Source of the DNA: Litorivicinus sp.
GTDB lineage: Bacteria > Pseudomonadota > Gammaproteobacteria > Pseudomonadales > Litorivicinaceae
DNA length: 64,000 nt
NCBI GenBank assembly: GCA_018401755.1
Contig: JAGYKJ010000007.1
Span: 310,001-374,000 of the forward strand
Direction of reading: 5' to 3'
Shown: positions 1 through 64,000 of the stretch, one piece after another
How the letters are laid out: the number at the start of each line of letters is the position of its first letter
Numbering within the stretch: position 1 is the first letter of the stretch
The notes under the pieces: generated by a model
Seen by the model: the letters and a program-made list of their open reading frames with translations, nothing else
The model's database searches: none
What the model was told of the DNA's origin: nothing
Made by a program: the position numbers and the translations under genes

Positions 1-2
1 AT

Positions 3-134
3 ACTGAAGAGTCAATCAAAGCTTTCGATGGCGAGCGCGAGTTAGAGACATTCGATTCGGGTGTTACCTTATGTCCCATAGAGTCTATTACTGAAGCGTG
101 TTTCGGTGGCGGGAGTTGCCGAAATCGGGCCTGA
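3..134 (+). CDS. possible C-terminal end of a gene cut by the window edge
   Basis: An open frame runs in from the left edge for 43 codons and stops at 132-134, about 16 bases before the first tRNA-Cys repeat. The residues are acidic and fairly protein-like (many Glu, Asp and Ser early on), but I recognise no family and cannot see the start. If real, it would be the last gene of a unit lying to the left of the repeat. Confidence 0.22.
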   Translation, partial: TEESIKAFDGERELETFDSGVTLCPIESITEACFGGGSCRNRA

Positions 135-150
135 TTGCGCACAGACTCTG

Positions 151-249
151 TAGCATAATTTTATTTTTACTAATTAATACAATGCTTGATATGGTATGCA
201 AGCTTTTGCAAATCCGTGGACATCGGTTCGATTCCGGTACGCGCCTCCA
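151..249 (+). repeat. direct repeat copy 1 ending in a tRNA-Cys 3' fragment
   Basis: The last 43-44 bases match the 3' part of a tRNA-Cys gene: the anticodon loop TTGCAAA (GCA anticodon), the 3' side of the anticodon stem, a foldable T-arm, the acceptor strand ACGCGCC, discriminator T and encoded CCA. The 5' half is missing; the bases before the loop cannot pair with TCCGT. About 55 AT-rich bases precede it. By hand alignment the 99 bases match copy 2 (947-1045) at 86 positions with no gaps. This is the layout expected of an attachment site used by a tyrosine recombinase at a tRNA 3' end. Confidence 0.8.
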
Positions 250-306
250 CCTATACGTTGATCAAACTCACATACCCGGCAAATCCTCGGGTACTAAAGC
301 GAGCTT

Positions 307-576
307 TCAAATTCGCCCCGCCATTTTTAGGGCCGCACGCAAAGTCTCATTGATTCGTGTTTGCCAGCCATCACCGCTTGCCCGTAATGCAGCCAATACA
401 TCTGCGTCGAGGCGTAACTTTACAGGCTCCTTGGTTGACGCTGACTTCGGTCTACCTCGGGTTTTGATTACTTTGCCTTCGTACAGATCAGCCGTCTCGA
501 AGAACTCGGAAGTCAGCTCGGGAGCATCATCGGCATCAATCCAAGTGCTTTGCGTAGAGTGCTTTTTCGCGGTCAT
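307..576 (-). CDS. brnA: BrnA-family antitoxin
   Basis: This 89-residue protein is the likely antitoxin of a type II BrnTA module. It should bind and neutralise BrnT and repress the shared promoter. The C-terminal half (about residues 52-85) has the ribbon-helix-helix pattern of BrnA: a basic strand (VKLRLDADVLAALR) followed by a helix with GDGWQTRINETLR. The N-terminal half is acidic, as expected of a toxin-binding arm. It overlaps the end of brnT by 41 bases on the same strand, the usual toxin-first order. It lies inside the tRNA-Cys-repeat-bounded unit. Confidence 0.87.
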   Translation of the reverse strand: MTAKKHSTQSTWIDADDAPELTSEFFETADLYEGKVIKTRGRPKSASTKEPVKLRLDADVLAALRASGDGWQTRINETLRAALKMAGRI

Positions 577-808
577 TGGCTTTCCTCATACTAATGATTC
601 GGCGGGTCTCGCCGCGGGGCGTCCAGACCATAACAATCACGTTGGCGTCTAACCAACCGACTGTAATGAATCGATCCTCTTTGTAGTCTTGTCGCTTGTC
701 TTGACCCGTGAAATGAATTCCACTAAATACATCTCCTGCCTGAGCGAAGTCCAAGCCCCGCTCAAGCAGAGTTTTCTCTCTTTTGATCGGGTCGAATTCA
801 AGATTCAT
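536..808 (-). CDS. brnT: BrnT-family ribonuclease toxin
   Basis: A RelE-like mRNA-cleaving toxin of the BrnT family, about 90 residues. It opens with the typical NLEFDPIKREKTLLERGLDF stretch (Asp-Pro-x-Lys, then a helix with Arg/Gly). The C-terminal part holds RRIISMRKANDREK, the basic Arg-rich segment that carries catalytic residues in this family. I chose the ATG at 808 because BrnT proteins start just before this motif; an in-frame ATG at 823 would add five residues. No clear ribosome binding site is visible. The promoter should lie in the AT-rich bases 824-946, where BrnA would bind. Confidence 0.87.
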   Translation of the reverse strand: MNLEFDPIKREKTLLERGLDFAQAGDVFSGIHFTGQDKRQDYKEDRFITVGWLDANVIVMVWTPRGETRRIISMRKANDREKALYAKHLD

Positions 809-946
809 ATAATTAATGTACACCCATTAATTGTTCGGTCAAGCGCTGTTATTGTAAATAGGCGATTCAGGGCTCACGAGGACGCTTTTCTTCGGAGTGC
901 ATTCGCCCATTCCGTAAATAATTCAAGTTCTTATTTGCACATTCCA

Positions 947-1045
947 TAGCACAATTTTATTTTTCCTCATTAATACAAGTGGTTACATGGTGTGCAAGCT
1001 ATTGCAAATCCGTGGACATCGGTTTGATTCCGGTGCGCGCCTCCA
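947..1045 (+). repeat. direct repeat copy 2 ending in a tRNA-Cys 3' fragment
   Basis: This is a 99-base copy of the repeat at 151-249 with 13 substitutions and no gaps. It again ends in the anticodon loop, T-arm, acceptor strand GCGCGCC, T and CCA of tRNA-Cys, and again lacks a pairing 5' half. Most differences fall in the non-tRNA arm; the tRNA-derived part is nearly unchanged. It forms the right boundary of the brnTA unit. Confidence 0.8.
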
Positions 1046-1137
1046 TTGATGTAAGCCACCATCTTTTGTATTAGGTGCGATCTCTTCGCTCCAGCCATTG
1101 ACCGCGTGAGGTAATGCCCAATTCATCGCGATCGGTA

Positions 1138-1431
1138 TCAGGCAGCAGAGTGGGGTTTGGCGGTCAACTCAAGGCCTAGGGATTGCATCACAGCGAGCGT
1201 GGTCTTCAGCGTTGGATTTCCCTCTTCGCTAAACGAGCGGTATAGCTGTTCGCGGGAGAGTCCGGTTTCATGGGCGATCTGGCTCATGCCTTTGGCTCTT
1301 GCTACAACACCCAAAGCCTTCGCAATATAACTACTGTCCCCAGTCTCAAGGGCATCCGCGATGAAGACCTCAATCGCCTCTGGTGAGTCCAAGGCAGTTG
1401 CAGGATCAAACTCGGTTAATTTTTTGTTCAT
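1138..1431 (-). CDS. orphan HigA-like addiction-module antidote protein
   Basis: A 97-residue DNA-binding protein resembling the 'probable addiction module antidote' family (HI1420 type). An N-terminal segment (EFDPATALDSPEAIEVFIAD) is followed by an HTH core (about residues 45-85: ALGVVARAKGMSQIAHETGLSREQLYRSFS is the region, with GNPTLKTTLAVMQSLG after it). I chose the ATG at 1431; a GTG at 1443 is also in frame. The cognate RelE/HigB-like toxin normally lies directly upstream, but only about 360 bases separate this gene from mntA and no toxin-sized ORF is there, so it appears orphaned. Confidence 0.78.
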   Translation of the reverse strand: MNKKLTEFDPATALDSPEAIEVFIADALETGDSSYIAKALGVVARAKGMSQIAHETGLSREQLYRSFSEEGNPTLKTTLAVMQSLGLELTAKPHSAA

Positions 1432-1443
1432 TTTTACGCCCAC

Positions 1444-1792
1444 TTTCGGAAGGTCTCAGTTTGTTTGATTTGAAGCGCAGTGCAATTGTAGTTTATAAAT
1501 CACAGTTAGTGAAATTTGGTTTTCGCATCTGGATGTAAATGGAGCTCGAGTGGCTCGGTGGGATGGCTTGCCAAGGAGGAAAGCGACGGTTGTTTAAGTG
1601 ACCGAAGGCGCAAAAATCAGGCCTAGTCTTTAAAACACTCCTTACGCGAAGCGCCAAAAATCGATGCGTATTCGCCAGAGGTGTAGTGATCTACGCCCAG
1701 CCGGTCATCGAGGCCTGGGACATCTTCACCAAGGCTCGCTCGATTGTTGTATTGTCTCGCCTAAGCAAAGAGAACTGGGAAAGGCGTTTCCG
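1444..1792. other. gene-free spacer between orphan antitoxin and mntA
   Basis: I see no complete gene. The left part should hold the antitoxin promoter. Around 1686-1725 one frame reads YAQPVIEAWDIFTKA, which looks like protein sequence without a family, so it may be the tail of a deleted gene. No tRNA fragment or inverted repeat of note was found. Confidence 0.4.
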
Positions 1793-2188
1793 ATGGACTT
1801 CAACCTCATTGTCGACAGTTTGCAACGGGCGATCCCGGGTCTGTCTGCCGTCTATGTGTTTGGCAGCCAAGCAACGAGTGGTGCGGGGCCTGAAAGCGAT
1901 CTTGATTTGGCAATCCTTGCAGATGGACCGCTAGATGCGGTTCGTCTATGGGAAGTGGCTTCAGCTTTAGAGGGTGTCGCAATGTGCCCTGTTGATTTGC
2001 TCGACTTGCGGGCTGCATCGACGGTTATGCAGTATCAAATTATCACTTTAGGCAACAAGCTTTGGGAGCGTGACAGCGGGCCGGCCTTATACGAAAGTTT
2101 CATTCTCAGCGAAAAAACTGATCTGGATGAGGCTCGAAAAGGTTTGCTCGACGATATTCGAATGCGCGGGACAGTGTATGGTCGATGA
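1793..2188 (+). CDS. mntA: MntA-type nucleotidyltransferase antitoxin
   Basis: A minimal nucleotidyltransferase of 131 residues. The GSx10DxD motif is complete: Gly24-Ser25, then Asp36 and Asp38 (SDLDLAIL). In characterised MntA/HepT pairs this enzyme AMPylates the HEPN toxin and silences it. I chose the ATG at 1793 because the fold begins there; earlier in-frame starts at 1664 add unrelated residues. It overlaps hepT by 11 bases, so the two are translationally coupled. The second domain residues (CPVDLLDL, about 64-71) match the usual third acidic position. Confidence 0.87.
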   Translation: MDFNLIVDSLQRAIPGLSAVYVFGSQATSGAGPESDLDLAILADGPLDAVRLWEVASALEGVAMCPVDLLDLRAASTVMQYQIITLGNKLWERDSGPALYESFILSEKTDLDEARKGLLDDIRMRGTVYGR

Positions 2189-2594
2189 TGTACTGATCAA
2201 CAAAGCTGCGACCATCGAGCGCTGTGTGCAGAGGGCTCGTGATGAGTATGAAAAAGATCGGAGTCGCTTCAGCAGTGACAATACCCGGCAAGACGCTGCG
2301 ATTTTGAATATTCAGCGGGCCTGCGAGGCGGCTTTGGACATGGGTCAGTACATTATCCGGCGCGAGCGTCTTGGCGTGCCTCAGAGTTCGCGTGATGTAT
2401 TCGCCTTGCTCGCGCGCGCGGGCTGGATAGAAGCCTCTCTGGTCGTGCCGCTACAAAAGATGGTGGGTTTCCGTAATATTGCAGTGCGTGACTACCAAGC
2501 GTTGCAGCTGCCTATTGTCATTGCCGTGATCACCCGCCATCTAGTTGACTTCACTGAGTACAGTCGTCAAATGCTACTGAACGAAGGCCAGTAA
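2178..2594 (+). CDS. hepT: HepT-like HEPN toxin with altered active site
   Basis: A HEPN-fold protein of 138 residues and partner of MntA. HepT toxins are RNases with an R-x4-H-x-Y motif that cleave RNA or tRNA ends. Here the motif reads RNIAVRDY (Arg99, Arg104, Tyr106): the catalytic His is Arg (codon CGT at 2487-2489, one transition from CAT). The rest of the domain (helices with ERCVQRARDEY and NIQRACEAALDMGQYI) is typical and uninterrupted. The toxin is therefore probably weakened or inactive while the fold and AMPylation Tyr are kept. The start is the ATG at 2178; an upstream ATG at 2070 lies inside mntA. Confidence 0.84.
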   Translation: MVDDVLINKAATIERCVQRARDEYEKDRSRFSSDNTRQDAAILNIQRACEAALDMGQYIIRRERLGVPQSSRDVFALLARAGWIEASLVVPLQKMVGFRNIAVRDYQALQLPIVIAVITRHLVDFTEYSRQMLLNEGQ

Positions 2595-3118
2595 GGTTTG
2601 AAGGAAAACTTCACGGCGCTCCCTCCTTGTCTAGGGTCCTCTAAATTCCACAAGAATTGTTGCCAGAGGGGCTGCGCCTAGAGCGAGCGCCCTTGAATGC
2701 GCTGCAAGTGCTTAAGCAATATCCGTCGGTTGACGAAACGCTAACGGCGAATGTGGAGGCTTTTGGTCGATGCAAACGGGATTGCCTCCGAACTCCAATT
2801 CCAGTGGTGTAGTGGTCAATTAAAACCGGACACCGTTTTATTGATGTTCAGCTCTCGCGTCATTTCATCTGCCTGACCATAAAGCCTCTCGACTAGGTGG
2901 GGCAATACACTCTGTGATCAATCTGAAACAGTAGACACTGTGGAAGCCAACGACTTATGGTTTCGTTAGCTTCTCGAAATTCCTATTCTAAAAGCTGGAC
3001 TGAATCGAATGATTGCCCGACCCGATTATCCGTGGGACCTGTCTGTGCACAGATGATGGGGTACAAACAAGATTCCTCGAGCGGTGATCGCTTGAGATAA
3101 AAAGATGGAGAGACACCA
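2595..3118. other. 520-base intergenic region with gene and IS debris
   Basis: No complete gene. One frame at about 2651-2770 reads as plausible protein (LNALQVLKQYPSVDETL is part of it), likely a remnant of unknown type. At about 2811-2845 the bases GTGGTCAATTAAAACCGGAC resemble the terminal repeat of an IS3-like element, but no transposase follows. The promoter and ribosome binding site (GGAGAG at about 3104) for livK occupy the right end. Confidence 0.4.
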
Positions 3119-4312
3119 ATGAAAAAACTCGCATACGCTGTGACAGCAGCCTGCCTCGCATCCACGATGGCATTTGCAGGTGGGCATGCTAAGACTGTAA
3201 AAATTGGGATTGCACTCGGATTTACCGGACCTGCTGAGTCGCTCGCTGAGCCAATGGCGCGTGGTGCGGAATTGGCAATTAAGGAAGTGAACGCATCTGG
3301 CGCCTTATTAGACAGTGCAAAAATCGAGATCGTACGGGCTGATTCGACGTGCGTTGACGCCTCTGCAGCGGCAGCTGCAGCAGAGCGTTTGGTCTCGTCC
3401 GAGCGCGTTGATTCTGTGATCGGGGGTTTGTGTTCTGGCGCAACTATCTCGATGCTTCAGAATGTGGCGATGCCAAAAGGGATTGTTTTATTCTCACCCT
3501 CAGCGACGTCGCCCGCTCTATCGACTCTTGAAGACAATGGATTCTTTTTCCGGGCATCACCATCTGACGCGCGTCAGGGTCAGGTGATTGCCGAAATTCT
3601 CATGGAAAAAGGCCACAAGTCGATTGCCATGACCTATACCAACAACGATTACGGGAAAGGGCTTGCTGATTCTATTCAAACCAACTTCGAAGCGGCTGGT
3701 GGAAAGGTCACGATTAACACACCGCATGAAGACGGCAAGGGAGATTACGGCGCTGAGGTCGGGGCACTTGCGCAAGCGGGAGGCGATATCTTGGTTGTCG
3801 TGGGCTACCTGGACCAGGGCGGTAAAGGAATCATTCAGTCGGCCCTAGATGCCGGGGCATTTGAGCGCTTCTTCCTCCCCGATGCGATGATTGGAGACAG
3901 TCTTGTGCAAGCCATTGGTCCGGATTTAAACGGTGCAATTGGCTCAGTACCGGGCACGGACTCTGATGGAGCGGTGACCTTTGCAAATCTTGCGAAAGCT
4001 GATGGCTTTGAATCAGGTCCATATTCCCCTGAATCCTATGATGCCGCTGCTTTAACACTATTAGCGATGCAGGCAGCGAACTCGAAAGATTCAAAAGTGT
4101 TCAAGGATAAAGTCTTTGAGGTCGCGAACGCGCCGGGTGAAAAGATTTTCCCTGGTGAGTTAGCCAAGGGCCTTAATATTTTAAAGAATGGTGGTCAAAT
4201 TGATTACGTTGGCGCGACCGCAGTCGAATTAATCGGCGGGGGAGAGTCTGCCGGGAGCTATCGTGAAATCCTGATCAAAGACGGTCAGATCACAACAGTT
4301 GGGTATCGGTAA
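3119..4312 (+). CDS. livK: branched-chain amino acid/amide ABC transporter substrate-binding protein
   Basis: A periplasmic binding protein of 397 residues from the LivK/HAAT family (Peripla_BP_6 fold). A signal peptide of about 20 residues ends MAFA. The mature protein begins with the family pattern TVKIGIALGFTGPAESLAEP and keeps the two-lobe repeats (GATISMLQN, SIAMTYTNNDYG). It should deliver a small amino acid, amide or urea-like ligand to the permease encoded just downstream; the ligand cannot be read from sequence. A GGAGAG box precedes the ATG. A strong hairpin follows the stop before the ATPase gene. Confidence 0.93.
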   Translation: MKKLAYAVTAACLASTMAFAGGHAKTVKIGIALGFTGPAESLAEPMARGAELAIKEVNASGALLDSAKIEIVRADSTCVDASAAAAAAERLVSSERVDSVIGGLCSGATISMLQNVAMPKGIVLFSPSATSPALSTLEDNGFFFRASPSDARQGQVIAEILMEKGHKSIAMTYTNNDYGKGLADSIQTNFEAAGGKVTINTPHEDGKGDYGAEVGALAQAGGDILVVVGYLDQGGKGIIQSALDAGAFERFFLPDAMIGDSLVQAIGPDLNGAIGSVPGTDSDGAVTFANLAKADGFESGPYSPESYDAAALTLLAMQAANSKDSKVFKDKVFEVANAPGEKIFPGELAKGLNILKNGGQIDYVGATAVELIGGGESAGSYREILIKDGQITTVGYR

Positions 4313-4327
4313 TCCAATCAACGTGAT

Positions 4328-4348
4328 GCCGGGAGCGACGCTCCCGGC
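4328..4348 (+). promoter_or_regulatory. intercistronic hairpin after livK
   Basis: A perfect 9-bp stem (GCCGGGAGC / GCTCCCGGC) with a 3-base loop sits 16 bases after the livK stop. There is no T-run, so it is not a full intrinsic terminator. Such hairpins protect the 3' end of binding-protein mRNA or partly stop transcription, making more binding protein than membrane subunits. Confidence 0.6.
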
Positions 4349-4368
4349 TGAACCGTTTGCTTGTTCAG

Positions 4369-5145
4369 ATGATTGTTGTCGACAACCTACATAAGCATTT
4401 CGGCGGAGTACGTGCCGTCAATGGGGCGAGCTTGCGCATCGCGCCTGGCTCGATTACCGGGCTGATTGGTCCAAATGGTGCAGGTAAAACCACGCTCTTT
4501 AATGTGATCGCTGGACTCTACGCACCCACATCTGGACGCGTATTGTTGGGCGATGAAGACATCACAGGACTCCAGCCGCACCAGTTGTTCCATAAGGGGG
4601 TGCTGCGTACATTTCAGCTCGCTCACGAATTCGCCACTTTAACCGTTCGTGAAAATTTGATGATGGTGCCACCGCATCAGGCCGGTGAGAGCCTCTTGAA
4701 TACCTGGTTTCGACCACACCTTGTGCGCGCCGGCGAGGCAGAAATCCGTGCTAAAGCAGATGACGTGATTCAGTTTTTAGAAATTGAACACGTTGCCGAC
4801 GAGTTCGCAGGGAATTTATCCGGAGGGCAGAAGAAGCTTCTGGAATTAGGGCGCACCATGATGGTGGATGCAAAGATCGTATTTCTCGATGAAGTCGGTG
4901 CTGGGGTGAATCGCACACTATTGCGAAAGATCGGGGATGCGATTTTAAAGCTGAACCGTGAACGTAATTACACATTTTGTTTGATTGAGCACGATATGGA
5001 ATTTGTTGCCCGGCTATGTGATCCAGTGATTTGCATGGCGGAAGGAACAGTGCTTGCCGAGGGCTCGGTGGATGATGTGAAAAATGATGAGCATGTAATC
5101 GAAGCCTATCTTGGGACCGGTCTCAAGCATAAGAGAGTCCCATGA
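4369..5145 (+). CDS. livG: ABC transporter ATP-binding protein LivG
   Basis: The first of two cytoplasmic ATPases of the Liv-type importer, 258 residues. Walker A is GPNGAGKTT (about 34-42), the signature is LSGGQ (about 150), and Walker B is IVFLDEV followed by GAGVN. The usual DEP is DEV here, but the catalytic Glu is kept. The C-terminal extension after the H-loop (LIEHDMEFVARLCD) is typical of LivG. I chose the ATG at 4369, which matches family N-termini; an in-frame TTG at 4357 is possible. The stop overlaps the livF start (ATGA). Confidence 0.93.
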   Translation: MIVVDNLHKHFGGVRAVNGASLRIAPGSITGLIGPNGAGKTTLFNVIAGLYAPTSGRVLLGDEDITGLQPHQLFHKGVLRTFQLAHEFATLTVRENLMMVPPHQAGESLLNTWFRPHLVRAGEAEIRAKADDVIQFLEIEHVADEFAGNLSGGQKKLLELGRTMMVDAKIVFLDEVGAGVNRTLLRKIGDAILKLNRERNYTFCLIEHDMEFVARLCDPVICMAEGTVLAEGSVDDVKNDEHVIEAYLGTGLKHKRVP

Positions 5146-5846
5146 GTTTTTTGATCGGACAACAGATGACTGGTGGCTATGGTGCTGCCGATATTCTGCA
5201 TGACTGCACAATCGGTGTCGATAAAGGCGAAATCGCAGTGATTGTTGGACCCAATGGGGCTGGGAAATCGACAGCGATGAAAGCGGTCTTTGGCATGTTG
5301 CCATTACGGCATGGCCAAGTGTTGTTTGATGGCGAAGATGTGACCTTATTAAAGCCTGAGGAACGCGTATTGAAGGGCATGGGGTTTGTTCCTCAAACGC
5401 ACAATGTGTTTATCTCGCTGTCGGTTGAAGAAAATCTCGAGATGGGTGCGTTTATTCGTCAGGACGATATCCGAGATTCGATAGCACAGGTCTATGACCT
5501 ATTTCCGATCTTGAAGGAAAAGCGGAAGCAGCCAGCAGGACAGTTATCGGGTGGTCAACGTCAACAGGTTGCGGTTGGACGGGCTTTGATGACGCACCCT
5601 AAGGTGCTGATGCTGGATGAACCGACCGCGGGTGTTTCTCCCATTGTCATGGATGAACTCTTTGATCGCATTCTTGAAATTGCACGATTGGATGTCGCAA
5701 TCTTGATGGTGGAGCAAAATGCCAAGCAGGCGTTAGAGATTGCAGACAAGGGCTATGTATTGGTTCAGGGACGCAATCGCTTTACGGACTCTGGCGAAGC
5801 ATTGTTGGCCAATTCTGAAGTTCGCCGTGCGTTTTTGGGAGGATAG
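5142..5846 (+). CDS. livF: ABC transporter ATP-binding protein LivF
   Basis: The second ATPase of the importer, 234 residues, the usual LivF length. It has Walker A GPNGAGKST (about 37-45), Q-loop region PQTHNVF, signature LSGGQ followed by RQQVAVGRALM, and Walker B VLMLDEPTAGVSP. It pairs with LivG to drive uptake through LivH/LivM. Its start overlaps the livG stop by 4 bases and its stop is 3 bases before livH, so the operon is tightly coupled. Confidence 0.94.
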   Translation: MSFLIGQQMTGGYGAADILHDCTIGVDKGEIAVIVGPNGAGKSTAMKAVFGMLPLRHGQVLFDGEDVTLLKPEERVLKGMGFVPQTHNVFISLSVEENLEMGAFIRQDDIRDSIAQVYDLFPILKEKRKQPAGQLSGGQRQQVAVGRALMTHPKVLMLDEPTAGVSPIVMDELFDRILEIARLDVAILMVEQNAKQALEIADKGYVLVQGRNRFTDSGEALLANSEVRRAFLGG

Positions 5847-5849
5847 CGA

Positions 5850-6863
5850 GTGATCGATGTGATCAATGCCGCGGCGCTCCTGGGCAATTTTTTGGTGATT
5901 CCAGGGTTGACCTATGGCTCGCAGCTGGCCCTGGGCGCATTGGGTGTGACGCTTGTTTACAGTGTGCTTCGATTTTCAAATTTCGCGCATGGCGAGACCA
6001 TGGCCTTTGGCGCGATGTTAACGATTTTGGTGACGTGGGGCTTGCAAGCATTGGGCGTATCCATTCAGCCACTTCCCACTGCGCTCTTGGCACTGCCATT
6101 TGGAATCATTGGGACGATCGCATTCACCTTGCTGATTGATCGATCTGTCTATGCCTATCATCGCCAGCGAAAAGCGTCCCCAGTGGTGTTTTTGATCGTC
6201 TCGATTGGTGTGATGTTTGTGATGGGAGGGCTGATTCGTTTCATCATTGGCCCAAATGACCAGATCTTTTTTGATGGCGCCCGCTTTATTATATCGGCTC
6301 GCGACTTTAAGCGTATGACTGGGCTGGAAGAGGGCCTGGCGATTCGTATGACCCAGGCAGTCACCATCCTCACGGCCATCGTCATTGTGATTCTGCTGTT
6401 TTGGTTTTTAAATCACACCCGAACAGGGAAGTCGATGCGGGCCTACTCGGACAACGAAAATTTGGCGCTGTTATCTGGGATCAACCCTCAGCGCGTGGTC
6501 ATGATTACATGGATCCTAGTGGCGACCTTGGCAACGATCGCGGGTACCCTGTATGGGCTCGATAAAAGTTTCAAACCTTTTGTGTACATGCAGTTGTTGT
6601 TACCGATTTTTGCATCAGCCATTGTTGGCGGAGTGGGCAATCCACTGGGCGCCATTGCAGGTGGCTATGTCATCGCCTTTAGTGAATTGATTCTCACCTT
6701 CGCCTATAAAAAAGTGATCCAGTACCTCACGCCCGATGGGATCGAAATCGAGTCCCTGATGCAGATCCTCGGGACTGACTACAAGATCGCGGTGTCCTTC
6801 ATCATCCTAGTCATTGTGCTGGTGGTTCGGCCGACAGGTTTGTTTCAAGGGAAAACGTTGTGA
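5850..6863 (+). CDS. livH: branched-chain amino acid/amide ABC transporter permease LivH
   Basis: An inner-membrane permease of 337 residues with about eight hydrophobic segments. It has the family hallmark near the N-terminus (LALGALGVTLVYSVLRFSNFAHGE) and the EAA-like region (ALLSGINPQRVVMITWILVA) before the last helices. The start is a GTG at 5850, preceded by GGAGGATAG. It forms the channel with LivM. Its stop overlaps the livM GTG start. Confidence 0.93.
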   Translation: MIDVINAAALLGNFLVIPGLTYGSQLALGALGVTLVYSVLRFSNFAHGETMAFGAMLTILVTWGLQALGVSIQPLPTALLALPFGIIGTIAFTLLIDRSVYAYHRQRKASPVVFLIVSIGVMFVMGGLIRFIIGPNDQIFFDGARFIISARDFKRMTGLEEGLAIRMTQAVTILTAIVIVILLFWFLNHTRTGKSMRAYSDNENLALLSGINPQRVVMITWILVATLATIAGTLYGLDKSFKPFVYMQLLLPIFASAIVGGVGNPLGAIAGGYVIAFSELILTFAYKKVIQYLTPDGIEIESLMQILGTDYKIAVSFIILVIVLVVRPTGLFQGKTL

Positions 6864-8188
6864 CGCCACTGGCTGCTTTTCGGACCTATCGCACGCCCAT
6901 TCTGTTTTCGGTGATGGCATGTATGCTAATGGGCGTGGGTCTATTACAAAGCTGGGGTGTGGCGCTAACGATTCTGAATATGTGTCTCATCAGCGCAATC
7001 ATGGCCTTGGGTGTCAACATGCAATGGGGATACGCAGGCTTATTTAATGTCGGGATCATGGGATTTGCCGCACTTGGCGGACTTGCTGGCGTCCTTGTGT
7101 CTATGCCACCTGTGAGTGACGCATGGCAAGCGGGCGGTTTGGGGATTGGTTTAGGGCTTTTGATCACCTTTGCAACCGTGATGCTGTGTCTTTGGCTATG
7201 GCCGCAGATCAACGCGTGGCGGAGTCGCTATTGGATCATCTGCGCGGTGATCCTGACTGGGTATTGGTTATTGCGTGTTTGGTTTGATCCCGGCGTGGAT
7301 GCGATCGAGTCGATTAATCCGTCAGTGACTGGGTATCTCGGCGGGTTGGGCTTACCGATCGTGCTGTCGTGGCCAGTGGGTGGCTTGTTTGCAGCCGGGG
7401 TCGCCTTTGTGATCGGAAAGATAGCGCTTGGGCTCCGATCGGATTATCTCGCGATTGCGACCTTGGGCATCTCTGAGATTATTATTTTCTTCATTAAAAA
7501 TGAGGAATGGTTAACGCGTGGCGTGAAGAACGTGAATGGATTGCCACGTCCCGTTCCTTTTGAGGTCGATTTACAGCAAGCGATTTGGTTTCAAGACCTT
7601 GCAACACGCGTAGGTCTTGATCTGAACGATGCATCATCTATCTTCGTCAAGCTATGCTACGCCGGTCTATTTTTGCTGGTGCTCGCGATATTACTGTGGT
7701 TTTCGGAAACTGCGCTGAAATCTCCATGGGGTCGGATGATGCGGGCCATTCGAGACAATGAAGTCGCTGCAGCAGCCATGGGTAAAGATGTCACTTGGCA
7801 GCATCTTCGCATTTTTGTGCTCGGCTCTGCAGTGATTGGGATGGCCGGGGCCATGTTGACCACCCTGGATGGTCAGTTCACGCCAGTGAGCTACCAGCCT
7901 CTGCGATTTACGTTCCTGATTTGGGTGATGGTGATTCTTGGGGGATCTGGAAACAACTGGGGCGCGGTTTTGGGTGGATTTTTTATTTGGTTTTTTTGGA
8001 TCCAGGCAGAACCGATTGGCCTGTGGTTCATTGATACACTCACGGCTGGAATGGATCCCAATAGCGCGATTAAAGCCCATCTCCTCGAGGGTGCTGCGCA
8101 TATGCGTTTAATGACCGTCGGTCTTATTTTACTGATCGCCCTGCGTTACGCACCGGAAGGCCTTATTCCAGAACGGAAACGGCTGTAG
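6860..8188 (+). CDS. livM: branched-chain amino acid/amide ABC transporter permease LivM
   Basis: The second permease of the importer, 442 residues, slightly longer than typical. The core family motif MQWGYAGLFNVGIMGFAALG is near residues 50-70, and the EAA-like stretch AIRDNEVAAAAMGKDV is near 295. The start is GTG at 6860 inside the livH stop. It is the last gene of the transporter operon; 127 bases separate it from serC. Confidence 0.93.
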   Translation: MTPLAAFRTYRTPILFSVMACMLMGVGLLQSWGVALTILNMCLISAIMALGVNMQWGYAGLFNVGIMGFAALGGLAGVLVSMPPVSDAWQAGGLGIGLGLLITFATVMLCLWLWPQINAWRSRYWIICAVILTGYWLLRVWFDPGVDAIESINPSVTGYLGGLGLPIVLSWPVGGLFAAGVAFVIGKIALGLRSDYLAIATLGISEIIIFFIKNEEWLTRGVKNVNGLPRPVPFEVDLQQAIWFQDLATRVGLDLNDASSIFVKLCYAGLFLLVLAILLWFSETALKSPWGRMMRAIRDNEVAAAAMGKDVTWQHLRIFVLGSAVIGMAGAMLTTLDGQFTPVSYQPLRFTFLIWVMVILGGSGNNWGAVLGGFFIWFFWIQAEPIGLWFIDTLTAGMDPNSAIKAHLLEGAAHMRLMTVGLILLIALRYAPEGLIPERKRL

Positions 8189-8315
8189 GTCACCATCACG
8201 ATCGATTGATAGAGAGCCTGCATCTTGATCTGTTGGTCATGAGAACGTGTCTCCACATTGACCTTTTAGGAGAAAGAATCATACTTCGACGCCCTAAATG
8301 ATGTATTCCCACTGA

Positions 8316-9467
8316 ATGAGAAGCGATAGCACCGTGTCGATCGAAACCAAACCGATTAAGAAGCCAAATAATCCAAACTTTTCGTCAGGACCCTGCTCCA
8401 AGCGTCCGGGCTACGACCCAAGTCGACTGGATCTCTCGACCTTGGGCCGCTCGCACCGTTCGTCGGTTGGTAAAACGGCTTTGCAGGCGGCCTGTGAGGA
8501 GACCAAGCGGCTGTTGCATGTACCAGACGATTACCGTGTTGGGATTGTGCCCGCATCGGATACAGGTGCGTTTGAAATGGCGATGTGGTCAATGCTCGGT
8601 GCGCGTGGCGTCGATGTATTTGCCTGGGAATCTTTCGGCAGTAGCTGGCTCAGTGACATTCTTCACGAACTCAAGCTCACTGATGTGAATCGGTATGAAT
8701 CTGATTATGGCGTTTTGCCAGACTTGCATCAGGCAAATCCAGATCGTGACCTTGTCTTCACTTGGAATGGAACAACCTCGGGTGTACGCGTCCCAGATGG
8801 TGATTGGATTGCCGAGGATCGAGAGGGCTTGACGCTCTGTGACGCGACGTCGGCAGTGTTTGCCATGGACATGCCGTGGGAGAAGCTGGATGTCACAACT
8901 TTTAGTTGGCAGAAGGTGTTAGGCGGTGAAGGTGCACATGGCATGTTGATTCTGAGCCCACGAGCGGTTGCGCGTTTGGAATCCTATACACCCGCTTGGC
9001 CGATGCCCAAGATCTTTAAACTGGTGAAGAAAAATGCCTTGATCGAGGGGATCTTCAAAGGGGAGACCATCAATACGCCGAGTATGCTGTGCGTCGCCGA
9101 TTATCTGGATGCGCTTGCTTGGGTTGACTCGATCGGTGGATTATCGGGTGCCATTGCACGCTCACAGGCTAGCCTGCGAGTGATTGCTGACGCAGTGGCA
9201 CAGTGGCCTTGGTTGCATTTCTTGGCGCAAGATCCATCGACGATTTCCAATACCAGTGTTTGTTTGTCGGTCGATGCGACGCCTGAGCAAGTCACACAGC
9301 TGGCGAAGTTACTCGAGCGTGAACAGGTGGCGTATGACATTGGTGCTTATCGAGACGCACCGCCTGGTTTACGCATTTGGTGTGGGGCAACAGTTGAGCC
9401 ATCGGATGTTGCGGCACTCATGGAATGGCTTGAATGGGGTTACCACCACGTCACTACATCTCATTAG
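8316..9467 (+). CDS. serC: phosphoserine aminotransferase
   Basis: A PLP enzyme of 383 residues that converts 3-phosphohydroxypyruvate to phosphoserine in serine synthesis. It begins with [15 protein letters not shown], the substrate-loop region. The PLP-binding Lys is Lys200 in [15 protein letters not shown]. Sequence style ([20 protein letters not shown]) resembles the SerC branch common in alphaproteobacteria and archaea more than E. coli SerC. It sits 9 bases before serA, so both steps of the pathway are co-transcribed. The first ATG is weakly placed; a slightly later start is possible. Confidence 0.92.
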
Positions 9468-9476
9468 GGATCACAC

Positions 9477-10643
9477 ATGTTTCAGATTCGGACCTATAAC
9501 GCGATTTCACCCAGCGGGTTGGGTCGCTTTGATTTAAACCGCTATGCGGTCAGTGCCGAGATGGCACAGCCTCATGCAATTCTGATACGCAGCCATAAGC
9601 TTGATGCAGCAGACTTGCCAGAGACGGTATTGGCAGTCGCGCGGGCAGGTGCGGGGACGAATAATGTGCCAACTTCTGCGCTAACCCAGCGAGGGGTGGT
9701 GGTCTTTAATACGCCTGGTGCGAATGCCAATGCTGTGAAGGAACTGATCTGTGCAGGTCTAATGATGGCTTCCCGCGATATCTATGCGGGAATGCAATAT
9801 ATCGAGACCTTAAAGGAGATGCCTGCTGATCGCATTGATCCGCTCTTGGAAGCCGAGAAGAAGCGCTTTGCAGGAGTTGAGATCAGTGGCAAGACTCTCG
9901 GGATTGTTGGGTTAGGGGCGATTGGATCGCTCGTCGCAAATATGGCGCTCGATCTTGGGATGCGGGTGATTGGGTTCGACCCTGCGATCTCTGTCGAGGC
10001 CGCTTGGCGACTCTCGAGTCGCGTCGAGAAGATGCCAAACCTTGACTCTTTGTTGCGTGAGTCGGATTACATCACGCTCCATGTGCCTGCAATTGACGCC
10101 ACTAAAGAGATGATTAACGAGGAATCGATTTCGCGCATGAAGCAAGGTGCCAAGCTATTGAACTTCGCCCGGAAGGAAATTGTCCACAGTATGGAAGTGG
10201 CGAAGGCGCTTGATAGTGGTCGATTGGGTTGCTATGTCACCGATTTTCCATCACTCGAGTTCATTGGCCATCCAAAAGCGATCCTCATGCCGCACATTGG
10301 TGCAAGTACGGTGGAAGCGGAGGACAACTGTGCCGTCATGGCCGCCAATCAACTGGTCGATTTTTTAGAAAACGGCAATATTGTGAACTCGGTGAATTTT
10401 CCCAATACCACCATGGCACGCAGTTCTGGGTATCGGTTAACAGTTGCGAATAAAAATGTACCCAATGTGCTGAGTTCGGTGCTTGCGGCGATTTCAGCCA
10501 CAGGAGCAAATGTCATCGATTTGGTAAATCAAAGTCGTGGCGATGTGGCCTACAACATCATTGATATAGACCGAGCGATGAGTTCTGAGTTGTTTGCATC
10601 GATTGGGCAGATCGATGGGGTCATTGTTGTTCGGGGCGTCTAG
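9477..10643 (+). CDS. serA: D-3-phosphoglycerate dehydrogenase
   Basis: The first enzyme of serine synthesis, 388 residues, oxidising 3-phosphoglycerate with NAD. The Rossmann motif GIVGLGAIGS is near residue 143, followed by an Asp (GFDPAIS) for NAD binding. The catalytic His is His273 in MPHIGAST. The C-terminal 75 residues (SSGYRLTVANKNVPNVLSSV region onward) form an ACT domain that usually binds serine for feedback control. The segment NFARKEIVHSMEV replaces the commoner NxARGxxVD but keeps the Arg. Confidence 0.93.
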   Translation: MFQIRTYNAISPSGLGRFDLNRYAVSAEMAQPHAILIRSHKLDAADLPETVLAVARAGAGTNNVPTSALTQRGVVVFNTPGANANAVKELICAGLMMASRDIYAGMQYIETLKEMPADRIDPLLEAEKKRFAGVEISGKTLGIVGLGAIGSLVANMALDLGMRVIGFDPAISVEAAWRLSSRVEKMPNLDSLLRESDYITLHVPAIDATKEMINEESISRMKQGAKLLNFARKEIVHSMEVAKALDSGRLGCYVTDFPSLEFIGHPKAILMPHIGASTVEAEDNCAVMAANQLVDFLENGNIVNSVNFPNTTMARSSGYRLTVANKNVPNVLSSVLAAISATGANVIDLVNQSRGDVAYNIIDIDRAMSSELFASIGQIDGVIVVRGV

Positions 10644-10746
10644 GGCCAAGGGCCATGTATGGCGAGCACACTCAATGATTCCAATGTCTATCGAGAATCC
10701 GGATTTTCGGTTTATTGTAGGTGAGGGTCGCTCATAGTGGCCCATC

Positions 10747-11514
10747 GTGTCTGCGGAACGCTTTGCGCTGCCTAAGCACGCATCGGGGGATCATTGGATG
10801 GAACGAGCTGGCCGGGATCTGCAATCTGGAGCAGGGCAGAAGACCAAGGTATTGAAAGACAGGAGCCCACGCTTGGGACGATCTGTTCTTTCAATCGGTG
10901 TGATCGCATTCGCGATGAGTCTCGTACCGCCATCGTTTGCATCACCTGTGGTTGCGCTTGGCAGCGATCCACATTGGGTCTTGTACTTTGAAAAGCCAAA
11001 TGGCGATCGACATTTCTTTCATGAGAAATCACTAAAGACAGGCTCAGATGTCATTCAGGTATGGAATCGGATTCAATTTAATGCATCAGTGATGGGTGCC
11101 TACAGCTACCAAAACTATGTGGAGATCGATTGTGTCGGGGGCCAGGAAAGGATCCTGGAGGTCACTTTTTTCTCTGATCGAAACTGGAGTAGGCCGGCAA
11201 TGGCGACAGATACCCAAGAAAAGCCACCTCAGAAAATACAGCCGAGTGACCCAATCGCATCGCTTATTCAAAATACTTTGTGGTGTGACGCTGGGCGTTG
11301 TACCGGAAGGGTCTTCTTAGAATCTCGGCTTGCTGTCGTGTCATCGAGGCAAGAGCTGATGCAAGTAACGCTGCACACGTCCACAGCCGTGGACGCGTGC
11401 AACATTGGCTGGTTACTTAATAGGTTCTGCGGTGACGCGATAGATTTCGCCTTCATCCACAGCCACATACAACGCATTGTCTGGACCCATGGCAAGTCCA
11501 CGGAACCGCTTTGA
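10747..11514 (+). CDS. secreted protein with adhesin-E-like domain
   Basis: A protein of up to 255 residues. A hydrophobic stretch near residues 46-65 (SVLSIGVIAFAMSLVPPSFA) looks like a signal peptide, so the true start may be later than 10747 (an ATG at 10798 is in frame). The mature part (WVLYFEKPNGDRHFFHEKS onward to about residue 185) resembles the small secreted 'surface-adhesin E' domain. The last 34 codons run antisense into the sugar dehydrogenase gene, so the tail may come from a lost stop. Function unknown. Confidence 0.55.
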   Translation: MSAERFALPKHASGDHWMERAGRDLQSGAGQKTKVLKDRSPRLGRSVLSIGVIAFAMSLVPPSFASPVVALGSDPHWVLYFEKPNGDRHFFHEKSLKTGSDVIQVWNRIQFNASVMGAYSYQNYVEIDCVGGQERILEVTFFSDRNWSRPAMATDTQEKPPQKIQPSDPIASLIQNTLWCDAGRCTGRVFLESRLAVVSSRQELMQVTLHTSTAVDACNIGWLLNRFCGDAIDFAFIHSHIQRIVWTHGKSTEPL

Positions 11515-12737
11515 GAATCCCAGCGGCATGCGCGTGAGGTTGTTAATCCCGAGACCGTCTGGGGTGATACTGAGCATGTCGATACGCTGTCCAGCAGGTG
11601 TTCCGCCGAATCCGATCCCCATGATGCCCACCGCGAGGCGGCCTTCATAGATGCCCCAGTTATCGCCCTTCAGAAACGCTGCTGATCCCGTACCCTGTGA
11701 ATAGCCATTGTTATTCCAGGTCGCGGGCATGAGGTCTTTAAACCGTGTATCACTCATAGGTGTATAGGCCGCTCGAATCGCTGGATCCATACCCTCTGTT
11801 TGATTGGGCTCATACCCGCAGTATTTATCTGGACATGCTCCGCGACCAGCAGTCGATCTCGGCAGGATCCCAACCAGCATTACCGCCGTTGACTAAGGCT
11901 GTGATCTCGTCGTTGTGCCACGGACCATGTTCTGCAGTAAAGGCTTTTCCATCGCTAGGACGGAAGTCGATTCGCTTGAACATTTCGGTGCCCGTAGGTG
12001 TAGATTCGCTTATCGAAGCCCACAGGTGGGTTGTTATCTGGGTGTGCCATCCCGTCTCCATCGATACGCAGCACTTTGCCGCAGAGTAACTTTGGATCTT
12101 GGGGACAAATACCACGGTGACGATCGCCACCCGTGACCCAGAGATAGCCACCAGGTCCAACCCGAAGTCTGGAGCCATTGTGGGCGCCAGGTCCGCCAAA
12201 AGGCTGGTTGGATTCGAAGGGCTTGTATTGGATATCGGTGACGATATCGGTTCGATCACTCACGGCTTTCAAATCGGCACCCACTTTAAAGCGCATGACG
12301 ATATTTCCGTCACATCGCTCAAAGTTGGTTTTACAGCCTGCCCCATGATATTTGGTCGAACTTGAATAGACATACAGGTGCTGGTTTTTCGCGAAATCAC
12401 GATCCACCGCAACACTCAGCATACCGGCTTGCCCTTCGCAGAAGAGGTCATCTCCGCTACTGGCATACCCTGTTGAACCCTTCATCCCATACAGTGGGTT
12501 GATTGAGCCATTCGGCATTCTAACAGAAAGGCCTTTACACTTTTCCGTGTAAAACATTGTTCCATCAGGCAAAAATGCCATATCCCAAGGATTGTCAAGA
12601 CCTTCCATGAGGGTTGTCGCTTTGATCATGGGGATATTCATCCCGCCGTGCGCTCCTGCTTGCGCGGAAATGGACCACCCAAGTGTCGCGAGGGTGCCGA
12701 ATACCACCGGCACAACGTGTTTTGACCACAAGTTCAT
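11413..12737 (-). pseudogene. PQQ-type soluble sugar (aldose/sorbosone) dehydrogenase, two frameshifts
   Basis: Three consecutive frames make up one protein of the glucose/sorbosone dehydrogenase family (six-bladed propeller, PQQ-dependent). The N-terminus has a signal peptide (MNLWSKHVVPVVFGTLATLG) and the start of the fold (GLDNPWDMAFLPDGTMFYTE). Frame 1 ends after TYGHRNVQA; removing one base near 11970 restores the family stretch into IDFRPSDGKAFTAEHGPW. A second shift near 11850 joins NAGWDP to GACPDKYCGYEP. The remaining frame runs to the end at 11413. It was probably periplasmic and passed electrons to the adjacent cytochrome c. It is either a young pseudogene or contains two sequence errors. 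Confidence 0.85.
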
Positions 12738-12752
12738 ACTGTTCTCCTATTA

Positions 12753-13073
12753 TTATTTGTATGTTGCTGTTTCTAAATATGCGGCTAGGTTATCGATTTC
12801 CTGATCAGTCAGTGGCATCGCCATCATGATCATGAGCGATGAGTTAGGTCCTAGCTTTATGCCCGCCCGATATGCCTCTAGTTTTTCTTTTGTATACAAC
12901 ATGGGTTTGCCGGAGATTTTTGGATAACTGGCAACCCCTTTTCCAGCGGGTCCATGACAATTGATACAAGACTCTTGATAACGTGCTTCACCAGCAACTG
13001 GGTCGGCACTGAGGGAGTATTCCGAAAAGCTAACGAGTGTGATTGCCAAAACCACCCCTGTGAACTTCCCCAA
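12753..13073 (-). CDS. periplasmic class I cytochrome c
   Basis: A small cytochrome of 106 residues with a signal peptide (first about 22 residues, ending SLSA). The heme site is CINCH (about residues 36-40) and the distal Met is in MMAMPLTDQE. It sits 15 bases upstream of the sugar dehydrogenase gene on the same strand, so it is probably the electron acceptor of that enzyme. It is intact although its partner gene is frameshifted. Confidence 0.88.
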   Translation of the reverse strand: MGKFTGVVLAITLVSFSEYSLSADPVAGEARYQESCINCHGPAGKGVASYPKISGKPMLYTKEKLEAYRAGIKLGPNSSLMIMMAMPLTDQEIDNLAAYLETATYK

Positions 13074-13563
13074 AACTATCTCCTCGGTTGGTCTTTTTAT
13101 TTGTATCCAATCAGGCGATTTGCCTAACCGTTCTCAGTTTGTTCCGTCTTAGGATCCTTATCAACGTATTGATTTGCTAGGTGATATATTTATTTGTCAT
13201 AACGATATTCGATTTACTCTTAACCGGTTCACAGCAAAGCCTCGATGCATTCAAGGAATTCAGGCCAATCGCCCTGACCAGCGGAGTCTGAGACTCCTGC
13301 TTGAATGTTGTAGGCCTCTGGATGGCGACTTGAGATCAGTGGGTACATGAGTCAAAGGGAGTATTCAGAAGGGTGTGGTGGTCTCATCGTTGTCAGTCCG
13401 CATTAGATCGCTCAGACAGTTCAGTGTTCACAAGGCGTCAACGCAGGGTGCGGCCTTCCGTGAGGTCGGCTTAGTTTGAGTGGGTTGGGGATGCTAGTTG
13501 GGAGATGCGGATGTCATTCTGAGCAGATCCCTGCACTCGCCCCAGCCGGGGCGCGCATCAGGT
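13074..13563. other. 490-base intergenic region with a nested inverted repeat
   Basis: No gene seen. The right part (about 13070-13220) is AT-rich and should hold the cytochrome promoter. An outer inverted repeat CATTCAAG (13248-13255) / CTTGAATG (13300-13307) encloses an inner hairpin GGAGTC-TGA-GACTCC (13283-13297). A GC-rich 6-bp hairpin at 13538-13553 follows the thiolase stop but has no T-run. Confidence 0.45.
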
Positions 13564-14748
13564 TTAAGTCAGCCGTTCAAAAATCGTGGCGATGCCTTGG
13601 CCACCACCGATGCACATGGTGACTAGGGCGTAGCGACCACCGATGCGCTCTAGCTCGTACAGCGCTTTGGTGGCAATGAACGCGCCTGAGCATCCGACTG
13701 GGTGTCCCAAGGCAATTGCGCCACCGTTTGGATTGGTTTTTTGAAGGTCGAGCCCAAGTCCTTTGGCGACAGCAAGTGCTTGGGCGGCAAAGGCTTCATT
13801 GGACTCAATCACATCCATATCTGAGAGAGCTAAGCCGGCTCGTGCGAGTGCATGTTGGCTCGCAGGTATGGGGCCTTCGCCCATAATGTGATTGGGAACG
13901 CCAGCCAAGGCATACGAGACGAGACGCGCCATCGGCTGATACCCTGCCTGTTCAGCAGTGGCACGATCGGCAAGCACAAGAAATGCTGCTCCGTCGTTTA
14001 TTCCAGAGGCATTGCCTGCAGTGACTGTCCCGTCTTTTTTGAACGCGGGGCGCATTTTAGCGAGGCTTTCAATTGTCGTCTCTGGGCGGACATGCTCATC
14101 TGTGTCGATGATCAGGTCGCCTTTCTTAGTCGATTTCGTGATGGGCACAATCTGTGATTTGAAATGGCCTTGCTGGATTGCGACCGTTGCGCGCCGATGT
14201 GATTCGGCTGCAAAGGCATCTTGCTCGTCACGCGAGATATTCCATTTTTCCGCAAGATTCTCCGCAGTAATGCCCATATGGCCTGCACCAAAGGGATCGG
14301 TCAGCGTCGCAACCATGGTATCGATGAGTGTGGTGTCGCCCATACGGGCACCGAATCGGACTGCTGGGGACAAATATCCCCCTTTCGACATGACCTCAAC
14401 ACCACCGCCAATACCGAACTCGACATCACTCAGCATGATTTGCTGTGCGGTCGTGACAATCCCTTGCAAGCCGGATGAACATAGTCGATTGACGGTTTGC
14501 GCGACCGACGTCATCGGCAGGCCGGCTTGTATGGCGCAAACCCGAGAGACATAAGCAAATCGAGCATCTGTTGGAATACAGTTTCCGACCGTCACAGATC
14601 CAATGCGATCGGGGTCAACTCCTGAACGCTCGACTGCCGCCTTCATAATGATGCCACCAAGCTCCTGTGGCTCGAGATGTGAAAGTCCTCCAGCAAATGC
14701 GCCAATGGCAGAGCGCGCGGCACTTAACACAACAACGTCTCGAGACAT
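13564..14748 (-). CDS. acetyl-CoA acyltransferase (thiolase)
   Basis: A cytoplasmic thiolase of 394 residues. The nucleophile is Cys90 (NRLCSSGLQ), the His is in ALGHPVGCSGA (about 350), and the second Cys is in CIGGGQG near residue 380. It cleaves or forms beta-ketoacyl-CoA; length and motifs fit acetyl-CoA acetyltransferase, but substrate length cannot be told from sequence. A second thiolase is at 57637. It is a single gene here, separated from the sulfatase by 130 bases. Confidence 0.92.
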   Translation of the reverse strand: MSRDVVVLSAARSAIGAFAGGLSHLEPQELGGIIMKAAVERSGVDPDRIGSVTVGNCIPTDARFAYVSRVCAIQAGLPMTSVAQTVNRLCSSGLQGIVTTAQQIMLSDVEFGIGGGVEVMSKGGYLSPAVRFGARMGDTTLIDTMVATLTDPFGAGHMGITAENLAEKWNISRDEQDAFAAESHRRATVAIQQGHFKSQIVPITKSTKKGDLIIDTDEHVRPETTIESLAKMRPAFKKDGTVTAGNASGINDGAAFLVLADRATAEQAGYQPMARLVSYALAGVPNHIMGEGPIPASQHALARAGLALSDMDVIESNEAFAAQALAVAKGLGLDLQKTNPNGGAIALGHPVGCSGAFIATKALYELERIGGRYALVTMCIGGGQGIATIFERLT

Positions 14749-14878
14749 GGTCGATCCTCACAGTCCATCAAAGTCTGCAGTGTAAGAATCTTCGCGGGGC
14801 GCCCCCATCCTGCCTTGGTCTCTGAGACCTTTGGGTCAGACACCAAGCGTCCTGATTCGTGCAGCTCTCGGTTTAATG

Positions 14879-16444
14879 TTACGCCCTCATCCGTGCACGT
14901 GGGCTTTCATCCATGGCGAGCGTGACTTCGACGGTCAGCGCTTCCATGAGTGCAGCCTTGGTCGTCTGGTAATTCGGATCATCCCAGCGATTGATCAAAT
15001 GTGCAGGATCATCTTGGTGGTGATAAAGCTCACCCCAGCCTTCGCCTGCGTACACGGTGAGACGCCATTGCGGTGTCAACAGGGTGCGACTGCGCGCTGC
15101 GCGATTGAAGCCAAGCCTCGGAACGTTGTCGTTAAATTCAATCAGCAGCTCCGCGCGACCTTGATCATTTTTTAGATCATCAAGCAGATTTCGACCCTGT
15201 ATTCCATAATAGGGGTTCACATCAGCGCGCGCTAAAATCGTCGGCGCGAGATCAATCGCACTGCCAATCACGTCAGTTGTTGAGTGTGTGGGGTGACCCG
15301 ACTCGCAGTCCGCCCAAATGAAGGGGACATGGTGGATTGAGTCGCGCATCCAAGGGCCTTTCAATAACAGCTGCCCATCGCCCATGTAATCCCCATGGTC
15401 GGCCGTAAAGATCACCACGGTGTTGTCGTCCAGTCCGTGTTCGCTCAAGGTATCCAAGATGCGGCCCACCGCATCATCGATCATGGCAAGCATGCCTGCA
15501 GAGAGCGCCATGGCCTCCTGGCAGTGACGCAGTGACGCTGCGAACGCTTCCTGGGGAGTGTCGGTTGTGCCGCCTTTGGCAAGTCGCTGGTGGGCGAATG
15601 CGAGCGGTGGAGGGGGTGCCGAGAAATCCGATAGTGGACAAGTGACCGCAAACTGCTCTGGCTGATACGCATCCCAATAGCGTCCTGGTGGATTGAATGG
15701 GTGATGCGGGTCGGGGAATGACACAAATAGGAAAAATGGATCTGGCTCTGCTGACTGTCGCTGCAGCCATTGCACGGTCTGTTGCTCGATATAGGCCGTG
15801 GTGTAGAGTTCTTCGGGGACCAGTGTACGCTTCGCTTGCGGACAACTATAGTCGTGCACTGCCTGGTAGGTCGGGTCGCGCAACCGCTCCCAGTCGGATG
15901 TTTGTTGTTTGAACCACTGAAAATAATGTCCTCCAGCCGTATCGCCATGGCCTGTGACCATATCCACGTGATCAAATCCATAATAGGGCGTTGGAAAGTG
16001 AAACAGATCCTCTGACTGGTAGTGTCGAGGACATTCCAAGTCCATCCCCTCGAATCCGGTCTTCCATGCATCCTGCTCAGGAAGCCCCAGTGAGGCCCAG
16101 CGTCCTGACATGTCGATTCCAGTGAATGGCTGTAAATGACTTTTGCCAATCGCTGCCGTGCGATAGCCGTTGTCTTTCAATTGTTCAACAAATGTGCGGG
16201 CATCATAAGGAAGCGCGCAGCCGTTGTATTTGAGCCCATGGACGCTCGGGTAACGGCCGGTCAGGAGGCTTGCCCGGTTTGGCATGCACACCGGTGATGC
16301 CGTATGGAATTGGGTAAATCTGACGCCACGTGCAGCAAGGCGATCGATGTTGGGTGTCTTCACAACGGAGTGGCCTGCGCAACTGAGCCAGTCGGCACAG
16401 TGTTGATCCGTGACAATCATGAGGAAATTCGGTTTGCTAGACAT
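14879..16444 (-). CDS. cytoplasmic Cys-type sulfatase
   Basis: A sulfatase of 521 residues. The formylglycine site is Cys53-x-Pro55-x-Arg57 (PVCMPNRASLLTGRYP), which requires a formylglycine-generating enzyme. Metal-binding residues are visible at Asp13-Gln14 near the N-terminus and in FTADHGDYMGD (about residue 325). There is no signal peptide: the fold begins at residue 4 (KPNFLMIVTDQH), so it acts in the cytoplasm. It is the last gene of an operon with a TRAP transporter and overlaps it by 8 bases, suggesting hydrolysis of an imported sulfate ester. The substrate is unknown; choline-sulfatase-like and aryl-sulfatase-like both remain possible. Confidence 0.9.
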   Translation of the reverse strand: MSSKPNFLMIVTDQHCADWLSCAGHSVVKTPNIDRLAARGVRFTQFHTASPVCMPNRASLLTGRYPSVHGLKYNGCALPYDARTFVEQLKDNGYRTAAIGKSHLQPFTGIDMSGRWASLGLPEQDAWKTGFEGMDLECPRHYQSEDLFHFPTPYYGFDHVDMVTGHGDTAGGHYFQWFKQQTSDWERLRDPTYQAVHDYSCPQAKRTLVPEELYTTAYIEQQTVQWLQRQSAEPDPFFLFVSFPDPHHPFNPPGRYWDAYQPEQFAVTCPLSDFSAPPPPLAFAHQRLAKGGTTDTPQEAFAASLRHCQEAMALSAGMLAMIDDAVGRILDTLSEHGLDDNTVVIFTADHGDYMGDGQLLLKGPWMRDSIHHVPFIWADCESGHPTHSTTDVIGSAIDLAPTILARADVNPYYGIQGRNLLDDLKNDQGRAELLIEFNDNVPRLGFNRAARSRTLLTPQWRLTVYAGEGWGELYHHQDDPAHLINRWDDPNYQTTKAALMEALTVEVTLAMDESPRARMRA

Positions 16445-18332
16445 CGGTGGAGTCCTTTGAGTTGGCGAGATGTGGTTGACGATATCGGGCGAAAATCACC
16501 ACCACAGCGAGTGCCAAGGCACTGAGCTGTATGAACGACTCGCCAGAAATCAGGGCAATACCAAGCGCAACGGATCCAAGACGGGCAACCACTGAGAGTC
16601 TCCGTCGATCAAATCCGATCAGACCGCTCGTCACAAGATACATCGAGACGCCAAGATAGAGGACGGCCATCAAGAATGTATCGAGTGCTGGTAAGCCCGC
16701 CCCTGCGCCGAGAGTCAGCGCTGGGTTGTACACAAATGCGAAGGGGATTAGAAAGATCATGGCCCCTACGCGAGAGCTCTGTACGGCAGTTCCAATCGGC
16801 CTGCCTTCAGCAATCGAGGCCGCAGCATAGGATGCAATGGCGACTGGTGGCGTGATGACTGAGGCTACGCCAAAGGTAAATACAAACAGGTGCGCGATAA
16901 TGAGGTCAAGGCCGAGTCCTTGAAGCGTTGTTCCCATCACAGAAATGATTGCAATGTAAGCGGGTAGGGTGGGCATCCCCATCCCCAAAATGATACAGCC
17001 GATCGCCGAGATGATCAGTGCAACAAACATAGAGGTATTGGCTGCATCGGTGAGCATGACTGCAAGCTTTGAGGGAAGACCAGTGGCTGCCAGGGTCGCC
17101 ACGACGATTCCGACAATCGCTGTGACAGAAATCAGTTTTGCAACCGTTGTCCCCCCTTGTGCGAGGGATCGGACCAACACACTTGGTCGTTGGCGGACGT
17201 CTGGATTGAGAAAGCTCATTGGGAACAATAGAAGGATTGCGCTGATGGACGCACCGGCTGGTGACATACCCGAGATCAATAAATAGACGATCACGAAGAC
17301 CGGACCGAAGACTAACAGGAGATTGTACCAATCTTGTCGAGTGGGAATGATCACGATTTCGTCTTCTGCCTGTTGCACTCCCAAGCGCTGCGCTTCAAAG
17401 GTGATTGCGAGAAATAGACTGCTGTAGTAGGCCAATGCTGGAACAATAGCCGCAAGCATGACGGTGGCATAACTCACCCCGACGATGTCTGCCATGACGA
17501 GTGCTGCAGCCCCCATGATGGGTGGCAGAATCTGTCCACCAGTGGATGCAGATGCTTCTACTGCTCCCGAGAACTCGGAAGAGAACCCACGTTTCTTGAT
17601 CATTGGGATGGTAATCACCCCGGTGCCAACGACATTTGCAACAGCACTTCCCGAGACCGTGCCAAATAATGCGGATGAGGCCACAGCCGCGTAGGCTGGG
17701 CCACCGCGAAAGCCTTGTAGCAGAAAAAATGCGATCCGGATCATGGATCCGCCAGCGCCGACACCTTCAAGCACTGCGCCTAAAATGATGAATGGCAAGA
17801 CGGTGGTCGACACGATCCCGAGAATTGAGCCGAGAATCCCTTGGTCGATGCTGTACCATAAATTACTTGGAATGATTTCGACGACATCACTCGCACCGGT
17901 GCCGAGGAATCCAGGCCAGTACTCACCAGTCAACAAATAAAGAACGGACAGCACGCCAAGAATCGCGATCGGAAGACCCCATTGCGTATATGCAATGTAG
18001 ATTGCGGATGCGACGACCAACGAGGAGATCCAAAATTCCCGCTCCCCAAAGAAAAATACGGAATCTTCAAGAAGCAGACCAATCTGGTAACTATCCCAAG
18101 AGGCGATGGTCAAAATCGTTAGCGCGACAGCGGATACCGCAATATGGTACCGAGTGACATGCTGTGACAGCGCCATTGCCAGTACGGACAGCATGCACAA
18201 CCAATAGAGCAGTGGTCGGAACCAACTGAGCTCAAATGGACCGATCCGCGGCAGCACATCAAATGTTGGCATGACGTTAGCCAGTCCGAGGATTGCCACC
18301 GACAACCCAAACATCATGGAGATCATGCGCAT
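16437..18332 (-). CDS. TAXI-type TRAP transporter fused permease
   Basis: An inner-membrane protein of 631 residues with many hydrophobic helices, uniting the small and large TRAP permease subunits as is normal in the TAXI branch. Recognisable large-subunit motifs are SGSAVANVVGTGVITIPMIK, EASASTGGQILPPIMGAAAL and GMGMPTLPAYI. It imports a solute using an ion gradient with the binding protein encoded just upstream. It overlaps the sulfatase gene, so the transporter probably brings in the sulfatase substrate. Confidence 0.93.
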   Translation of the reverse strand: MRMISMMFGLSVAILGLANVMPTFDVLPRIGPFELSWFRPLLYWLCMLSVLAMALSQHVTRYHIAVSAVALTILTIASWDSYQIGLLLEDSVFFFGEREFWISSLVVASAIYIAYTQWGLPIAILGVLSVLYLLTGEYWPGFLGTGASDVVEIIPSNLWYSIDQGILGSILGIVSTTVLPFIILGAVLEGVGAGGSMIRIAFFLLQGFRGGPAYAAVASSALFGTVSGSAVANVVGTGVITIPMIKKRGFSSEFSGAVEASASTGGQILPPIMGAAALVMADIVGVSYATVMLAAIVPALAYYSSLFLAITFEAQRLGVQQAEDEIVIIPTRQDWYNLLLVFGPVFVIVYLLISGMSPAGASISAILLLFPMSFLNPDVRQRPSVLVRSLAQGGTTVAKLISVTAIVGIVVATLAATGLPSKLAVMLTDAANTSMFVALIISAIGCIILGMGMPTLPAYIAIISVMGTTLQGLGLDLIIAHLFVFTFGVASVITPPVAIASYAAASIAEGRPIGTAVQSSRVGAMIFLIPFAFVYNPALTLGAGAGLPALDTFLMAVLYLGVSMYLVTSGLIGFDRRRLSVVARLGSVALGIALISGESFIQLSALALAVVVIFARYRQPHLANSKDSTDV

Positions 18333-18358
18333 AGAAGATCTGTCCTGGCAAAGAACGT

Positions 18359-18384
18359 GGGTAACTGAACGCGTTCAGTTACCC
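18359..18384 (-). promoter_or_regulatory. 26-base perfect palindrome between TRAP binding protein and permease genes
   Basis: The bases GGGTAACTGAACG and CGTTCAGTTACCC form a perfect dyad, foldable as an 11-bp stem with a CGCG loop. It begins 10 bases after the binding-protein stop on the minus strand. There is no T-run, so it most likely stabilises or partly terminates the binding-protein transcript. An operator role is also possible. Confidence 0.6.
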
Positions 18385-18393
18385 AGAGTGTGA

Positions 18394-19389
18394 TTAGAGC
18401 AGTTCGGGTGGGATGGTCATGCCCCGTTCTTGATAGTATCGAATCGCGCCGGGATGTAGCTTTGCCGTGACACCAGCCAATGGCTTTGAGTCATCTTGTG
18501 AGTCCAGCAAAGCATTCGAGGCCTTCATTTGTGGAAGGGCTTCCCAATAGGCTTTTGTCAGGGCATAAGCCGTCTCGTCAGGCATGGATGCATTCGCGAT
18601 CACCATCATCGCCGTAGCTACCGCATGAATGGTTTGGTCTGCGTTTTCGATCGAAGAATAGGTGTTTGCTGGAATCGCCACGGTGCTGACTCCAGCCCTT
18701 TTCTCGTAGGCCTTGAATGCTGGTGTGTCAAAGACTTCTGGTGCAATCGATAAAATACGAATTTTGCGCTGGAGACTCATTTCCGTAATGGTCTGTGAGC
18801 CAATTGGAAAGAATGCAATATAAAGATCGTATTGGCCGTCTTGGAAACTCTGAGTGGCTTGCCCCCAAGGCAGCTTGACGGGTTCATAATCGGCGTCTGC
18901 CTTGAGATTGGATGCTGACTCGACCATCCCAGTCGATTGCGAGTTCGCGGCGCCAGCGGGTGGGCCAACAAAGATCCGCTTATCTTTTAAATCACTCCAT
19001 TGGGTGATGCCTGAATCCGCCCAGACCACTGGATGCATCGTACTGCCTTGAAATGCAAACAAGGCGCGCACGTTTTTCGCTAATGCCTTCGCGGTATCTG
19101 CTTGCGAGGCGTATGGCCCAGCGCCACGCTCCATCAACAAGTAGGCAGGTGGGGGTGCAACCGAGAGATCCAGCTTACCGGCACCCACTTTCATGATCGA
19201 TTTGGTCAGGACTTGATTCAGGACGACCTGCAGGTTGTATCCAGCCTTGGCTGCATAGGGTGCAAATGATTGGGGGACAAGTCCAGTTGTCGAGGCGGCG
19301 CCGCCACCTTCAATCGTCAGGGTTTGCGCTGTTGCAAATGCCGCGGCTAGAGACAGCACGGTTCCGGCTAGACAGTGATTTAATCGCAT
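18394..19389 (-). CDS. TAXI family TRAP transporter solute-binding protein
   Basis: A periplasmic binding protein of 331 residues with a signal peptide (first about 21 residues, ending FATA). The TAXI-family start is visible (LTIEGGGAASTTGLVPQSFA), as is the later YAALTKA-like helix region (AYALTKAYWEAL). It is the first gene of the operon binding protein - permease - sulfatase, and is divergent from a LysR regulator. The ligand is unknown; the operon suggests a sulfated organic compound. Confidence 0.9.
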   Translation of the reverse strand: MRLNHCLAGTVLSLAAAFATAQTLTIEGGGAASTTGLVPQSFAPYAAKAGYNLQVVLNQVLTKSIMKVGAGKLDLSVAPPPAYLLMERGAGPYASQADTAKALAKNVRALFAFQGSTMHPVVWADSGITQWSDLKDKRIFVGPPAGAANSQSTGMVESASNLKADADYEPVKLPWGQATQSFQDGQYDLYIAFFPIGSQTITEMSLQRKIRILSIAPEVFDTPAFKAYEKRAGVSTVAIPANTYSSIENADQTIHAVATAMMVIANASMPDETAYALTKAYWEALPQMKASNALLDSQDDSKPLAGVTAKLHPGAIRYYQERGMTIPPELL

Positions 19390-19438
19390 CAGATGATCCT
19401 CGCATGGTTTGAATTATTTGGTTGTAATCTACGGTGAG

Positions 19439-19459
19439 TTCATTCATCGGTAAAATGAA
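19439..19459. promoter_or_regulatory. candidate LysR operator
   Basis: TTCATT - 9 bases - AATGAA forms an inverted repeat in the 103-base divergent region between the TRAP operon and the lysR gene. Spacing and position fit a LysR-type recognition box (T-N11-A contained within). Confidence 0.45.
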
Positions 19460-19492
19460 TTTTTTATCCCCAGTTATGCGGAAAACGTAGAT

Positions 19493-20416
19493 ATGGATCC
19501 AAAACTTCTTGGCTACCTCGCAGTGGTCGTTCAGTTCGGCTCGATTAGTCGCGCTGCCGAGCGATTATTCATGACGCAGCCGACACTCACTCGGGCACTC
19601 AAAGTGCTTGAGGCGAAGGCGGGTGGCCCTGTGTTACTGCGCACGCGCTACGGCGTCAAACCAACCCCGCTCGGAACGCGCCTAGCCGATGTGGGAGAGC
19701 GGATTCTGAAGGAGGCTGACTATGGCAGTGAGGTGGTTCGGCAATGGCGAGAAGGGTTCCAAGATGAGGTGCGGATTGGGGCTGGGCCCTTTGTTGAATT
19801 CGCTGTGATGGAGAGCTTGGTCGACGATCTACTCAATGAAACCGGTTGTGTGACCCATTTTAAAATTGGTTCAGCCTCTACGCTATTGCCTGAGTTGCAA
19901 AAGGGCACGTTGGACTTTCTGTTGGCGCCTCGCTATCTCGAGTTTGATCAAGCACCCCTGGCTAGAGAGACATTATTCGAGGATGAAATCCGTATTTTCG
20001 TTGGTGTGACGAATCGATTTTATGGCTGTAAGCGAGTTCTGGAGCTCGACGAACTTGCCGATGAACATTGGATTTTGTCCGGTGTGAGTGCAGGATTTTT
20101 TGAGCAGTCGCTTGCCGACAGCTACGCCAAGGCGCCGCACATGGTGTTTACCGGAGCCATTATTTCAGTGGTTCGGTTGTTGCGAACAAGCAATATCGTG
20201 GTGCAGTTACCGATGCGATTTATGCTTCATGCTGCGGGAATCGATCCTCGAGCGATCTTAAAAGTACAGATTCCGACGATTCGGCGTGATATCGCGTTAT
20301 GGCGAGATCCTGAGATTGAAATGCGGCCGGATGTCGCCCGTCTCTATGCGCGTGTTAAGGCCCATCTGCTTCAACAAAATCAGACGATTCCAGACTACGG
20401 AATACGCAGTCGTTAA
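19493..20416 (+). CDS. LysR-type transcriptional regulator of the TRAP/sulfatase operon
   Basis: A regulator of 307 residues. The N-terminal winged HTH is clear (YLAVVVQFGSISRAAERLFM, then TQPTLTRALKVLEAKAGGPVL, residues about 5-65). The remainder is the effector-binding domain. It is divergent from the TRAP/sulfatase operon, the usual arrangement for a LysR controlling its neighbour, with a likely operator in between. Its stop overlaps the convergent CMD gene by 4 bases. Confidence 0.9.
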   Translation: MDPKLLGYLAVVVQFGSISRAAERLFMTQPTLTRALKVLEAKAGGPVLLRTRYGVKPTPLGTRLADVGERILKEADYGSEVVRQWREGFQDEVRIGAGPFVEFAVMESLVDDLLNETGCVTHFKIGSASTLLPELQKGTLDFLLAPRYLEFDQAPLARETLFEDEIRIFVGVTNRFYGCKRVLELDELADEHWILSGVSAGFFEQSLADSYAKAPHMVFTGAIISVVRLLRTSNIVVQLPMRFMLHAAGIDPRAILKVQIPTIRRDIALWRDPEIEMRPDVARLYARVKAHLLQQNQTIPDYGIRSR

Positions 20417-20775
20417 TCGTCGAGAGCCAAGCTCTGGGAGAGTGTATCCCACGCAATCAGGGTGTCTGCGGCGTACATCAAGGATGGTCCGCCACCCATG
20501 TAAATAGTCACGGCTAACATCTCTTCGAGCTCTTCGCGCGCACAGCCTAGCTGGATCAGTGCCTTGACATGAAAGGCGATGCAGGGCGAGCAGTGTTGGC
20601 TGACGCCAATGGCAAGCGCGATGAGCTCCTTGTGTTTCTGGCTGAGCGCTCCCGCGGTTGTCGCTGCTTTGGCGAGTGCCCCAAAGCCTTGCATGGTGGC
20701 TGGTTGGGTGTGACGGAACGCACCAAGCGCACCGTTGACTGCTTCTATGAATGCCTGATGTGATCCTGATTGCAT
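20413..20775 (-). CDS. carboxymuconolactone decarboxylase (AhpD-like) family protein
   Basis: A small protein of 120 residues from the CMD/AhpD family. The redox motif C-x2-C-x3-H is Cys62, Cys65 and His69 (CSPCIAFH), as in AhpD-like disulfide reductases. I chose the ATG at 20775 because a strong GGGGGAAAG box precedes it; an upstream ATG at 20931 would add 52 unrelated residues. It probably acts in peroxide or thiol chemistry, but its substrate is unknown. Confidence 0.85.
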   Translation of the reverse strand: MQSGSHQAFIEAVNGALGAFRHTQPATMQGFGALAKAATTAGALSQKHKELIALAIGVSQHCSPCIAFHVKALIQLGCAREELEEMLAVTIYMGGGPSLMYAADTLIAWDTLSQSLALDD

Positions 20776-20991
20776 GGTCTTTCCCCCGAGTGAGGATCTG
20801 ACGATAACTGAGCGGATGAGGTCTTGGCTGCTGACGCCTTTGAGGCTATTGATCCAGATCACACGATGCGTCGGTTTTGGGTCAGCCCTATGCCAATTTC
20901 GTCTGCCATCATGGATTTCCGGTAGGGTCACGATTGCTGTGAGAAACGCAGCTCAGCGCGTGAACTGGAGGTCCATCTGAATTCGCCTGCT

Positions 20992-21873
20992 ATGAACAGT
21001 TTGAGACGCTCTTCGGGCGGAATGTTCAGATGGCGTATCAACACCTTGAATGGCAGTGACCTGGGCAGCGCAAAGATGCCGAGGCCGATGCGAACAGGTA
21101 CCATGGTTGGATTCGATATCTTGGGATACTACGTGATGAATGATCCGGACCGCTCGGGGTGGGGTAAGCGTGAGGTGACAGAGCCTCAGCGGGTTTGGCG
21201 ACGTCAGAAGGCGTGGCGCTGGTCGACGCAAGATGGGGTCGCTGCAGACTATCGAGCACCCCGCACATTGTGGCTCCTCGCGGGTCTGCTGTTAGCCATT
21301 GAGACAGTCCTGCAACTGGCTGATCACGGTGTCTTGCCTTGGACCGGGTTACGCAGCACGGCGGTTGCCTACGGCGCCTATTGGGATTTCTTGTTCCCGC
21401 CGGGCAAAGTCGATCAAGCGCTCTATCCTGGCCAGGCCTATGTCATGTTGGTGTCCTATGGTCTCCTTCATGGAGGATCTCTGCATGTCATCATGAATAC
21501 CGTTGTGCTCTTTGGTCTGGGCAAGACGTTGTCGTTTCATCTGGGCATTGAACGTGTCTTGGCGACCTTTCTGGTCGGCGTGGTCAGCGGAGCGATCCTG
21601 TTCGGGTTATTGGCTGACACGGCGCAACCCATGCTCGGCGCATCAGGCGGTGTATTTGCGTTGCTGGGCTTATGGATGCAGTGGCAGCGGCTGCAGGCGC
21701 AGGAGTTTGGACGACCCGTGCGATCGACATTGTCGACCTTGCTGGGTTTGATCCTGATCCACCTGGTTCTTGGAGTGTTTTTAGGAGACAGCATTGCCTG
21801 GCAAGCCCACTTTGGTGGATTTGCCATGGGCTATTGGGTCATGGCATGGGCCTTACCTAACCGGACCCGTTAG
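20992..21873 (+). CDS. rhomboid family intramembrane serine protease
   Basis: A membrane protein of up to 293 residues. The catalytic Ser is Ser218 in MLGASGGVFALLG, the catalytic His is His273 in AHFGGFAMGY, and the HxxxHxxxN-type motif LLHGGSLHVIMN is near residue 160. The soluble N-terminal part (about 95 residues) is unusual and the true start may be one of several later ATGs (21076, 21103). It should cut membrane proteins within the bilayer. It converges on the five-gene operon to its right. Confidence 0.87.
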   Translation: MNSLRRSSGGMFRWRINTLNGSDLGSAKMPRPMRTGTMVGFDILGYYVMNDPDRSGWGKREVTEPQRVWRRQKAWRWSTQDGVAADYRAPRTLWLLAGLLLAIETVLQLADHGVLPWTGLRSTAVAYGAYWDFLFPPGKVDQALYPGQAYVMLVSYGLLHGGSLHVIMNTVVLFGLGKTLSFHLGIERVLATFLVGVVSGAILFGLLADTAQPMLGASGGVFALLGLWMQWQRLQAQEFGRPVRSTLSTLLGLILIHLVLGVFLGDSIAWQAHFGGFAMGYWVMAWALPNRTR

Positions 21874-21876
21874 CGC

Positions 21877-22482
21877 TTACATGCCGTTTGCAAAGCTCGG
21901 ATCAAAGACGGTGCTGCGAATCGGTCCCAGTGCATCCGCGTATGCGGTCAGCATGGACAGACTGTAGCGTACTCGGGCTTGCTGCATGGCAAGGGTTTGG
22001 TTGTCGGTCGCATCGCCCCAGTGAAACTGACCGACCTGTCGCAAAACAAGATGATCCGGAATCCACAGGATGCGATTGTTCTTGTAACCAGAGCTGCGTA
22101 AATCGCTGATCGGATAGGCGCCACCGAGCGAGGCACTGATGCCGCATAGGAGCGCGGGTTTGTGTGCCAGCTCAAAACGATCCGCGAGTAACAGTAGGTT
22201 CTTGACGTGTGGGGGTGCCATACCGCCCCATTCGGGAACCACAAAAACGAAGCCATCTGCGCGGGTCAAGGCCTCAGATACGGGCTGCCAGACCGCATCC
22301 CAGCGGGCGCTTTCGGTTCGCTTGTCGGGATCCCACAAGGGAAGAGGGTGGCTGTGCAGATCAACGATCTCAGTGGTCGTATCGCCGTGAGTCTGTAATG
22401 CCTCGCGACATATCTCCACAATGCGTCGTGATTGAGAATTAGGGCGATTGCTCCCTGCAATGAGGGTAATGTGCCGTGTCAT
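21877..22482 (-). CDS. NAD(P)H-dependent FMN reductase
   Basis: A flavodoxin-like reductase of 201 residues. The FMN phosphate loop is at the N-terminus (AGSNRPNSQSRRI) and the isoalloxazine loop is PEWGGMAPPHVKNLLLLAD. It should supply reduced flavin or reduce a quinone or aromatic substrate. It is the last gene of a tight operon with a decarboxylase-like protein, two class II aldolases and an AroE-like dehydrogenase, 8 bases after the latter. Confidence 0.85.
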   Translation of the reverse strand: MTRHITLIAGSNRPNSQSRRIVEICREALQTHGDTTTEIVDLHSHPLPLWDPDKRTESARWDAVWQPVSEALTRADGFVFVVPEWGGMAPPHVKNLLLLADRFELAHKPALLCGISASLGGAYPISDLRSSGYKNNRILWIPDHLVLRQVGQFHWGDATDNQTLAMQQARVRYSLSMLTAYADALGPIRSTVFDPSFANGM

Positions 22483-22490
22483 ATAGTCTC

Positions 22491-23360
22491 CTAGCCGAGC
22501 GCTAATTTGATTTCAGTTTCCATCATGGCGCGAATCTCGGCGGAAATCTCAGGATCTCGACCAAACCAAAGTTGCCATGCGGGTCGTGCTTGGTGAAGCA
22601 GCATGCCAAGGCCGTTGGCAGTCGGGTGGCCTCGTGCGGCTGCGTCCAGAATGAGCGGGCTATCAAGGGGGGTATAGATGATATCGGCGACGCGAGCATG
22701 GGTTGGAAGCGCATCGAGTCTGAGATCGAGTGGGGCTTCTCCAACCATGCCCTGATTTGTTGTATTCACCAAGAGGGATACGCTGGCAAGGCGCTCATGG
22801 CGAGCGTGCCAAGGAATGACCTGTACCAGGTTTGGATATCTGTCGGCGATCTCGTCGGCACGTGCCTCAGTTCGATTACACAGCAAGATCTCAGTGAATC
22901 CCATCTGAACCAGGGCATAGATGATCGCGCGGCATCCACCGCCACCACCGATCACGAGAACGGGACCCTGTCCCGCGGTCCAGTTTGGCCATTGGCTGAG
23001 TAGATTTTCCCGGAATCCGATCCAATCGTTATTGGTTCCAAATAAGCTCCCGTCGGCGCGGACTACCACACAACTGATCGCACCAATTGCGCGGGCAACC
23101 TCATCCACTTCATCGACAATCTCAAGCGCTTTTTGCTTGAGGGGAATGGTCAGATTGCAGCCTGCAAAGTTGAGTGGTTCAAGACCACGCAGTGCCGATT
23201 CCAACCGATCGGGATGGACCTCGAGAGGGAGGTAAGCCCCCTGTATTCCCTGCTGCGCCATGAGCGCTTGGTGCATCAGTGGCGAGCGCGAATGCATCAC
23301 TGGATAGCCAAACACTGCAGCTAATGCAAACGGATAAGAAGGTGCCATTTGTGTGAGCAT
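22491..23360 (-). CDS. aroE: shikimate dehydrogenase-like protein
   Basis: An AroE-family enzyme of 289 residues. The substrate region HSRSPLMHQALM is at the N-terminus, the catalytic Lys is in NLTIPLKQKALE (about residue 75), and NDWIGF supplies the Asp. The NADP loop is GGGGGCRAII, where most AroE have GAGGAARA. Its place in a catabolic-looking operon rather than with aro genes suggests a quinate/shikimate or related role, so AroE in the biosynthetic sense is uncertain. It is 3 bases after the preceding aldolase. Confidence 0.84.
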   Translation of the reverse strand: MLTQMAPSYPFALAAVFGYPVMHSRSPLMHQALMAQQGIQGAYLPLEVHPDRLESALRGLEPLNFAGCNLTIPLKQKALEIVDEVDEVARAIGAISCVVVRADGSLFGTNNDWIGFRENLLSQWPNWTAGQGPVLVIGGGGGCRAIIYALVQMGFTEILLCNRTEARADEIADRYPNLVQVIPWHARHERLASVSLLVNTTNQGMVGEAPLDLRLDALPTHARVADIIYTPLDSPLILDAAARGHPTANGLGMLLHQARPAWQLWFGRDPEISAEIRAMMETEIKLALG

Positions 23361-23363
23361 GAT

Positions 23364-24050
23364 TTACCCGCTGATGTGTGGAAGTTTGGCTTTGAAGTGA
23401 TTCCATGTGCGATTAAATAAGGCTTCGTTCCAAAGCTTTTCCCGACACTTTGCCAGTTCGTCCTCGGTGAAGACATAGGGCGTTCCAATTTGCATTGCCA
23501 TATATTGTCGATGGCTATTTTCTTCCAAGTAGTTCGCGAGAACGAAGGCTTCGATCAAGTGTGCACCCACCGTCACAGCGCCATGGGACTTCATCAGTGC
23601 GGCCGGGCGATCACCAAGGGTGTCGGCAAGGCGATTCGCCATGACTGGATTATTAATCGAGTTCGGCGAATCCAGCACCGGCATTGGATAGACCAGTGAC
23701 CCCTGTGCATAGACGGGAAGATAGGGGTGGCCTGTCATGGTCAGAAAGGTCGACCAGCGTGGGTGGGCATGCACAATGGCGCCAACATCGGCGCGGCGGC
23801 GATAGATGCCGACATGAAGATGAAATTCAAGTGGTGGTTTGTGGACACCATCGACCAACTCACCATCAAAGTTGATGAGCACAATATCATCCAAGGTGAG
23901 TTGACTGCGTTGGCAATTCCCCTGATTGATGAGGAGGTGTTGATCGTCGACTTTGATACTGGCATGGCCGTTGTAGTCAATCACGTCGGTGTGCTCCAAC
24001 ATTCGGATGCAATCCACCAATTGTTGCTTATGGTGCGTTAAATCGATCAT
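23364..24050 (-). CDS. class II aldolase/adducin family protein
   Basis: A zinc-type class II aldolase fold of 228 residues. Metal-binding His are visible in VHAHPRWS (about residues 95-100) and MKSHGAVTVG (about 160). Members split sugar phosphates, decarboxylate dihydroxy aromatic acids or epimerise; the PhtC dihydroxyphthalate decarboxylases also belong here. The neighbour resembling 4,5-dihydroxyphthalate decarboxylase makes a decarboxylating or ring-acid role plausible. It is 9 bases after the paralogous aldolase gene. Confidence 0.86.
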   Translation of the reverse strand: MIDLTHHKQQLVDCIRMLEHTDVIDYNGHASIKVDDQHLLINQGNCQRSQLTLDDIVLINFDGELVDGVHKPPLEFHLHVGIYRRRADVGAIVHAHPRWSTFLTMTGHPYLPVYAQGSLVYPMPVLDSPNSINNPVMANRLADTLGDRPAALMKSHGAVTVGAHLIEAFVLANYLEENSHRQYMAMQIGTPYVFTEDELAKCREKLWNEALFNRTWNHFKAKLPHISG

Positions 24051-24059
24051 GAGAATTCC

Positions 24060-24806
24060 TTACCAGTTGACTTGATGACGAACCTGCGCCCGCCACAGTT
24101 GCCAGGCGCGCATCCCAGCGGTTTGATTTGGACCGTCTGCCAGTCGTCCTTCTTCTGGATCGAGGGCAGCGATTGATCCGCCTTCAGCCAAAATGGTGGC
24201 CGACGTCTGAATCCGTGCATTCACCTCGGTGTAGACCGCACGAAAGACCGCGACCTGCAGGTTGGGGCCACAGGCGACAGAGCCATGTGCCCGCATCATG
24301 GCAATGTGTTTGTCTTCCAATGTTTCAGCAAGGGCCAGTCCTTTTGCGCAATCACAGACCAACATATCGGTCGCACCAAATCGACGACTGATATCGAAGA
24401 CAGGCACACCCTCTGCAAGAAAGGCCGCATTGTGGAACATCGCCCGAATGGGTTTGTCGACCAAACCAAACGGAATCACTGATGGCGAATGTGAATGGAC
24501 CACCGCATGGATGTCTGGACGTGCTTTGTAGATTTCTCCATGAATAAAGCGCTCTAAAAAACTCCCATAGCCAAAATCTTGGATGGGCGCGCTATCGAGG
24601 TCGTACTCCAGAATATCACGTGGAGTCACAAGGGCGGGTGCCAGTGAGCGGGCCATTAAAAACCGGTCAGGAGCGTGAGGATGTCGCATGGAGACATGAC
24701 CAAAGCCATCCACAACGCCACGCTCTGCAAGGATACGGCTTGCCGCCGCTAGGTCCGCAATGATGTCAGGGGCAACAACGCCGCCAGACGGGGGTGAACG
24801 ATCCAT
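24060..24806 (-). CDS. class II aldolase/adducin family protein (second copy)
   Basis: A second class II aldolase-fold protein, 248 residues, divergent from its neighbour. The His motif is VVHSHSPSVIPFG (about residue 105) and the later His is in MRAHGSVACG. The early motif RGVVDGFGHVSMRHP is typical of the family. Having two non-identical copies in one operon suggests either sequential reactions or a hetero-oligomer. The substrate is unknown. Confidence 0.86.
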   Translation of the reverse strand: MDRSPPSGGVVAPDIIADLAAASRILAERGVVDGFGHVSMRHPHAPDRFLMARSLAPALVTPRDILEYDLDSAPIQDFGYGSFLERFIHGEIYKARPDIHAVVHSHSPSVIPFGLVDKPIRAMFHNAAFLAEGVPVFDISRRFGATDMLVCDCAKGLALAETLEDKHIAMMRAHGSVACGPNLQVAVFRAVYTEVNARIQTSATILAEGGSIAALDPEEGRLADGPNQTAGMRAWQLWRAQVRHQVNW

Positions 24807-24817
24807 CAGTCAGTTCC

Positions 24818-25807
24818 TTAAATGATCACTTTCGTCGAAATACTGGGTGGAAAGATTTCTTCAGGGGTGAATTGTCGATGCGCGATACCCTGCTGGTAGG
24901 TGTACAGCGCCATTTGCTCCCAGGTTGCTCGATTTTCTTCGACCCCGTACGGGAACGGATCGCCACCCATGAAATCACGCATATCCCGTCCGTAGGTTGC
25001 CAACCAAGGAAGTGGATATCTCGAGATCGCAGGGTCAAGCAGTCGCGCCACACTTCGATTTTTTGAGTCGAGAAAGGCGTTATAGAGATTCCGTGCGACC
25101 CAGGGGTGGGCATCATGGACTGAGCGTTTCATGGCGATAATGTGCATGATTGGCCAAATCCCAGTGTCTTGAAAATAGCGCTCTTCCATCTCCCGATAGT
25201 CTGGAAAAAGCCGCACGATATCGGGGTGACCTTGCAGAAAACAGGTGGGTGGTCGGGCAATAATGGCGCAATCTAATTCTCCAGTTGCAAGGAGATCACT
25301 CAGCGAACGATCAGTGATTCGGGTCAGTTCAATCCCCTCAGGAAGATTCAGTTCCACTTTTTCTTCGCGCCCTGGATCGTTCGCGCCGGCCTGCACCCAG
25401 TGAATATCGGTGAGATCGATGCCTTGATCGTTTTGCATCCAACCGCGCATGTAAACTGCGGCCGAGTGCGCCCATTCAGGAGAGCCAACCTTCTTGCCTT
25501 TGAGGTCTTGGATCGATTTGATTCCGCTGTTTTTATTGACGTAAAACGAGCTGAAGCGAAACAAGCGTGAGCAGATCACTGGCAATCCAATGATGTCCGC
25601 GTTGTCCCGAGTGACCTGTGTTGAGAACTTTGCGAACGAGAGCTCCGACACATCAAACTCTCGGTCAGCAGTGAAGCGGGCGAAACACTCATGGTGGGTG
25701 AAGAGGAACCAATTTGGATCGATTCCCTCGGCGTGCACATCGCCAGTCCTGAAATCACGAAAGTGGTCATAGTCGTTTGTGGCAATTGATAGGTTGAGTT
25801 TGGACAC
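24818..25807 (-). CDS. 4,5-dihydroxyphthalate decarboxylase-like protein
   Basis: A 329-residue protein resembling Pht5-type 4,5-dihydroxyphthalate decarboxylases, which share the fold of periplasmic binding proteins but stay in the cytoplasm. There is no signal peptide. Family hallmarks are the start (LNLSIATNDYDHFRDFRTGD), the EFDVSELSFAKF segment and the WAHSAAVYMRGWM region after LKGKKVGSPEW. Many members are annotated as ABC binding proteins, so the catalytic role is inferred. It is the first gene of the five-gene operon. Confidence 0.8.
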   Translation of the reverse strand: MSKLNLSIATNDYDHFRDFRTGDVHAEGIDPNWFLFTHHECFARFTADREFDVSELSFAKFSTQVTRDNADIIGLPVICSRLFRFSSFYVNKNSGIKSIQDLKGKKVGSPEWAHSAAVYMRGWMQNDQGIDLTDIHWVQAGANDPGREEKVELNLPEGIELTRITDRSLSDLLATGELDCAIIARPPTCFLQGHPDIVRLFPDYREMEERYFQDTGIWPIMHIIAMKRSVHDAHPWVARNLYNAFLDSKNRSVARLLDPAISRYPLPWLATYGRDMRDFMGGDPFPYGVEENRATWEQMALYTYQQGIAHRQFTPEEIFPPSISTKVII

Positions 25808-26237
25808 AAGCCCTCTCCAGTCTGGGGTAGCTAAGGTGCGACCCTAATTTGTAAGGTATCCGGCAATGGTCACACAAAGTGCTCTGTGAATGAATCCTGG
25901 ATTCTGTCTTGACCTCGATGAACTGTGGGCGTGAGCGCGCTTGATTTCCTTTGGCCCCGAATGCGTCACTGCTTGACTCGTCGACACCTTCCCTCAATGA
26001 CCTGGTGCGCTGCGGATGGCTTCCGTCTCGGCACTTCCTCATTCGTCTAATATAAATTTGATGTTGGGATCATAAATATCCCTTTAAACGCTGTTATTAA
26101 TCAGAAATATTGGATTATTTAGTAATGCTGTATCGCAGCATTATGATTCGACTTTGGTGTTTGGGTTTGGCCTTTGGCGTGTCACTTCGTTAATATGCAT
26201 TTTTGGAATAACAATAGAACTCACTGGAAGGGTGTTT
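25808..26237. other. 430-base divergent intergenic region
   Basis: It separates the minus-strand five-gene operon from soxC and must hold both promoters. No gene is seen; a minus-strand frame at 25767-26042 has no protein character. The part near soxC (about 26045-26150) is very AT-rich and includes a dyad at 26122-26142. Confidence 0.5.
26122..26142. promoter_or_regulatory. dyad upstream of soxC
   Basis: TAATGCTG - TATCG - CAGCATTA is an 8-bp perfect inverted repeat about 95 bases before the soxC start, in AT-rich DNA. It is a candidate operator for the sox operon; no regulator gene is adjacent. Confidence 0.4.
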
Positions 26238-27554
26238 ATGACGAAGCTGTTTGAACCTTCTCTTCCCAAGCTAATGGAAGCACTGGCATCCGAGGCTCAG
26301 GGATTGAAGGGCATGGATCGTCGGAATTTTCTGAAGGGAGGGATTGCCGCAGTCGCCGGGCTTGCCTCTGTTCAAATTATTCCGAAAGCAAACGCAGAGC
26401 CCAATTTGCCGCCGAATATCCCGGAATGGCAAACCTATTTGGGGCGAGGTGTGGTGGCGAAGCCATACGGCGAGCCCTCTGAATTTGAAGATTTGCAACG
26501 GCGAACAGTCCCTTGGTTGACTGCGGATGCACAGTCGTCGATTTCGATGACTCCGTTGCAGGATCTGGAAGGCATTATCACCCCCAGCGGGCTGGTGTTT
26601 GAGCGCTACCATGGTGGTATTCCGAACGTCAATCCTGACCAGCATCGCTTGATTATTCATGGGCTGGTGGATCGTCCGATCGTTCTGTCCATGGATGACC
26701 TCCGACGGTTTCCGAGTGTGTCGGAAATTCGCTTCATTGAATGTCCTGCCAATGGCGGCATGGAATGGCGTGGTGCGCAGATGGAAGCAGTTCAATTTAC
26801 GCACGGGATGCTGTCTTGCTGCGAGTGGACTGGGGTGAAGCTCTCGAGCCTACTGGCTGAGGTTGGGGTGAAGCCGGAGGGCAAGTGGATCCTCGCTGAA
26901 GGCGCTGATGCGGCAGGGATGTCACGGTCGATTCCGATCGAGAAGGCGTTGGATGATGCCTTGATCGTGTGGGGTCAAAATGGTGAGGCGCTGCGTCCAG
27001 AGCAAGGCTATCCAGTGCGCTTGTTACTTCCTGGTTGGGAAGGGAATACCTCTGTGAAATGGTTGCGTCGACTGGAGGTCGGTGATCAACCATGGCATCA
27101 CCGTGAGGAAACATCAAAGTACACGGATTTAATGCCCGATGGTCGCGCACGTCGGTTTACCTGGGTTCAGGAATGTAATTCAGTCATCACCTCACCGTGT
27201 CCGGAAAAGCCACTGCGGCATCGTGGATTCTTGGAAATCCAAGGGTTTGCATGGTCAGGTAAGGGCAAGATCAAAGCGGTTGATGTGAGTTTTGATGGAG
27301 GAGTCAATTGGCAACGGGCTGAGCTCAAGGGATTGGTGCTCGATAAGGCCCTCACGCGATTCAGCCTGCAGACCCAATGGAATGGTGAGCCTTGGCTGTT
27401 GCAATCTCGTGCGATTGACGAAACTGGCTACGTGCAGCCAACGCTGAGACAGTTACGCGACCTGCGTGGCGGTTGGTCGATTTATCACAAAAACTCCATT
27501 CATACCTGGAACGTGACTGAGAAAGGAGAGGTATACAATGTTCAGATCTCCTAA
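26238..27554 (+). CDS. soxC: sulfane dehydrogenase molybdenum subunit SoxC
   Basis: A molybdoenzyme of 438 residues from the sulfite oxidase family. The SoxCD complex oxidises the sulfane sulfur carried on SoxY in the periplasm. The Moco Cys is Cys169 in IECPANGGMEWRG, which is SoxC-like. A Tat-type signal (MDRRNFLKGGIAAVAGLA) lies at residues 25-45. I chose the ATG at 26238, after GGAAGGG; the longer frame from 26154 adds unrelated residues. Its last 17 bases overlap soxD. The nearby moa/moe genes could supply its cofactor. Confidence 0.94.
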   Translation: MTKLFEPSLPKLMEALASEAQGLKGMDRRNFLKGGIAAVAGLASVQIIPKANAEPNLPPNIPEWQTYLGRGVVAKPYGEPSEFEDLQRRTVPWLTADAQSSISMTPLQDLEGIITPSGLVFERYHGGIPNVNPDQHRLIIHGLVDRPIVLSMDDLRRFPSVSEIRFIECPANGGMEWRGAQMEAVQFTHGMLSCCEWTGVKLSSLLAEVGVKPEGKWILAEGADAAGMSRSIPIEKALDDALIVWGQNGEALRPEQGYPVRLLLPGWEGNTSVKWLRRLEVGDQPWHHREETSKYTDLMPDGRARRFTWVQECNSVITSPCPEKPLRHRGFLEIQGFAWSGKGKIKAVDVSFDGGVNWQRAELKGLVLDKALTRFSLQTQWNGEPWLLQSRAIDETGYVQPTLRQLRDLRGGWSIYHKNSIHTWNVTEKGEVYNVQIS

Positions 27555-28500
27555 GTGTGGGGCATTCACTGCCGCCTTGCTGATGTCGATATCACCCGTG
27601 TTAATTGCTGGACCTCTCGGTATTGGTGCTCCTGCGACAGCAGAGATGATTGCTGGGTGGGACATCGATATTCGACCTGACGGTCAAGGGCTTCCTCCGG
27701 GCGCCGGATCGGTCGCTGACGGCGAAGGCCTCTATGAGGCTCAGTGTGCCAGTTGCCATGGTCTATTTGGTGAGGGAGCGGGTCGCTGGCCAGTTCTCGC
27801 CGGTGGTGAGGGAACCCTCGATACCGCACATCCTGAAAAGACGGTCGGGTCCTATTGGCCTTATGCATCGACGCTTTGGGACTATATCCATCGCGCGATG
27901 CCCTATCCTGCACCACAGTCACTCACAGACGATGAAGTGTATGCAATCACGGCCTACGTTCTGTATCTCAATGACATCGTGGATGATGACTTTGTCCTGA
28001 ATCAAGAGACGTTTCAGGAGGTGAAGATGCCAAATGAGCCGAATTTTTACATTGATGATCGCCCTGATGTGGTGAACACACGATGCATGGCAAATTGTGC
28101 GGATCCAGCGCTGTTTGAGATCGTAACAACGATCAATGGGGTGACTCCGACCGCGCATTTTAAAGAAGACAGTGGCGTGGCAGCCAATCATTACGGCAAT
28201 GAGTCGTCTGGTGCCGAGTCAGTCAAAGTTGCACTGAGTGACGCCGCGGTTGCAGGCGAGAGCGTTCATGCGAAGGCATGCAACGTCTGTCATGGAGCGG
28301 GTATTGCTGGTGCGCCAGTGACAGGTGATGCCGGAGCATGGACGGATCGAATTGCGCAAGGTATGTCAACACTGAACAAGCATGCCATCGAAGGGTATGT
28401 TGGTAAAAACGGAGTGATGCCAGCAAAGGGTGGGAATATGGCGCTTTCTGATGATGAGGTCGCCAATGCGGTGGCATTCATGGTGGAATCCAGCCAATAA
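27538..28500 (+). CDS. soxD: sulfane dehydrogenase diheme cytochrome SoxD
   Basis: The electron-accepting partner of SoxC, 320 residues, exported by an N-terminal signal. Two heme sites are present: CASCH at residues 70-74 and CNVCH from residue 248. Distal Met candidates are AMPYPAPQSLTDDE for the first domain and VMPAKGGNMALSDDE for the second. An AAAGGAGAGG box precedes the ATG inside soxC. Both hemes are intact, in contrast to the soxX remnant immediately downstream. Confidence 0.94.
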   Translation: MFRSPKCGAFTAALLMSISPVLIAGPLGIGAPATAEMIAGWDIDIRPDGQGLPPGAGSVADGEGLYEAQCASCHGLFGEGAGRWPVLAGGEGTLDTAHPEKTVGSYWPYASTLWDYIHRAMPYPAPQSLTDDEVYAITAYVLYLNDIVDDDFVLNQETFQEVKMPNEPNFYIDDRPDVVNTRCMANCADPALFEIVTTINGVTPTAHFKEDSGVAANHYGNESSGAESVKVALSDAAVAGESVHAKACNVCHGAGIAGAPVTGDAGAWTDRIAQGMSTLNKHAIEGYVGKNGVMPAKGGNMALSDDEVANAVAFMVESSQ

Positions 28501-28526
28501 GGCTGGGTGACTAGGGCTTCACCATA

Positions 28527-28861
28527 GTGAAAATAAGACTGCAAGCAGCTGTTGCGATGAGAGCGACACGTTGCACCGGGTCAGTCTGGGCTGCGTCAGC
28601 GGTTGAAGAAGGCAAAAAGATTGCATTTAATAGGGGTAAAGGCAGTTGGGTGGCGTGTGACATGCTGGCGTATAACCCGGTAACAATGGAACGTCCCTAA
28701 TGGAAAAGAAGCGTCGTTTTCTAGATAAAGCGTGTTTGCGCAAGTAAAGTTGGGAGGCTACCCGAGGAATCCCAATGACTATGATGCTCCCATTTGGGCT
28801 GGATCGAGTTTTGGCAGAGCGAGAGATCGATCTCGTGACCGAGTATGTTCATTCACAGTAA
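28527..28861 (+). pseudogene. soxX: decayed soxX (SoxA-partner cytochrome c)
   Basis: Conceptual translation follows SoxX from end to end but no frame is open. The first part (AVEEGKKIAFNRGKGS) leads into the heme site, which now reads WVACD at 28647-28661 instead of C-x-x-C-H: the first Cys and the His are both gone. A frameshift follows. The second frame reads NNGTSLMEKKRRFLDKACLRK, then an in-frame TAA at 28745-28747, then MMLPFGLDRVLAEREIDLV and EYVHS, the typical SoxX C-terminus. Loss of heme ligands, a frameshift and a nonsense codon rule out a single sequencing error. Confidence 0.86.
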
Positions 28862-28879
28862 TCGAAAAGGAGAGTTGCG

Positions 28880-29332
28880 ATGGATCGTCGTGGCGCGTTA
28901 AAAGTCCTTGGCCTCGCGGGTTCAGCCCTGACGGCCTTGGTGGGGTTGCCAAAGTTGGCAATGGCTAGCTGGGCGAAGACGGCATTTGAGGCCCGCAGTG
29001 GCGCAGATGCACTACAGGGTTTGTATGGCGGGAATGCCACAACCCCCAGTGATGCGGTCAAATTGAAGGCTCCTGACATCGCTGAGAATGGTGCGGTTGT
29101 GCCGATTGAGGTCGAGACCGATATGGACGCAGAGTCGATTGCGATCCTGATTGAAAAGAATCCATCGCCATTAGCAGGATCCTTTGATTTACCAGCAGGG
29201 ACTAAGGCGTTGGTCAAGACACGCGTCCGGATGGGTGAAACGACCAATGTGACAGCGGTTGTCAAATCAGGCGGCAAGCTATACACGGCAACCAAAGAAG
29301 TCAAAGTCACCATCGGCGGTTGCGGCGGTTAA
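28880..29332 (+). CDS. soxY: sulfur carrier subunit SoxY
   Basis: A carrier protein of 150 residues on which sulfur intermediates are bound covalently. The C-terminus is VKVTIGGCGG with the carrier Cys at 148 on its flexible arm. A Tat-like signal (MDRRGALKVLGLAGSALTAL) precedes the mature part. AAAGGAGAG sits before the ATG. It forms a complex with SoxZ, encoded 12 bases downstream. It is fully intact, including the Cys that SoxXA would load. Confidence 0.94.
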   Translation: MDRRGALKVLGLAGSALTALVGLPKLAMASWAKTAFEARSGADALQGLYGGNATTPSDAVKLKAPDIAENGAVVPIEVETDMDAESIAILIEKNPSPLAGSFDLPAGTKALVKTRVRMGETTNVTAVVKSGGKLYTATKEVKVTIGGCGG

Positions 29333-29344
29333 GAGGAGAGCATC

Positions 29345-29650
29345 ATGACAACAATTCGTATCAAAGCTAAAGAGCGCGCGGGCATTGTTGACGTCAAGTC
29401 ACTGATGAAGCACCCAATGGAAACAGGACTGCGTAAAGATAAAGATGGAAATATCATTCCACCTCACTTTATTCAGGAAATCGTCGCGGAAAATAATGGA
29501 GCAGTCGTGTTCTCGGGATCATTCAATACATCGATCTCCAAGGATCCTTACCTCTCTTTTCAATACAGCGGCAAGAAGGGCGATAAGCTCACGTTGTCTT
29601 GGGCGGATAATCAGGGGCAGAAGGAGAGCACCACGGTTGATGTTGGTTAA
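29345..29650 (+). CDS. soxZ: sulfur carrier subunit SoxZ
   Basis: The partner of SoxY, 101 residues, an immunoglobulin-like beta sandwich without a signal peptide; it is exported with SoxY. The characteristic opening (TIRIKAKERAGIVDVKSLMK followed by HPMETG) and the GSFNTSISKDPYLSFQYSG region are seen. AGAGGAGAG precedes the ATG. It is intact and normal length. Confidence 0.94.
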   Translation: MTTIRIKAKERAGIVDVKSLMKHPMETGLRKDKDGNIIPPHFIQEIVAENNGAVVFSGSFNTSISKDPYLSFQYSGKKGDKLTLSWADNQGQKESTTVDVG

Positions 29651-29689
29651 TTCGCTCAACAGGGTGTCTCGGATAACAATAATTTGGTG

Positions 29690-29895
29690 ACAACTGGCTA
29701 AGGGGTGTGGGTTGTCATCTGTATGGCTCAGGTCAGACTCCGTGGTCTAAGACACTCTTGATGTCCTATGGCCACGCCATAGGGTTCCCTGGGTACCGTG
29801 GGAAGTGGCGAGAGATGAAAACAATACTGATTGTGACCATGCTTACCGCCCAAGTGCTCGCACCCTGGTCTCATGCTGCGAAGATCAAAGCGTGA
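29690..29895 (+). pseudogene. soxA: remnant of soxA plus an orphan signal peptide
   Basis: Between soxZ and soxB, where soxA often lies, one frame reads GCH (Cys-His codons 29713-29718) and then YGHAIGFPGYRGKWREM. This matches the second heme region of SoxA: C-x-x-C-H, about 23 residues, then [FY]P-x-YR-x-x-W. The first heme Cys is lost and nothing of the rest of SoxA is present. At 29815 the same frame continues into an ATG and a 26-residue signal-peptide-like stretch (MKTILIVTMLTAQVLAPWSH) that stops at once. I read this as rearranged soxA debris. Confidence 0.68.
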
Positions 29896-29997
29896 GCTGG
29901 AACATGGCGAGCCCGCGTACCACACTCATCGCGCACGCTGAAACAGGCGCGGCCTTCGTCGCGCTTTTGTAAATAACATCTGATACTAGAGGGATCT

Positions 29998-31749
29998 ATG
30001 AGTTTAAGTCGACGTGAGTTTGGCCAGATATTGTCACTGGCTGCAGCAGGATCGATGCTGCCACTGACCAGCCGCGCGGAATCGGCGATCTTTGATACAG
30101 CTCCCTTTGGTCAGGTGCGTCTGATGCATATCACGGATTGCCACGCACAACTCAATCCGATTTATTTTCGAGAACCGAATGTCAACCTGGGGCTTTATGA
30201 TGCCAAGGGTCGTCCTCCACATGTGGTCGGAGCATCCTTGCTCGCGGAGTTTGGCATCAAAGCTGGATCGCCCGAAGCGCACGCGTTTACCTACTTGGGA
30301 TTTCAGGAAGCAGCGCGTCGCTTTGGGAAAGTTGGGGGCTTTGCGCACTTAAAGACATTGGTGGATCGGCTACGTGGCGAATATGGGCGTGAGCAGACAT
30401 TACTCATGGATGGGGGCGACACCTGGCAGGGCTCTGCGACCAGCCTCTGGACGCGCGGGCAGGACATGGTCGATGCCTGTAATCTGTTGGGCGTGGATGT
30501 GATGACCGGGCATTGGGAATTCACCTATCTGGAGGACGAAATACGTGCCAATTTGGAGCGGTTCCAGGGTGAGTTCGTCGCGCAGAACGTGAAGGTCAGT
30601 GAGGATGCGTTATTCGAAGGTGCCGAGGCCTTTGATGAAGATTCTGGGCACGCCTTTAAGCCCTATACGATTCGCGAAATGAAGGGGTTTCGAGTGGCTG
30701 TGATTGGTCAATCGTTCCCCTACACACCGATTGCCAATCCAGCACGGTTTATCCCAAATTGGACCTTTGGTATTCGGGATGGCGAGATGCAGGAGTTGGT
30801 CAATCAAGTCCGCGCTGACCATCAGCCACACGCGGTGATCGTTCTATCTCATAACGGAATGGATGTGGATATCAAGATGGCTGAGGTCGTCTCAGGCATT
30901 GATGTGATTTTTGGTGGACATACCCACGACGCGGTCCCAGCACCAGTCGCGGTGAATAATGCAGGCGGCACTACTTTGGTGACTAACGCGGGCTCCAATG
31001 GCAAGTTCTTAGGGGTCATGGATCTGGAACTATCTGAGCAGGGCGTAAAGGGCTATCGCTATCGGTTACTGCCGGTATTCGCCAACTTACTTGATGCAGA
31101 TTCCGGGATGACACAGCTCATCACTGAGATTCGGGCACCCTACGCGACACAGTTGAATGAAGAATTGGCGGTTGCTGATGAGCTGCTCTATCGCCGTGGT
31201 AACTTCAATGGGACCTTCGATCAGGTGATCTGTGATGCATTACGTATTCAGCTCAATGCACAGATTTCCTTGAGTCCTGGATTTCGTTGGGGGACGACCG
31301 TGCTACCTGGTGACGCCATCACCTTTGACAATGTGATGGATCAAACCGCGATCACCTACCCCGAGACATACGTACGCCCCATGACTGGCGCAGAGATCAA
31401 GCTGATCTTGGAGGATGTCTGCGATAACCTGTTCAATGCGGATCCGTTTTATCAGCAAGGCGGCGACATGGTCCGGGTCGGTGGTCTGGATTATGTGGTC
31501 AATCCAATGGCTGAGATTGGGTCTCGAATTTCCGAGATGCGCTTGGATGACGGCAGTGTTGTTGAGGCAGGCAAGTCGTATCTCGTCGCAGGATGGGCGA
31601 CTGTCGGATCGCAGTCAATTGGCCCTCACATCTATGACGTGGTCGCTGATTACTTGCGTGATCAGAAAACGATTCGCATCCAAAAGCTCAATTCGCCAGT
31701 GATTCGGGGTATTGGTTCGAACCCTGGATTAGCGAATTATTTGTCATAA
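29998..31749 (+). CDS. soxB: thiosulfohydrolase SoxB
   Basis: A dimanganese 5'-nucleotidase-family hydrolase of 583 residues that releases sulfate from SoxY-bound sulfur. A Tat signal starts SLSRREFGQILSLAAAG. Metal and catalytic motifs are ITDCHAQ (about residue 45), DGGDTWQGS (about 139), GHWEF, SHNGMDVD and GGHTHDAVP. The last tens of residues are also family-like. It is the final intact gene of the sox operon on this strand. Confidence 0.95.
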   Translation: MSLSRREFGQILSLAAAGSMLPLTSRAESAIFDTAPFGQVRLMHITDCHAQLNPIYFREPNVNLGLYDAKGRPPHVVGASLLAEFGIKAGSPEAHAFTYLGFQEAARRFGKVGGFAHLKTLVDRLRGEYGREQTLLMDGGDTWQGSATSLWTRGQDMVDACNLLGVDVMTGHWEFTYLEDEIRANLERFQGEFVAQNVKVSEDALFEGAEAFDEDSGHAFKPYTIREMKGFRVAVIGQSFPYTPIANPARFIPNWTFGIRDGEMQELVNQVRADHQPHAVIVLSHNGMDVDIKMAEVVSGIDVIFGGHTHDAVPAPVAVNNAGGTTLVTNAGSNGKFLGVMDLELSEQGVKGYRYRLLPVFANLLDADSGMTQLITEIRAPYATQLNEELAVADELLYRRGNFNGTFDQVICDALRIQLNAQISLSPGFRWGTTVLPGDAITFDNVMDQTAITYPETYVRPMTGAEIKLILEDVCDNLFNADPFYQQGGDMVRVGGLDYVVNPMAEIGSRISEMRLDDGSVVEAGKSYLVAGWATVGSQSIGPHIYDVVADYLRDQKTIRIQKLNSPVIRGIGSNPGLANYLS

Positions 31750-31772
31750 GCTGATTGATTGAGTTGATTACG

Positions 31773-32216
31773 TCACTGACTTCGCGTGATCAACTCGAGC
31801 GTACGTTCGATCTGATAACTATAAAAATCAATCGCATCTGGGACGCCATATTTCGGCTCGGACACACTGCGACCACCCGCATCAAGGAAGAGTAAGGTTG
31901 GTGTGCCAAAGGCCCCATATCGAGCCGCAAAATCACGGCCCGCAATCGCGGTACCATCGAAATCTGTCACCATCAGGCCACGATCGATTCCAACGTGCGC
32001 AAATTGAACGCGTCCCGTGTAGGCGTTAGATGCGCGCAATGGCTGGAGAATCACTGATTCAAGTCGCTCACAAAAATGACAACCCGCTTGCGTGATCATG
32101 ATTAACCAGGGCTGGTTTTGCTGCTTGCTGAAATCCGGGTTGACAGACAGGGGTGTTGCTGCGAGCGCGAGGTGGCCCGCGAGAAGTGCCGTCACCATTA
32201 CCAGAAGACGCATCAA
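31773..32216 (-). CDS. periplasmic thioredoxin-like protein (SoxW-like)
   Basis: A thioredoxin-fold protein of 147 residues with a signal peptide (first about 20 residues) and redox motif CHFC (AGCHFCERLE, about residue 46). The cis-Pro is in AFGTPTLLFLD. Proteins of this type (SoxW) reduce Sox components and sit next to sox genes. Its start overlaps the end of the broken hydrolase gene by 4 bases, so they were one operon, convergent with soxB. Confidence 0.85.
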   Translation of the reverse strand: MMRLLVMVTALLAGHLALAATPLSVNPDFSKQQNQPWLIMITQAGCHFCERLESVILQPLRASNAYTGRVQFAHVGIDRGLMVTDFDGTAIAGRDFAARYGAFGTPTLLFLDAGGRSVSEPKYGVPDAIDFYSYQIERTLELITRSQ

Positions 32217-32989
32217 TGTACCGCCTGCTCTGCGATCAGAGTTGCCAAATCATCCCCATCTAAATCCCTGAAAAAGTGATCAGCACCTGCCATGATCTCG
32301 AGTGAAGTAGGCGCTTCCAAGGATGCCTGACCCAGTCCTTCTGGCAGGTCGGTGACCAGTGTGTCCAAAGAACCAGCGATCACGATCACAGGGATCTTAA
32401 TTGATTTCAAATTTGTGGGAGTGTCACCTTGCATCGTGTCGTAATCATAGTCCAGAAAGCGTCTGGCAGTCACCTGTGCGTTTTCGCAATAGAGATGTCT
32501 ATGGACGGTCATCACGGCTGGATGTTGCACTTTGGCGAGGTAAGCAAAAACCTAGTGCATTCCCTCGGTCATGGCATCCAAGGATGATGCGTTCGCCCCC
32601 TTGATCCGCAAGGTAAGTCACCCGTTGGTTGACTTCAGTCACCGGATCGGAATATTTGTGCCGATGGGTACTCCCACAGTTGAGCATGCCAGACCGTCCG
32701 CCTCGAGCTCAGCGACGGTTTGAATGATTTCCATGTCAGTGTATGCGAGCCTGCCATGCGTCAGAATGATGGGTGTCTGCCCTCGCAGGGTGCCAGTCAG
32801 CATCAAAGGCCAGGGGTGAGTCAGGTGTTGCCGTACGACCAGGGTTGCCGATATCGCGAGGCTGGCCTTGGCAGTCCAAGACAGAGCGTGCGGTATTATT
32901 TCCTTTTGATATGACGTTATAGCTGAAAGTTTGAACTTGTGCTGTCGTTCGCGCACTATACGGGCGTGTGTGGGGTCGCTGTGTTGCAA
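32213..32989 (-). pseudogene. alpha/beta hydrolase, two frameshifts
   Basis: Three frames join into one alpha/beta hydrolase. Frame 1 carries the oxyanion-hole region (TPIILTHGRLAYTDMEIIQ). A shift near 32640 leads to KYSDPVTEVNQRV and the nucleophile elbow region (RIILGCHDRGNALGF). A second shift in a T-run near 32545 joins AYLAKVQHPAVMTVHRHLYC and the C-terminal part with Asp (AGSLDTLVTD) and the final His (AGADHFFRDLDG). The elbow, GCHDRGNA, is odd compared with the usual GxSxG. The N-terminal limit is uncertain. Confidence 0.7.
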
Positions 32990-33085
32990 TCGCAGTGATT
33001 GCCAAACGCCTGCGAATTTGCCCTAATAGGGCTCTCAATTTTTTAGGCGATGCGATTGATTCGTGTCAATATCGAGGAAATTCTA

Positions 33086-33394
33086 ATGAAACGTTTGTAT
33101 GTATTGGCCTTGACGGTGATGTGCAGTGCGTCAGTGATGGCGGCTGGGGATGCTGACAAGGGAAAAGCGAAAGCAGCAATGTGTGCAGGTTGTCATGGGG
33201 CGAATGGGATCGCAATGGTGCCAACGTATCCAAATCTTGCTGGGCAAAATGCAGCCTATCTTGCAGGGACCTTGAAGGCCTATAAAACACAATCGCGTAA
33301 AGGCTATCAGGCAGGAATCATGTATGCCATGGCCTCTGGGTTGAGTGATCAGGATATCGCTGATCTTGCTGCATATTACTCGAGTCTGAAGTGA
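33086..33394 (+). CDS. small periplasmic cytochrome c
   Basis: A class I cytochrome of 102 residues. A signal peptide (first about 19 residues, ending SVMA) leads to heme motif CAGCH and a distal Met in [19 protein letters not shown] lies before the ATG at 33086; an upstream ATG at 33050 adds residues outside the family. Being intact and beside sox genes it could accept electrons from SoxCD. It is translationally coupled to the following rhodanese gene. Confidence 0.88.
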
Positions 33395-33954
33395 TCTCAT
33401 GGCGTTTGAAAGCGGCCGCCTGCGCGGCCGTTTTCATTTCCATCGGGGTATTTGCAGCAACGGACTTCTTTGATCCGGCCTCGGGGTTACGAATTCATCA
33501 TTATACTGATCCAGTGCCTGATTCAGTCCCGGGTGGTGTCACCCTGAATACAGCGGAATTGGCTGTGTTGATTAAACAGGAATCTGTGATTTTGATTGAT
33601 GTGCTGTCGATTAATGATGTGCGCTACGACGAACTCGACGGGAGCTGGCCGGATTACCCAGCCCGTGAAAATATTCCCGGCAGTTTGTGGCTCCCGAATG
33701 TGGGGTATGGGCAGCCTGCAGACGATATGCAGACGTATTTCGTGTCCTCAGTTAACGCGGCAGCGGATGGTCAGCGCGATACACCGATTGTCGTATATTG
33801 CGTGTCAAGTTGCTGGATGGGATGGAATGCGGTGCAGCATTTGTCTCGCGCTGGGTTCACGCGGCTGTATTGGTATCCGGATGGAACCGATGGCTGGCTG
33901 ACTGCTGGGTATCCGGTGTCACCGTCCGAGCCTGTTCCTGTTGAAATCGACTAA
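33391..33954 (+). CDS. rhodanese-like protein with CxxxCW motif
   Basis: An exported rhodanese-fold protein of 187 residues with a signal peptide (first about 22 residues). The hallmark is [16 protein letters not shown] followed by [12 protein letters not shown], which places it in the 'PQQ-dependent catabolism-associated CXXCW' family. It begins with a GTG overlapping the cytochrome stop. Members are found with PQQ alcohol or sugar dehydrogenases and c-type cytochromes; the first Cys sits where rhodaneses carry the sulfur-accepting Cys, so a sulfur-transfer role beside sox is possible. Confidence 0.85.
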
Positions 33955-33964
33955 CGGAGTATTT

Positions 33965-35215
33965 ATGCAAAGCTTTGTCTCGATGGAAGAAGCCTTTGGT
34001 CTAATCGGCGACGTGGTCCAAGATCGGTTGACGCTGATTGAACAGGTGACTCTGTCTGATGCGGTCAATCGGTATGTGGCTGAACCGGTAGTGGCACAAC
34101 TATCGATTCCACCACACACGAATTCGGCCCGCGATGGGTTCGCGTTGTCCACGGAGCAGTCATTGCGAGCCAGTCGTGGTGAGGTGATCCCCATCGCGAT
34201 GGAGATTCGTGCAGGTGACAGTCCGGATCAGTTACCTGCCGATGATTCCGCAGGCTGTGTGCAAATTATGACGGGAGCGCCTGTCCCACCATGGGCAACT
34301 CATATTGCCATGGTCGAAGATACCGAGCAGCTGTCAGCGGGTATTCGTGTGGCGAGATTATCGCCTGAAGGGATGTGGATTCGTCATGTTGGCTCGGACA
34401 TTCGTGCGGGAGAAGCGATTCTTGCACCTGGTCGTCGGGTCTTGCCTGAGCATATCCAAGCCCTCGCATCGAGTGGGGTAACACGGGTGTCGGTACACCG
34501 ATTACCTAAGGTTGCAGTCTGCTCGACCGGGGAAGAGTTGGTCCAGCTCGATGCAGGAACTCCCGGACCTGGTCAGATTTATGATTCGAATCGTCCGTTT
34601 ATGGCTGCCATGCTCACCAACTTTGGGTGCGATCTAGTTGTTAATCAACACGTTGGCGATTCGTTGGAGGAAATGACCGGATATATCAAAGATGCCATGG
34701 CTGCTGAGGCTGATTTAGTGGTTTCCAGTGGTGCTGTCTCAATGGGTAATTACGATTTCGTAAAGCCTGCACTCGAGGCAATCGGTGCGGAGTTGATCTT
34801 TCACAAAGTGACGCAAAAGCCTGGTAAGCCGCTGTTGTTTGCTCGGTTGCCGAATGGTGCGTTGTATTTCGGGTTGCCCGGTAATCCGGTATCGACAGTG
34901 GTCAATTGCCGTTTTTATGTGCATTACGCGCTGACTGGGATGCAGCAGCGTCCGCCTGAGAGCCCGTTGAAATTACGTTTGGCACATGATTTTGAGAAAC
35001 AACAAGGTCAGGCGCTTTTTCTGAAAGCGATCGTACGCAGGGGAAAAGGTGGTGCCATGGTCGAGGCCCTTGATGGCCAGGAATCCTTTGAGACTGCCCC
35101 TTTATTGAAGATGAATGGCTGGATTGTACTCAGTGAGCATGTGGGCAGTATGTCGGCCGGCGACCTGGTGTCGTTCTTTCCAGCGAGCCCACGAGGCCTA
35201 CCCGATATATTTTGA
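33965..35215 (+). CDS. moeA: molybdopterin molybdenumtransferase MoeA
   Basis: Inserts molybdenum into molybdopterin-AMP; 416 residues. The MoeA N-terminus (SMEEAFGLI...LSDAVNRYVAEPVVA) and NSARDGFAL are seen. The nucleotide-binding motif TGEELVQLDAGTPGPGQIYDSN and the SGAVSMGNYDFVKPAL segment are typical. GLPGNPVSTVVN is near residue 305. The start is the ATG at 33965 after CGGAGT. It begins the Moco gene block. Confidence 0.94.
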   Translation: MQSFVSMEEAFGLIGDVVQDRLTLIEQVTLSDAVNRYVAEPVVAQLSIPPHTNSARDGFALSTEQSLRASRGEVIPIAMEIRAGDSPDQLPADDSAGCVQIMTGAPVPPWATHIAMVEDTEQLSAGIRVARLSPEGMWIRHVGSDIRAGEAILAPGRRVLPEHIQALASSGVTRVSVHRLPKVAVCSTGEELVQLDAGTPGPGQIYDSNRPFMAAMLTNFGCDLVVNQHVGDSLEEMTGYIKDAMAAEADLVVSSGAVSMGNYDFVKPALEAIGAELIFHKVTQKPGKPLLFARLPNGALYFGLPGNPVSTVVNCRFYVHYALTGMQQRPPESPLKLRLAHDFEKQQGQALFLKAIVRRGKGGAMVEALDGQESFETAPLLKMNGWIVLSEHVGSMSAGDLVSFFPASPRGLPDIF

Positions 35216-35275
35216 CCAACATAACGCTTTATGCGATTCTGAGATGGCAATGTATATAACAAACAGGAGTGGCTT

Positions 35276-36259
35276 GTGTCCCAAGACAGAATCCTAATGG
35301 ACCGCTTTGGTAGGACGTTTCCGTACTTGCGACTTTCGATCACGGATGTCTGCAACTTTAAGTGCTCGTACTGTCTTCCCGACGGATATCAAGGGGATCC
35401 AGATGGATTTCTTGGTGTGGACGAGATTCGTCGATTGGTTCGGGTATTTGCCCAGCTTGGGACGAAAAAAATCCGGCTGACAGGCGGAGAACCAACCCTC
35501 CGTAAGGATTTTCTCGAGATCGCCGAGGTGGTCTCCAGTACGCCTGGCATTGAAACGGTCGCCATGACTACCAACGGCTACAAGCTCCCTGAACGGGCGC
35601 AGTCATTCTTTGATGCAGGGGTGAATGCCATCAATGTGTCAATTGATGGGTTAACCCCAGAAAAATTTCACCTAATCACCGGCAAGAATCGCTTTGAAGA
35701 AGTGATGGAAGGGTTGCGGTTGTGTCAACAAATCGGGTTCAAGCCGGTGAAAGTCAACGCAGTTCTGCTCAAGGATCTGAATCATACCGAATTGGATGCC
35801 TTTATTGCTTGGGCGTCGACTGGCGTCAATTTACGATTTATTGAATTGATGGAAACCGGTGAAAATCGTGAGTATTTCGATGCACATCATATTTCCGGAC
35901 AGGTGTTGGTAGACCAGTTGGAGCATGATGGTTGGATTGAAGCGCCAAGGGAAGCCTGGGCAGGCCCCGCTCGTGTATGGAAACATCCCAGTCATGGTGG
36001 GAGTGTCGGTTTGATTGCGCCATATTCTAAGGATTTCTGCACGACCTGTAACCGGTTACGCGTGTCGGCGAGGGGTGGATTGCATCTATGTTTATTCGGT
36101 GAGGGTGGACATGACTTACGGCCATGGTTGCAACGCGACAGTGATGCAGATCGTCTGAAAGAAGAAATATGCCAGTTGCTGGATCTCAAGGTCGCGGGTC
36201 ATGGGCTTCATCAACATAATACCGGGGCAACCCCGCATTTTGCGTCGATTGGAGGATAA
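35276..36259 (+). CDS. moaA: GTP 3',8-cyclase MoaA
   Basis: The radical SAM enzyme for the first step of molybdenum cofactor synthesis, 327 residues. The SAM cluster motif is CNFKCSYC (about residues 27-34). The second Fe-S cluster uses FCTTCNRLR plus LCLF near residue 275. The C-terminus ends in the needed Gly-Gly (ASIGG). The start is GTG at 35276. It is 2 bases before moaCB. Confidence 0.95.
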   Translation: MSQDRILMDRFGRTFPYLRLSITDVCNFKCSYCLPDGYQGDPDGFLGVDEIRRLVRVFAQLGTKKIRLTGGEPTLRKDFLEIAEVVSSTPGIETVAMTTNGYKLPERAQSFFDAGVNAINVSIDGLTPEKFHLITGKNRFEEVMEGLRLCQQIGFKPVKVNAVLLKDLNHTELDAFIAWASTGVNLRFIELMETGENREYFDAHHISGQVLVDQLEHDGWIEAPREAWAGPARVWKHPSHGGSVGLIAPYSKDFCTTCNRLRVSARGGLHLCLFGEGGHDLRPWLQRDSDADRLKEEICQLLDLKVAGHGLHQHNTGATPHFASIGG

Positions 36260-36261
36260 GC

Positions 36262-37269
36262 GTGCCTACCGAATTGGTGTCTAATTTTGCGATGATTGAT
36301 GTGGGCGGGAAGCGCGTGACCACGCGCCGCGCTGTTGCCGCAGGGACGATTCGTCTCGGTCCGGCAGCCTATGCCAAGGTTGCCTCGAAAACCCTCCCCA
36401 AAGGGGATTGTTTTCCGATGGCAGAGATTGCCGGTGTGATGGGTGCAAAAGGGGCATCCGCTTTGCTTCCGATGTGCCATCCTCTGCCGCTGGATCAGGT
36501 ACTTGTGCGTTTTGAGATGGATGCCGATGCGCGCGCCGTTCGCGCGTTTTGCGAGGCGGCCACAGACGCCAAGACCGGTGTGGAAATGGAGGCCCTTGCC
36601 GGTGTGAATGCCGCCCTATTGTGTATTTGGGACCTTTGCAAAGGCACAGATCCCGTACTTGAAATTACCGATGTTGCATTATTGACCAAGACTGGTGGCA
36701 AGAGCGGCGTGTGGATCAATCCAGAGCAGCCGATTCCAGACTGGGTCCTGCAACAATTGCCATCATCGACTCCCTTGGTTGATCGGAAAATTGCAGTGTT
36801 GGTGATGAGTGATCGGGCATCTCAAGGAGAATATGAGGATGAATCAGGGCAGTATTTGGTAAATGCCATGACTGCACAAGGCGCCGATGTGTGTGCTTAT
36901 CGTGTGATTCCAGATGAGTTCGCGCAAATCCAAGAGGCCATCCAAGCGATATCAGAGACGCATGATCCTCATGTGATTTTGTGCACGGGCGGAACCGGGC
37001 CGGGACCACGCGATGTAACACCGCTGGCGCTACAAACACTCTTGAATCCAGAGCTCCCAGGGCTGGGTGAATGGTTGCGCTCAGAGAGTGCGGTCTATAC
37101 GAAAACTGCATGGTTATCTCGAATGGGCGGTGGACTTGTCGGGCGTGCGTTATTGATTACCCTGCCGGGGAGCTTGCAGGCGGTGAAGGAATGTGTCGGT
37201 ATTTTCATAGAAGGATTGCCCAAGGCCATTGTGATGATTGAAAAACAGGGGCGGAAGGGCCGACTGTAA
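36262..37269 (+). CDS. moaCB: fused MoaC-MoaB molybdenum cofactor protein
   Basis: A fusion of 335 residues. Residues about 1-160 are MoaC, which with MoaA makes cyclic pyranopterin: MCHPLPLDQV, TGVEMEALAGVNAALL and YDLCK-type IWDLCKGTDP are seen. Residues about 172-335 are MoaB/MogA, which adenylylates molybdopterin: VLVMSDRASQGEYED, CTGGTGPGPRDVTP and LPGSLQAVKE. The linker is Pro/Ser-rich (QQLPSSTPLVD). The start is GTG. Such fusions are known but less common than separate genes; it is continuous, with no sign of a frameshift. Confidence 0.93.
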   Translation: MPTELVSNFAMIDVGGKRVTTRRAVAAGTIRLGPAAYAKVASKTLPKGDCFPMAEIAGVMGAKGASALLPMCHPLPLDQVLVRFEMDADARAVRAFCEAATDAKTGVEMEALAGVNAALLCIWDLCKGTDPVLEITDVALLTKTGGKSGVWINPEQPIPDWVLQQLPSSTPLVDRKIAVLVMSDRASQGEYEDESGQYLVNAMTAQGADVCAYRVIPDEFAQIQEAIQAISETHDPHVILCTGGTGPGPRDVTPLALQTLLNPELPGLGEWLRSESAVYTKTAWLSRMGGGLVGRALLITLPGSLQAVKECVGIFIEGLPKAIVMIEKQGRKGRL

Positions 37270-37520
37270 TGCAGATCAGGGTGATGGCATTGGGTGTATT
37301 TCGGACAGTGGCTGCGGAGTTTGTTGTGGATATCCGTGACAACGCCTGTGTTCGCGATGTGCGCGAGGCGCTTGAATCCCGGCTCTCTGTCGAATCCCCC
37401 GGGATGCTGGACACCTTGGCAAGGTCTGCGTTTGCGCAAGATGATATGGTCTTAAAGGACAGTGATCCGTTGATTGAGGTCGATTGCTTATCCATTTTGC
37501 CTCCGGTGGCAGGTGGCTAG
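37269..37520 (+). CDS. moaD: molybdopterin synthase small subunit MoaD
   Basis: A ubiquitin-like sulfur carrier of 83 residues ending PPVAGG; the terminal Gly-Gly is thiocarboxylated. The opening IRVMALGVFRTVA fits. Its ATG overlaps the moaCB stop by one base and its stop abuts moaE. Confidence 0.93.
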   Translation: MQIRVMALGVFRTVAAEFVVDIRDNACVRDVREALESRLSVESPGMLDTLARSAFAQDDMVLKDSDPLIEVDCLSILPPVAGG

Positions 37521-37973
37521 ATGCGGATCACGCAATCAGAGGCCGGTTGGTTCTGTGGTTTAGTCGATGGTCCCTGTCCGACCGATCAGTGGTTAGTTCA
37601 TGTCGAAGATCCTGGGCATGGCGCGATCAATACGTTCTATGGGGTGGTGCGTAATCATAATGAGGGTCAAGCCGCTGCGTCAGTGGATTACGACGTGCAT
37701 GAAGGTTTGGCGTTGAAATCACTTGCCGCGTTATGTACTGAGATTGTTGCCTCGTTACCGGTCCGTTTATACGTGATTCATTCCTGTGGAATGGTGGCGG
37801 TTGGGGAAGCCAGCGTAGTAATCGCGGCCAGTTCTGCGCATCGAGCAGAAGCCTTTGAGGCAACCCGGCGATGCATCGATCAGTTAAAAATCCGGGTTCC
37901 GATCTGGAAGCGAGAAATTGCGCCTGATCAGAGCGATCGCTGGTTGGATGGACACACTATCCGCGTAGATTGA
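37521..37973 (+). CDS. moaE: molybdopterin synthase large subunit MoaE
   Basis: The catalytic subunit that transfers sulfur from MoaD to make molybdopterin, 150 residues. Motifs are GAINTFYGVVRNHNEG (about residue 34), YDVHEGLA, HSCGMVAVGEASVVIAASS and the C-terminal Lys-rich PIWKREIA. It directly follows moaD. Confidence 0.94.
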   Translation: MRITQSEAGWFCGLVDGPCPTDQWLVHVEDPGHGAINTFYGVVRNHNEGQAAASVDYDVHEGLALKSLAALCTEIVASLPVRLYVIHSCGMVAVGEASVVIAASSAHRAEAFEATRRCIDQLKIRVPIWKREIAPDQSDRWLDGHTIRVD

Positions 37974-37985
37974 GGCGGGAGATAC

Positions 37986-38399
37986 ATGGATACATCTGCT
38001 TTTCAGATACATCCGCAATTGGCGCAAACGAGTTATCCGTTAGCCTCATTGGCCTACAGCGAGCTTCGTTTAGTGGATGATGCGCGATACCCGTGGATCT
38101 TAGTCATACCAAGAGTGCCAGATGCCGTCGAGTTAATTGACCTACCTCCGGAAGTTCGCACGCCGGTCGGTATCGAGATCGACCATGTCTGCCGCGTTCT
38201 GAGAGATGTGTTTGCACCCTATAAGCTCAATGTCGCTGCGCTTGGTAACCAAGTGAGACAACTCCATGTCCATGTCATTGCGCGGTATGTGGATGATCCT
38301 GCCTGGCCGAATCCGGTGTGGGGCGTAGGCTCATCAGAGCCATATCCTGAGGACGCTCTGGCGAGCCGTCTTCGGCTGTTATCTGCTGCTTTTCAGTAA
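37986..38399 (+). CDS. HIT family protein
   Basis: A nucleotide-binding histidine-triad-like protein of 137 residues. The motif is QLHVHVIARY: two of the three triad His are clear, the third position is Ile/Ala. The start region FQIHPQLAQTSYPLASLAY and the ending AWPNPVWG are recurrent in a small HIT subgroup of gammaproteobacteria. It follows the Moco genes by 12 bases. Its last 125 bases overlap the convergent LysR gene. Confidence 0.87.
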   Translation: MDTSAFQIHPQLAQTSYPLASLAYSELRLVDDARYPWILVIPRVPDAVELIDLPPEVRTPVGIEIDHVCRVLRDVFAPYKLNVAALGNQVRQLHVHVIARYVDDPAWPNPVWGVGSSEPYPEDALASRLRLLSAAFQ

Positions 38400-39273
38400 T
38401 TGGTCCGAAGAATAAATCACCTGGCTGATGTTGGATTAAGTAGGTGCGGAGCGCACGATGCCGGGCAGATTGTGCATAGGCATGCCTGAGGACAAAGAAG
38501 ACCCCGTAGATCGTGGAGTCAGGGACCCCGAGTCCTGACAGTTTTTTTAACCGAGAGTCTGCATTTCCGACAGACTCAGGCAACCATCCGAATCCGAGGT
38601 TACAGGCGATCGCATCATGCACACTTTGCAGCGATTGACAGGGCACTTCGGTTCGGTGTGCGAAGCCGAGTCGATCGAGATTAGGGCCGTAGATCCAGCG
38701 ATAAGGGGTTCCACAGATCACTTGGCTGGTGGTTCGGGATCCCTCATAGAGAACCCAGCGGATCGTTCCGCAGGGCGTAATGATGTCGTCATGCAGCGCA
38801 TCGGGTAGCTCACTGAGATTGGTCGATGGGGTGGTGAAAATGCCACACTCTGGGATTACCTCAGTGATCTGGTGTTCTGTATTCATTAAGACGGTCACGC
38901 TGGGGTGGTGTTGCATAAATTCACCAAACCGTCCAACCAATCCAGGAAAGTGAATGCCTTGCGCGCAGGTGACTGAAATAGCGCCGTCTAATTGCTGGCG
39001 ATAGGTGTCGATGCCGACGATGACGGAATCGAGGCGATCGGCAAGCTCATCTAACTCACACAGAAGTGATTCGACGATCGGATTGACGTTGAGTCCGTTT
39101 GGGCTGAGTTCAAATAAGCGGAACCCAAGATGCTCTTCAAGATCCGCGATACGCCGCGATACTGTGCTATGAACGAGACCAAGATGGCTGGCTGCTTTTC
39201 GAATACCACCTTGTCGACAGACGGCATGTGCGACCTGGAGGTGTCGCCAGTTGGGAGGGGACATGAAATTCAT
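38275..39273 (-). CDS. LysR-type transcriptional regulator with extended C-terminus
   Basis: A regulator of 332 residues. The N-terminal HTH is clear (NWRHLQVAHAVCRQGGIRKA, then HSTVSRRIADLEEHLGFRLF, about residues 8-65). The effector domain follows and should end near residue 290. The remaining 40 or so residues are the antisense of the HIT gene and low in family character, so the original stop was probably lost. It faces gltA's terminator side; its target genes are unknown. Confidence 0.84.
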   Translation of the reverse strand: MNFMSPPNWRHLQVAHAVCRQGGIRKAASHLGLVHSTVSRRIADLEEHLGFRLFELSPNGLNVNPIVESLLCELDELADRLDSVIVGIDTYRQQLDGAISVTCAQGIHFPGLVGRFGEFMQHHPSVTVLMNTEHQITEVIPECGIFTTPSTNLSELPDALHDDIITPCGTIRWVLYEGSRTTSQVICGTPYRWIYGPNLDRLGFAHRTEVPCQSLQSVHDAIACNLGFGWLPESVGNADSRLKKLSGLGVPDSTIYGVFFVLRHAYAQSARHRALRTYLIQHQPGDLFFGPITEKQQITAEDGSPERPQDMALMSLRPTPDSARQDHPHTAQ

Positions 39274-39430
39274 CCTTGAAAACGATTTCCATATTTTAAA
39301 AAATCAATCATGACAAGTTAATGACGCGGCATGCGCAGATCCGGGTCGGTACGCAGAATTCAGGGGGTCCTATCTCGACTCGATCGGTCAACTCTGACGC
39401 ACTTGACTAAATTGACAGGCGGGGCTCGCT

Positions 39431-39453
39431 AAAAGCCCGCAAGGCGGGCTTTT
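39431..39453 (-). terminator. intrinsic terminator after gltA
   Basis: AAAAGCCCGC - AAG - GCGGGCTTTT is a 10-bp stem with a 3-base loop and flanking A/T runs, placed 7 bases after the gltA stop on the minus strand. Its form would also work from the plus strand. Confidence 0.88.
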
Positions 39454-39459
39454 AAAGAC

Positions 39460-40734
39460 TCACTTGACAGGGTAGGGCCGTTGCGGCTCCCCGGTGTAGA
39501 GTTGTCGTGGACGTCCAATCTTGTAGGGGCTCGAAATCATTTCATGCCAGTGAGAGATCCAGCCAATCGTGCGGGAGACTGCAAAAATGACAGTAAACAT
39601 GCTGGTGGGAATGCCGATTGCACTCAAGATGATCCCGGAATAAAAGTCGACATTCGGAAACAGCTTTCGCTCGGCAAAATACGGGTCAGAGAGTGCGATC
39701 CGTTCTAATTCCATCGCGACTTTCAGCCGTGGATCGGTGACATTTAGCTCTGCCAAGACTTCATCCGATGACGTTTTCATTACCTTCGCGCGTGGATCGA
39801 AGTTTTTGTAGACACGATGTCCGAACCCCATGAGTTTGAACGGGTCATTTGGATCCTTTGCTTTCTCGATAAATCGCGGAATCTGGTCCACTGTGCCAAT
39901 TTCGTCGAGCATCCGTAACACTGCTTCATTGGCGCCGCCATGTGCAGGTCCCCACAGTGCTGCAATGCCAGCCGAAACACAGGCAAAGGGATTGGCTCCG
40001 GTGGAGCCTGCCAGACGCACCGTCGAGGTTGATGCATTTTGTTCATGGTCCGCATGGAGCAGGAAGATGCGATCCATCGCACGTTCGACTGCAGGGGAGA
40101 CGATATATTCCTCGCAGGGTGTTCCGAACATCATGTATAGAAAATTCGCGGCATAGCCCAGATCGTTTCTTGGATACATGAACGGCTGACCAATTGAATG
40201 CTTAAAGCACATTGCTGCCAGGGTTGGCATTTTCGCCACCAATCGGTGTGCCGCAATCTCGCGATCACGTTGCGAGCGGATATCCATCACATCATGATAG
40301 AACGCACTCAACGCACCCACCGCTCCGCACATCATGGCCATCGGATGCGCATTGTGATGGAAGCCGTCAAAAAAGTGCGCGAGGGACTCGTGCAACATCG
40401 TGTGGCGTGTGATGTTGTAGACAAACTGCTGCTTCTCGTCCGAATTTGGTAGCGTGCCGTACCAGAGTAAATAGCAGGTTTCTAAGTAATCGGAATGTTC
40501 AGCCAGGTCCTCAATTGAGTAGCCTCTATGCAAGAGAACGCCTTTGTCACCGTCGATGAAGGTAATCTTTGACTCTGTTGCTGACGTGGACATAAACCCA
40601 GGGTCATGCGTGAAGTAGCCTTCTTTTAGTAATCCTGCGACATCAATCACATCGGGCCCGATGCTGCCGGAATAGACTGGCAACTCGATCGTTTTTCCCG
40701 TTGGGAGGGTCAAAGTGGCATGTTTGTCTGCCAT
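39460..40734 (-). CDS. gltA: citrate synthase
   Basis: A type II citrate synthase of 424 residues that condenses acetyl-CoA with oxaloacetate. The catalytic His regions are [20 protein letters not shown] with [15 protein letters not shown] (about residue 265) and [15 protein letters not shown] (about 305). The Asp is within the later [19 protein letters not shown]. The N-terminal beta-rich extension is typical of the hexameric gamma type. It is divergent from sdhC across a 226-base promoter region. Confidence 0.96.
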
Positions 40735-40888
40735 AGGTCGTGGCTCCTTTCTTTGAAAATCCGCAGGTTAAATGTGCTTGCTCATCTAAATTGTGCAGCG
40801 CACGATGCAGCGGATGTGGGGCTCACTATAAACGGGGACCTCAGGGTGTCAATCGGTCATAGTTATTTTAGGCACAAAGGTGAATGCG

Positions 40889-40925
40889 TTACCCTTTGTA
40901 ACGGAATAAGGGTTGGCCCTATAAT
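40889..40925 (+). promoter_or_regulatory. candidate sdh promoter with overlapping dyad
   Basis: TTGTAA (40896-40901) and TATAAT (40920-40925) are 18 bases apart, 41 bases before the sdhC start. The -35 lies within GTTAC-CCTTT-GTAAC (40888-40902), a perfect 5-bp dyad that could be an operator. Confidence 0.55.
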
Positions 40926-40966
40926 GCATTGCCTTCCGGCACCCGTCACTAGAGAGGATCTTGAAC

Positions 40967-41347
40967 ATGGCGTCGTCGACTCAACGACCGGTTAATTTAG
41001 ATTTAACCAGTATTCGGTTTCCCATTACGGCCATCGCTTCCATCCTGCATCGGATTTCAGGTGTGGTGTTGTTTTTTGGTAGCTTCATTGTGCTGGCGTG
41101 GTTGGGGCTGTCTTTGGAAAGCGAAGCGGGCTTCACTGATGCGATCAGATTGCTCGATCACGGTCTATTTGCATTTGTTCTTTGGGGTGTTTTGGCTGCG
41201 CTGGCTTATCATTTTAGCGCTGGCGTCAAGCATTTACTCATGGATATGGGGTTTGGCGAAACCCTAGAGTCCGGTCCGATCTTTGCTAAGGTCTCAATGG
41301 GAATTGCCGCTGTGCTGGTCGTTCTAGCGGGGGTTTGGATATGGTAA
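40967..41347 (+). CDS. sdhC: succinate dehydrogenase cytochrome b556 subunit SdhC
   Basis: A membrane anchor of 126 residues with three helices that binds heme b and quinone with SdhD. The family motif RPVNLDL...RFPITAIASILHRISGV has the conserved Ser/His-Arg. HFSAGVKHLLMD gives the heme-ligand His. I chose the ATG at 40967 because AGAGAGGA is well placed; TTG at 40961 is alternative. The gene overlaps sdhD by 7 bases. Confidence 0.93.
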   Translation: MASSTQRPVNLDLTSIRFPITAIASILHRISGVVLFFGSFIVLAWLGLSLESEAGFTDAIRLLDHGLFAFVLWGVLAALAYHFSAGVKHLLMDMGFGETLESGPIFAKVSMGIAAVLVVLAGVWIW

Positions 41348-41691
41348 CCAGTGTCTTGAACTATGGCCGCAGTGGTGTCCACGATTGGGTCATGCAGCGA
41401 TTTAGTGCACTTGTACTGGCCGCGTACACAGTCGTGATGGTGGGTTGGTTGCTGGTCAATGGTGAGGCCTTAACGTTTGCTCAGTGGCGAGAGTTTATGG
41501 GTCAGACCTGGGTCAGGATCTTCAGTTTGCTCGCTGTTTTATCTTTAGCGGGTCATGCATGGATTGGTTTGTGGACAGTCGCGACCGATTATCTCAAAGT
41601 GAATTGGGTGCGCGTTGCGTTTTTAGCTACGATCGCGGTCTCTTTATTTGTCTATGTGGTATGGGCAATTAGTATCCTCTGGGGGTTTTAA
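41341..41691 (+). CDS. sdhD: succinate dehydrogenase membrane anchor SdhD
   Basis: The second anchor subunit, 116 residues, three helices. SGVHDWVMQRFSALVLAAYT and HAWIGLWTVATDYLK (heme-side His and quinone-site Asp-Tyr) are typical. The ATG at 41341 overlaps the sdhC stop. It is 3 bases before sdhA. Confidence 0.92.
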   Translation: MVTSVLNYGRSGVHDWVMQRFSALVLAAYTVVMVGWLLVNGEALTFAQWREFMGQTWVRIFSLLAVLSLAGHAWIGLWTVATDYLKVNWVRVAFLATIAVSLFVYVVWAISILWGF

Positions 41692-41694
41692 TTC

Positions 41695-43464
41695 ATGGCG
41701 ACGTTACGGAAGTTATCCTTTGACGCGGTGGTGATCGGTGGTGGTGGGGCAGGCATGCGTGCATCACTGCAAATGGCGCAGTCTGGATTTAACACCGCGT
41801 GTCTTACCAAAGTGTTTCCCACCCGCTCTCACACGGTCAGTGCGCAAGGCGGAATTACTTGCGCGATCGCAAGTGACGATCCAAATGATGACTGGCGCTG
41901 GCATATGTATGACACCGTCAAGGGCTCTGATTACATTGGCGATCAGGATGCTATCGAGTACATGTGTTCGGTTGGGCCCGAGGCGGTCTTTGAGCTTGAG
42001 CACATGGGTTTGCCGTTTTCGAGAACTGAGAATGGCCGAATTTATCAGCGACCTTTCGGGGGTCAGTCCAAGGATTTTGGGAAAGGCGGTCAAGCTGCAC
42101 GGACCTGTGCGGCGGCGGATCGAACAGGGCATGCACTGTTACATACGCTGTATCAGGCCAATCTGAAAAATGAAACCACCTTTCTGAATGAGTGGTTTGC
42201 AGTCGATTTGGTTCGAAACCAAGACGATGTTGTTGTCGGTGTCATTGCGATTTGCATTGAGACCGGTGAGGTGGTGTTTGTCGAATCCAAAGCCACCGTC
42301 TTGGCCACGGGTGGCGCGGGCCGCATTTATGCGTCAACAACCAATGCGCACATCAATACCGGCGACGGGATCGGAATGGCACTCCGCGCGGGCTATCCGA
42401 TGCAAGATATGGAAATGTGGCAGTTCCATCCAACCGGCATTTATGGGGCAGGAACCTTGGTGACCGAGGGATGCCGTGGCGAAGGCGGTTACTTGGTGAA
42501 CAAAGACGGTGAGCGATTCATGGAGCGCTATGCGCCGAATGCAAAAGATCTTGCCGGACGCGACGTTGTTGCGCGGTCCATGATGACTGAGATCTTGGAA
42601 GGTCGAGGCTGTGGCGAGCATAAAGACCATGTGTTCTTGAAGCTCGATCATCTTGGGAAAGAGATTTTGCACTCCCGTCTTCCAGGGATTACTGAGCTGT
42701 CGAAGACCTTTGCGCACGTTGATCCTGTGGAGGCGCCAATTCCGGTTGTGCCAACGTGCCATTACATGATGGGCGGTATTCCGACCAATATTCATGGGCA
42801 AGCGATCATGCAGGTGGATGGTCAAGATCAGATTATCCCAGGCCTCTTCGCCTGTGGAGAAGCCGCTTGCGTGTCTGTCCATGGTGCGAACCGTCTTGGT
42901 GGTAATTCACTCTTGGATTTGGTGGTCTTTGGACGTGCCGCAGGTCTTTTCATTGAGGAGCAGCTGCAGCAAGGAATTTCCTATCGGATGGCCTCTGACG
43001 CCGATGTGGACCGAGCCATGGATCGTCTCAATCGATTGGATTCCAACCAAAATGGAGAGGACCCCGTCGCGTTGAAGTGGGAACTGCAAAACTGCATGCA
43101 GAATTACTTCGGTGTGTTCCGCGATGGCGAGTACATGGCAAAAGGCCGTGCGCAGTTGGCCGAGATGCGTGATCGCATTGCGAATATTCGTTTAACCGAT
43201 ACCTCGCGTGCATTTAATACGGCACGGATGGAAGCGTTAGAACTACAAAATCTGTTTGAGGTGGCCGAATCAACTGCCATTTCCGCAGACGAGCGGACCG
43301 AAAGCCGTGGGGCACATTCACGGAATGATTACCCTGAGCGCGATGACGCGAACTGGCTGTGCCATTCTTTGTATCATCCGACCACCCAGACTTTGACCAA
43401 GCGCGACGTCAACTTCACTCCGAAGACCGTCGAAACCTTTGAACCAAAAGTGCGTACGTACTAA
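41695..43464 (+). CDS. sdhA: succinate dehydrogenase flavoprotein subunit SdhA
   Basis: The FAD subunit, 589 residues, oxidising succinate to fumarate. The FAD fold is [17 protein letters not shown] at the N-terminus. The covalent FAD His is in [12 protein letters not shown] (about residue 45). Active-site regions [17 protein letters not shown] and [11 protein letters not shown] are present. It sits in order C-D-A-B with sdhB 8 bases on. Confidence 0.96.
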
Positions 43465-43475
43465 GGGGAACTGTG

Positions 43476-44180
43476 ATGCAAGTCAGCGTATATCGTTACA
43501 ACCCTGAAACGGACCGTGAGCCCTATATGCAGGACGTTGAGGTGAACTTGCCGGAAGGCAAGGATCTGATGGTTCTCGATGTGCTCAACCTGATCAAGGA
43601 TAAAGATCAAACATTGAGTTATCGCCGGTCATGCCGTGAAGGAGTCTGTGGCTCCGACGGGATGAACATGAATGGAAAAAACGGGTTGGCTTGTATCACT
43701 CCCGTGTCGGAAGTCGTCAAACATGGCAAGTTAGTGGTGCGACCACTGCCGGGATTGCCTGTGATTCGTGATCTGGTGGTTGATATGTCTGTTTTTTACA
43801 AACAATATCAACGTATTAAGCCCTATCTTCTGAATTCGACCCCGGCATCAGGACGCGAGCGTCTGCAGTCACCAGAAGAGCGCGCAAAACTTGATGGACT
43901 GTACGAATGCATTCTCTGCGCCTGCTGCTCGACGAGCTGTCCCTCGTTTTGGTGGAACCCTGAGAAGTTTGTTGGACCGGCTGGCTTGTTACAGGCCTAT
44001 CGATTCCTGGCGGATAGCCGCGATGAAGCGACCGAAGAACGGTTAGCGGGATTGGATGATCCATTCTCGGTATTTCGTTGCCGTGGAATTATGAACTGTG
44101 TCTCAGTCTGCCCGAAGGGTTTGAATCCAACCAAGGCGATTGGACATATCCGGGACATGTTGTTGTCGCGGGCAACCTAA
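43476..44180 (+). CDS. sdhB: succinate dehydrogenase iron-sulfur subunit SdhB
   Basis: The Fe-S subunit, 234 residues. The 2Fe-2S Cys are in SCREGVCGSDGMNMNGKNGLAC. The C-terminal 4Fe-4S and 3Fe-4S Cys are in CILCACCSTSCPSFWWNPE and CRGIMNCVSVCPKGLNPTKA. The ATG at 43476 has AAGGGGA at good spacing; the GTG just before it is less likely. A terminator follows at 44255. Confidence 0.95.
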   Translation: MQVSVYRYNPETDREPYMQDVEVNLPEGKDLMVLDVLNLIKDKDQTLSYRRSCREGVCGSDGMNMNGKNGLACITPVSEVVKHGKLVVRPLPGLPVIRDLVVDMSVFYKQYQRIKPYLLNSTPASGRERLQSPEERAKLDGLYECILCACCSTSCPSFWWNPEKFVGPAGLLQAYRFLADSRDEATEERLAGLDDPFSVFRCRGIMNCVSVCPKGLNPTKAIGHIRDMLLSRAT

Positions 44181-44254
44181 GTCTAGGTTGTCACAGCACT
44201 GAATTGGTGCGGAAATACGGCGGGCCCTGGGATCCAGTGCTCGGGTGAGAAACG

Positions 44255-44285
44255 AGGCCGTGAGCGATCCCGCGGCCTTTGTTTT
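44255..44285 (+). terminator. probable terminator between sdhB and sucA
   Basis: AGGCCG (44255-44260) pairs with CGGCCT (44273-44278) across a 12-base loop and is followed by TTTGTTTT. It would reduce read-through from sdh into suc; the remaining bases to sucA (44286-44401) could hold a suc promoter. Confidence 0.6.
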
Positions 44286-44401
44286 AGGGAATAGGTCGTA
44301 ATCGATGAAGACCGGGGCAGAGGCCACTATGCAGACGATTGGGTCAGATAGGCCAAGTGCGTGCAGGACAGAGGAATCTCCCGGGTTGAGGGAGAACATC
44401 A

Positions 44402-47233
44402 ATGTCTGACGGCTCGCTTGAGCAACGCTTAAGTACGTCCCACCTGGCCGGTGGCAACTTGGATTATTTAGACGGACTGTTTGAACAGTATCTTCAGGAC
44501 TCGAATTCGGTGCCAATGCAATGGCGCCAATACTTTGACGGATTACCTCGCGTCGAGGGCGCTATCTCCGGTGATGTGTCCCACGCGACAATTCAGTCTC
44601 ACTTTTTAATGTTGGCGAAAAATCGTCGCCGCGCCATGCCGGTGGCTCCTGGGTCGGTCTCGAGTGACTTTGACCGAAAGCAGGTCAACGTGCAGCGCCT
44701 CATGAATGCCTATCGTCTGAGAGGACATCAGCGCGCGCATCTCGACCCATTGGGATTGATGGACCGTGAGCGGGTCCCGGATCTTGAACTCGGGTTTCAT
44801 CAGCTGTCTGACGCCGATCTTGACACCACATTTCAGTTGGGTGTGCAGAATTTCAATCGACCCGAAGCGCCACTGCGCGACATCATCGCATTGATGGAGC
44901 AGACCTATTGTCGGTCGGTCGGGTCGGAGTACATGCATATTGTCGACACGGAAGAGCGGCTTTGGTTGCAGAGCCGAATTGAGGCAGTGCAAGCCAAACC
45001 CAATTACCCGGCGGAGATTAAAACCCATTTACTGCAACGACTCACCGCTGCCGAGGGGCTCGAGAAGTATTTGCAATCGCGCTATCCAGGGACCAAGCGC
45101 TTTGGCTTAGAAGGCGGCGAATCACTCGTTCCTTGTATTGATGAACTGATTCAGCGGGCAGGAGCCTTGGGCGCTAAAGAAATAGTCATCGGCATGGCAC
45201 ACCGTGGTCGCTTGAATTTACTTGTCAATACCTTTGGTAAATCGCCAAAGGACTTGTTTGATGAATTCGATGGGAAGGCGACATACGACAACCATGGTGA
45301 TGTGAAGTACCACCAAGGATTTAGTTCAAATGTAACGACCCCAGGTGGCGAAGTTCATTTGGCGATGGCTTTCAATCCCTCGCATTTGGAGATTGTATCT
45401 CCGGTCGTTGAGGGGAGCGTCCGAGCTCGACAAGACCGTCGCAGTGACCCGTCTGGTGATCGTGTCGTGCCTATTGCGATCCATGGAGATGCGGCTTTCG
45501 CAGGTCAAGGCGTGGTCATGGAAACCTTCCAGATGTCCCAAACGCGGGCATTCAAGACGGGCGGCACCATTCATATCATTGTGAATAATCAGGTCGGGTT
45601 TACCACGTCGGTTCGCGAAGATACGCGCTCCACAGAGTACTGCACGGACATCGCAAAAATGGTCCAAGCGCCGATCCTTCATGTGAATGCCGATGACCCC
45701 GAGGCGGTCAACTTCGTGACCCAGTTAGCGATGGATTATCGCTATGCATTCAAGAAAGATATCGTGATCGATTTGATTTGTTATCGGCGTCGTGGTCATA
45801 ACGAAGCGGATGAACCAAGTGCGACACAACCACTGATGTACGCGGTGATTAAGCACCTGAAAACAACCCGGCAGTTGTATGCAGATCATCTGGTGAGTCA
45901 GGGAGTCTTGTCTGCGGCTGAGGTGGCAGGCATGGAAGATGGGTACCGGGATGCGTTGGATCGTGGTGAGCCAGTCGTGGAGACACTTGTTCGGGAGTCA
46001 AATGCCGAGCTCTTTGTCAATTGGCGTCCGTATCTCGGACATGCCTGGACTGCAGATGCGGATACCTCTTTTGATTTAGAGCGTCTGAAATCGCTCGCGC
46101 TGAGTATTAACACAGTGCCTGCTGGCTTCGTGATGCAGAAGCAAGTGGAAAAGGTCTATGAAGATCGCCGCAAGATGGCTTCTGGAACCTTGCCTTGTAA
46201 TTGGGGTTTTGCAGAGACCTTGGCTTACGCGACCTTGGTCGACCAAAACATTGGTATTCGCTTTACCGGTCAGGATGTTGGGCGAGGGACTTTCTCGCAC
46301 CGACAGGCTGTTCTGCACGAGCAAAATACCGGAATGAGTTATTGTCCGCTGCAACACATTGCAGACGCACAGCCTCGTATCGATATCTATGACTCCTTGT
46401 TGTCGGAGGAAGCGGTACTGGCTTTTGAATATGGATATGCGACCACGGAGCCGCGTAAGTTGGTGATCTGGGAGGCGCAATTTGGTGACTTTGCCAATGG
46501 TGCACAGGTCGTTATTGATCAATTCATCACCTCAGGTGAATTGAAATGGGGCCGTCTCTGTGGATTAACGATGTTGCTTCCACATGGCTACGAAGGCCAA
46601 GGGCCGGAGCACAGCTCGGCGCGGTTAGAGCGCTTCTTGCAACTCTGCGCTGAGCAAAATATCCAAGTCTGTATCCCCTCTACGCCAGCCCAGGTCTACC
46701 ACATGTTACGTCGGCAGATTATTCGCCCGTTGCGGAAGCCGTTGGTGGTGATGAGCCCGAAAAGTTTGCTCCGTAAAAAAGAAGCCGTGTCGACGCTCGA
46801 GGAACTTGCCAATGGCCACTTCCAGACGGTCATTCAGGATATGGGCAACTTAGATCCGCAACAGGTGAAGAAGGTCATCATTTGTTCCGGGAAGGTGTAT
46901 TACGATTTGGAAGCGCATCGTGCTGAGATGGGGATTACGGATCGTGCGATTTTGCGCATTGAGCAGATCTATCCGTTCCCTGAGGATGATTTAGTCAATG
47001 CACTTGCGCCATACGTCAACATGGAAGAACTGATTTGGTGCCAAGAAGAGCCAATGAACCAAGGCGCTTGGTATTCGAGCCAGCATCATATGTTGAATGC
47101 GATGTGGCGCCATGCACCGAATAAGTTTTTACGCTATGCGGGTCGCGCCGCGGCAGCGACACCAGCGGCAGGCTATATGGCGTTACATGTGGCACAGCAG
47201 CAAGCATTGATTCAAGACGCACTGGAAGGGTAA
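44402..47233 (+). CDS. sucA: 2-oxoglutarate dehydrogenase E1 component
   Basis: The thiamine-diphosphate E1 subunit, 943 residues, normal length. The N-terminal segment binding E2 is NLDYLDGLFEQYLQDSNSVP. The ThDP region is GDAAFAGQGVVMETFQMS with HIIVNNQVGFTT. Active-site regions include GMAHRGRLNLLVNTFGK, RRRGHNEADEPSATQPLMY and RFTGQDVGRGTFSHRQAV. It decarboxylates 2-oxoglutarate for SucB. Confidence 0.96.
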   Translation: MSDGSLEQRLSTSHLAGGNLDYLDGLFEQYLQDSNSVPMQWRQYFDGLPRVEGAISGDVSHATIQSHFLMLAKNRRRAMPVAPGSVSSDFDRKQVNVQRLMNAYRLRGHQRAHLDPLGLMDRERVPDLELGFHQLSDADLDTTFQLGVQNFNRPEAPLRDIIALMEQTYCRSVGSEYMHIVDTEERLWLQSRIEAVQAKPNYPAEIKTHLLQRLTAAEGLEKYLQSRYPGTKRFGLEGGESLVPCIDELIQRAGALGAKEIVIGMAHRGRLNLLVNTFGKSPKDLFDEFDGKATYDNHGDVKYHQGFSSNVTTPGGEVHLAMAFNPSHLEIVSPVVEGSVRARQDRRSDPSGDRVVPIAIHGDAAFAGQGVVMETFQMSQTRAFKTGGTIHIIVNNQVGFTTSVREDTRSTEYCTDIAKMVQAPILHVNADDPEAVNFVTQLAMDYRYAFKKDIVIDLICYRRRGHNEADEPSATQPLMYAVIKHLKTTRQLYADHLVSQGVLSAAEVAGMEDGYRDALDRGEPVVETLVRESNAELFVNWRPYLGHAWTADADTSFDLERLKSLALSINTVPAGFVMQKQVEKVYEDRRKMASGTLPCNWGFAETLAYATLVDQNIGIRFTGQDVGRGTFSHRQAVLHEQNTGMSYCPLQHIADAQPRIDIYDSLLSEEAVLAFEYGYATTEPRKLVIWEAQFGDFANGAQVVIDQFITSGELKWGRLCGLTMLLPHGYEGQGPEHSSARLERFLQLCAEQNIQVCIPSTPAQVYHMLRRQIIRPLRKPLVVMSPKSLLRKKEAVSTLEELANGHFQTVIQDMGNLDPQQVKKVIICSGKVYYDLEAHRAEMGITDRAILRIEQIYPFPEDDLVNALAPYVNMEELIWCQEEPMNQGAWYSSQHHMLNAMWRHAPNKFLRYAGRAAAATPAAGYMALHVAQQQALIQDALEG

Positions 47234-47266
47234 CCGTGCCGCACGATGTGGCTACAAGGAATGACA

Positions 47267-49919
<2,653 letters not shown>

Positions 49920-49929
49920 TACCGAACAG

Positions 49930-49952
49930 AGGCACCCTTGAGGTGCCTTTTT
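49930..49952 (+). terminator. intrinsic terminator after lpd
   Basis: AGGCACC and GGTGCCT form a 7-bp stem with a short loop, ending in a TTTTT run, 11 bases after the lpd stop. It separates lpd from sucCD, which should have its own promoter in 49953-50005 or depend on read-through. Confidence 0.88.
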
Positions 49953-50005
49953 GATGTGCCGACGGTTGTCGGTGAATTTGACCTCTGAAACTGTGATGGA
50001 ATGTT

Positions 50006-51175
50006 ATGAATCTGCACGAATACCAAGGGAAAGCCTTGTTCCGTGAATACGGATTGCCAGTCTCGACTGGCATCGCCTGTGATACAGCGGAAGAAGCGGT
50101 AGCCGCCGCCAAGCAAATTGGCGGCGATATGTGGGTGGTGAAAGCCCAGGTGCATGCAGGAGGCCGCGGCAAAGCGGGTGGCGTGAAACTGGTCAAAACC
50201 GACGCGGAAATCCGCGAGTTTTGTGATCGTTTGATTGGTACACGGTTGGTGACCTATCAAACCGATGCCGGCGGCCAACCGGTATCGAAAATTCTGGTTG
50301 AGAGCTGCACTGATATTGCCACTGAGCTCTATCTTGGGGCGGTTGTTGATCGGGCTTCCCGTCGGATTGTATTCATGGCATCGACAGAGGGTGGGGTGGA
50401 GATCGAAAAGGTCGCTCACGAAACGCCTGAGAAGATCTTGAAGGCTGCGATTGACCCGTTAACTGGTGCACAACCCTATCAAGCGCGCGATATTGGCTTC
50501 CAACTCGGGCTAACTGCGACCCAATTGAAGCAATTTACGCAGATCTTTTTGGGTTTAGCGAAATTATTTGACGAAAAAGATGTTGCGCTGATCGAGATTA
50601 ATCCACTGGTGATCACCACGGAAGGCAATCTGCATTGCCTCGATGCTAAGGTCGTGATTGATTCCAATGCCTTGTATCGCCACCCGGAGCTGGTTGCGAT
50701 GCATGATCCGTCTCAGGAAGACGAGCGCGAGGCACAAGCTGCGCGCTGGGAGCTCAACTACGTGGCCCTCGATGGCAATATTGGGTGCATGGTGAACGGT
50801 GCAGGCTTGGCCATGGGAACCATGGATACCGTGAAGTTACACGGTGGGGCGCCGGCGAACTTCCTGGATGTGGGTGGTGGTGCAACCAAGGAGCGTGTTG
50901 CTGAGGCCTTTAAGATCATCCTCTCTGATACCAATGTCAAAGCGGTCTTCGTGAACATTTTTGGTGGGATTGTGCGCTGCGATATGATTGCCGAAGGCAT
51001 CATTGGTGCAGTGGAAGAAGTGGGTGTCAAGGTACCTGTAGTGGTTCGACTTGAAGGAAATAACGCCGAGAAAGGTGCAGAGATTCTGCGTCAATCGGGG
51101 CTAAATATCATCGCCGGTGACAGTCTGTCTGACGCTGCGCAAAAAGTCGTCGCTGCAGCTGGAGGTGCACAATGA
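50006..51175 (+). CDS. sucC: succinyl-CoA synthetase beta subunit
   Basis: The nucleotide-binding beta subunit, 389 residues. It opens with [22 protein letters not shown]-grasp features [16 protein letters not shown] and [20 protein letters not shown] are seen, and [17 protein letters not shown] near 290. With SucD it makes ATP or GTP and succinate from succinyl-CoA. The stop overlaps sucD (ATGA). Confidence 0.96.
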
Positions 51176-52044
51176 GTATTTTGATCAATCGTGACACCCG
51201 CGTCATTTGTCAGGGATTTACTGGGAAGAATGGGACCTTCCATTCGGAACAAGCGATTGCGTACGGCACCAAGATGGTGGGCGGCGTGACACCTGGGAAG
51301 GGTGGCACGGAGCATTTGAACCTGCCTGTGTTCAATACCGTTCGTGATGCGGTCGATGCAACTCACGCGGATGCATCCGTGATTTATGTACCAGCGCCCT
51401 TTGTGATGGACTCGATTTTGGAAGCAGTGAATGCTGGCGTGTCTTTGATCGTCTGTATTACAGAAGGTGTGCCCACGCTTGATATGCTGAAATGCAAGGT
51501 GGCGTGTGATCAAGCAGGCGTGGTTTTAATTGGTCCAAACTGTCCGGGTGTGATTACACCAGATGAATGCAAAATTGGCATCATGCCCGGACACATCCAT
51601 CTGAAAGGTCGGGTCGGGATTGTGTCTCGATCTGGTACGTTGACCTATGAAGCGGTCAAGCAGACCACTGACATGGGTTTTGGCCAGTCAACCTGTGTTG
51701 GTATTGGGGGTGATCCGATTCCTGGATCGAACTTTATCGATATCTTGGGTCGGTTCCAGAATGATCCTGAAACAGAGGCGATCGTGATGATTGGCGAGAT
51801 CGGCGGAACTGCGGAAGAGGAAGCGGCGGAGTTCATCAAGGCGCATGTGACGAAGCCTGTGGTGAGCTACATTGCAGGTGTGACCGCACCAGCAGGAAAG
51901 CGGATGGGTCATGCTGGGGCGATAATTTCTGGAGGCAAGGGAACGGCCGCGGAGAAATTTGCTGCCTTGGAGACGGCTGGTGTCACCGTGACTCGGAATC
52001 TAGGCGAAATTGGTCAGACATTGAAAATCGCAACTGGCTGGTAA
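51172..52044 (+). CDS. sucD: succinyl-CoA synthetase alpha subunit
   Basis: The CoA-binding alpha subunit, 290 residues. The Rossmann start [16 protein letters not shown] and CoA contacts [20 protein letters not shown] are present. The phosphorylated His is in [14 protein letters not shown] (about residue 245). A terminator begins 9 bases after its stop. Confidence 0.96.
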
Positions 52045-52052
52045 GTGATGCG

Positions 52053-52090
52053 AAGGCTGGATTGGGGGACCTGATCCAGCCTTGGTTTTT
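52053..52090 (+). terminator. intrinsic terminator after sucD
   Basis: AAGGCTGGAT (52053-52062) pairs perfectly with ATCCAGCCTT (52074-52083), with an 11-base loop and a following GGTTTTT. Confidence 0.88.
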
Positions 52091-52145
52091 GCTGTTTTGC
52101 CCTCATCGTTTGGGTCTGTCTTAGGCCAACACAGTGATTAGGATG

Positions 52146-54020
52146 ATGACTGCAAACGAACAAACACTCGGATTTCAGACCGAAGTTAAACAACTGTTGC
52201 ACCTCATGGTGCATGCCCTCTATTCAAATCGCGAAATCTTTCTACGTGAATTGATCTCAAATGCGAACGATGCATGCGATAAATTGCGTTTCCAAAGCTT
52301 GGATCGCCCTGAATTCCTGGGCGATGACTCGACGATGACAGTTCACATTGAAGTCGATAGTGAGACCAAGGAGTTGGTGATCCGGGATAACGGCATCGGA
52401 ATGACGCGTGAGGATGCGATCACACATTTAGGAACCATTGCGAAGTCAGGAACCGCCGAGTTTTTGAAAGGACTGACGGGCGAGGGACAAAAAGACGCCA
52501 ATTTGATTGGACAGTTTGGTGTGGGCTTTTACTCAGCCTTTATTGTCGCCGATGCTGTGACTGTGCTGTCGCGACATGCGGGTGTCGACACTGCCGAAGG
52601 GGTCCGCTGGCACTCCACTGGTGACGGCGAATACACTGTCGCGACGATCGATCGTCCTGCGCGTGGTACGGAAATTCGTTTAACGCTGAAAGAGGATGCA
52701 TCGGAGTTCGCTGAAAATTATCGGATCCAGCATTTAGTCACGAAGTATTCAGACCACGTAGCGATTCCCGTCTATTTGCGGAAAGACGATGCGAAGGACG
52801 AGGGGTCTCCATGGGAACAGGTCAATCAAGCGACTGCCCTTTGGATGCGCCCTCGGACTGAGATCTCAGACGATGAGTACAAGGCATTTTATAAGCATGT
52901 CGCACACGATTTCAGTGATCCGCTGACCTGGTCACATCACCGCGTCGAGGGTAAGACGGAATACACCGGACTCCTGTATGTGCCATCGCGTGCGCCTTAC
53001 GATCTATGGAATCGCGAGAGTCCACGTGGCTTGAAGCTCTACGTGCAGCGAGTCTTCATCATGGATCGTGCCGAAGAGTTTCTGCCGCTCTACCTGCGAT
53101 TTATTCGCGGGGTGATTGATTCTGCCGATTTGTCTTTAAATGTCTCGCGTGAGATTTTGCAAAAAGACAGTCACGTTGAGAGCATGAAATCCGCAGTGAC
53201 GCGCCGTGCGCTCGATATGTTGGCAAAACTGGCCAAGGATAATACTGAAGCCTATCAAACGTTTTGGTCACTGTTTGGCGAGTGCTTGAAGGAAGGGCCT
53301 GCCGAAGATTATCAAAATAAAGATCGAATCATTAAATTATTGCGGTTCGCATCCACTCACGGGAGTGACCCGAAGCAGGTCGTAGGTATTGAGGCCTATC
53401 TAGAGCGTGTGATTGAAGGGCAAACGGATATTTATTATCTCGTTGCTGAGTCCTATGCGAATGCGCTTGGATCGCCTTACCTAGAAGCCTTTAAAGCCCG
53501 TGGCATCGAGGTATTGTTGCTGTCTGACCGAATCGACGAGTGGCTCATGGGTCATCTGCATGCATTTGAGGACCATAATTTCATTGATATTACGCGAGAC
53601 GGTCTTGAACTTCCTGGCGAGGCAGCTGTAGAGCCTGCGAAAAAAGAGACCAAGGCGCAAAAGAAGCTCCTGAGTCGCTTAAAAGATGCATTGGTTGATC
53701 AAGTGGCTGACGTGAAGCGCTCGAAGCGCTTGACGGATTCTGCGGCAGTGCTGGTATTGGGCCAAGATGATTTAGGCCCGCAAATGCGGCAAATCATGGA
53801 GGCTGCTGGGCAGGTCATGCCAGAGTCTAAGCCAAGCCTCGAAGTTAACGTCGATCACGCATTGTTGAAGCGATTGGATCGTGAGACCGATGACACCCGT
53901 TTTACCGAGCTTGCGCGACTGGTGTTTGATCATGCTCAGCTTGGCGCAGGTGGTAAGCTGGATGACGCACCTGGCTACTTGCGGCGGGTGAATGCGTTGT
54001 TGATCGAGCTCGCGGATTGA
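52146..54020 (+). CDS. htpG: chaperone HtpG (Hsp90)
   Basis: An Hsp90 chaperone of 624 residues. The ATP site is in the N-terminal domain: LISNANDACDKLRF, DNGIGMTREDAITHLGTIAKSG, and GQFGVGFYSAF. The middle and C-terminal domains are complete (RGVIDSADLSLNVSREIL, then the dimerisation part). I chose the ATG at 52146 (MTANEQ); GTG at 52134 and ATG at 52143 are in frame. It is followed by a lipoprotein gene sharing its stop codon. Confidence 0.95.
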   Translation: MTANEQTLGFQTEVKQLLHLMVHALYSNREIFLRELISNANDACDKLRFQSLDRPEFLGDDSTMTVHIEVDSETKELVIRDNGIGMTREDAITHLGTIAKSGTAEFLKGLTGEGQKDANLIGQFGVGFYSAFIVADAVTVLSRHAGVDTAEGVRWHSTGDGEYTVATIDRPARGTEIRLTLKEDASEFAENYRIQHLVTKYSDHVAIPVYLRKDDAKDEGSPWEQVNQATALWMRPRTEISDDEYKAFYKHVAHDFSDPLTWSHHRVEGKTEYTGLLYVPSRAPYDLWNRESPRGLKLYVQRVFIMDRAEEFLPLYLRFIRGVIDSADLSLNVSREILQKDSHVESMKSAVTRRALDMLAKLAKDNTEAYQTFWSLFGECLKEGPAEDYQNKDRIIKLLRFASTHGSDPKQVVGIEAYLERVIEGQTDIYYLVAESYANALGSPYLEAFKARGIEVLLLSDRIDEWLMGHLHAFEDHNFIDITRDGLELPGEAAVEPAKKETKAQKKLLSRLKDALVDQVADVKRSKRLTDSAAVLVLGQDDLGPQMRQIMEAAGQVMPESKPSLEVNVDHALLKRLDRETDDTRFTELARLVFDHAQLGAGGKLDDAPGYLRRVNALLIELAD

Positions 54021-54697
54021 TGGGGCGTGCGTGGGCGACCAGCTGTGTTTTGGCACTTTTAGTCGCCTGTGCACCCATACAAACTCCACCAGCACTGAAG
54101 AATTTCGCCAAATCAGATACTGCGTTTTTTGTTGAAGCAGTGCGCACTGAGCTCGATCAACGGTTGGCAGAGTTGATGATCAAACTGTATCGCCGAAATC
54201 CCATTCAGATGCCGCCGGAAATGACCTTGGAATTGCGCCTTCTGCAATTGAAGTCGCCAAGGATTTCGTTAACTGAATTTGATCAAACGTCCTCTGATGC
54301 GCTGCTACGACTTGCCTTTGATCCGGCATTCCAGGGCGATCGTGTGTTTGCATTCACCGCTGGATTGCAAGACATGGTGAATCGAGCCTTTGATGGCCGG
54401 CGCGAGTTTTTGCTACTTGATGATTTTCCTGATCCACAATTCATTTATAACAGTGCCCGAAATATTGAAATGGCTGCGTATTTGTTACGCAGTCAACGAG
54501 ACGCCTCGGGTCAACCCTATCTCTATGCGGATGGTGTGCAGGATGATGTCTTGAATGCCAGCTACTCACAGATTTTGGGTGGGTTGATCAGTGTCCAAGA
54601 CACGCTGGCAACAACGCTTGCCATGAAAGACCAGCGGACCATTAATGCGGTCACGCGAGGTGTGGCGTCCACATTGTTTTTACCTGTTGGATTCTAG
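54020..54697 (+). CDS. putative lipoprotein, function unknown
   Basis: A protein of 225 residues with a lipobox LLVAC near residue 17, so likely lipid-anchored in the envelope. No known domain is evident. The body is mostly helical and polar, with IQMPPEMTLELRLLQL and FLLLDDFPDPQFIYNSARNI as recognisable stretches. The ATG shares a base with the htpG stop. It converges with the phosphatase gene, overlapping by 4 bases. Confidence 0.72.
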   Translation: MGRAWATSCVLALLVACAPIQTPPALKNFAKSDTAFFVEAVRTELDQRLAELMIKLYRRNPIQMPPEMTLELRLLQLKSPRISLTEFDQTSSDALLRLAFDPAFQGDRVFAFTAGLQDMVNRAFDGRREFLLLDDFPDPQFIYNSARNIEMAAYLLRSQRDASGQPYLYADGVQDDVLNASYSQILGGLISVQDTLATTLAMKDQRTINAVTRGVASTLFLPVGF

Positions 54698-55482
54698 GGA
54701 AGGCAGACAACCGCTTGAATCTCAGGCCAGAGTAAGCTGAGCTCTGGATAGAGTGCGGGCGCGACGGCCAAAGTGGGTTGGGGAGCAGTCCGCCAATCGG
54801 GCTTGGCGAGAAAATCACTGGCAATCGCACCTGCTTCGCGGGCAATCAATAGACCCGCCACCGAGTCCCATGCTTTGAGATCGGCATCATAGAGCCCATC
54901 GATTCGCCCCATCGCAAGATCACAGAGCATCAGCGCGGCGCTCCCCGGCTGACGGAGAATAGCGCCTGAGCGGAGCACAGCGGCGATCCGTGCGGTCAGC
55001 TGATCCGGATGGAGTCGCGATGAGTGACACAGACCAATTAAGCTCTCTGATAACATCGAGCGCCACACAGGTTGGATGGGTATTCCGTTGCAGCGTGCTC
55101 CTGCAGTGACAGACCCCTCGTACAGCACATCACGCATGGGATCGTATATGAGCCCCATGACTGCACGTCCGTCTTCAACCAAAGCCAGTGTGATCGCGAA
55201 CACAGGGATGCCTCGCAAGAAATTGGTGGTGCCATCGATTGGGTCAATCACCCATTCTCGTGAGGCAGCCTGCAGGCCTGATTCCTCGCCGACAAAACCA
55301 TCGTCGGGGAAGCGTTTGGAGAGCCTGGCGATCAGGCAGGCTTCCACCTGGCGATCTGCGTCGCTGACGTAGTCTTGTGGTCCCTTGCGATCGACCAAGA
55401 GCTGATCGCGATGCTCAAAAAAGTACCGTGCGAGTTGACCCGCCTCGCGGATTGCATCGATGGCAAAGGCGGTGTCTGACAT
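54694..55482 (-). CDS. inositol monophosphatase family protein
   Basis: A Mg-dependent phosphatase fold, 262 residues. Metal sites are GEESG (about residue 67) and DPIDGTTNF (about 81-89). The last metal Asp is in DLKAWDSVAGLLIAREAG (about 205). Members act on inositol phosphate, 3'-phosphoadenosine phosphates or histidinol phosphate; I cannot separate these. I chose the ATG at 55482; a GTG at 55491 precedes it. Confidence 0.88.
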   Translation of the reverse strand: MSDTAFAIDAIREAGQLARYFFEHRDQLLVDRKGPQDYVSDADRQVEACLIARLSKRFPDDGFVGEESGLQAASREWVIDPIDGTTNFLRGIPVFAITLALVEDGRAVMGLIYDPMRDVLYEGSVTAGARCNGIPIQPVWRSMLSESLIGLCHSSRLHPDQLTARIAAVLRSGAILRQPGSAALMLCDLAMGRIDGLYDADLKAWDSVAGLLIAREAGAIASDFLAKPDWRTAPQPTLAVAPALYPELSLLWPEIQAVVCLP

Positions 55483-55526
55483 GAAAATCACCTACACTGT
55501 GGGTTTGGACAAGAAAACGAGACGCT

Positions 55527-57632
55527 GTGCTCACCGACGATATCAAACAATCGATTCAGTTGCTGTATTCAGACTTTTTAAGCGCCCGTGGGCTAAAGCC
55601 ACGCCTTGGGCAAAAGCAAATGATCGGGGAGATTGCGCGAATATTGAGTCGTATTGGGGATGCTGCTGCTCCTCCAATTGGTTTGATTGAGGCGGGAACT
55701 GGAACGGGAAAGACCCTTGCTTATCTTGTCGCTGCTCTTCCGGTCGGATTAGCCCGAGAGATGCCAATTCTGGTCTCCACAGCGACTGTGTCTTTACAAC
55801 GACAACTGATTGATAAAGACCTCCCGGAGCTTGCCGCATCAGGACGGCTGGATTTTCAGTGGGCGCTGGCAAAAGGGCGGCGACGATATTTGTGTCCGAT
55901 ACGCCTTGAATCCGCGATCGAGTCTGTTGATGGCGAGACTGGGTTATATCCCGATGAACTGGTATTGGTCCTCGATGCCGATGATCGAGACGCGGTCACA
56001 GGACTTGGACGGGCATGGACGAGCGGTCAGTGGGATGGCGATATGGACGCCTTTCCGGAGCCACTGACGGAGAGTGTGAAGTCCGCAGTGACGACTGATC
56101 ATCATCGCTGTCAGGGGCGCCAATGTGGGTCTTTTTCAGTCTGCCCATATTTTCGGGCTCGCGAGCACTGGGACGGCGCAGATATTCTGGTGATCAATCA
56201 CGACTTATTGATGTCTGACCTAAAGCTCGGTGGTGGCGTTCTACTGCCTCCGCTTGAGCGTTGTATCCTCATCCTTGATGAAGCCCATCAACTCGCACGG
56301 GTGTCGGGTGAGCAATTCACCGATCAGATGCGTATTGCCCAAGCGCTGGGTGCGATCAAGAGTTTGGATCGGGTGATCACGACACTGACCAAGGTCTTGC
56401 CAACCGATCATCGATTACAGCGTGATCTCAGTGAGCTTCCTGATGCGTTGCTGCAGTTGGGTCATGTATTGGTGGAGTGGGGTGGAACGTTGCGTGATGC
56501 ACTGTTGGCAGAGCCAGACAGTGCATTCTCATACCAGCAAGGAGGAACGCGGTACCGATTGATGCTTGATCGGTGTCTTCCTGCACCTGGCACCGACCGT
56601 GTTAATTTGACGACCCTGATGCAACGCTTGGAGAAGACGCGAGACTGGCTCAAGGGTCAAAGCGAAGGGCGTGATCTCTTGGGGGATACCGACGCAGAGC
56701 GTTTGGCTGGGCAGTTGGCACTCGCTAGCGGCAGGCTGGAGTCGATTCCAGCGCTAATTAAGGCGTTTGGCCTCACTGCCACGGATACGGGGCATGCGCG
56801 ATGGATTCGGGTCGGATACGATTTACGCTATGCAACACCAGATGATCCAACTGATATTGAGCTTTGGGCGAGTCCTATGCAGCCAGCGGAGTACCTTGCT
56901 GACCGCTTGTGGGGGCGTGTTGGCGCAGCAATTCTGACCTCTGCGACCTTGGCACACAGTGGCGGCTTTGCACGTGTCTCTGAAACCTTGGGGTTACCTG
57001 TTCATGAGGGACTTGTGGTCGCCGGTGCCTTTGATTACGCCCGTCAGGGGCGACTGTGGTGTCCGAGTGACGCGACAGATCCTCGCGATGAGGAGCGCCA
57101 TGCCGAGCGTATTGCCGCATATTTGGAGACACGCACGGAGAGTGCGCTTGGCATTCTTGTCTTGTTCACAAGTTGGCGTTTATTGGGTCGTGTGGAGGAA
57201 CTCCTCGGCACGGCAGTACGCGCTGTCATCTTGGTTCAGGGCCAACTCCCGTTGGAGCAACTGCTTGCAAAGCATCGGAGTCAGCGTGATGCGAATCAAA
57301 CGTCGATTATCTTTGGGTTGCAATCAATGGCAGAGGGGTTGGATTTACCGGGTGATCTTGCCAACGAGGTAGTGATCACGCGATTACCCTTCCAACCACC
57401 AGATGATCCGCGAGAGGCGACCTGTGCCGACTACTTGAAATTACAGGGTCGTGACGCGTTCGCAGAATTGTCATTACCGCATGCCACGATTCGGTTACGA
57501 CAGGCGGTTGGCCGACTGATTCGCTCGGAAGATGATTCGGGTCAAATTACGGTACTGGATCGCCGATTGGTGAATACCACCTGGGGTCGGAAACTGTTAA
57601 AAGAGCTGCCTGCGTTTTCAATCATGGAGTAG
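55527..57632 (+). CDS. dinG: DinG-like ATP-dependent helicase
   Basis: A superfamily 2 XPD-like helicase of 701 residues. Walker A is EAGTGTGKT (about 55-63). Four Fe-S Cys are placed as in DinG/XPD: one in RYLCPIRLE and three in HRCQGRQCGSFSVCPYF. The DEAH box is ILDEAHQLA, and motif VI is RQAVGRLIRS near the C-terminus. It unwinds DNA in repair or at R-loops. YoaA is an alternative assignment. Start GTG at 55527. Confidence 0.9.
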   Translation: MLTDDIKQSIQLLYSDFLSARGLKPRLGQKQMIGEIARILSRIGDAAAPPIGLIEAGTGTGKTLAYLVAALPVGLAREMPILVSTATVSLQRQLIDKDLPELAASGRLDFQWALAKGRRRYLCPIRLESAIESVDGETGLYPDELVLVLDADDRDAVTGLGRAWTSGQWDGDMDAFPEPLTESVKSAVTTDHHRCQGRQCGSFSVCPYFRAREHWDGADILVINHDLLMSDLKLGGGVLLPPLERCILILDEAHQLARVSGEQFTDQMRIAQALGAIKSLDRVITTLTKVLPTDHRLQRDLSELPDALLQLGHVLVEWGGTLRDALLAEPDSAFSYQQGGTRYRLMLDRCLPAPGTDRVNLTTLMQRLEKTRDWLKGQSEGRDLLGDTDAERLAGQLALASGRLESIPALIKAFGLTATDTGHARWIRVGYDLRYATPDDPTDIELWASPMQPAEYLADRLWGRVGAAILTSATLAHSGGFARVSETLGLPVHEGLVVAGAFDYARQGRLWCPSDATDPRDEERHAERIAAYLETRTESALGILVLFTSWRLLGRVEELLGTAVRAVILVQGQLPLEQLLAKHRSQRDANQTSIIFGLQSMAEGLDLPGDLANEVVITRLPFQPPDDPREATCADYLKLQGRDAFAELSLPHATIRLRQAVGRLIRSEDDSGQITVLDRRLVNTTWGRKLLKELPAFSIME

Positions 57633-57636
57633 GAAT

Positions 57637-58815
57637 ATGGTCCAAGTTGCAATTGTGGCTGCCAAGCGGACAGCCGTCGGAAGTTTCGGAGGCACCTTAG
57701 CCGGTGTGTCTGCAGATGCGTTGGGTGCTGCTGTTATTCGGCAGTTGTTGGCGGACACGGGAGTCGCGCCTGAGGCCGTCAGTGAAGTGATCTTGGGTCA
57801 AGTGCTGACTGCAGGCCAAGGCCAAAATCCCGCCAGAAAGGCGACCGTGGACGCGGGATTGCCAGAGACCTGTCCAGCAATGACGATCAACAAGGTCTGT
57901 GGATCTGGATTGAAGGCTGTGGCGCTGGGTGCGCAAGCGATCTTACTCGGTGATGCAGAGATTGTGATTGCCGGTGGGCAAGAAAATATGAGTCAGTCTG
58001 GGCATGTTTTGCTCGGGTCGCGTGACGGTTTTCGCATGGGAAATGCGACCCTGGTTGATACGATGTTGCGGGACGGGTTAACCGACACGTTTGGCGGCTA
58101 TCACATGGGTTTGACTGCTGAAAATGTTGCCAAACATTTTGGGATTTCGCGTGAAGAGCAAGACGCCTTTGCCGCAGCATCTCAGCAAAAAGCAGCGAAG
58201 GCGCGAGCCGAAGGGCGATTCGATGATGAGATTGTGCCCATCACAATTCCTCAGCGCAAAGGCGACCCCATCGTGTTTTCGCGCGATGAATTCATTAAAG
58301 ATGGAGTCACCGAAGAGGGGCTTGCAAAATTGCGCCCTGCCTTTGATAAAGACGGAACAGTCACAGCAGGGAATGCGTCTGGCATCAATGATGGAGCCGC
58401 CTGTGTCATGCTCATGACTGTGGATAAGGCGACGCAGTTGGGATTACCCATTCTTGCGCGCGTGAAAGCGTATGCCTCAGCGGGAGTGAACCCGGAGATC
58501 ATGGGTACCGGCCCGATTCCTGCGACGACTGCCTGTTTGCAGAAAGCGCAGTGGACGCATGCTGATCTGGATCTAATTGAGGCCAATGAAGCATTCGCTG
58601 CACAAGCCATTGGTGTCAACAAAGGGCTAGGCTGGGATACGGCGAAGGTGAATGTGAATGGTGGAGCCATTGCAATTGGTCATCCGATTGGTGCATCTGG
58701 ATGCCGAGTGTTTGTCTCTTTGATCCACGAAATGATCAAACGGGACGCGAAAAAGGGACTTGCCACCCTCTGTATTGGTGGTGGACAAGGTGTTGCTTTG
58801 GCGATTGAACGTTAA
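57637..58815 (+). CDS. acetyl-CoA C-acetyltransferase
   Basis: A thiolase of 392 residues, the size of biosynthetic acetoacetyl-CoA thiolases. The nucleophile is in [14 protein letters not shown] (about residue 88), the His in [12 protein letters not shown] (about 348), and the second Cys in [15 protein letters not shown] (about 378). It follows the helicase by 4 bases. It could feed polyhydroxybutyrate or ketone-body routes; no pha or ato partners are nearby. Confidence 0.93.
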
Positions 58816-58880
58816 CAATCTCCCGGAAACCCTGATCCCTCGTGTACACTTCGTCATCGGAATTTGTACAGTGAGGGATC

Positions 58881-60131
58881 ATGACCGTTTCAACCGACGT
58901 TCCCGCGTGGTCTATTGAGGACTTTGCGGTCGAGCCAGCCGACGATAAAACCCGTTTTCATGATTTGGATTTACCCAAAGCCTTGATGCATGCCATTGCT
59001 GATTTAGGCTTCCGGTATACCAGCCCAATTCAGGCGGAATCATTACCTATCGCATTAGATGGCGAGGATATCGTCGCGAAGGCACAAACCGGGACAGGTA
59101 AGACCGCAGCATTTTTAGTGACTCTGATTGATACGTTTTTGCGCGAGCCAATCGAGGGGAAACGTCGGACAGGTACACCGCGTGCACTGGTGCTTGCCCC
59201 GACTCGAGAATTAGTGGTTCAAATCGCGAAGGATGCCGAAGCATTAGTCAAGTACACCGACTTGAAGGTGCAAACGATTGTTGGCGGGATGGATTACCAG
59301 CGCCAGCGCGACAGTTTGCGCGCCTCTCCGTGCGACATCATGGTCGCCACGCCGGGTCGATTGATTGATTTCTTGGGCCAAAACGAGATCAATCTTCGGA
59401 AAATTGAAATTTTGGTGTTGGATGAAGCCGACCGCATGCTGGACATGGGATTCATGCCAGACGTGCGCCGAATTGTGAGAGCCTGTCCCCGGAAGGAATC
59501 GCGTCAGACCTTGCTATTTTCGGCGACCTTTACACCGCAGATTCTGGAGATTTCCGAGCGCTGGACCTTTGAGCCAACTCGAATCGAAATCGAGCCAGAT
59601 CATGTCACCACAGACAGTGTGGAGCAGATCGTTTACATCACGACCGCAGAGACCAAGTATCAATTGTTGAAGAATCTCATCGCAACACGTGAATTACATA
59701 AAGTGATGGTGTTTGCGAATCGCCGTGATCTGTGTCGGGAACTGGTGGAACGTCTCGAACGAGATGGTGTCGATGCGGCCTTGTTGAGTGGTGAGGTTCC
59801 CCAGCGAAAGCGGACGCAGACTCTGGATCGTTTCAAAGAAGGTAAGATCCGAATTCTTGTCGCAACTGATGTGGCGGGGCGTGGCATTCATATTGATGGA
59901 GTGGGGCATGTCATTAACTACACGCTCCCGGAAGATGCTGAGGATTATGTACACCGGATCGGCCGCACGGGGCGTGCCGGAGCTGTGGGTACGTCGATTA
60001 GTTTTGCATGCGAAGACGATTCGTTTTTGCTCCCCGAAATCGAGGCCTTTATTGGGCGTAAGCTTCCGTGCGAACAGGCTCCGGAGAGTTTGATCGTCGA
60101 CGTGACTGATTCTAGCGCGCCGACTGTCTAA
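58881..60131 (+). CDS. rhlB: DEAD-box RNA helicase RhlB
   Basis: An RNA helicase of 416 residues. Motifs in order: Phe/Gln motif [10 protein letters not shown]...[52 protein letters not shown], and [10 protein letters not shown]. The short C-terminal tail fits RhlB, the degradosome helicase. It is a single gene before gpsA, 3 bases apart. Confidence 0.91.
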
Positions 60132-60134
60132 ACA

Positions 60135-61160
60135 ATGCAAATCGCGATCCTAGGTGCTGGAAGTTTTGGCACAGTATTGGCGGACCAGGCGGCCTCTAAC
60201 GGTCACTGTGTGCATCTTTGGACACGCACTTCTGAGTTGGCGGATTCGATCAATTGCGATCGAATGAATGCCAAATATCACCCAACGCTGAAATTACATA
60301 CTGCGATTCACGCCTTTACTGAGATGGCCGCTGTTGTGGCCGAGGCAGAGTTAATTTTGCTCTCTGTGCCATCGAAAGTCATGGGTGAAGTATGTCAACA
60401 GCTTGCACCCATCGCGCCGCCTGCTGCGTCCTTGGTATCCACGACCAAAGGCATCGAGGGAGATGGATTTTTGTTAATGAGTCAAGTCATCCATCGTTGT
60501 CTTCCACGGCATGCGATTGGTGTGTTGTCCGGTCCAAATATCGCCAAAGAGTTAGCTGAGCGTCATCTGACCGCATCGGTGATTGCGTCGGCGGATCCAC
60601 AAGTGCGTGAGCGTGCACGCCAAGCGCTGGCAACCAAATATTTCCGTCTTTACAGCTCCAATGATCTGATAAGTGTGGAGTTAGGTGGTGCATTAAAGAA
60701 TATTTATGCGATTGCCGCAGGCCTTGCCGATGGCCTAGGGGTGGGTGATAACACCAAGGCATTATTGATCACGCGAGCATTAGCAGAAATGTCACGTCTT
60801 TCGGCACATATGGGTGGTAACCCGCTAACCTTTCTCGGGCTAGCTGGGGTAGGGGATTTGTACGTGACCAGTGTGTCGCCCTATTCACGAAACTTTCGCA
60901 TTGGACGCGCTCTGGCAGAGGGGCAGTCGCTGGCTGCTGCGGAGGACGCCTTGGGCCAGGTGGCTGAAGGGGTCAACACTTTGAGTTTGGTCCATGCGCA
61001 AACCGCACACTGGGGGGTGGCCATGCCGATTTTAGATGCGTTACACCAGGTCATTTTCGGTGGAAAACCGGTCCGACAAATGGCACTGCAGATGATGCAG
61101 GCCGCACATACTTCCGATGTGGAATTCTTGATGCCGAGCGGGAGTGCATCGGCACTATAG
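60135..61160 (+). CDS. gpsA: glycerol-3-phosphate dehydrogenase (NAD(P)+)
   Basis: Makes sn-glycerol 3-phosphate for phospholipids; 341 residues. The NAD site is IAILGAGSFGTVLADQAASN. The catalytic Lys is in TTKGIEGDG and ELGGALKNIYAIAAG. The signature GLAGVGDLYVT is near residue 235. It converges with aroG. Confidence 0.95.
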   Translation: MQIAILGAGSFGTVLADQAASNGHCVHLWTRTSELADSINCDRMNAKYHPTLKLHTAIHAFTEMAAVVAEAELILLSVPSKVMGEVCQQLAPIAPPAASLVSTTKGIEGDGFLLMSQVIHRCLPRHAIGVLSGPNIAKELAERHLTASVIASADPQVRERARQALATKYFRLYSSNDLISVELGGALKNIYAIAAGLADGLGVGDNTKALLITRALAEMSRLSAHMGGNPLTFLGLAGVGDLYVTSVSPYSRNFRIGRALAEGQSLAAAEDALGQVAEGVNTLSLVHAQTAHWGVAMPILDALHQVIFGGKPVRQMALQMMQAAHTSDVEFLMPSGSASAL

Positions 61161-61177
61161 CGACCTGTGCAGACCGA

Positions 61178-62242
61178 TCATCCGTGGCGCGTGGATAATA
61201 TATCTCGCAGTTGTTCTGCCATGTGCAGCAATGCAGTCTCTGTGGTGTCCCAATCAATACAGGCATCTGTCACTGACACACCGTACTGCAGTTGTGTCAG
61301 ATCGTCCGGAATGGATTGGTTCCCCTCGTGCAAATTGGACTCCACCATCACTCCGCAAATTGAGGTATTTTTTTCGCGGATTTGATGGGTAATGTCCTCC
61401 AATACCAGTGTTTGGACCCGATGGTCTTTGTTGGAGTTTGCGTGGGAGCAATCCACCATAATATTGCATGGTAGACCCGCCTTGGTCAGGGCTTGCTCGC
61501 ACAGCGCAATATTGACGGAATCATAATTTGGCTTGCCGCCGCCACCGCGCAAGACCACATGACCGTACGCATTTCCTTTCGTGCGCGTGATTGCGACTTG
61601 ACCATCTGGATTAATCCCGAGGAAGGCATGGCCATGGGTGACTGATTTCATGGCATTGACGGCGACATCGAGGGACCCATCTGTGCCATTTTTAAATCCA
61701 ACGGGGCTAGAGAGACCTGAACTCATCTCGCGGTGGGTTTGACTTTCGGTTGTGCGAGCACCAATGGCCGTCCAGGTAATGGTGTCTTGCAAATATTGTG
61801 GAGAAATCGGATCCAAAGCTTCGGTCGCCAATGGAAGTCCCATCTCTGTTAATTTTATGAGTAGGTTACGCGCTTTATGCAATCCTATTTCGATTTCAAA
61901 GCTGCCGTTGAGGTGGGGATCATTGATCAGGCCTTTCCAGCCCACGGTGGTCCTTGGTTTCTCAAAATAGGCACGCATCACAATATACAAGGTATCTGAG
62001 ACTGACTCGGCAAGCCCCTTAAGACGGCGCGCATATTCGAGGGCGATTTCTGGATCGTGAATCGAGCAAGGACCGACCACCACAATTAAGCGGTGGTCTT
62101 TACGATCCAATATGGCTCTGACCGTTTCTCGGGCACTGGCAATAAAATGGCGTGCAGTGTCCGGCAGTGGTAATTCTGCCTTGAGCTGCGCGGGTGTCAT
62201 GACCACTTGGTAGTTTTCGATATTCAAATCTGAAAGACGCAT
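61178..62242 (-). CDS. aroG: 3-deoxy-7-phosphoheptulonate synthase (AroG type)
   Basis: The first enzyme of aromatic amino acid synthesis, 354 residues, AroF/G/H class. It has VVVGPCSIHDPEIALEYARRL, YFEKPRTTVGWKGLINDP, GARTTESQTHREMSSGLSSP and the metal-site regions (VDCSHANSNKDHR, GVMVESNLHEGNQ). I chose the ATG at 62242, which gives the usual length; an in-frame TTG at 62308 would add 22 residues. Which amino acid inhibits it is not evident. Confidence 0.94.
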   Translation of the reverse strand: MRLSDLNIENYQVVMTPAQLKAELPLPDTARHFIASARETVRAILDRKDHRLIVVVGPCSIHDPEIALEYARRLKGLAESVSDTLYIVMRAYFEKPRTTVGWKGLINDPHLNGSFEIEIGLHKARNLLIKLTEMGLPLATEALDPISPQYLQDTITWTAIGARTTESQTHREMSSGLSSPVGFKNGTDGSLDVAVNAMKSVTHGHAFLGINPDGQVAITRTKGNAYGHVVLRGGGGKPNYDSVNIALCEQALTKAGLPCNIMVDCSHANSNKDHRVQTLVLEDITHQIREKNTSICGVMVESNLHEGNQSIPDDLTQLQYGVSVTDACIDWDTTETALLHMAEQLRDILSTRHG

Positions 62243-62327
62243 TGTTTCTACACTTCGTGATGTTTGTTGCGAAGCATCATATTGTAGGGAGGTCACCTGG
62301 GATGGCAATGGAAAACTGGAATATCAG

Positions 62328-62355
62328 TTGACATCAGTCAGTGACGCGCTAACAT
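62328..62355 (+). promoter_or_regulatory. candidate tRNA promoter
   Basis: TTGACA (62328-62333) and TAACAT (62350-62355) are 16 bases apart, 21 bases before tRNA-Val. The GC-rich stretch after it (GCGCCCCCATCGCG) resembles a stringent discriminator. Confidence 0.6.
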
Positions 62356-62376
62356 GCGCCCCCATCGCGACTGACC

Positions 62377-62452
62377 GGGTGGATAGCTCAGTTGGAAGAG
62401 CATCGCCCTTACAAGGCGAGGGTCGGGGGTTCGAGCCCCTCTCCACCCACCA
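62377..62452 (+). tRNA. tRNA-Val (anticodon TAC)
   Basis: A complete 76-base cloverleaf: acceptor GGGTGGA/TCCACCC, D-arm, anticodon stem TCGCC/GGCGA with loop CTTACAA, T-arm GGGGG-TTCGAGC-CCCTC type, and encoded CCA. The anticodon reads TAC. Confidence 0.96.
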
Positions 62453-62468
62453 AAGCAGTCGTACCGCC

Positions 62469-62545
62469 GGAGCGGTAGTTCAGTTGGTTAGAATACCGGC
62501 CTGTCACGCCGGGGGTCGCGGGTTCGAGTCCCGTCCGCTCCGCCA
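62469..62545 (+). tRNA. tRNA-Asp (anticodon GTC), copy 1
   Basis: A complete 77-base cloverleaf with acceptor GGAGCGG/CCGCTCC, anticodon loop CTGTCAC (GTC), and encoded CCA. It is 16 bases after tRNA-Val and probably co-transcribed. Confidence 0.96.
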
Positions 62546-62556
62546 TATTTGAGAAG

Positions 62557-62580
62557 AAGCCGCGCTCTGCGTGGCTTTTT
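62557..62580 (+). terminator. intrinsic terminator after tRNA-Val/Asp
   Basis: AAGCCGCG pairs with CGTGGCTT (8 bp with one G-T) around a 5-base loop, ending in TTTTT, 11 bases after the tRNA-Asp CCA. Confidence 0.85.
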
Positions 62581-62742
62581 GCTATTAACGCTCTTTCCTT
62601 TTGTGCACCCTCGATTGAGCTATAAACTCAAGCGCAGTTCAGGTAACCTTATTTTAACTAATTTAATAATAATGTTTCGGATCGATCGCTTCGATGGGTT
62701 TTTCAAGCAAATCGGTATCGATAACCCACTGGACAAGCACCC

Positions 62743-63357
62743 ATGAAATCAATTTTGAAGTTGTTACCGCTGAAGCGTCTCGCTCTGGCGTGCATCGTTT
62801 CGTTCGTGACCGTTGCCGTGGCTGACGAAACTACTGTGTGGGCTCGCATAAAAGATAATCCTCAAACATCTATTTTTGCTGGATATATTACTGAGCTTGG
62901 TTTGAGTGATGCGCTAGACGGCGGCGACTTGATCATTCCATGGACCGTCTTTGTCCCTGAGAATTCCGCGTTCGCTAAATTACCTGAGGTAATCCAGAGT
63001 AAGATCCGGTCGGATGCGCAATTTCGGCGCAAGTTAATCACCTCCCATTTGATCTTGGGGGCATCTGTTTCGGTGGATGGCATTGGCGGTGGAAATTCGC
63101 TAACAACTGCAAGCGGTGATGTGGTCGACTTGATCCAGAAAGATCAGTTGTACGTGAAGGACGTGGTTGTCACGAAGAAGGACATCATTGGATCGAATGG
63201 TGTGATTCACTTAGTTGAATGCGTGATGTACGTGCAACCGAGCAAGTCAGATGATCGACTCGACGCACAGATTCAAGGTGAGTTTGCCAGCACTGCGTGC
63301 TGTCTGGCTGATAGCCTCTCTGATCTGCACCACGCAGCGTTGACGGAGAATTACTAG
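62743..63357 (+). CDS. secreted fasciclin (FAS1) domain protein
   Basis: An exported protein of 204 residues. A signal peptide (first about 27 residues, ending AVA) precedes one FAS1 domain (about residues 30-165): TVFVPENSAFAKLPE, the LITSHLILGASVSVDG segment, and NGVIHLVECVMYVQ at its end. FAS1 proteins act in adhesion or cell-surface functions. A 40-residue tail with two adjacent Cys (TACCLAD) follows. It stands alone between the two tRNA-Asp genes. Confidence 0.85.
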   Translation: MKSILKLLPLKRLALACIVSFVTVAVADETTVWARIKDNPQTSIFAGYITELGLSDALDGGDLIIPWTVFVPENSAFAKLPEVIQSKIRSDAQFRRKLITSHLILGASVSVDGIGGGNSLTTASGDVVDLIQKDQLYVKDVVVTKKDIIGSNGVIHLVECVMYVQPSKSDDRLDAQIQGEFASTACCLADSLSDLHHAALTENY

Positions 63358-63645
63358 GGCCATCTGGATCAGGTTTATTGAGTCTCGATGTGCGCACTGT
63401 CATGCAGGCCTTAGTCTGATTGTGGGGCGCGAAGTGCTTTCTCAGTAAAGTCATCAGGCATAACAAAGACGCGTAGCTCTTCCCGGTACGGCGGGTGTTT
63501 TCGAATCAGCGCGTAGCAAACGGCTTGCTCCGGACGGCACAGGGTCTTTGGAATTAAGGGCATTTCTGGCGGTTGGGCGATTGGCCCAATCCACTGCGCC
63601 CTTGGAACGAGTCGCCATCCACCAAGTCCGAAGCAATAACCGCGC

Positions 63646-63722
63646 GGAGCGGTAGTTCAGTTGGTTAGAATACCGGCCTGTCACGCCGGGGGTCGCGGGT
63701 TCGAGCCCCGTCCGCTCCGCCA
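63646..63722 (+). tRNA. tRNA-Asp (anticodon GTC), copy 2
   Basis: A second complete 77-base tRNA-Asp, identical to copy 1 except for one base in the T-loop (GAGC instead of GAGT). Flanking bases differ from copy 1, and no terminator like that of copy 1 follows. Confidence 0.95.
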
Positions 63723-63741
63723 TTATTCGGCGGTCTGTTCC

Positions 63742-64000
63742 GAGCACATAGGTAACAGATCATTCCGGGAACATGGGTAACACTTTTGGAGCAAATGGGT
63801 TCACACTCATAGGCTCCACCCTATTCTCAGTCCTGTCAAAAAATCCTATGTCATAATCCATAAATGGGAGGCAGGCGGAAACACTCCCACCAGTTTGTCG
63901 CGTATCTTCGGAGCACCCCAGTCTGTGTAGTTTTTCTTCAGGCGAAGAACTTCTCTCTCTACCTGGAAGGGGATCTTGTTGGGATGCCGGTAAGGGCTTC
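63742..64000 (-). mobile_element. IS481-like insertion sequence remnant, cut by window edge
   Basis: The left end has two imperfect copies of an ACAT-A/G-GGTAACA motif (near 63746 and 63771), as in ends of IS481-type elements, and a frame ending VLPMFPE that resembles the last residues of such transposases. The interior of the transposase is missing between about 63810 and 63846. It begins 20 bases after tRNA-Asp copy 2. Confidence 0.55.
63846..63998 (-). pseudogene. IS481-type transposase fragment
   Basis: A minus-strand frame entering from the right edge reads RHPNKIPFQVEREVLRLKKN, then TDWGAPKIRDKLVGVFP, the N-terminal DNA-binding region of IS481-family transposases. It then loses similarity and hits a stop at 63846-63848. 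The DDE catalytic domain is absent within the window, so this is a broken copy. Confidence 0.65.

Follow-up and report, generated by a model that had tools for sequence, protein, structure and literature searches.

Loss of soxX, soxA and soxK from a Litorivicinus sox operon whose soxCDYZB core is under purifying selection

SoxXA may serve thiosulfate loading alone or every turn of the Sox cycle. Against the working of a Sox system without it, the title of one study describes a cytochrome complex of Rhodovulum as indispensable to the oxidation of thiosulfate and of sulfide. In Paracoccus, SoxXA was required in vitro even with persulfurated SoxYZ (PMC5336275) and was also required for H2S (PMC5371076). 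According to the authors, no model explains the need for SoxXA when SoxYZ is already persulfurated (PMC5336275). On the other hand, a suite that lacks soxAX is already in print. SAR116 carries SoxCDBYZ together with fccAB, and it was proposed there that FccAB converts sulfide into elemental sulfur, which SoxCDBYZ then takes to sulfate (PMC12262181). The full gene set is represented by the complete Sox cluster G1 of the OM60/NOR5 clade, which has the order soxCDXYZAKB and a SoxA of a type said there to need SoxK (PMC4003848).

The window analyzed is a stretch of 64,000 nucleotides from Litorivicinus sp. (genome G000); its G + C content is ∼52%, slightly higher than the 47–51% stated for OM252. 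On this value, its genome size and its sox content, the organism may be a member of Litoricolaceae, the OM252/HIMB30 group of PMC8269220. It contains a sox operon with the same order as cluster G1, soxCDXYZAKB, but unlike that cluster it has lost SoxX, SoxA and SoxK (PMC4003848). The genes soxC, soxD, soxY, soxZ and soxB, all on the + strand, are open frames, as the original prediction had stated. Four are named by NCBIfam equivalog models with scores above cut-off: soxC, encoding the sulfane dehydrogenase molybdenum subunit (26238–27554; TIGR04555, 654.8 bits, cut-off 420; 97% identity to the sister genome G007), soxY (28880–29332; TIGR04488, 172.9 bits, cut-off 125), soxZ (29345–29650; TIGR04490, 121 bits, cut-off 76) and the thiosulfohydrolase gene soxB (29998–31749; TIGR04486, 842.6 bits, cut-off 550). 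The soxD product (27538–28500) matched no SoxD model among the NCBIfam models; this diheme cytochrome c, 88% identical to that of G007, is named by its two CXXCH motifs and its position directly 3′ of soxC. The carrier Cys of SoxY is retained in the C-terminal GGCGG arm, also as predicted. Of the parts of a complete Sox system, the SoxYZ carrier with its arm, SoxB and SoxCD are therefore present, and the SoxXA heme enzyme that loads SoxY is lacking, since soxX and soxA are dead.

Pseudogenes were aligned with the sister genome, which keeps soxX, soxA, soxK and a neighboring alpha/beta hydrolase gene intact (4/4). In the soxX pseudogene (28527–28861, + strand) the start codon ATG has become GTG, the heme site CVTCH has become WVACD with loss of the first Cys and the His, and a 7-bp deletion shifts the frame; stop codons now fall at ancestral codon positions 52 and 76. 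The best match of the SoxX model, at 29.8 bits (cut-off 61), spans both stops, and 13 of 36 invariant residues are changed. The remnant is above chance (tblastn E 7.6e-27) and lies in the expected order and place. Of soxA, ∼38 codons of a heme region remain (29713–29826, + strand), flanked on both sides by deletions; this remnant, likewise in the expected order and place, is 66% identical to the G007 sequence (tblastn E 2.9e-11, and alignment to G007) and its first heme Cys is gone. The original prediction had read soxX as damaged at the heme Cys and His with a frameshift and a stop, and soxA as cut down to a heme region; both descriptions hold, with a second stop and the GTG start in addition. 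Alignment to G007 also reveals a remnant of soxK, the gene for the SoxXA-binding protein (29815–29940, + strand), consisting of a signal peptide part (29815–29895), an internal deletion and a 3′ scrap. The G007 soxK product matches the NCBIfam SAXB model with E 8.8e-13 and 48.7 bits, below the cut-off of 95. Sequencing error as the source of the damage in the window was rejected, given the large deletions and many substitutions relative to the sister.

Downstream of soxB lies an intact gene for a thioredoxin-like protein, here called soxW by our own naming (31773–32216, − strand; PF13098, E 1.4e-8; 75% identity to G007 over 124 residues). It is followed by an alpha/beta hydrolase pseudogene (about 32222–32989, − strand) whose product, with a signal peptide read by eye, was apparently exported. 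Two internal deletions and frameshifts are present, and the Ser of the HSRGG motif, a motif invariant in 13 aligned relatives, is lost. The soxK remnant and the decayed hydrolase gene are losses beyond those listed in the original prediction. The joint loss of soxK and this uncharacterized hydrolase points to an accessory component. That the hydrolase partners SoxXA universally was dismissed: no match was found at E 1e-6 in 19 kb around the sox cluster of G034, a genome with SoxA and SoxX above cut-off, and 80 named soxB loci, of which some are short, gave a single case. Further along are genes for a small cytochrome c and a rhodanese-like CXXCW protein (33086–33954, + strand; PF00034, PF00581; TIGR03865, 170 bits), of interest as context alone; by synteny, the pair is found near sox across much of the genus.

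Selection was measured by changes at family-invariant residues instead of branch dN/dS, dS in the G000–G007 comparison being saturated; values of dN/dS against G007, read with that saturation, are 0.011 for soxC, 0.040 for soxD and 0.020 for soxY. In SoxCDYZB, 6 of 760 invariant residues are changed (SoxC 1/268, SoxD 1/143, SoxY 0/58, SoxZ 2/39, SoxB 2/252) vs 19 of 54 in the remains of soxX and soxA (Fisher p 1.9e-19). The control, G007, has 4 of 758 changed. Had the five proteins been unconstrained as long as soxX, ∼274 changes would be expected; by the six observed, no more than 5% of the time since soxX broke (8% when the low bound is taken) can have passed without constraint. SoxYZ, SoxB and SoxCD of this genome have thus been under purifying selection since SoxXA was lost.

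Relatives were compared for the step of loss. The order soxCDXYZAKB is complete in G007 and G022, the former being the intact sister. A second loss is found in G006, a genome of the same genus that is 68% complete and has a poor contig, where soxX, soxA and soxK were lost separately from G000. There SoxY and SoxZ are accelerated (6/52 and 8/45 invariant residues changed), which makes purifying selection on SoxYZ in G006 doubtful, and a frameshift lies in the signal region of soxY. Neither SoxB nor SoxC was seen in G016 and G019. The predicted survival of the core cycle without SoxXA is supported, as far as sequence goes, by the selection in G000 and by this second, weaker case; relaxed selection and decay of soxYZBCD, named beforehand as the contrary outcome, are not seen in G000, whereas the G006 acceleration leans that way. 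By eye, SoxZ position 37 is changed in both genomes (K to I in G000, K to T in G006); meaningful convergence was dropped as a reading, since an overlap of such size was judged likely by chance.

On balance, the Sox system without SoxXA and SoxK probably still works, with SoxY charged by sulfane sulfur from periplasmic sulfide oxidation. The periplasmic enzyme would be flavocytochrome c sulfide dehydrogenase (FccAB), a Tat-type sulfide:quinone reductase (SQR) or both. The sulfane sulfur product, as polysulfide or as a persulfide handed over directly, would charge the Cys on the SoxY arm; SoxCD would oxidize the outer sulfur up to the sulfonate level, after which SoxB would release sulfate from SoxY. 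Thiosulfate would have no entry into the cell's metabolism through Sox. The same sulfide feed was proposed for the SAR116 gene set (PMC12262181).

These sulfide-oxidizing flavoproteins appear to be the best candidates for feeding SoxY. FccB of G000 has PF21706 and PF09242 and matches the solved chains 5n1t, 1fcd and 3vrd, the closest of which is the flavin subunit of a sulfide dehydrogenase (E 2e-114); an overlapping diheme cytochrome c gene is called fccA by place. The SQR is closely similar to mitochondrial SQOR, and a twin-arginine start can be read in its sequence. FccAB is also found in G007, where SoxXA is kept, and in G003, where SoxA is kept, and therefore fccAB did not arrive with SoxXA loss; joint acquisition and loss is thereby ruled out. 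FccB was not found in G006. The Tat-type SQR occurs in three of 22 genomes of the genus, namely G000, G006 and G011, was not found in G007, and in G011 coexists with SoxXA. Its association with SoxXA loss (3/190 = 0.016) comes from a gene picked after several were viewed and ignores kinship; of the two losses behind it, one is from the incomplete G006, where the SQR is on a 3-kb contig. A bolder form of the idea can be put forward tentatively, with rather less confidence: SoxX, SoxA, SoxK and the hydrolase might form a separable thiosulfate-entry module in this family, dispensable once either flavoprotein, FccAB or the Tat-type SQR, oxidizes sulfide in the periplasm and passes the sulfane sulfur straight to the arm of SoxY. 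SoxXA would then be no strict requirement of the catalytic cycle, contrary to what the Paracoccus assays suggest.

A somewhat unlikely alternative is nonenzymatic loading of SoxY, in which other organisms supply the tetrathionate, polysulfide or sulfite for disulfide exchange and the core runs as usual. SoxYZ does gain adducts from tetrathionate in vitro, and sulfide converts these to polysulfane forms, but unmodified SoxYZ has no leaving group for sulfide, so that activation is required, and SoxXA is still required for in vitro turnover (PMC5336275). As a TsdA-like domain was not found in G000, tetrathionate would need an outside source.

It is improbable that the operon is a transitional relic in which the genes for SoxXA, SoxK and the hydrolase were the first to decay, the rest persisting only because their turn comes later. 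The decay of the neighboring hydrolase, the condition of SoxY and SoxZ in G006 and the G016 and G019 results would fit, as would a slight excess of derived SoxZ changes in G000 (6 vs 1, p 0.125). The five open frames and the shortfall against the changes expected without constraint argue the other way.

Retention of SoxCD, SoxYZ and SoxB for another sulfur job, such as oxidation of sulfite, tetrathionate or organosulfur compounds, with a donor such as the CXXCW rhodanese, has but a slight probability. SoxCD does lie near fused SoxYZ-like carriers, with no SoxA or SoxB above cut-off, in 3 of 17 SoxA-less gammaproteobacterial genomes, the CXXCW gene accompanies sox in much of the genus, and SoxB of Erythrobacter flavus is proposed to use tetrathionate and not SoxYZ (PMC7608252). 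However, that route begins with TsdA, not found in G000, and the joint retention of SoxB, SoxCD and SoxYZ fits release of sulfate from SoxY. The CXXCW protein itself ranks low as the SoxY loader, given its faster evolution (dN 0.21) and the lack of any match above 45 bits at the sox locus of G006.

The original prediction had also offered that soxXA moved elsewhere, and the genome search does not support this. The SoxA model, above cut-off in 16 of 29 genomes searched, has no match in G000; nor has the SoxA/TsdA domain PF21342, matched in 13 of 24 genomes; and the SoxX model, which works in relatives, finds the pseudogene alone. Relocation was rejected for lack of any such match. That soxXA sits in a missing part of the assembly has an almost negligible chance, as the 7 contigs (99.25% complete) leave small gaps, set against these null searches and the decay of soxK and the hydrolase alongside.

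Thiosulfate oxidation should not be assumed wherever a metagenome contains sox genes, and a soxB or soxC marker in G000 would probably mispredict thiosulfate use. G000 also represents a natural experiment on the need for SoxXA, which is lost with the rest under selection, and the intact G007 is the matched control.

Among described systems, G000 resembles SAR116, with soxCDBYZ and fccAB present and soxAX absent. The SAR116 case, in Alphaproteobacteria, is one of presence or absence in a gene heatmap, and the relevant passages of that report make no mention of pseudogenes, SoxK, a hydrolase or tests of selection on the core genes (PMC12262181). In G000 the loss can be seen at the locus itself, next to a sister genome that is intact, in what is by inference another class. 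New are the scar of loss, the measured selection after loss and the disappearance of soxK and the hydrolase gene along with it. Systems without SoxCD, e.g., in Allochromatium, also have a partial Sox set, but the missing half is the opposite one (PMC9959259). L178, L180 and L191 share a SoxYZ-type carrier and SoxCD without SoxXA; unlike G000, they lack SoxB above cut-off, and the carrier is fused, with no GGCGG arm. In Sulfurimonas, soxCD is often present and soxAB possibly lacking, but SoxB may be absent there too (PMC11294248). The TsdA–SoxB tetrathionate route of Erythrobacter flavus is similar in that SoxB is used without SoxXA loading; it differs in that TsdA acts first and the substrate proposed for SoxB is tetrathionate rather than SoxYZ (PMC7608252).

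In the window, soxC, soxD, soxY, soxZ and soxB are open frames that share one direction. SoxC, SoxY, SoxZ and SoxB are identified by NCBIfam equivalog models, all over cut-off, so the original prediction of an intact soxCDYZB is supported. The NCBIfam family search gave no SoxD model match for soxD, which is named from its place, two CXXCH sites and 88% identity to the copy in G007, the nearest genome found. This sister genome has the same neighbourhood with soxCDXYZAKB intact. After the operon come genes for a thioredoxin-like protein, an alpha/beta hydrolase that seems to have a signal peptide, a small cytochrome c and a rhodanese-like CXXCW protein, and then molybdopterin genes; among the neighbours of sox are genes that we take to be soxW (the thioredoxin-like gene), moaA, moaC and moeA. 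The small cytochrome c and the rhodanese-like CXXCW protein (TIGR03865) are found at 33086-33954 of the window. The pair lies close to sox across much of the genus, and the two proteins are possible sulfur or electron partners.

A dead soxX is situated between soxD and soxY, and a scrap of soxA between soxZ and soxB. Aligned to the sister, soxX has lost its start codon and 7 bp, runs into stops at codons 52 and 76 of the ancestral frame, and has the first Cys of the heme site changed to Trp and the His to Asp. The predicted decay (first heme Cys and His mutated, a frameshift and a stop) is thus seen in the alignment, together with a second stop and the lost start codon. Deletions took the 5′ part and the 3′ end of soxA, and the remnant that had been predicted amounts to ∼38 codons. 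It directly joins the soxK signal peptide, and the soxK frame stops after 26 codons; the sister SoxK matches the SoxAX-binding protein model with E 8.8e-13 and 48.7 bits, under the cut-off of 95. Loss of SoxXA-SoxK in G000, the Litorivicinus genome that holds the window, is near certain.

The alpha/beta hydrolase gene is also a pseudogene in G000, with two internal deletions, frameshifts and a changed Ser in the HSRGG motif, which is invariant across 13 aligned relatives and, by a reading of the fold, would be catalytic. The hydrolase is found in all 13 SoxA-positive family genomes whose fetched loci span the place (one copy is cut by a contig end), and it is dead or absent in both SoxA-less genomes, G000 and G006 (a chance of one in 105, kinship ignored). 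It is not universal at sox loci: it was not found in 19 kb around the sox cluster of the relative G034, though this genome has SoxA and SoxX, and it turned up in 1 of 80 named soxB loci, a set that includes some short ones. The alpha/beta hydrolase also follows soxB in a MAG with the label Lysobacterales (L032:3573-4250), and the hydrolase-sox link therefore extends past the Litorivicinus family.

That soxXA had moved elsewhere, one option of the original prediction, is not supported by a search of the whole of G000 (99.25% complete, seven contigs), where the SoxA model has no match (over cut-off in 16 of the 29 genomes searched among relatives), the SoxA/TsdA heme domain has none (matched in 13 of 24) and the sole SoxX-model match is the pseudogene (over cut-off in 15 of 29).

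The remaining core might instead be decaying as well. Pairwise dN/dS between G000 and the sister is 0.011 for soxC, 0.040 for soxD and 0.020 for soxY, and is not computable for soxZ and soxB; with dS saturated, these values serve as a rough guide. Changes at invariant residues were therefore counted, that is, at residues identical in the sister and in those relatives that could be used, numbering 10 to 14 for each sox gene (rows too short or with stops excluded; G006 included for D, Z and B). The soxB set is deeper because most relatives carry a distant soxB form. G000 has changed 1/268 such residues in SoxC, 1/143 in SoxD, 0/58 in SoxY, 2/39 in SoxZ and 2/252 in SoxB; for the sister as control the counts are 2/269, 1/143, 1/59, 0/37 and 0/250. 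The remnants of soxX and soxA have 13/36 and 6/18 changed, giving 19/54 against 6/760 for the five core genes (Fisher p 1.9e-19). Derived changes are even between the two genomes for SoxC, SoxD and SoxY, and for SoxB, where G022 was the sole comparison; SoxZ has 6 in G000 against 1, a non-significant excess (p 0.125). Had the core been free as long as soxX, ∼274 of the 760 residues would be expected to have changed; it can have been unconstrained for at most 5% of that period (8% when the soxX estimate is set to its lower bound). Judged from these comparisons, the core is very likely still under selection in G000, in keeping with its predicted survival.

A second loss is found in G006, where soxY comes ∼146 bp after soxD with no soxX in the gap, and the end of soxB comes after soxZ with neither soxA nor soxK between them; model searches of this 68% complete genome found SoxA and SoxX nowhere. 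The SoxD tree joins G000 to G007 (support 97/94) and places G006 with G009 and G010 (85/87), and the soxB of G006 is of another form than that of G000; the two losses are therefore separate. Sox genes are present in 20 of 22 genus genomes, and 18 of the 20 retain soxX and/or soxA. No SoxB or SoxC was seen in G016 and G019 in the genus searches. In G006, SoxY (6/52) and SoxZ (8/45) are accelerated at invariant residues, and SoxC (2/158), SoxD (4/146) and SoxB (9/409) far less so, which fits relief from a lost partner, but also decay or poor sequence. On the G006 sox contig (L130) the soxY signal region is frameshifted, and so are the presumed moaA, moaC and citrate synthase genes; either the sequence is poor or the genome is decaying. 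A longer soxB form (∼50% identical), in opposite orientation, occurs in most sox-bearing genomes of the genus (L115, L116, L130 and others), and G000, G007 and G022 have the ordinary form, oriented like the operon; this looks like gene replacement.

Among 377 genomes of the class with at least 95% completeness, SoxC is over cut-off in 51, G000 included, and SoxA in 33 of these, with weaker matches in 6 of the other 18. Of those 18, G000 alone has SoxB over cut-off (0/17 others; one has a weak match of 161 bits, where the cut-off is 550). In this sample, therefore, SoxC without SoxA is not rare and SoxC plus SoxB without SoxA is. In three of the 17, with neither SoxA nor SoxB over cut-off, a fused SoxYZ-like carrier lies close to SoxCD (L178:5865-6761, L180:7424-8296 and L191:10387-11292; 5 to 14 kb around soxC examined). 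The conserved Cys of these carriers (GACS/GGCS) is internal to the protein and not on a C-terminal arm.

The best-supported explanation, held with moderate confidence, is that the Sox core would be fed by periplasmic sulfide oxidation. G000 has FccB, its gene overlapped by a diheme cytochrome c gene, and a sulfide:quinone reductase (SQR) akin to mitochondrial SQOR. Judged from its sequence, this SQR has a twin-arginine start, and a DUF5368 gene lies beside its gene. Within the genus, FccB is found in G000, G007 and G003, and the Tat-type SQR in G000, G006 (69% identical, with DUF5368) and G011 (62% over 244 residues); other SQR-like matches fetched are of a plain type about one-third identical, or are not SQR. 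The genus search had FccB as query and recovered each of the three Tat-type copies with an E value of 4e-12 or better. That both genomes without SoxXA have the Tat-type SQR has a probability of 3/190 = 0.016 among 20 sox-bearing genomes, for a feature chosen post hoc and with kinship ignored. In both, a DUF5368 membrane protein gene is directly behind it (L240:5466-5870 and L248:89-442). Near the G000 fccAB, L239:2878-4175 encodes a small one-CXXCH protein and a metallohydrolase related to SoxH, whose match to TIGR04559 is below cut-off.

In Paracoccus, H2S oxidation required the full Sox set (PMC5371076), and SoxAX was needed even with sulfane-loaded SoxYZ, which according to the authors neither model explains (PMC5336275). 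In Hyphomicrobium, thiosulfate oxidation is impossible without SoxXA and SoxYZ (PMC11582611). G000 may belong to the OM252 group, whose two subclades are reported to have soxABCDXYZ, apart from one species cluster, as well as sqr, and of which one isolate grew on thiosulfate (PMC8269220). In the excerpts available, no report of SoxXA loss or pseudogenes was found beyond SAR116 and a remark on Sulfurimonas (PMC11294248). SAR116 is described as having SoxCDBYZ with fccAB and without soxAX, and the same sulfide feed has been proposed (PMC12262181); on this account, a SoxXA-less core Sox is already a known kind.
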